Origin: Synergistaceae bacterium
GTDB taxonomy: Bacteria; Synergistota; Synergistia; Synergistales; Synergistaceae
Direction of reading: 5' to 3'
Assembly (NCBI GenBank): GCA_012513245.1
Contig: JAAZCN010000056.1
Span: forward strand, 1-9,405
DNA: 9,405 nt
Part shown: one piece after another, positions 1 to 9,405 of the stretch
Layout of the letters: each line of letters starts with the position of its first letter
Numbering within the stretch: the stretch's first letter is position 1
Made by a program: the position numbers and the translations under genes
Notes under the pieces: generated by a model
Seen by the model: the letters and a program-made list of their open reading frames with translations, nothing else
Databases searched by the model: none
Told to the model about the DNA's origin: nothing

Positions 1-1
1 A

Positions 2-253
2 ATATTGGAAGACATAGTAGAAAACAAGGCAAAATTTGTGCCTTTCGGAGGAATACCGGGAATGGAAGTTCTTAAAATACCCGGGTTCGACGTTGACTTC
101 AAGAACTGGACCTTCAAACAGCAGTTCATAAATAGGATGAACGACAGGCATCGGTTCGTGAAATCGAGACAGACAGAACTAGGCGGGATGGATGCGCTTC
201 CGCCGGATGCACTGAATGCGATCCAGTCAGTTATAGATCATCTCAAAAAATAG
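2..253 (+). CDS. C-terminal end of an unrecognised protein (5' truncated by window edge)
   Basis: An open frame enters from the left edge and ends at TAG 251-253, leaving 83 codons. A TTG at 5 lies in this frame, but no ribosome site can be seen and the frame is already open before it, so this is more likely the tail of a longer protein than a complete small one. The visible part is soluble, with a Gly/Pro-rich stretch (VPFGGIPGMEVLKIPGFDVDF), an aromatic/basic stretch (NWTFKQQFINRMNDRHRFVK) and a helical C-terminus. I see no membrane span or catalytic motif that I can name and do not recognise the family. The stop codon is followed 17 nt later by a hairpin repeat block, and no U-tailed terminator is visible. 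Confidence 0.7.
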   Translation: MLEDIVENKAKFVPFGGIPGMEVLKIPGFDVDFKNWTFKQQFINRMNDRHRFVKSRQTELGGMDALPPDALNAIQSVIDHLKK

Positions 254-270
254 TTCCTCAATTTACAAAT

Positions 271-358
271 GCGGCTGAGCGGTGGCTGAGAGTAGCCAGA
301 GGAGCATCTGGCGGGAGTCAATAGGAAATCTATAGCAAATCAGTTGCGAGTCAATGGT
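271..358 (+). repeat. 11-nt-phased hairpin repeat, block 1
   Basis: Eight successive 11-nt units can be cut from 271 to 358. Units 1-2 share GNGGCTGAG. Units 3-4 form a hairpin, GCCAGA (295-300) with TCTGGC (307-312) and a 6-nt loop. Units 5-8 are variants of AATCNNTNGC. Positions 289-319 are identical over 31 bp to 1976-2006 behind the aminotransferase gene, where the same eight-unit layout occurs. An 11-nt unit does not keep a reading frame, so the repeat is not protein-coding. It starts 17 nt after the stop codon of the upstream gene, so it may lie in that transcript's 3' UTR. Confidence 0.8.
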
Positions 359-524
359 TAGGATCTAGGGCATTTTGGCTCTTTTCCGTCTCTCCCGGAC
401 GCAACTTAACGGGAGCCCAGCGGCTCTTAACTAAGGCTATTTCTGGTTTTTCAGGGCTAAATAAGCCCCGCTGGATCTGGGGGCATTAGAGGGAGACGAT
501 TAAGGGCCCGGCCCTGAAGTACTA
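359..524. other. Gene-free stretch with small hairpins
   Basis: I find no credible gene here. It contains several short GC-rich inverted repeats: GAGCC/GGCTC (413-417/422-426), GGGCT/AGCCC (454-458/464-468) and AGGGC/GCCCT (503-507/511-515). None is followed by a convincing U-run on either strand, so I do not call a terminator. The motif around 413-426 (GGGAGCCCAGCGGCTC) reappears in altered form at 2226-2242 downstream of the aminotransferase, suggesting that the two intergenic regions share more than the phased repeats. Confidence 0.5.
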
Positions 525-767
525 ACAACTGATTTGCCACTGATTCCCAACAGATTTGCAACCGACTCCCGCCGGAGGTGCTTCCGGCTGTCTCTGATAA
601 CTGTTTGACCATCGTTTGACCGCCTCTACAACCGATTCGCAATAGATTTCCAATTGAACCCCGGCGGAGGCAGTACCCGCCAGCTTTTACCACCGCTTCA
701 CTACTGCTTCACAATCGTTTCACGCCGGAGTTCTTCCGGCAGTTTCACGTGGCATGCACCAGGCCAC
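525..767 (-). repeat. 11-nt-phased hairpin repeat, block 2 (inverted, three to four hairpins)
   Basis: From 525 to 744 the sequence divides into 20 consecutive 11-nt units without loss of phase. Most follow ACAACYGATTT/GCNACTGATTC at the left and CCACCGCTTCA/CTACTGCTTCA at the right. Three two-unit hairpins interrupt them: GCCGGA/TCCGGC (571-576/583-588), GGCGG/CCGCC (663-667/677-681) and GCCGGA/TCCGGC (724-729/735-740). Their unit starts are 88 and 66 nt apart, exact multiples of 11. A fourth hairpin, GTGGC/GCCAC (749-753/763-767), follows. Read on the minus strand, the hairpin followed by GGGAGTC and AATC-containing units matches blocks 1 and 3, so this block is inverted relative to them. 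Confidence 0.8.
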
Positions 768-803
768 ATAAAGAACATATTCTAAGTATTGGGGGAATTC
801 GAC

Positions 804-1928
804 GTGGAAATCAAAGCTTTTGAAGTTGAAGAGTGGATGAATAAATACGAGGATGATGCCAAATACAACATTGCGGAAACTTGCGTGGAATCACTGAAAG
901 TTGGCGAGCTGCTTGACATTGCTGCGATCGACAGAGGTGAATTTTTCAATGATCTTGCAGAGACCAAGCTGACATACGGTGCAATTCCGGGAAGCATGAA
1001 ACTCCGGGAACAGATAACACAGCTCTACCATAAAAAGAAGACCATAGACAATGTTATCGTTACTAACGGCGGCATAGGCGCAAACTTCCTTGCTCTCTTC
1101 ACTCTGGTAGGGCCCGGAGACGAAGTTGTTGCGGTCTATCCGACATATCAGCAGCTCTATTCCCTCCCGGAAGCCCTCGGAGCTAAGGTCAGGCGTCTCC
1201 GCACGGAACCTGAAGAAGGTTTCATTCCGGAAATGAACAAACTGAGTTCGCTCGTTAAATCAAATACCAAAGTGATAGTCATCAACACACCCAACAACCC
1301 GACCGGTGCATGTTTCGGTGAAAAAGTAATGCAGGAGATCGCAGAGATCGCGGACAAAGTAGGGGCATGGGTAGTATGCGACGAAGTATACCGAGGGCTT
1401 GAGCACAACGGAAGCTACTCTGTGCCTTCAATAGCGGACATATATGAAAAAGGCATCAGTACCTCCAGCGTGTCGAAGGCCTACTCCCTTGCAGGCCTGA
1501 GGCTCGGTTGGGTGACAGCCAACGAGGAATTCATCAAGGAATGTTTCAAGCATCGCGACTATAACACTATCAGCTGCGGTATGATCGACGACGCGCTTGC
1601 TTTGATAGCCCTCAAAAATAAGGAAAAGATACTTGATAGGAACATGAAGATCATTCTGGAAAACAAGAAAATCCTTATAGACTGGGTAAACAGGACGGAA
1701 AAGATCAGCTTCACAATTCCGAATGCAGGGACCACTGCGCTGATCAAATATGATCACGAGATGGAATCTGAGGAATTCTGCAAGCGCATGTTCGAATACA
1801 ATGGCGCCTTCGTAGTACCGGGAAGCTGTTTTGAGTTCGAAAACCACTTCCGTCTAGGATATGCGCCGAAGAAAGAGGTACTTGTCGAAGGACTTGGGGC
1901 GATTGGTCAATTTTTAAAAACTATATAA
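804..1928 (+). CDS. PLP-dependent class I/II aminotransferase
   Basis: This is a fold-type I aminotransferase of about 374 residues, a normal size for the family. It would transfer an amino group between an amino acid and a 2-oxo acid in the cytosol; the substrate cannot be read from the sequence. Numbered from GTG 804, the visible landmarks are NTPNNPTG (161-168), the PLP-contacting VVCDEVYRG segment with Asp193 and Tyr196, the Schiff-base lysine in SVSKAYSLAGLRLGW (Lys225), and FRLGY with the likely carboxylate-binding Arg350. I prefer GTG 804 because GGGGGA (791-796) lies 7 nt upstream; an in-frame TTG at 789 would overlap that ribosome site. The gene stands alone between two hairpin-repeat blocks. 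The N-terminus (EIKAFEVEEWMNKYE) recalls aminotransferases often labelled capreomycidine-synthase-like, but I would not transfer that function. Confidence 0.93.
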   Translation: MEIKAFEVEEWMNKYEDDAKYNIAETCVESLKVGELLDIAAIDRGEFFNDLAETKLTYGAIPGSMKLREQITQLYHKKKTIDNVIVTNGGIGANFLALFTLVGPGDEVVAVYPTYQQLYSLPEALGAKVRRLRTEPEEGFIPEMNKLSSLVKSNTKVIVINTPNNPTGACFGEKVMQEIAEIADKVGAWVVCDEVYRGLEHNGSYSVPSIADIYEKGISTSSVSKAYSLAGLRLGWVTANEEFIKECFKHRDYNTISCGMIDDALALIALKNKEKILDRNMKIILENKKILIDWVNRTEKISFTIPNAGTTALIKYDHEMESEEFCKRMFEYNGAFVVPGSCFEFENHFRLGYAPKKEVLVEGLGAIGQFLKTI

Positions 1929-1946
1929 ATTATGTGGTTTTCAAAA

Positions 1947-2034
1947 ATTGCTGAGCTATGGCTGAGCAGTTGCTAAGAGTAGCCAGAGGAGCATCTGGCG
2001 GGAGTCTATTGGAAATCTGTTGGGAATCAATGGG
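1947..2034 (+). repeat. 11-nt-phased hairpin repeat, block 3
   Basis: Eight 11-nt units start 18 nt after the aminotransferase stop codon, almost the same distance as block 1 from its upstream gene. Units such as ATGGCTGAGCA and GTTGCTAAGAG precede the hairpin GCCAGA/TCTGGC, followed by GAGTCTATTGG, AAATCTGTTGG and GAATCAATGGG. The central 31 bp (1976-2006) is identical to block 1, while the outer units have diverged. The conserved core is therefore the hairpin and its immediate flanks. Confidence 0.8.
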
Positions 2035-2066
2035 TAAATAAAAGATGACAGGAGAATCTGAATATC

Positions 2067-2099
2067 CGTCATCCCGGTATGAGACTGAGCCGGGATCCA
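2067..2099. repeat. Dispersed palindromic element, copy 1
   Basis: ATCCCGG (2071-2077) pairs with CCGGGAT (2090-2096) around a 12-nt loop, framed by CGTC on the left and CAG on the right. The form CGTCATCCCGG...CCGGGATCCAG resembles short dispersed palindromes seen in many bacterial genomes. A second, diverged copy in the opposite orientation lies at about 2287-2322. Confidence 0.55.
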
Positions 2100-2286
2100 G
2101 GTCTAGGTTTGCCCTGTCCCCTCATCGTCTCCCTCGAGCGTCTCTATCGGGAGAGCACCGTTTTCGATGAGAAAACTTTTTAAATTATCCTTAGTGCTCG
2201 AACCATTTCGAGTGCGTTTCGAGATCGGGGGCCCAGTGGCTCTGGTTTTGATCTATAAAACACAGTGATAGCATGGATTTAAAGAC

Positions 2287-2322
2287 ACTGGATCCCCGAT
2301 TGAAGCATTCGAGGACGACGGT
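2287..2322. repeat. Dispersed palindromic element, copy 2 (inverted, diverged)
   Basis: CTGGATCCCCG at the left and GAGGACGACGG at the right match, in inverted order, the ends of the palindrome at 2067-2099 (whose reverse complement starts CTGGATCCCGG and ends CGGGATGACG). The central pairing is less perfect here. An open frame at 2273-2455 crosses this element and the hairpins behind it; I take it to be non-coding. Confidence 0.4.
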
Positions 2323-2360
2323 TATGTTGGTCCTTGTGGTTTTGATTTTATCTCTCATTC

Positions 2361-2540
2361 ACCGTGGCTGGTTCATGCCACAAATTCTCCGCCAGAAGTA
2401 CCATCTGGCAAATTCACCGCGGCACGTTCCTTGCCGCAATTCCCCCTGTCCCTAAACAACCGCTTCCCGGCGATGAAATCGCCACTTCACGCGGCAGTCT
2501 CATGCCGCACTTCACGCCGGTGAATCCTCTTTTGCCGGTG
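2361..2540. repeat. Hairpin-repeat block 4 (five hairpins, enters symporter 3' end)
   Basis: Five short hairpins follow each other: GTGGC/GCCAC (2364-2368/2377-2381), GCCAGA/TCTGGC (2391-2396/2404-2409), GCGGCA/TGCCGC (2419-2424/2432-2437), GGCGAT/ATCGCC (2469-2474/2478-2483) and GCGGCA/TGCCGC (2491-2496/2503-2508). The linkers between them are variants of AATTCACC or ACTTCAC. The last unit, with two direct CCGGTGA copies at 2518 and 2535, lies inside the 3' end of the minus-strand symporter gene. Stem sequences differ but pairing is kept. Positions 2432-2512 are an inverted copy of 4765-4845. Confidence 0.75.
2432..2512 (-). repeat. 81-bp inverted repeat, left copy (partner 4765-4845)
   Basis: The reverse complement of this segment aligns to 4765-4845 over 81 bp without gaps and with seven mismatches that I can count, about 91% identity. 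The pair encloses the full symporter transcription unit: its promoter, leader, terminator and both membrane-protein genes. Four of the mismatches fall in and beside the loop of the GCGGCA hairpin. Confidence 0.8.
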
Positions 2541-3981
2541 ATCCTACTAAATCGCCTATCCTGAACGTCCCCTTTTTTGCAAAGAGAATGAATGCAGTAA
2601 AGGATGCTGCCACTCCCGGAAGGATAGGGTGTATCGCGCCGATGATACCCGGAGCTGAGATCCCGCTTATCCCCATTGATGTAGGTTTATATGCCAAGAG
2701 GTACCAGGCTAAAGTGCCTGCCAGACCGAAGGCCGATGACGAAAATGCAGCTTTTGACCCTGCTTTTGGTCCCTGTATCAGAAGGGCGAGGTAAGGTACC
2801 AGAATTGAGCATGCAAGTATTGTCCAGCTTGTTGCGCAAATGAGGGCAATTATTGATGAGCTTTTCAGTGCGAAGATACCGCTGCAGGCAGTGCAGAAAA
2901 TCACAACGATCCTCCAGGACCAACCTGACAGCTGTTTTTTGAATACGTCACGTCCCAGGCTGCCGCTTGCTATATGGAGAAGGGCGGAAGCAGTGGAAAG
3001 TGATGCCGAAACTATAGCAAGAGCGAAAAGATGCTGACCGAATACCGGAAGAAGTTTATGTACCAGCGTGGGAAGCACAATATCAGGATTTGTGATCCCG
3101 GGGCCCATGATAAGCCTCGAAAGCGCGCTTGCAAAGTAGGCTCCACCAACCACGACTGAGAGCGCAAGCATTGCCATCGGTGCCGCTTTTCTTGCTTCCT
3201 GGTTGCTCTTTAGCGCGAAGTGCCGCTGGATCATTTGAGGTTGAGCCCAAATTCCCACCGATGTTACAAGCGTGAGGAAAATGATGTTCAGTCCCGCAGG
3301 GCCGCTGCTCAAAGCCAGAAAACCATTATTTGCAGCCTCTGTAGGAGGGAGTGCCGCCAGTGCCTGAAGGCCTGTTATTGGACCTCCCACCTCGCGAAGC
3401 AAAGAGAAGAGAAGTGCCCCAACACCAACTATCATTACGAGCCCTTGAAACGCTTCAGTGTAAAGCACGCCCCTTAGCCCTCCCCAGACTACGCTTATGC
3501 CGACTACTGTTACTAAAAGAGCAAGCGCCGTGTTAGACGAGAGCGGCAGTACCCCGGAAACCATGACAGCGGCACCTTTGAATACGGCTGAACCGTAAAT
3601 TATCAGCAGTACTGTAGATATTGATCCGAGAAAGGTTTGCAGCTTTGGAGTCTCAAAAGCTTTTGATAAAAATTCTGCTGGAGTTTTGGAATCAAGCTTC
3701 CTCTGCCACAGTCTCGTTGGCCATGCTAGGTAACGGTAGACGAACCATGTTCCAAGCCAGACATTTCCGGCCGCTATAAGGAGCATCTGCATCCCGAAGA
3801 CATAGCAGAGGCCGCCGAATCCCACCAGCGCAACCGCCGAGATATATGTAGCGACATATGCAAGGGCCTGGACAGCGACCCCAACTTTTCCCGGGAGCAG
3901 TGCATCCCTGCTTTTGGAGAACTTAGCGATCAGGACCAGGAGGATGGCGTATCCGATCCACAGAAGGGCAAAAGAAAACAT
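2512..3981 (-). CDS. Sodium/solute symporter (SSS family)
   Basis: This 489-residue polytopic membrane protein has about 12-13 predicted spans and should couple inward sodium flow to uptake of an organic solute. Family signatures include the first-span region with ATYISAVALVGFGG, a TEAFQGLVMIVG segment near residue 178, QPQMIQRHFALKS (family form QPhxxxRfxAxkd) and SASLSTASALLHIASGSLGRDVFK, where the Ser/Thr pair corresponds to the conserved sodium-site helix of SSS proteins. The gene starts 1 nt after the stop codon of a 31-residue membrane protein, so the two are probably translationally coupled; its own ribosome site is weak. The substrate is not readable from the protein, but the Tyr-rich leader peptide upstream points to tyrosine or a related aromatic. 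The last residues (GSPAKEDSPA) are encoded by hairpin-repeat DNA, apparently a recent 3' extension. Confidence 0.92.
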   Translation of the reverse strand: MFSFALLWIGYAILLVLIAKFSKSRDALLPGKVGVAVQALAYVATYISAVALVGFGGLCYVFGMQMLLIAAGNVWLGTWFVYRYLAWPTRLWQRKLDSKTPAEFLSKAFETPKLQTFLGSISTVLLIIYGSAVFKGAAVMVSGVLPLSSNTALALLVTVVGISVVWGGLRGVLYTEAFQGLVMIVGVGALLFSLLREVGGPITGLQALAALPPTEAANNGFLALSSGPAGLNIIFLTLVTSVGIWAQPQMIQRHFALKSNQEARKAAPMAMLALSVVVGGAYFASALSRLIMGPGITNPDIVLPTLVHKLLPVFGQHLFALAIVSASLSTASALLHIASGSLGRDVFKKQLSGWSWRIVVIFCTACSGIFALKSSSIIALICATSWTILACSILVPYLALLIQGPKAGSKAAFSSSAFGLAGTLAWYLLAYKPTSMGISGISAPGIIGAIHPILPGVAASFTAFILFAKKGTFRIGDLVGSPAKEDSPA

Positions 3982-3982
3982 T

Positions 3983-4078
3983 TTATTTCACCGACCTGAT
4001 GATCTTTATTATCGACCAGGCGGCGCTCCATAAAAGGGAAGCTCCCGAAATTACTACCCACATATCTGTATTGCACAT
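3983..4078 (-). CDS. 31-residue single-span membrane protein, probable symporter accessory subunit
   Basis: An ATG at 4078 is preceded by an excellent ribosome site, GGAGGGG (4091-4085), 6 nt away. The frame runs 31 codons to TAA at 3983-3985, and the symporter ATG begins after one further base. The product has a short polar N-terminus (MCNTDM), one hydrophobic segment of about 20 residues (WVVISGASLLWSAAWSII) and a basic C-terminus (KIIRSVK), which suggests an N-out, C-in single span. Tiny one-span proteins encoded directly before sodium symporter genes are known for several symporter families and are annotated as small accessory proteins. I assign this role by position and topology, not by recognised homology. 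Confidence 0.75.
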   Translation of the reverse strand: MCNTDMWVVISGASLLWSAAWSIIKIIRSVK

Positions 4079-4084
4079 TTATGA

Positions 4085-4091
4085 CCCCTCC
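4085..4091 (-). promoter_or_regulatory. Strong ribosome binding site of the small membrane protein
   Basis: The minus strand reads GGAGGGG followed by TCATAA and ATG. It is much stronger than anything in front of the symporter ATG, so initiation here probably drives translation of both genes through the one-base stop/start junction. Confidence 0.7.
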
Positions 4092-4140
4092 GATATCTTA
4101 TTTTTCAATTTGATTTGAAGACAATGCTCTGCATAATGGC

Positions 4141-4178
4141 GAAAAAAAGGACCGCCGGCCCTCGGGTCGGCGGTCCTT
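4141..4178 (-). terminator. Strong intrinsic terminator between leader peptide and symporter genes
   Basis: On the minus strand AAGGACCGCCG (4178-4168) pairs perfectly with CGGCGGTCCTT (4157-4147) around a 10-nt loop, and a run of seven more T residues follows (4148-4142 region). The long GC stem plus U-run is a textbook factor-independent terminator for minus-strand transcription. It lies 25 nt after the stop codon of the leader peptide and before the two membrane-protein genes, the position of an attenuator rather than of an operon end. Confidence 0.9.
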
Positions 4179-4362
4179 GAAGTATCATCCAGCAGGAATA
4201 TTGCTATGCTGACTCAGACTTCGCAGAAAACACCAGTCGCCCCGAGGCATAATTGCAGCGAGGATAAGAGTATGCATAGTAATAGGAAAGATTTCTGTTC
4301 ATACCATCCGGCATTTTCGCGAGCCTCCTTCAGCTTTTAAATTTTAAACTTCTGACCGATTG
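4147..4362 (-). promoter_or_regulatory. Candidate tyrosine-responsive transcription attenuator
   Basis: The region runs from the predicted transcript start (about 4362) through the Tyr-rich leader peptide to the terminator. A candidate antiterminator is CCTCGGG (4247-4241, codons 23-25, just after the last Tyr codon) pairing with CCCGAGG (4166-4160), with weaker support from GGT (4234-4232) against ACC (4174-4172). This would engage the terminator loop and part of its 5' arm. A second small hairpin, CAGCA (4211-4207) with TGCTG (4194-4190), encloses the leader stop codon and would be opened by a terminating ribosome. The overall arrangement is convincing, but the exact alternative folds are not settled by eye. 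Confidence 0.55.
4204..4314 (-). CDS. Tyrosine-rich leader peptide (36 residues), probable attenuator
   Basis: ATG 4314 has a good ribosome site, AAGGAGG (4330-4324), 9 nt upstream, and the frame ends at TAG 4204-4206. Residues 11-22 read YYYAYSYPRCNY: six tyrosines in twelve residues, encoded by both TAT and TAC. The peptide is neither a signal sequence nor a membrane span. It follows a near-consensus promoter by about 50 nt and is followed by a strong intrinsic terminator, then by the symporter pair. That order matches leader peptides of attenuated amino-acid operons, in which ribosomes stall at codons of the scarce amino acid and prevent termination. Alternatives are a free-standing small protein or a nascent-chain arrest peptide. 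The frame and its signals are directly visible; the tyrosine-sensing role is inference. Confidence 0.68.
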   Translation of the reverse strand: MPDGMNRNLSYYYAYSYPRCNYASGRLVFSAKSESA

Positions 4363-4368
4363 CAGGAG

Positions 4369-4397
4369 ATGATACAGCCACTTCATCATGATGTCAA
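4369..4397 (-). promoter_or_regulatory. Sigma70-type promoter of the leader-symporter unit
   Basis: On the minus strand a perfect -35 box TTGACA (4397-4392) is separated by 17 nt from TATCAT (4374-4369), one base from the -10 consensus. Transcription should start near 4362, leaving a 5' untranslated leader of about 48 nt before ATG 4314. The palindromic tandem repeats begin only about 15-40 bp upstream of the -35 box. Confidence 0.82.
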
Positions 4398-4410
4398 GTG
4401 TTAGCAAACG

Positions 4411-4760
4411 GGCGCAATCGGGGCATCTCGGAGCGCTAGCTTAGCAACATTTGCGGTCCTGCGCGTCAACGTATGCCCAATACGCCTCCGCTTGAACCAC
4501 TGCATGTTGCGTCGCTATCATCTCCGATCTGCCCCAATTGCCGCAATTGGGGCAGATCGCGGCGCTGACTTAGCAAAATACGATGCTCCTTCACCTCAAC
4601 GTATGATTAATACGCCTCGGTTCGAAGCATCGCATGTTGCGTCGTCATCATCCACGATCTGCCCCAATTGCGAGATGGGGAATATCGTAAAAAACTTAAA
4701 AGCGCGGCGCTAACTTAGCAACACTTAAAATCCTTCACGTCGACGTATGATTAATACGAT
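4411..4760. repeat. Palindromic tandem repeat, about 2.5 units of 130-145 bp
   Basis: Landmarks recur in order: GCGCT-NN-CTTAGCA at 4433, 4562 and 4707 (spacings 129 and 145) and CGTAT-N5-ATACG hairpins at 4470, 4600 and 4744 (spacings 130 and 144). Units also share CGCATGTTGCGTCG-like and GATCTGCCCCAATTG segments. Each unit is rich in self-complementarity: GCAACAT (4444-4450) with ATGTTGC (4504-4510) in unit 1, and CGATGC (4581-4586) with GCATCG (4627-4632) in unit 2, both enclosing the CGTAT/ATACG hairpin. Open frames crossing the region have no ribosome site and I do not consider them genes. The last unit abuts hairpin-repeat block 5. Confidence 0.8.
4525..4559. repeat. Perfect 16-bp-arm palindrome inside the tandem repeat
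   Basis: Arms 4525-4540 and 4544-4559 are perfectly complementary over 16 bp around a CCG loop; the left arm begins CGATCTGCCCC and ends CAATTG. There is no U-run on either side, so it is not an intrinsic terminator. The corresponding site in the next unit (4654-4688) keeps only ACGAT/ATCGT and CCCC/GGGG pairing. Confidence 0.85.
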
Positions 4761-4763
4761 GGC

Positions 4764-4975
4764 AAAGTGCGGCATGAAGATGCCGCGAGAAGTGGCGATT
4801 TTATCGCCGCGAAGCGGTTGTTTAGGAACAGGGGGAATTGCGGCACGTCCCTCGCCGCAATTCCCCGGCTGTCTCCTCGGTGCACCACGACCGCTTGCCT
4901 ACTGCTTGCCCATTGCTTGCCAACGGCTTGCCCGCATTTACGACCGACTCCCCCGCAGGGTGTTTCATCCTGCAA
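4764..4975. repeat. Hairpin-repeat block 5
   Basis: The left part carries hairpins GCGGCA/TGCCGC (4769-4774/4781-4786), a GGCGAT/ATCGCC pair (4794-4799/4803-4808) and GCGGC/GCCGC (4840-4844/4853-4857), matching block 4 in inverted order. The right part, from about 4889, has five 11-nt units ACCGCTTGCCT, ACTGCTTGCCC, ATTGCTTGCCA, ACGGCTTGCCC and GCATTTACGAC. They lead through CGACTCCCC into the hairpin GCAGG/CCTGC (4956-4960/4968-4972). This order (11-mers, CGACTCCC, hairpin) is the same as in block 2. The block ends about 60 bp before the CofE-like gene. Confidence 0.75.
4765..4845 (+). repeat. 81-bp inverted repeat, right copy (partner 2432-2512)
   Basis: This segment matches the reverse complement of 2432-2512 with seven mismatches and no gap. 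It includes the stretch GAAGCGGTTGTTTAGG followed by CAGGGGGAATTGCGG, which is not itself palindromic, so the match is true homology and not merely shared hairpin composition. Confidence 0.8.
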
Positions 4976-5036
4976 TTCATGGTAAAATACATAGTTGGTT
5001 TTTATAAAATATGCCCATTTTGGGAGGAAAGATATT

Positions 5037-6215
5037 ATGCGCTATGTTGGAGCAGCTTCCAGAGGTATCCGTCTGCCGGTAATAACTAAGGGTGCAGATC
5101 TGATAAACGTAATTTCCGATACGATCATTGCCGCATCAGAAAATGACAGAGATCCGTTTGTGATCAGGGACAGGGATATAGTTGGTGTTACGGAATCCCT
5201 TCTTGCACGATCGCAGGGAAATTATGTGACCCTTTCAGATATATCCGAGGATGTAAGAAGGAGGGTCCCGGAGGGAGATGTCTCTTTAATTTTCCCGATC
5301 TTGAGCAGGAATAGATTTTACCTGTTGCTTAGAGGGATAGTAGACGGTGTCAGGGGTAAGGTACGGGTATATCTCTCGTATCCCTCCGATGAAGTTGGCA
5401 ACCAGGTCGTTGATCCGATGAACTTTTATCTTAAGAGCGACAGACTGACCGGTGAAAACTTTGATGATAAAGAATATTACGATGTCTTTGGAAAGTTCAA
5501 ACATCCTTTTACAGACATCGATTATGTCGAGCTTTATAAATCTATAGACCCTGAAAAAGTATCCATCCATTTTGCCAATAACCCGCTTGCGGCGCTCAAC
5601 TTTTCAAATACAGTGATAGTGGCAAGCATTCACACCCGAAAGCTACACAGGGACATTCTGGAAAAAGCCGGAGCCAATGTGATCTCACTTGAAGATATCT
5701 GCAGCTCCCCTGTAAATGAAGGTTCAGGCTACAATGAACTTTATGGCCTGCTTGGGTCTAACTACACAAATGAAGAATCTGTGAAACTATTTCCCCGTGA
5801 ATCCGATAAATTTGTGAGAGAACTCCAGAAAGAGCTTTATGACCGTACAGGCAAAAATATCGAAGTGCTTGTTTATGGAGACGGAGCTTTCAAGGATCCT
5901 GTGTGTGGGATATGGGAACTGGCAGACCCGGTAGTATCTCCCGGTTATACTGACGGACTGAACGGGATGCCTAATGAGATCAAATTTAAATATGTAGCGG
6001 ACAATGCCCACGGCAAGGACCCTTATGAAGCTGTCCGTGAGGCGATCGAATCAAAAAGTGAAATGGATAAATTCGGTCACTGCACACTTGGTACTACACC
6101 AAGGCGAATGTCTGATCTTATAGGCTCACTCTGCGACCTCACATCCGGCTCAGGAGACAAAGGGACCCCGGTCGTATACATACAGGGATACTTCGACTGT
6201 TATCTGGATGACTGA
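5037..6215 (+). CDS. CofE-like glutamate ligase (coenzyme F420-0:L-glutamate ligase family)
   Basis: The 392-residue product resembles the stand-alone, longer bacterial members of the F420-0:gamma-glutamyl ligase family, which form gamma-glutamyl amide bonds with GTP in methanogens and actinobacteria. Recognised segments are YVGAASRGIRLPVI (3-16), IRDRDIVGVTESLLARSQGN (43-62), VSLIFPILSRNRF (82-94), LSYPSDEVGNQ (113-123), YNELYGLLGSN (232-242), VLVYGDGAFKDPVCGIWELA (277-296) and TTPRRMSDLIGSLCDLTSGS (353-372). ATG 5037 is chosen because GGGAGG (5022-5027) lies 9 nt upstream and the family begins with RYVG; the ATG at 4995 would put this ribosome site inside the gene. No other F420 gene is present, so the true acceptor may not be F420. 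The stop overlaps the thioesterase start by 8 bp, so the two are co-transcribed. Confidence 0.88.
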   Translation: MRYVGAASRGIRLPVITKGADLINVISDTIIAASENDRDPFVIRDRDIVGVTESLLARSQGNYVTLSDISEDVRRRVPEGDVSLIFPILSRNRFYLLLRGIVDGVRGKVRVYLSYPSDEVGNQVVDPMNFYLKSDRLTGENFDDKEYYDVFGKFKHPFTDIDYVELYKSIDPEKVSIHFANNPLAALNFSNTVIVASIHTRKLHRDILEKAGANVISLEDICSSPVNEGSGYNELYGLLGSNYTNEESVKLFPRESDKFVRELQKELYDRTGKNIEVLVYGDGAFKDPVCGIWELADPVVSPGYTDGLNGMPNEIKFKYVADNAHGKDPYEAVREAIESKSEMDKFGHCTLGTTPRRMSDLIGSLCDLTSGSGDKGTPVVYIQGYFDCYLDD

Positions 6216-6942
6216 TCTTGAGAATCAGGTCCCTTTCAGCGGGATCGATCCTAAGGGAAGGCTGAAGTTTGGAGTTTTGCTGGAGATGTTCCAGGAGATG
6301 GCGGACATAGATGCCTCAAAATACAACCTCTCAGTCAGGCAAACCCTTGAGCACAACGTGACATGGGTCCTGAAGAAATATCGCATAGAATTTCAGAAGT
6401 ATCCAGTCAAAGAAGATGGAACAATAAGGATTAAAACCTACGCAGAACCGCACCGCAACTTATACTCACTGCGTTCATACAAGCTCTGGAATGAACAGGG
6501 GGTTTTCCTCGGATCTGCCTATACATGGTGGGTCTTGATAGACCTCAATAGGCAGAGACCTATCCGTTTAGACAGGAGCGAACTAATGACAGGTTTTATG
6601 GAGCGCATAACAGAAGAGCTTCCAAAAGACGTAAGTGTTCCGGGGCTTACTTCTCCTGAACTTGAAGAGGTATGGAAAGTCCGCTGGCAGGATCTTGATG
6701 TCAACGATCACACGAACCATGCTGTCTTTTTCAGCTGGGCTCTTGATACAGTCCCGGAAGAAGTAAATGAAAAATTATCACCTGTTACGGTGGAGTGTGA
6801 GTTTATGCATTCCATTCCAAGGACAAAAGTCCGTGCTCTCAGTCAGGAAATGCCGTGCAGTGAGGGCAGGTTTTTCCTGCACTCACTGCGTCACATTGAA
6901 GATGATACCGAGTATGCAAGGCTGAGCTCTTTGTGGACGTAA
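6208..6942 (+). CDS. Acyl-ACP thioesterase, double hotdog fold
   Basis: This 244-residue protein belongs to the plant FatA/FatB-like acyl-[acyl-carrier-protein] thioesterase family, in its shorter bacterial form. It would release free fatty acids from acyl-ACP in the cytosol. The first hotdog (about 1-130) shows LLEMFQEMADIDASKYNLS and WVLKKYRIEF. The second (about 155-244) contains KVRWQDLDVNDHTNHAVFFSW (157-177), corresponding to the plant DLDVNQHVNN motif with the catalytic Asn166 and His168 region. ATG 6208 overlaps the end of the CofE-like gene by 8 bp (ATGACTGA), indicating translational coupling; no separate strong ribosome site is present. The gene ends 16 bp before the convergent nitroreductase gene. 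Its pairing with a glutamate ligase is unexplained. Confidence 0.9.
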   Translation: MTDLENQVPFSGIDPKGRLKFGVLLEMFQEMADIDASKYNLSVRQTLEHNVTWVLKKYRIEFQKYPVKEDGTIRIKTYAEPHRNLYSLRSYKLWNEQGVFLGSAYTWWVLIDLNRQRPIRLDRSELMTGFMERITEELPKDVSVPGLTSPELEEVWKVRWQDLDVNDHTNHAVFFSWALDTVPEEVNEKLSPVTVECEFMHSIPRTKVRALSQEMPCSEGRFFLHSLRHIEDDTEYARLSSLWT

Positions 6943-6958
6943 AGTCTTTTATGGTTTT

Positions 6959-7492
6959 TTAAATAAACCGCACTATCTCGTCGAGGCCCTTGCGCGTCTT
7001 TTCCCTTACCTGGCTGCCAGAGGGATATCCCAGCGCTATGACTGCCCGGACTGTATCCCCTTCAGGGATGTCAAGCAGTTCTTTTACATCCTGATCCTCA
7101 AAAGTTCCCATAATGCATGTTGCAAGTCCGATCTCTGCTGCTTTGAGTGTAAAGTGTGCTATGGCGATCCCTATGTCTCCATGAGCAAAATGTTTGCAGC
7201 TCCATTTTTTTAAAACTCCCGGCATAAGCTCAGGGCATGCATCTTCGCTTACTGCCACAAGTACCGGAGCCTGGTCGGCAAACTTGTTGCCGCCGACTAT
7301 TTTAAGAAGGTCAGCAAGTTTCCCTTTTGTCTTAGGTTCAGTGACCACTGTAAATTTCCATGGCTGGCTGTTGCAGGCCGATGGCGCCAGTCTCGCGGTA
7401 TCCAGGCATTTGAGTATGTCTTCCCTGTCTACCTGCCTTGTCTCGTAACTCCGGCAGCTTTGCCTTTTCAAAATGATTTCATCCAGTTGCAT
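6959..7492 (-). CDS. Nitroreductase-family flavoprotein
   Basis: A 177-residue protein of the FMN-dependent nitroreductase superfamily, at the short end of the family range. These homodimeric cytosolic enzymes use NAD(P)H to reduce nitro compounds, quinones or other acceptors. Visible landmarks are the N-terminal FMN-phosphate motif KRQSCRSYE (9-17), LAPSACNSQPWKF (35-47), HGDIGIAIAHFTLKAAEIGL (104-123), CIMGTF (126-131), ALGYPS (153-158) and the C-terminal TRKGLDEIVRF. ATG 7492 has AAGGAG (7506-7501) 8 nt upstream. It follows the MATE gene by 35 bp and is likely co-transcribed with it. The physiological substrate cannot be inferred. Confidence 0.92.
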   Translation of the reverse strand: MQLDEIILKRQSCRSYETRQVDREDILKCLDTARLAPSACNSQPWKFTVVTEPKTKGKLADLLKIVGGNKFADQAPVLVAVSEDACPELMPGVLKKWSCKHFAHGDIGIAIAHFTLKAAEIGLATCIMGTFEDQDVKELLDIPEGDTVRAVIALGYPSGSQVREKTRKGLDEIVRFI

Positions 7493-7527
7493 CAGATCAT
7501 CTCCTTAAGAAAGTCTAAGTTTTTCAT

Positions 7528-8916
7528 TTACCGTTTCTCAGATATGTTATCCCTTCCAAGTTCATTCAGGTTTTTCATATAGAAGTATAAGAAAGGGATA
7601 CATGTTAGGAAGCTCAGAATGTCTGAAACGGGCTGTGCCATCTGAACACCCGTAATACCGAAGATCTTTGGGAGTATCAGTATCAGAGGAATAAAGTAAA
7701 GCCCCTGCTTATTGGAGGCAAGGAAGGTGGCTTTTACCGCGTGTCCGGTGGATTGGAAGAGCATGCTGGTCGACATAAAAAGAGGCTGAAGGATAAGGGC
7801 TGCAAACTGCATGCGTATAGCAAGAGACCCTATTGCGATGACCTCGGCATCTTCCTTTCTAAAGATCGAGACAATCTCCTTTGAGAAGATAAAGCCTAAA
7901 AGAGCCAGTATAGACATTACCAGAAGACCTGCTTTAACAGTAAACCAAAAAGCCTCTTTTACACGTGCGTAATTCTTTGCGCCGTAGTTATATCCGGATA
8001 CCGGCATGAATCCCTGTCCCAGTCCCAGCATAACAGACAAGACCAGCCAAGAGGAACGTGCCACTATAGACATTGCTGCCACTGCGGCGTCCCCGTATGC
8101 CGAAGCGGCAACGTTCAATGTTACGGCAGCTATGCTGGCAAGTCCGTGTCTGACGAGCGAAGGACATCCAAGGGTGAGGATGTCGAAGTATTCTTTAGGT
8201 CTTCTGGAAATATTGTATATGCTGATCCTTATGTTGCTCTTCCGGAGTATGAAAACGGAGAGAAGTATCAAAAAACTTACGCACTGAGATATCACTGTTG
8301 CTATGGCTGCTCCTGAGATACCTAGGCCGAACGTGAAGATGAATATTGGGTCCAGAACTATATTGAGAAGAGCACCTGTTACAAGGCCTATCATCGCGAA
8401 CGCAGCCTTGCCCTCGGCTCTGAGTATGTTGTTCATGACGAAAGATGTGCACATGATAGGAGCCCCGAGCAGGATATACATGGCGTAGCTTCTTGCGTAG
8501 GGAAGGATCGTCTCTGTCGATCCCAGCTTCAGCATAAATTCATCCAGCGAAAAAATTCCGTAAAGAGTAAGAAAAAGGCCTGTTGCAAAGGCAAGGAAAA
8601 ATGAGGTAGAGGCATATGTGCTTGCAGACCCCGTCTCATTGGCGCCAAGTTTTCTCGATATCATGCTTGCTGCTCCGGTACCGAACGTTAAACCGATAGC
8701 GTGGAATATCGCCATTATGGAAAAGACGATGCCTACCGCACCACTTGCGCTCGTTCCAAGCCTTGAAACGAAGAAAGTGTCTGCTGTATTGTATATTGCC
8801 GTTACAAGCATGCTTATGACAGTTGGCACGGCAAGCCTTATCACCAGTCCGGGTATCGGCGCGGTAGTCATTCTAAGATGTTGTGTGTCAATTTTGTCCT
8901 GCGCACTCTCCCTCAT
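7528..8916 (-). CDS. MATE-family multidrug/sodium antiporter
   Basis: The product is a 462-residue, 12-span MATE exporter, which uses a sodium or proton gradient to expel cationic drugs or other organic compounds. Two homologous halves are evident: the first begins PIPGLVIRLAVPTVISMLVTAIYNTADTFFVSRLG (22-56, the typical N-terminal MATE pattern), and the second carries PSLVRHGLASIAAVTLNVAASAYGD and GLGQGFMPVSGYNYGAKNYARVK. NNILRAEGKAAFAM and FQSTGHAVKA are further family marks. The start at ATG 8916 has only a weak GGGG upstream; an internal Met at residue 16 has no ribosome site. It is the first gene of a pair with the nitroreductase and diverges from a second MATE gene at 9121. Confidence 0.92.
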   Translation of the reverse strand: MRESAQDKIDTQHLRMTTAPIPGLVIRLAVPTVISMLVTAIYNTADTFFVSRLGTSASGAVGIVFSIMAIFHAIGLTFGTGAASMISRKLGANETGSASTYASTSFFLAFATGLFLTLYGIFSLDEFMLKLGSTETILPYARSYAMYILLGAPIMCTSFVMNNILRAEGKAAFAMIGLVTGALLNIVLDPIFIFTFGLGISGAAIATVISQCVSFLILLSVFILRKSNIRISIYNISRRPKEYFDILTLGCPSLVRHGLASIAAVTLNVAASAYGDAAVAAMSIVARSSWLVLSVMLGLGQGFMPVSGYNYGAKNYARVKEAFWFTVKAGLLVMSILALLGFIFSKEIVSIFRKEDAEVIAIGSLAIRMQFAALILQPLFMSTSMLFQSTGHAVKATFLASNKQGLYFIPLILILPKIFGITGVQMAQPVSDILSFLTCIPFLYFYMKNLNELGRDNISEKR

Positions 8917-9047
8917 AAGATACCCCGCTCTGCATTTTTTAGTTTCAGATCAAATATAACAAAAAGGTTATCATTCTATCAGAATTACCGCAATCGAGCT
9001 TATTACTCAATTTGTTGCTCAAAAGACAAAATGTTTAAACAGAGAGG

Positions 9048-9075
9048 TTGACAAAATAGTAAAATGTTGTAGAAT
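9048..9075 (+). promoter_or_regulatory. Sigma70-type promoter of the second MATE gene
   Basis: TTGACA (9048-9053) and TAGAAT (9070-9075) are separated by 16 nt, giving a predicted start near 9082 and a leader of about 40 nt. The 204-bp divergent intergenic space must also hold the promoter for the minus-strand MATE gene, for which I see no equally good match. Confidence 0.72.
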
Positions 9076-9120
9076 CCATACATGGATAATACGAAATAGG
9101 ATGATATGGAGTTGTTACAC

Positions 9121-9405
9121 ATGGTAGCGCTTAAAGCTAAAAATTATAAAGATATGTCCCTTCTTTTCTGCAGTTTTGTCTTTCCTGCTCTGACTTCCCA
9201 ACTTCTAAGCGGTGTTTATACGACAGTGGATGGTTTTTTTGTTGGTATGGGTACAGGTTATGTAGGTCTGGCGGCGATCGGTATATCTTACCCCTTTACT
9301 GTTTTTGCAACAGCTGCGGGAGCAGGTATAGGGATAGGAGGAGGGGCTCTCCTTTCTATAAGCAGAGGAAGGAAACGCAGCAGCTTAGCAGAGAGTATTC
9401 TTACT
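9121..9405 (+). CDS. N-terminal part of a second MATE-family transporter (runs off window)
   Basis: ATG 9121 is preceded by GGAG (9108-9111) at 9 nt, and the frame stays open for 95 codons to the window edge. The residues show the first two MATE spans: a polar start (MVALKAKNYKDM), then FPALTSQLLSGVYTTVDGFF, VGMGTGYVGLAAIGISYPF and the glycine-rich AGAGIGIGGGALLSISRGR. Segments of this kind (VDGFFVG, GLAAIGIS, GIGGG) are typical of the MepA-like branch. It differs clearly from the neighbouring MATE protein, so this is not a recent duplication. Confidence 0.88.
   Translation, partial: MVALKAKNYKDMSLLFCSFVFPALTSQLLSGVYTTVDGFFVGMGTGYVGLAAIGISYPFTVFATAAGAGIGIGGGALLSISRGRKRSSLAESILT

Follow-up and report, generated by a model that had tools for sequence, protein, structure and literature searches.

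We analysed a 9,405-nt stretch of DNA from a Synergistaceae bacterium (Synergistota), called the window below, and found a tyrosine-rich leader upstream of a gene for a sodium:solute symporter (SSS). This leader is very likely a ribosome-mediated transcription attenuator that senses charged tRNA-Tyr, and it probably serves tyrosine uptake. The reading is drawn from sequence: the parts and their conservation, a constraint for Tyr at the codon block, a constraint on the RNA behind it, and a match between sensor codons and the gene downstream. An earlier note on this DNA had described the promoter, the ribosome site, a frame of 36 codons of which six are Tyr, the terminator, a 31-residue frame and an SSS symporter, and all of these lie where it had placed them. 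The parts, all on the minus strand, are as follows.

4369..4397, minus: sigma-70-type promoter TTGACA-17-TATCAT (TTGACA 4397-4392, TATCAT 4374-4369), 11/12 consensus matches
before ATG 4314, minus: ribosome site AAGGAGG
4204..4314, minus: putative leader peptide frame of 36 codons, MPDGMNRNLSYYYAYSYPRCNYASGRLVFSAKSESA, with six Tyr at codons 11, 12, 13, 15, 17 and 22
4264..4284, minus: sensor block TAT TAC TAT GCA TAC TCT TAT, codons 11-17
4240..4263, minus: possible hairpin 1:2, CCUCG 4263-4259 with CGGGG 4244-4240, directly after the last clustered Tyr codon
4227..4247, minus: region 2, predicted antiterminator 5' strand (duplex prediction), CCUCGGGGCGACUGGUGUUUU
4161..4178, minus: region 3, terminator 5' arm and loop, predicted antiterminator 3' strand
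4142..4178, minus: intrinsic terminator 3:4 (stem 4178-4147, U-run 4148-4142), 11-bp perfect stem
3983..4078, minus: 31-aa membrane-like frame, the operon's first gene, directly before the symporter
2512..3981, minus: SSS family transporter, 489 aa, Pfam PF00474 (SSF), 3.4e-31

As in an attenuator, a short frame with its ribosome site and promoter lies 5' of the gene that it would regulate, and an intrinsic terminator, whose stem extends to 13 pairs and one mismatch over 14 positions, stands between leader and gene. The leader promoter is one of two in the window with 11/12 matches. TTGACA with a spacing of 16-18 nt was present in 21/21 Synergistota leaders having enough upstream DNA, and a promoter-like pair in 28/39 of all leaders tested (mononucleotide-shuffled rate 0.091). 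The window also contains dispersed intergenic repeats at 4457-4758, 2419-2512, 4765-4858, 273-342 and 1960-2029, of three kinds (85 nt direct at 81%, 94 nt inverted at 86% and 70 nt direct at 87%).

We infer translation of the frame, stalling, read-through, the substrate and the exact pairing, and propose that the switch would operate as follows. Under tyrosine shortage, the ribosome would stall on the Tyr block and cover the 5' arm of hairpin 1:2, which starts directly behind the block. Region 2, about 13-26 nt further along, would then be available for pairing with the terminator 5' arm. With antiterminator 2:3 formed, RNA polymerase would continue into the small frame and the symporter gene. 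With ample tyrosine, the ribosome would move across region 2, the terminator would fold and transcription would end.

Leaders upstream of orthologous symporters

The symporter was found in 26/185 Synergistota and 54/348 Desulfovibrionales genomes searched, and a contig scan gave 58 loci from Synergistota, Desulfovibrionaceae, one Candidatus Adiutrix and one unplaced deltaproteobacterium (labelled Myxococcota in the tree). The nearest loci were from Synergistaceae and were 92-93% identical in the symporter. For the upstream comparison we used 79 distinct regions of at least 150 nt, the window included, of which 24 came from Synergistota and 55 from others, nearly all Desulfovibrionaceae. Duplicates were removed, near-copies were kept, and L008 and L080, with no upstream DNA, were dropped.

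A short aromatic leader frame was present in all 24 Synergistota regions, with at least 3 Tyr in 10 codons in 23 and 2 Tyr in the exception, L086. The leader of L005 is cut at a contig edge and still shows YYYAYSYP, and L009 carries its Tyr codons in a poorer layout (covariance-model E 0.079). Nineteen of the 55 other regions carried a Tyr or Tyr/Phe leader: 8 had a Tyr block (L021, L022, L028, L045, L047, L051, L052, L137) and 11 a reduced Tyr/Phe form with a terminator (L029, L043, L055, L056, L058, L092, L099, L115, L121, L126, L128), for example RYYFTGVIH and FRFFRYYVARVSH; the leaders of L043 and L056 were identified by eye. Phe-rich frames with terminators, SFVFFGFFFS and TIFFFMSFFFT, occurred at L015 and L139 and possibly reflect retargeting within the symporter family. 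L015 is the Candidatus Adiutrix homolog and L139 a second Desulfovibrio cuneatus symporter copy. By a strict rule, a relaxed rule and reading by eye, the leader was not found in 34/55 non-Synergistota regions (the region of L130 is 432 nt only). Frames near a terminator in L016-L020 and L102 were rejected as leaders because they resemble the end of the upstream gene.

The earlier note had expected orthologs to keep the Tyr cluster and the terminator. This was borne out in the 23 Synergistota regions and part of the Desulfovibrionaceae, and went the other way in the 34 leaderless and two Phe-rich regions. On a tree of 65 symporters the Tyr-leader label needed 7 changes, and 19 of the 27 rows called leaderless (L015, with its Phe-rich frame, counted among them) sat in one nested Desulfovibrio clade, so the pattern reads as loss.

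Sensor codons and the genes downstream

We searched 185 Synergistota genomes with the leader covariance model, and fetched and read 20 stretches of non-symporter matches. Leaders of the SYYAYYYYYYLYP and YCVYYYYYYYLKP kind stand before a TRAP transporter (L178, L180), RYYYCYYAYPRMYNAPG before another SSS symporter (L175, L176), and NFYFYWFFTF / FNYYYFYFTW-type leaders before aroE (L173, L174, L177, L179, L181). Family models identified aroE in L174 and L177, SSF in L175 and DctP and DctM in L178; the remaining genes were named by resemblance. The Tyr share of the sensor was 0.85 in 22 Synergistota symporter leaders, with no Trp and with a Phe in 11/22. It was 1.00, Tyr only, before the other SSS (n=2) and the TRAP transporter (n=2), and 0.58 in Desulfovibrionaceae symporter sensors, with Phe in 16/18. 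The aroE sensors, with Phe, Tyr and Trp, had a Tyr share of 0.40 and Trp in 5/5. Sensor codons thus track the place of the gene in aromatic metabolism. This match is the best argument for a role of the symporter in serving tyrosine, and the leaders also hint at what the two SSS symporters and the TRAP transporter carry.

One genome, G138, holds both a symporter leader, MMGKALFNNNYYYYFYAYPRTYDASGFLVFSTK, and an aroE leader, MGKALLNKNFYFYWFFTFPRSFDASGCLAFFAK, which can be aligned throughout. Their hairpin and terminator segments are closely alike, and the Tyr codons are replaced by Phe and Trp. Such codon-swapped twins are a natural experiment in which amino acid specificity changes and the RNA stays. 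We favor the view, with some reserve, that the Synergistota leader attenuators are homologous, exchangeable modules, one RNA switch that was duplicated and retargeted by its sensor codons, and that they form the first tyrosine-specific peptide attenuator regulon, beside T-boxes.

The symporter itself matches PF00474 with 109 bits against a gathering score of 22.8, and stays below the NCBIfam cut-offs for PutP and PanF. Small frames like the 31-aa one stand before several symporter orthologs; that of the window had no match among the Pfam or NCBIfam family models, and it is possibly an accessory subunit of the symporter. To judge from the sensor codons, tyrosine or a source of it is the most likely substrate of the symporter. 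It is distinctly less likely, though worth weighing, that tyrosine regulates the operon while the symporter moves a different substrate, be it a shikimate-type precursor, some other aromatic compound or a peptide. The symporter reaches no NCBIfam equivalog cut-off, which leaves room for another substrate, and the related operons of L173 and L177 include a TctC-type binding protein gene downstream of aroE. In addition, a PDH_N (tyrA-type) match was present in 13/26 symporter genomes and in none of the other 13 (Synergistota assemblies as deposited), so the hosts with the match may make tyrosine; the same count lends no support to a tie between the symporter and tyrosine auxotrophy. Against another substrate, the sensor is Tyr, unlike the Phe/Tyr/Trp leaders of the shikimate step, and Tyr-only leaders also precede the other SSS symporter and the TRAP transporter, the latter from an unrelated family.

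The same sensor counts bear on the idea that the attenuator responds to aromatic amino acids generally (Phe and Tyr) and not to tyrosine specifically. Phe is mixed with Tyr in the Desulfovibrionaceae leaders and occurs in half of the Synergistota symporter sensors, two distant homologs (L015 and L139) have Phe-rich frames, and in the available part of PMC11802643 the Phe-Tyr-Phe leader AroR of C. glutamicum responds to Phe and is indifferent to Tyr. The block in the window, however, is Tyr without Phe or Trp, the Synergistota sensors are dominated by Tyr and lack Trp, and the TRAP and other SSS leaders are Tyr only while the aroE leaders carry all three aromatics. We therefore regard general aromatic sensing as unlikely and sensing of tyrosine as the better reading.

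The searches turned up further leaders. The same covariance model matched FYW leaders (YFYYFYFW and FYFWYFYF types) at L201-L230 in Desulfovibrionales, where 25/30 loci were read; the sensors of L218 and L226 (2/22 aroA'-type leaders) are FYFWYFYF. Judging by context, the operon behind these leaders is probably aroA'-aroB', which has the look of the alternative dehydroquinate pathway. In five Synergistota genomes (L182-L186), Pro-containing frames (CYPCPASRFP, NPCVPPC, NPSPCPSVVP) with a terminator stand before proC-like genes (Pfam: L182) and are candidate proline attenuators. Branched-chain-rich frames, VVVIIILGILAL (L189) and NLVLVLISCG (L187), precede the gene for the acetolactate synthase small subunit (Pfam: L189). 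The proC and acetolactate synthase leaders score weakly and may be separate attenuators. A SFAFTYYYANVG frame precedes a PaaK-like ligase gene (L190), and a QFYFSFYYGVHC frame a gene without a Pfam match and an amidohydrolase (L192). At L177, aroE, type I dehydroquinase and the TctC-type binding protein lie in a row, and at L173 aroE is followed by TctC; these rows possibly serve import and use of a shikimate-type compound.

Codon constraint, RNA constraint and alternative pairing

We compared the sensor columns in 14 of the 23 Synergistota rows of alignment A2, picked for equal layout (L003, L005, L010-L014, L086 and L087 were left out). The five sensor columns encode Tyr in 68/70 codons, 51 TAT and 17 TAC. 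With no layout selection, between 2 and 6 Tyr occur in the 7-codon sensor of every one of 22 Synergistota leaders (71 TAT and 30 TAC among 154 codons; L005 was not readable there). Since TAT and TAC interchange, Tyr is conserved as an amino acid, as in an attenuator; what links the block to tyrosine is the match of codons and genes from leader to leader. Behind the sensor, L006 and L083 have a shifted frame and preserved nucleotides GCCTCGGGGC..GGTGTTTTCT, and in region 2 third codon positions vary least (94 vs 209 and 131), indicating that this stretch is conserved as RNA.

These observations also bear on an arrest peptide, that is, a specific nascent chain that would stall the ribosome in the presence of a free ligand. 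The peptide end VFSAKSESA is common to close relatives, as such a peptide might require, but the sequence varies outside the Tyr block, the tail is in another frame in L006 and L083, and in the aroE leaders Phe and Trp take the place of sensor residues. An arrest peptide is thus very improbable, and stalling at Tyr codons for want of charged tRNA-Tyr is preferred.

The terminator is conserved as a structure, with 7/13 pairs changed on both sides in alignment A2. Taking both helices together, 86.9% of the cells in A2 were paired, compared with 79.5% after shuffling and no more than 58.8% after sliding. Double changes affected 10 pairs, a number that 0/500 shuffles reached; this signal is mainly that of the terminator and is inflated by related sequences. 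The double changes of hairpin 1:2 stem from three rows (L010, L011, L086) in a badly aligned part; A2 misplaces this hairpin in some rows, and its L005 row is without the sensor.

The earlier note had found an antiterminator of 7 bp only (4247-4241 with 4166-4160). The pairing that we predict is longer, about 4247-4227 against 4178-4161, with a duplex energy of -17.3 kcal/mol in the window (24/300 shuffles were as good). Across leaders, region 2 pairing was only modestly better than in shuffles (mean z -0.69). It starts 13-26 nt behind the sensor in 25/27 leaders, the exceptions being L047 at 4 and L058 at 37. The stem-score, blocking and hairpin-shuffle analyses covered 41 of the 43 Tyr or Tyr/Phe leaders, L009 and L128 being left out. 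Hairpin 1:2 can be drawn behind the last Tyr as CCUCG/CGGGG, CCCCG/CGGGG, CUCCG/CGGAG, CCCGG/CCGGG or UGGGGU/ACCCCG and begins 0-2 nt after the sensor in 25/41 leaders; it was no stronger than in shuffles (mean z 0.43, 0/41 leaders at 5%). We did not take the stem variants as covariation since the shuffle control does not bear this out.

As a test of coevolution, we also exchanged leader and terminator halves between species, and the outcome was mixed. For the 1:2 duplex, 159/20000 permutations were as good with 27 loci and 427 with 19 representatives; within groups, the numbers were 9286 (Synergistota) and 1571 (Desulfovibrionaceae) of 20000. The 1:2 stem-score rule gave 3355, 5937 and 2646 permutations as good, and the 2:3 duplex 2012, 3850 and 4206 and, in a second run, 1126, 3595 and 4363; with a terminator 5' arm and a CGGGG that hardly vary, the leader/terminator swap is a test of low power. 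When the first 11 nt were blocked (region 1, shorter 5' end), the predicted 2:3 pairs increased in 26/41 leaders. Blocking made no change in 14/41, the window included, and gave fewer in one.

Folding of the window RNA with and without the Tyr codons blocked, which the earlier note had suggested as a check, agreed with attenuation in part. The free nascent RNA showed hairpin 1:2. The antiterminator formed with the ribosome on codon 17 or 11 and was absent once the ribosome lay over region 2. It was present again in the nascent fold for a ribosome at the stop codon, contrary to the simple model. The full-length RNA preferred the terminator at every ribosome position tried. A kinetic switch would be required. 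On these folding models, the termination half of the switch is the less well explained half. The attenuator reading of the earlier note was strengthened by the Tyr cluster and terminator of orthologs and by the tracking of codons and genes, while the statistics of the alternative RNA pairing are weak.

The controls leave next to no room for coincidence. Our detection rule, which asks for a short frame holding 4 or more (alternatively, 3 or more) Tyr within 10 codons and closely followed by a terminator, was passed by 25/79 symporter upstream regions at 4 Tyr and 30/79 at 3 Tyr, and by 0/790 dinucleotide shuffles; the shuffles seldom hold a terminator (10/790 by the rule), and 4/790 have a short 4-Tyr frame. 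Of 751 stretches of 500 nt taken 5' of ORFs in L001-L058, 80 carried a terminator; 19 satisfied the rule for Tyr, and every one of these lay at the symporter. The highest counts for other residues were Leu 15, Ala 14, Ser 10 and Arg 9. That a chance frame lies beside another gene's ordinary terminator, as the promoter and terminator scans of the whole window, which were at shuffle level, might suggest, is negligibly probable given these controls, the conservation of the Tyr codons and of the leader across Synergistota, and the recurrence of the promoter and of the part order in orthologs.

Comparison with known systems

Tyrosine control is known through TyrR and T-boxes. Tyr T-box leaders sense tRNA-Tyr charging and end in a terminator, and the leader described here resembles them in its terminal terminator and in the sensing of tRNA-Tyr charging that we propose. 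They differ in that T-boxes bind the tRNA directly and need no peptide. The window had no match to the Rfam T-box (RF00230) and nothing in Rfam at gathering score; nine window matches (E 0.014 to 7.5), all below the cut-offs, were taken as chance. T-box matches occurred in 133/185 Synergistota genomes and exceeded the cut-off in 47, so the phylum would use T-boxes alongside peptide attenuation. In the available parts of the sources, tyrosine is among the amino acids of T-boxes (PMC1262725) and TyrR regulons are treated (PMC5343134).

Among the literature matches listed, which are open-access (most subscription papers fall outside), none described a tyrosine peptide attenuator. The available parts of these sources name trpL, pheL and pheST as ribosome-mediated attenuators (PMC11802643), and report His attenuators of the his operon in Firmicutes (PMC9413887), His leader peptides in bacilli (PMC2965389) and a Phe-type frame before aroF in Acholeplasma (PMC8632094). 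AroR of aroF in Corynebacterium glutamicum is likewise a leader peptide before an aromatic gene; in what is available of PMC11802643, it differs in its biosynthetic target and in that Tyr availability is without effect on it. The attenuator predicted before aroA'-aroB' in Desulfovibrio vulgaris (PMC1173090) probably belongs to the same operon kind as that behind the Desulfovibrionales FYW leaders, but the available part of that source describes it without a leader peptide, codon block or transporter. The classical leader-peptide attenuators are alike in having a short frame with a cognate codon block, alternative hairpins, a terminator and an amino acid gene downstream. Here, by comparison, the alternative pairing is less well supported, the cognate codon is Tyr, the target is a transporter, and the leader occurs in Synergistota as well as Desulfovibrionaceae.
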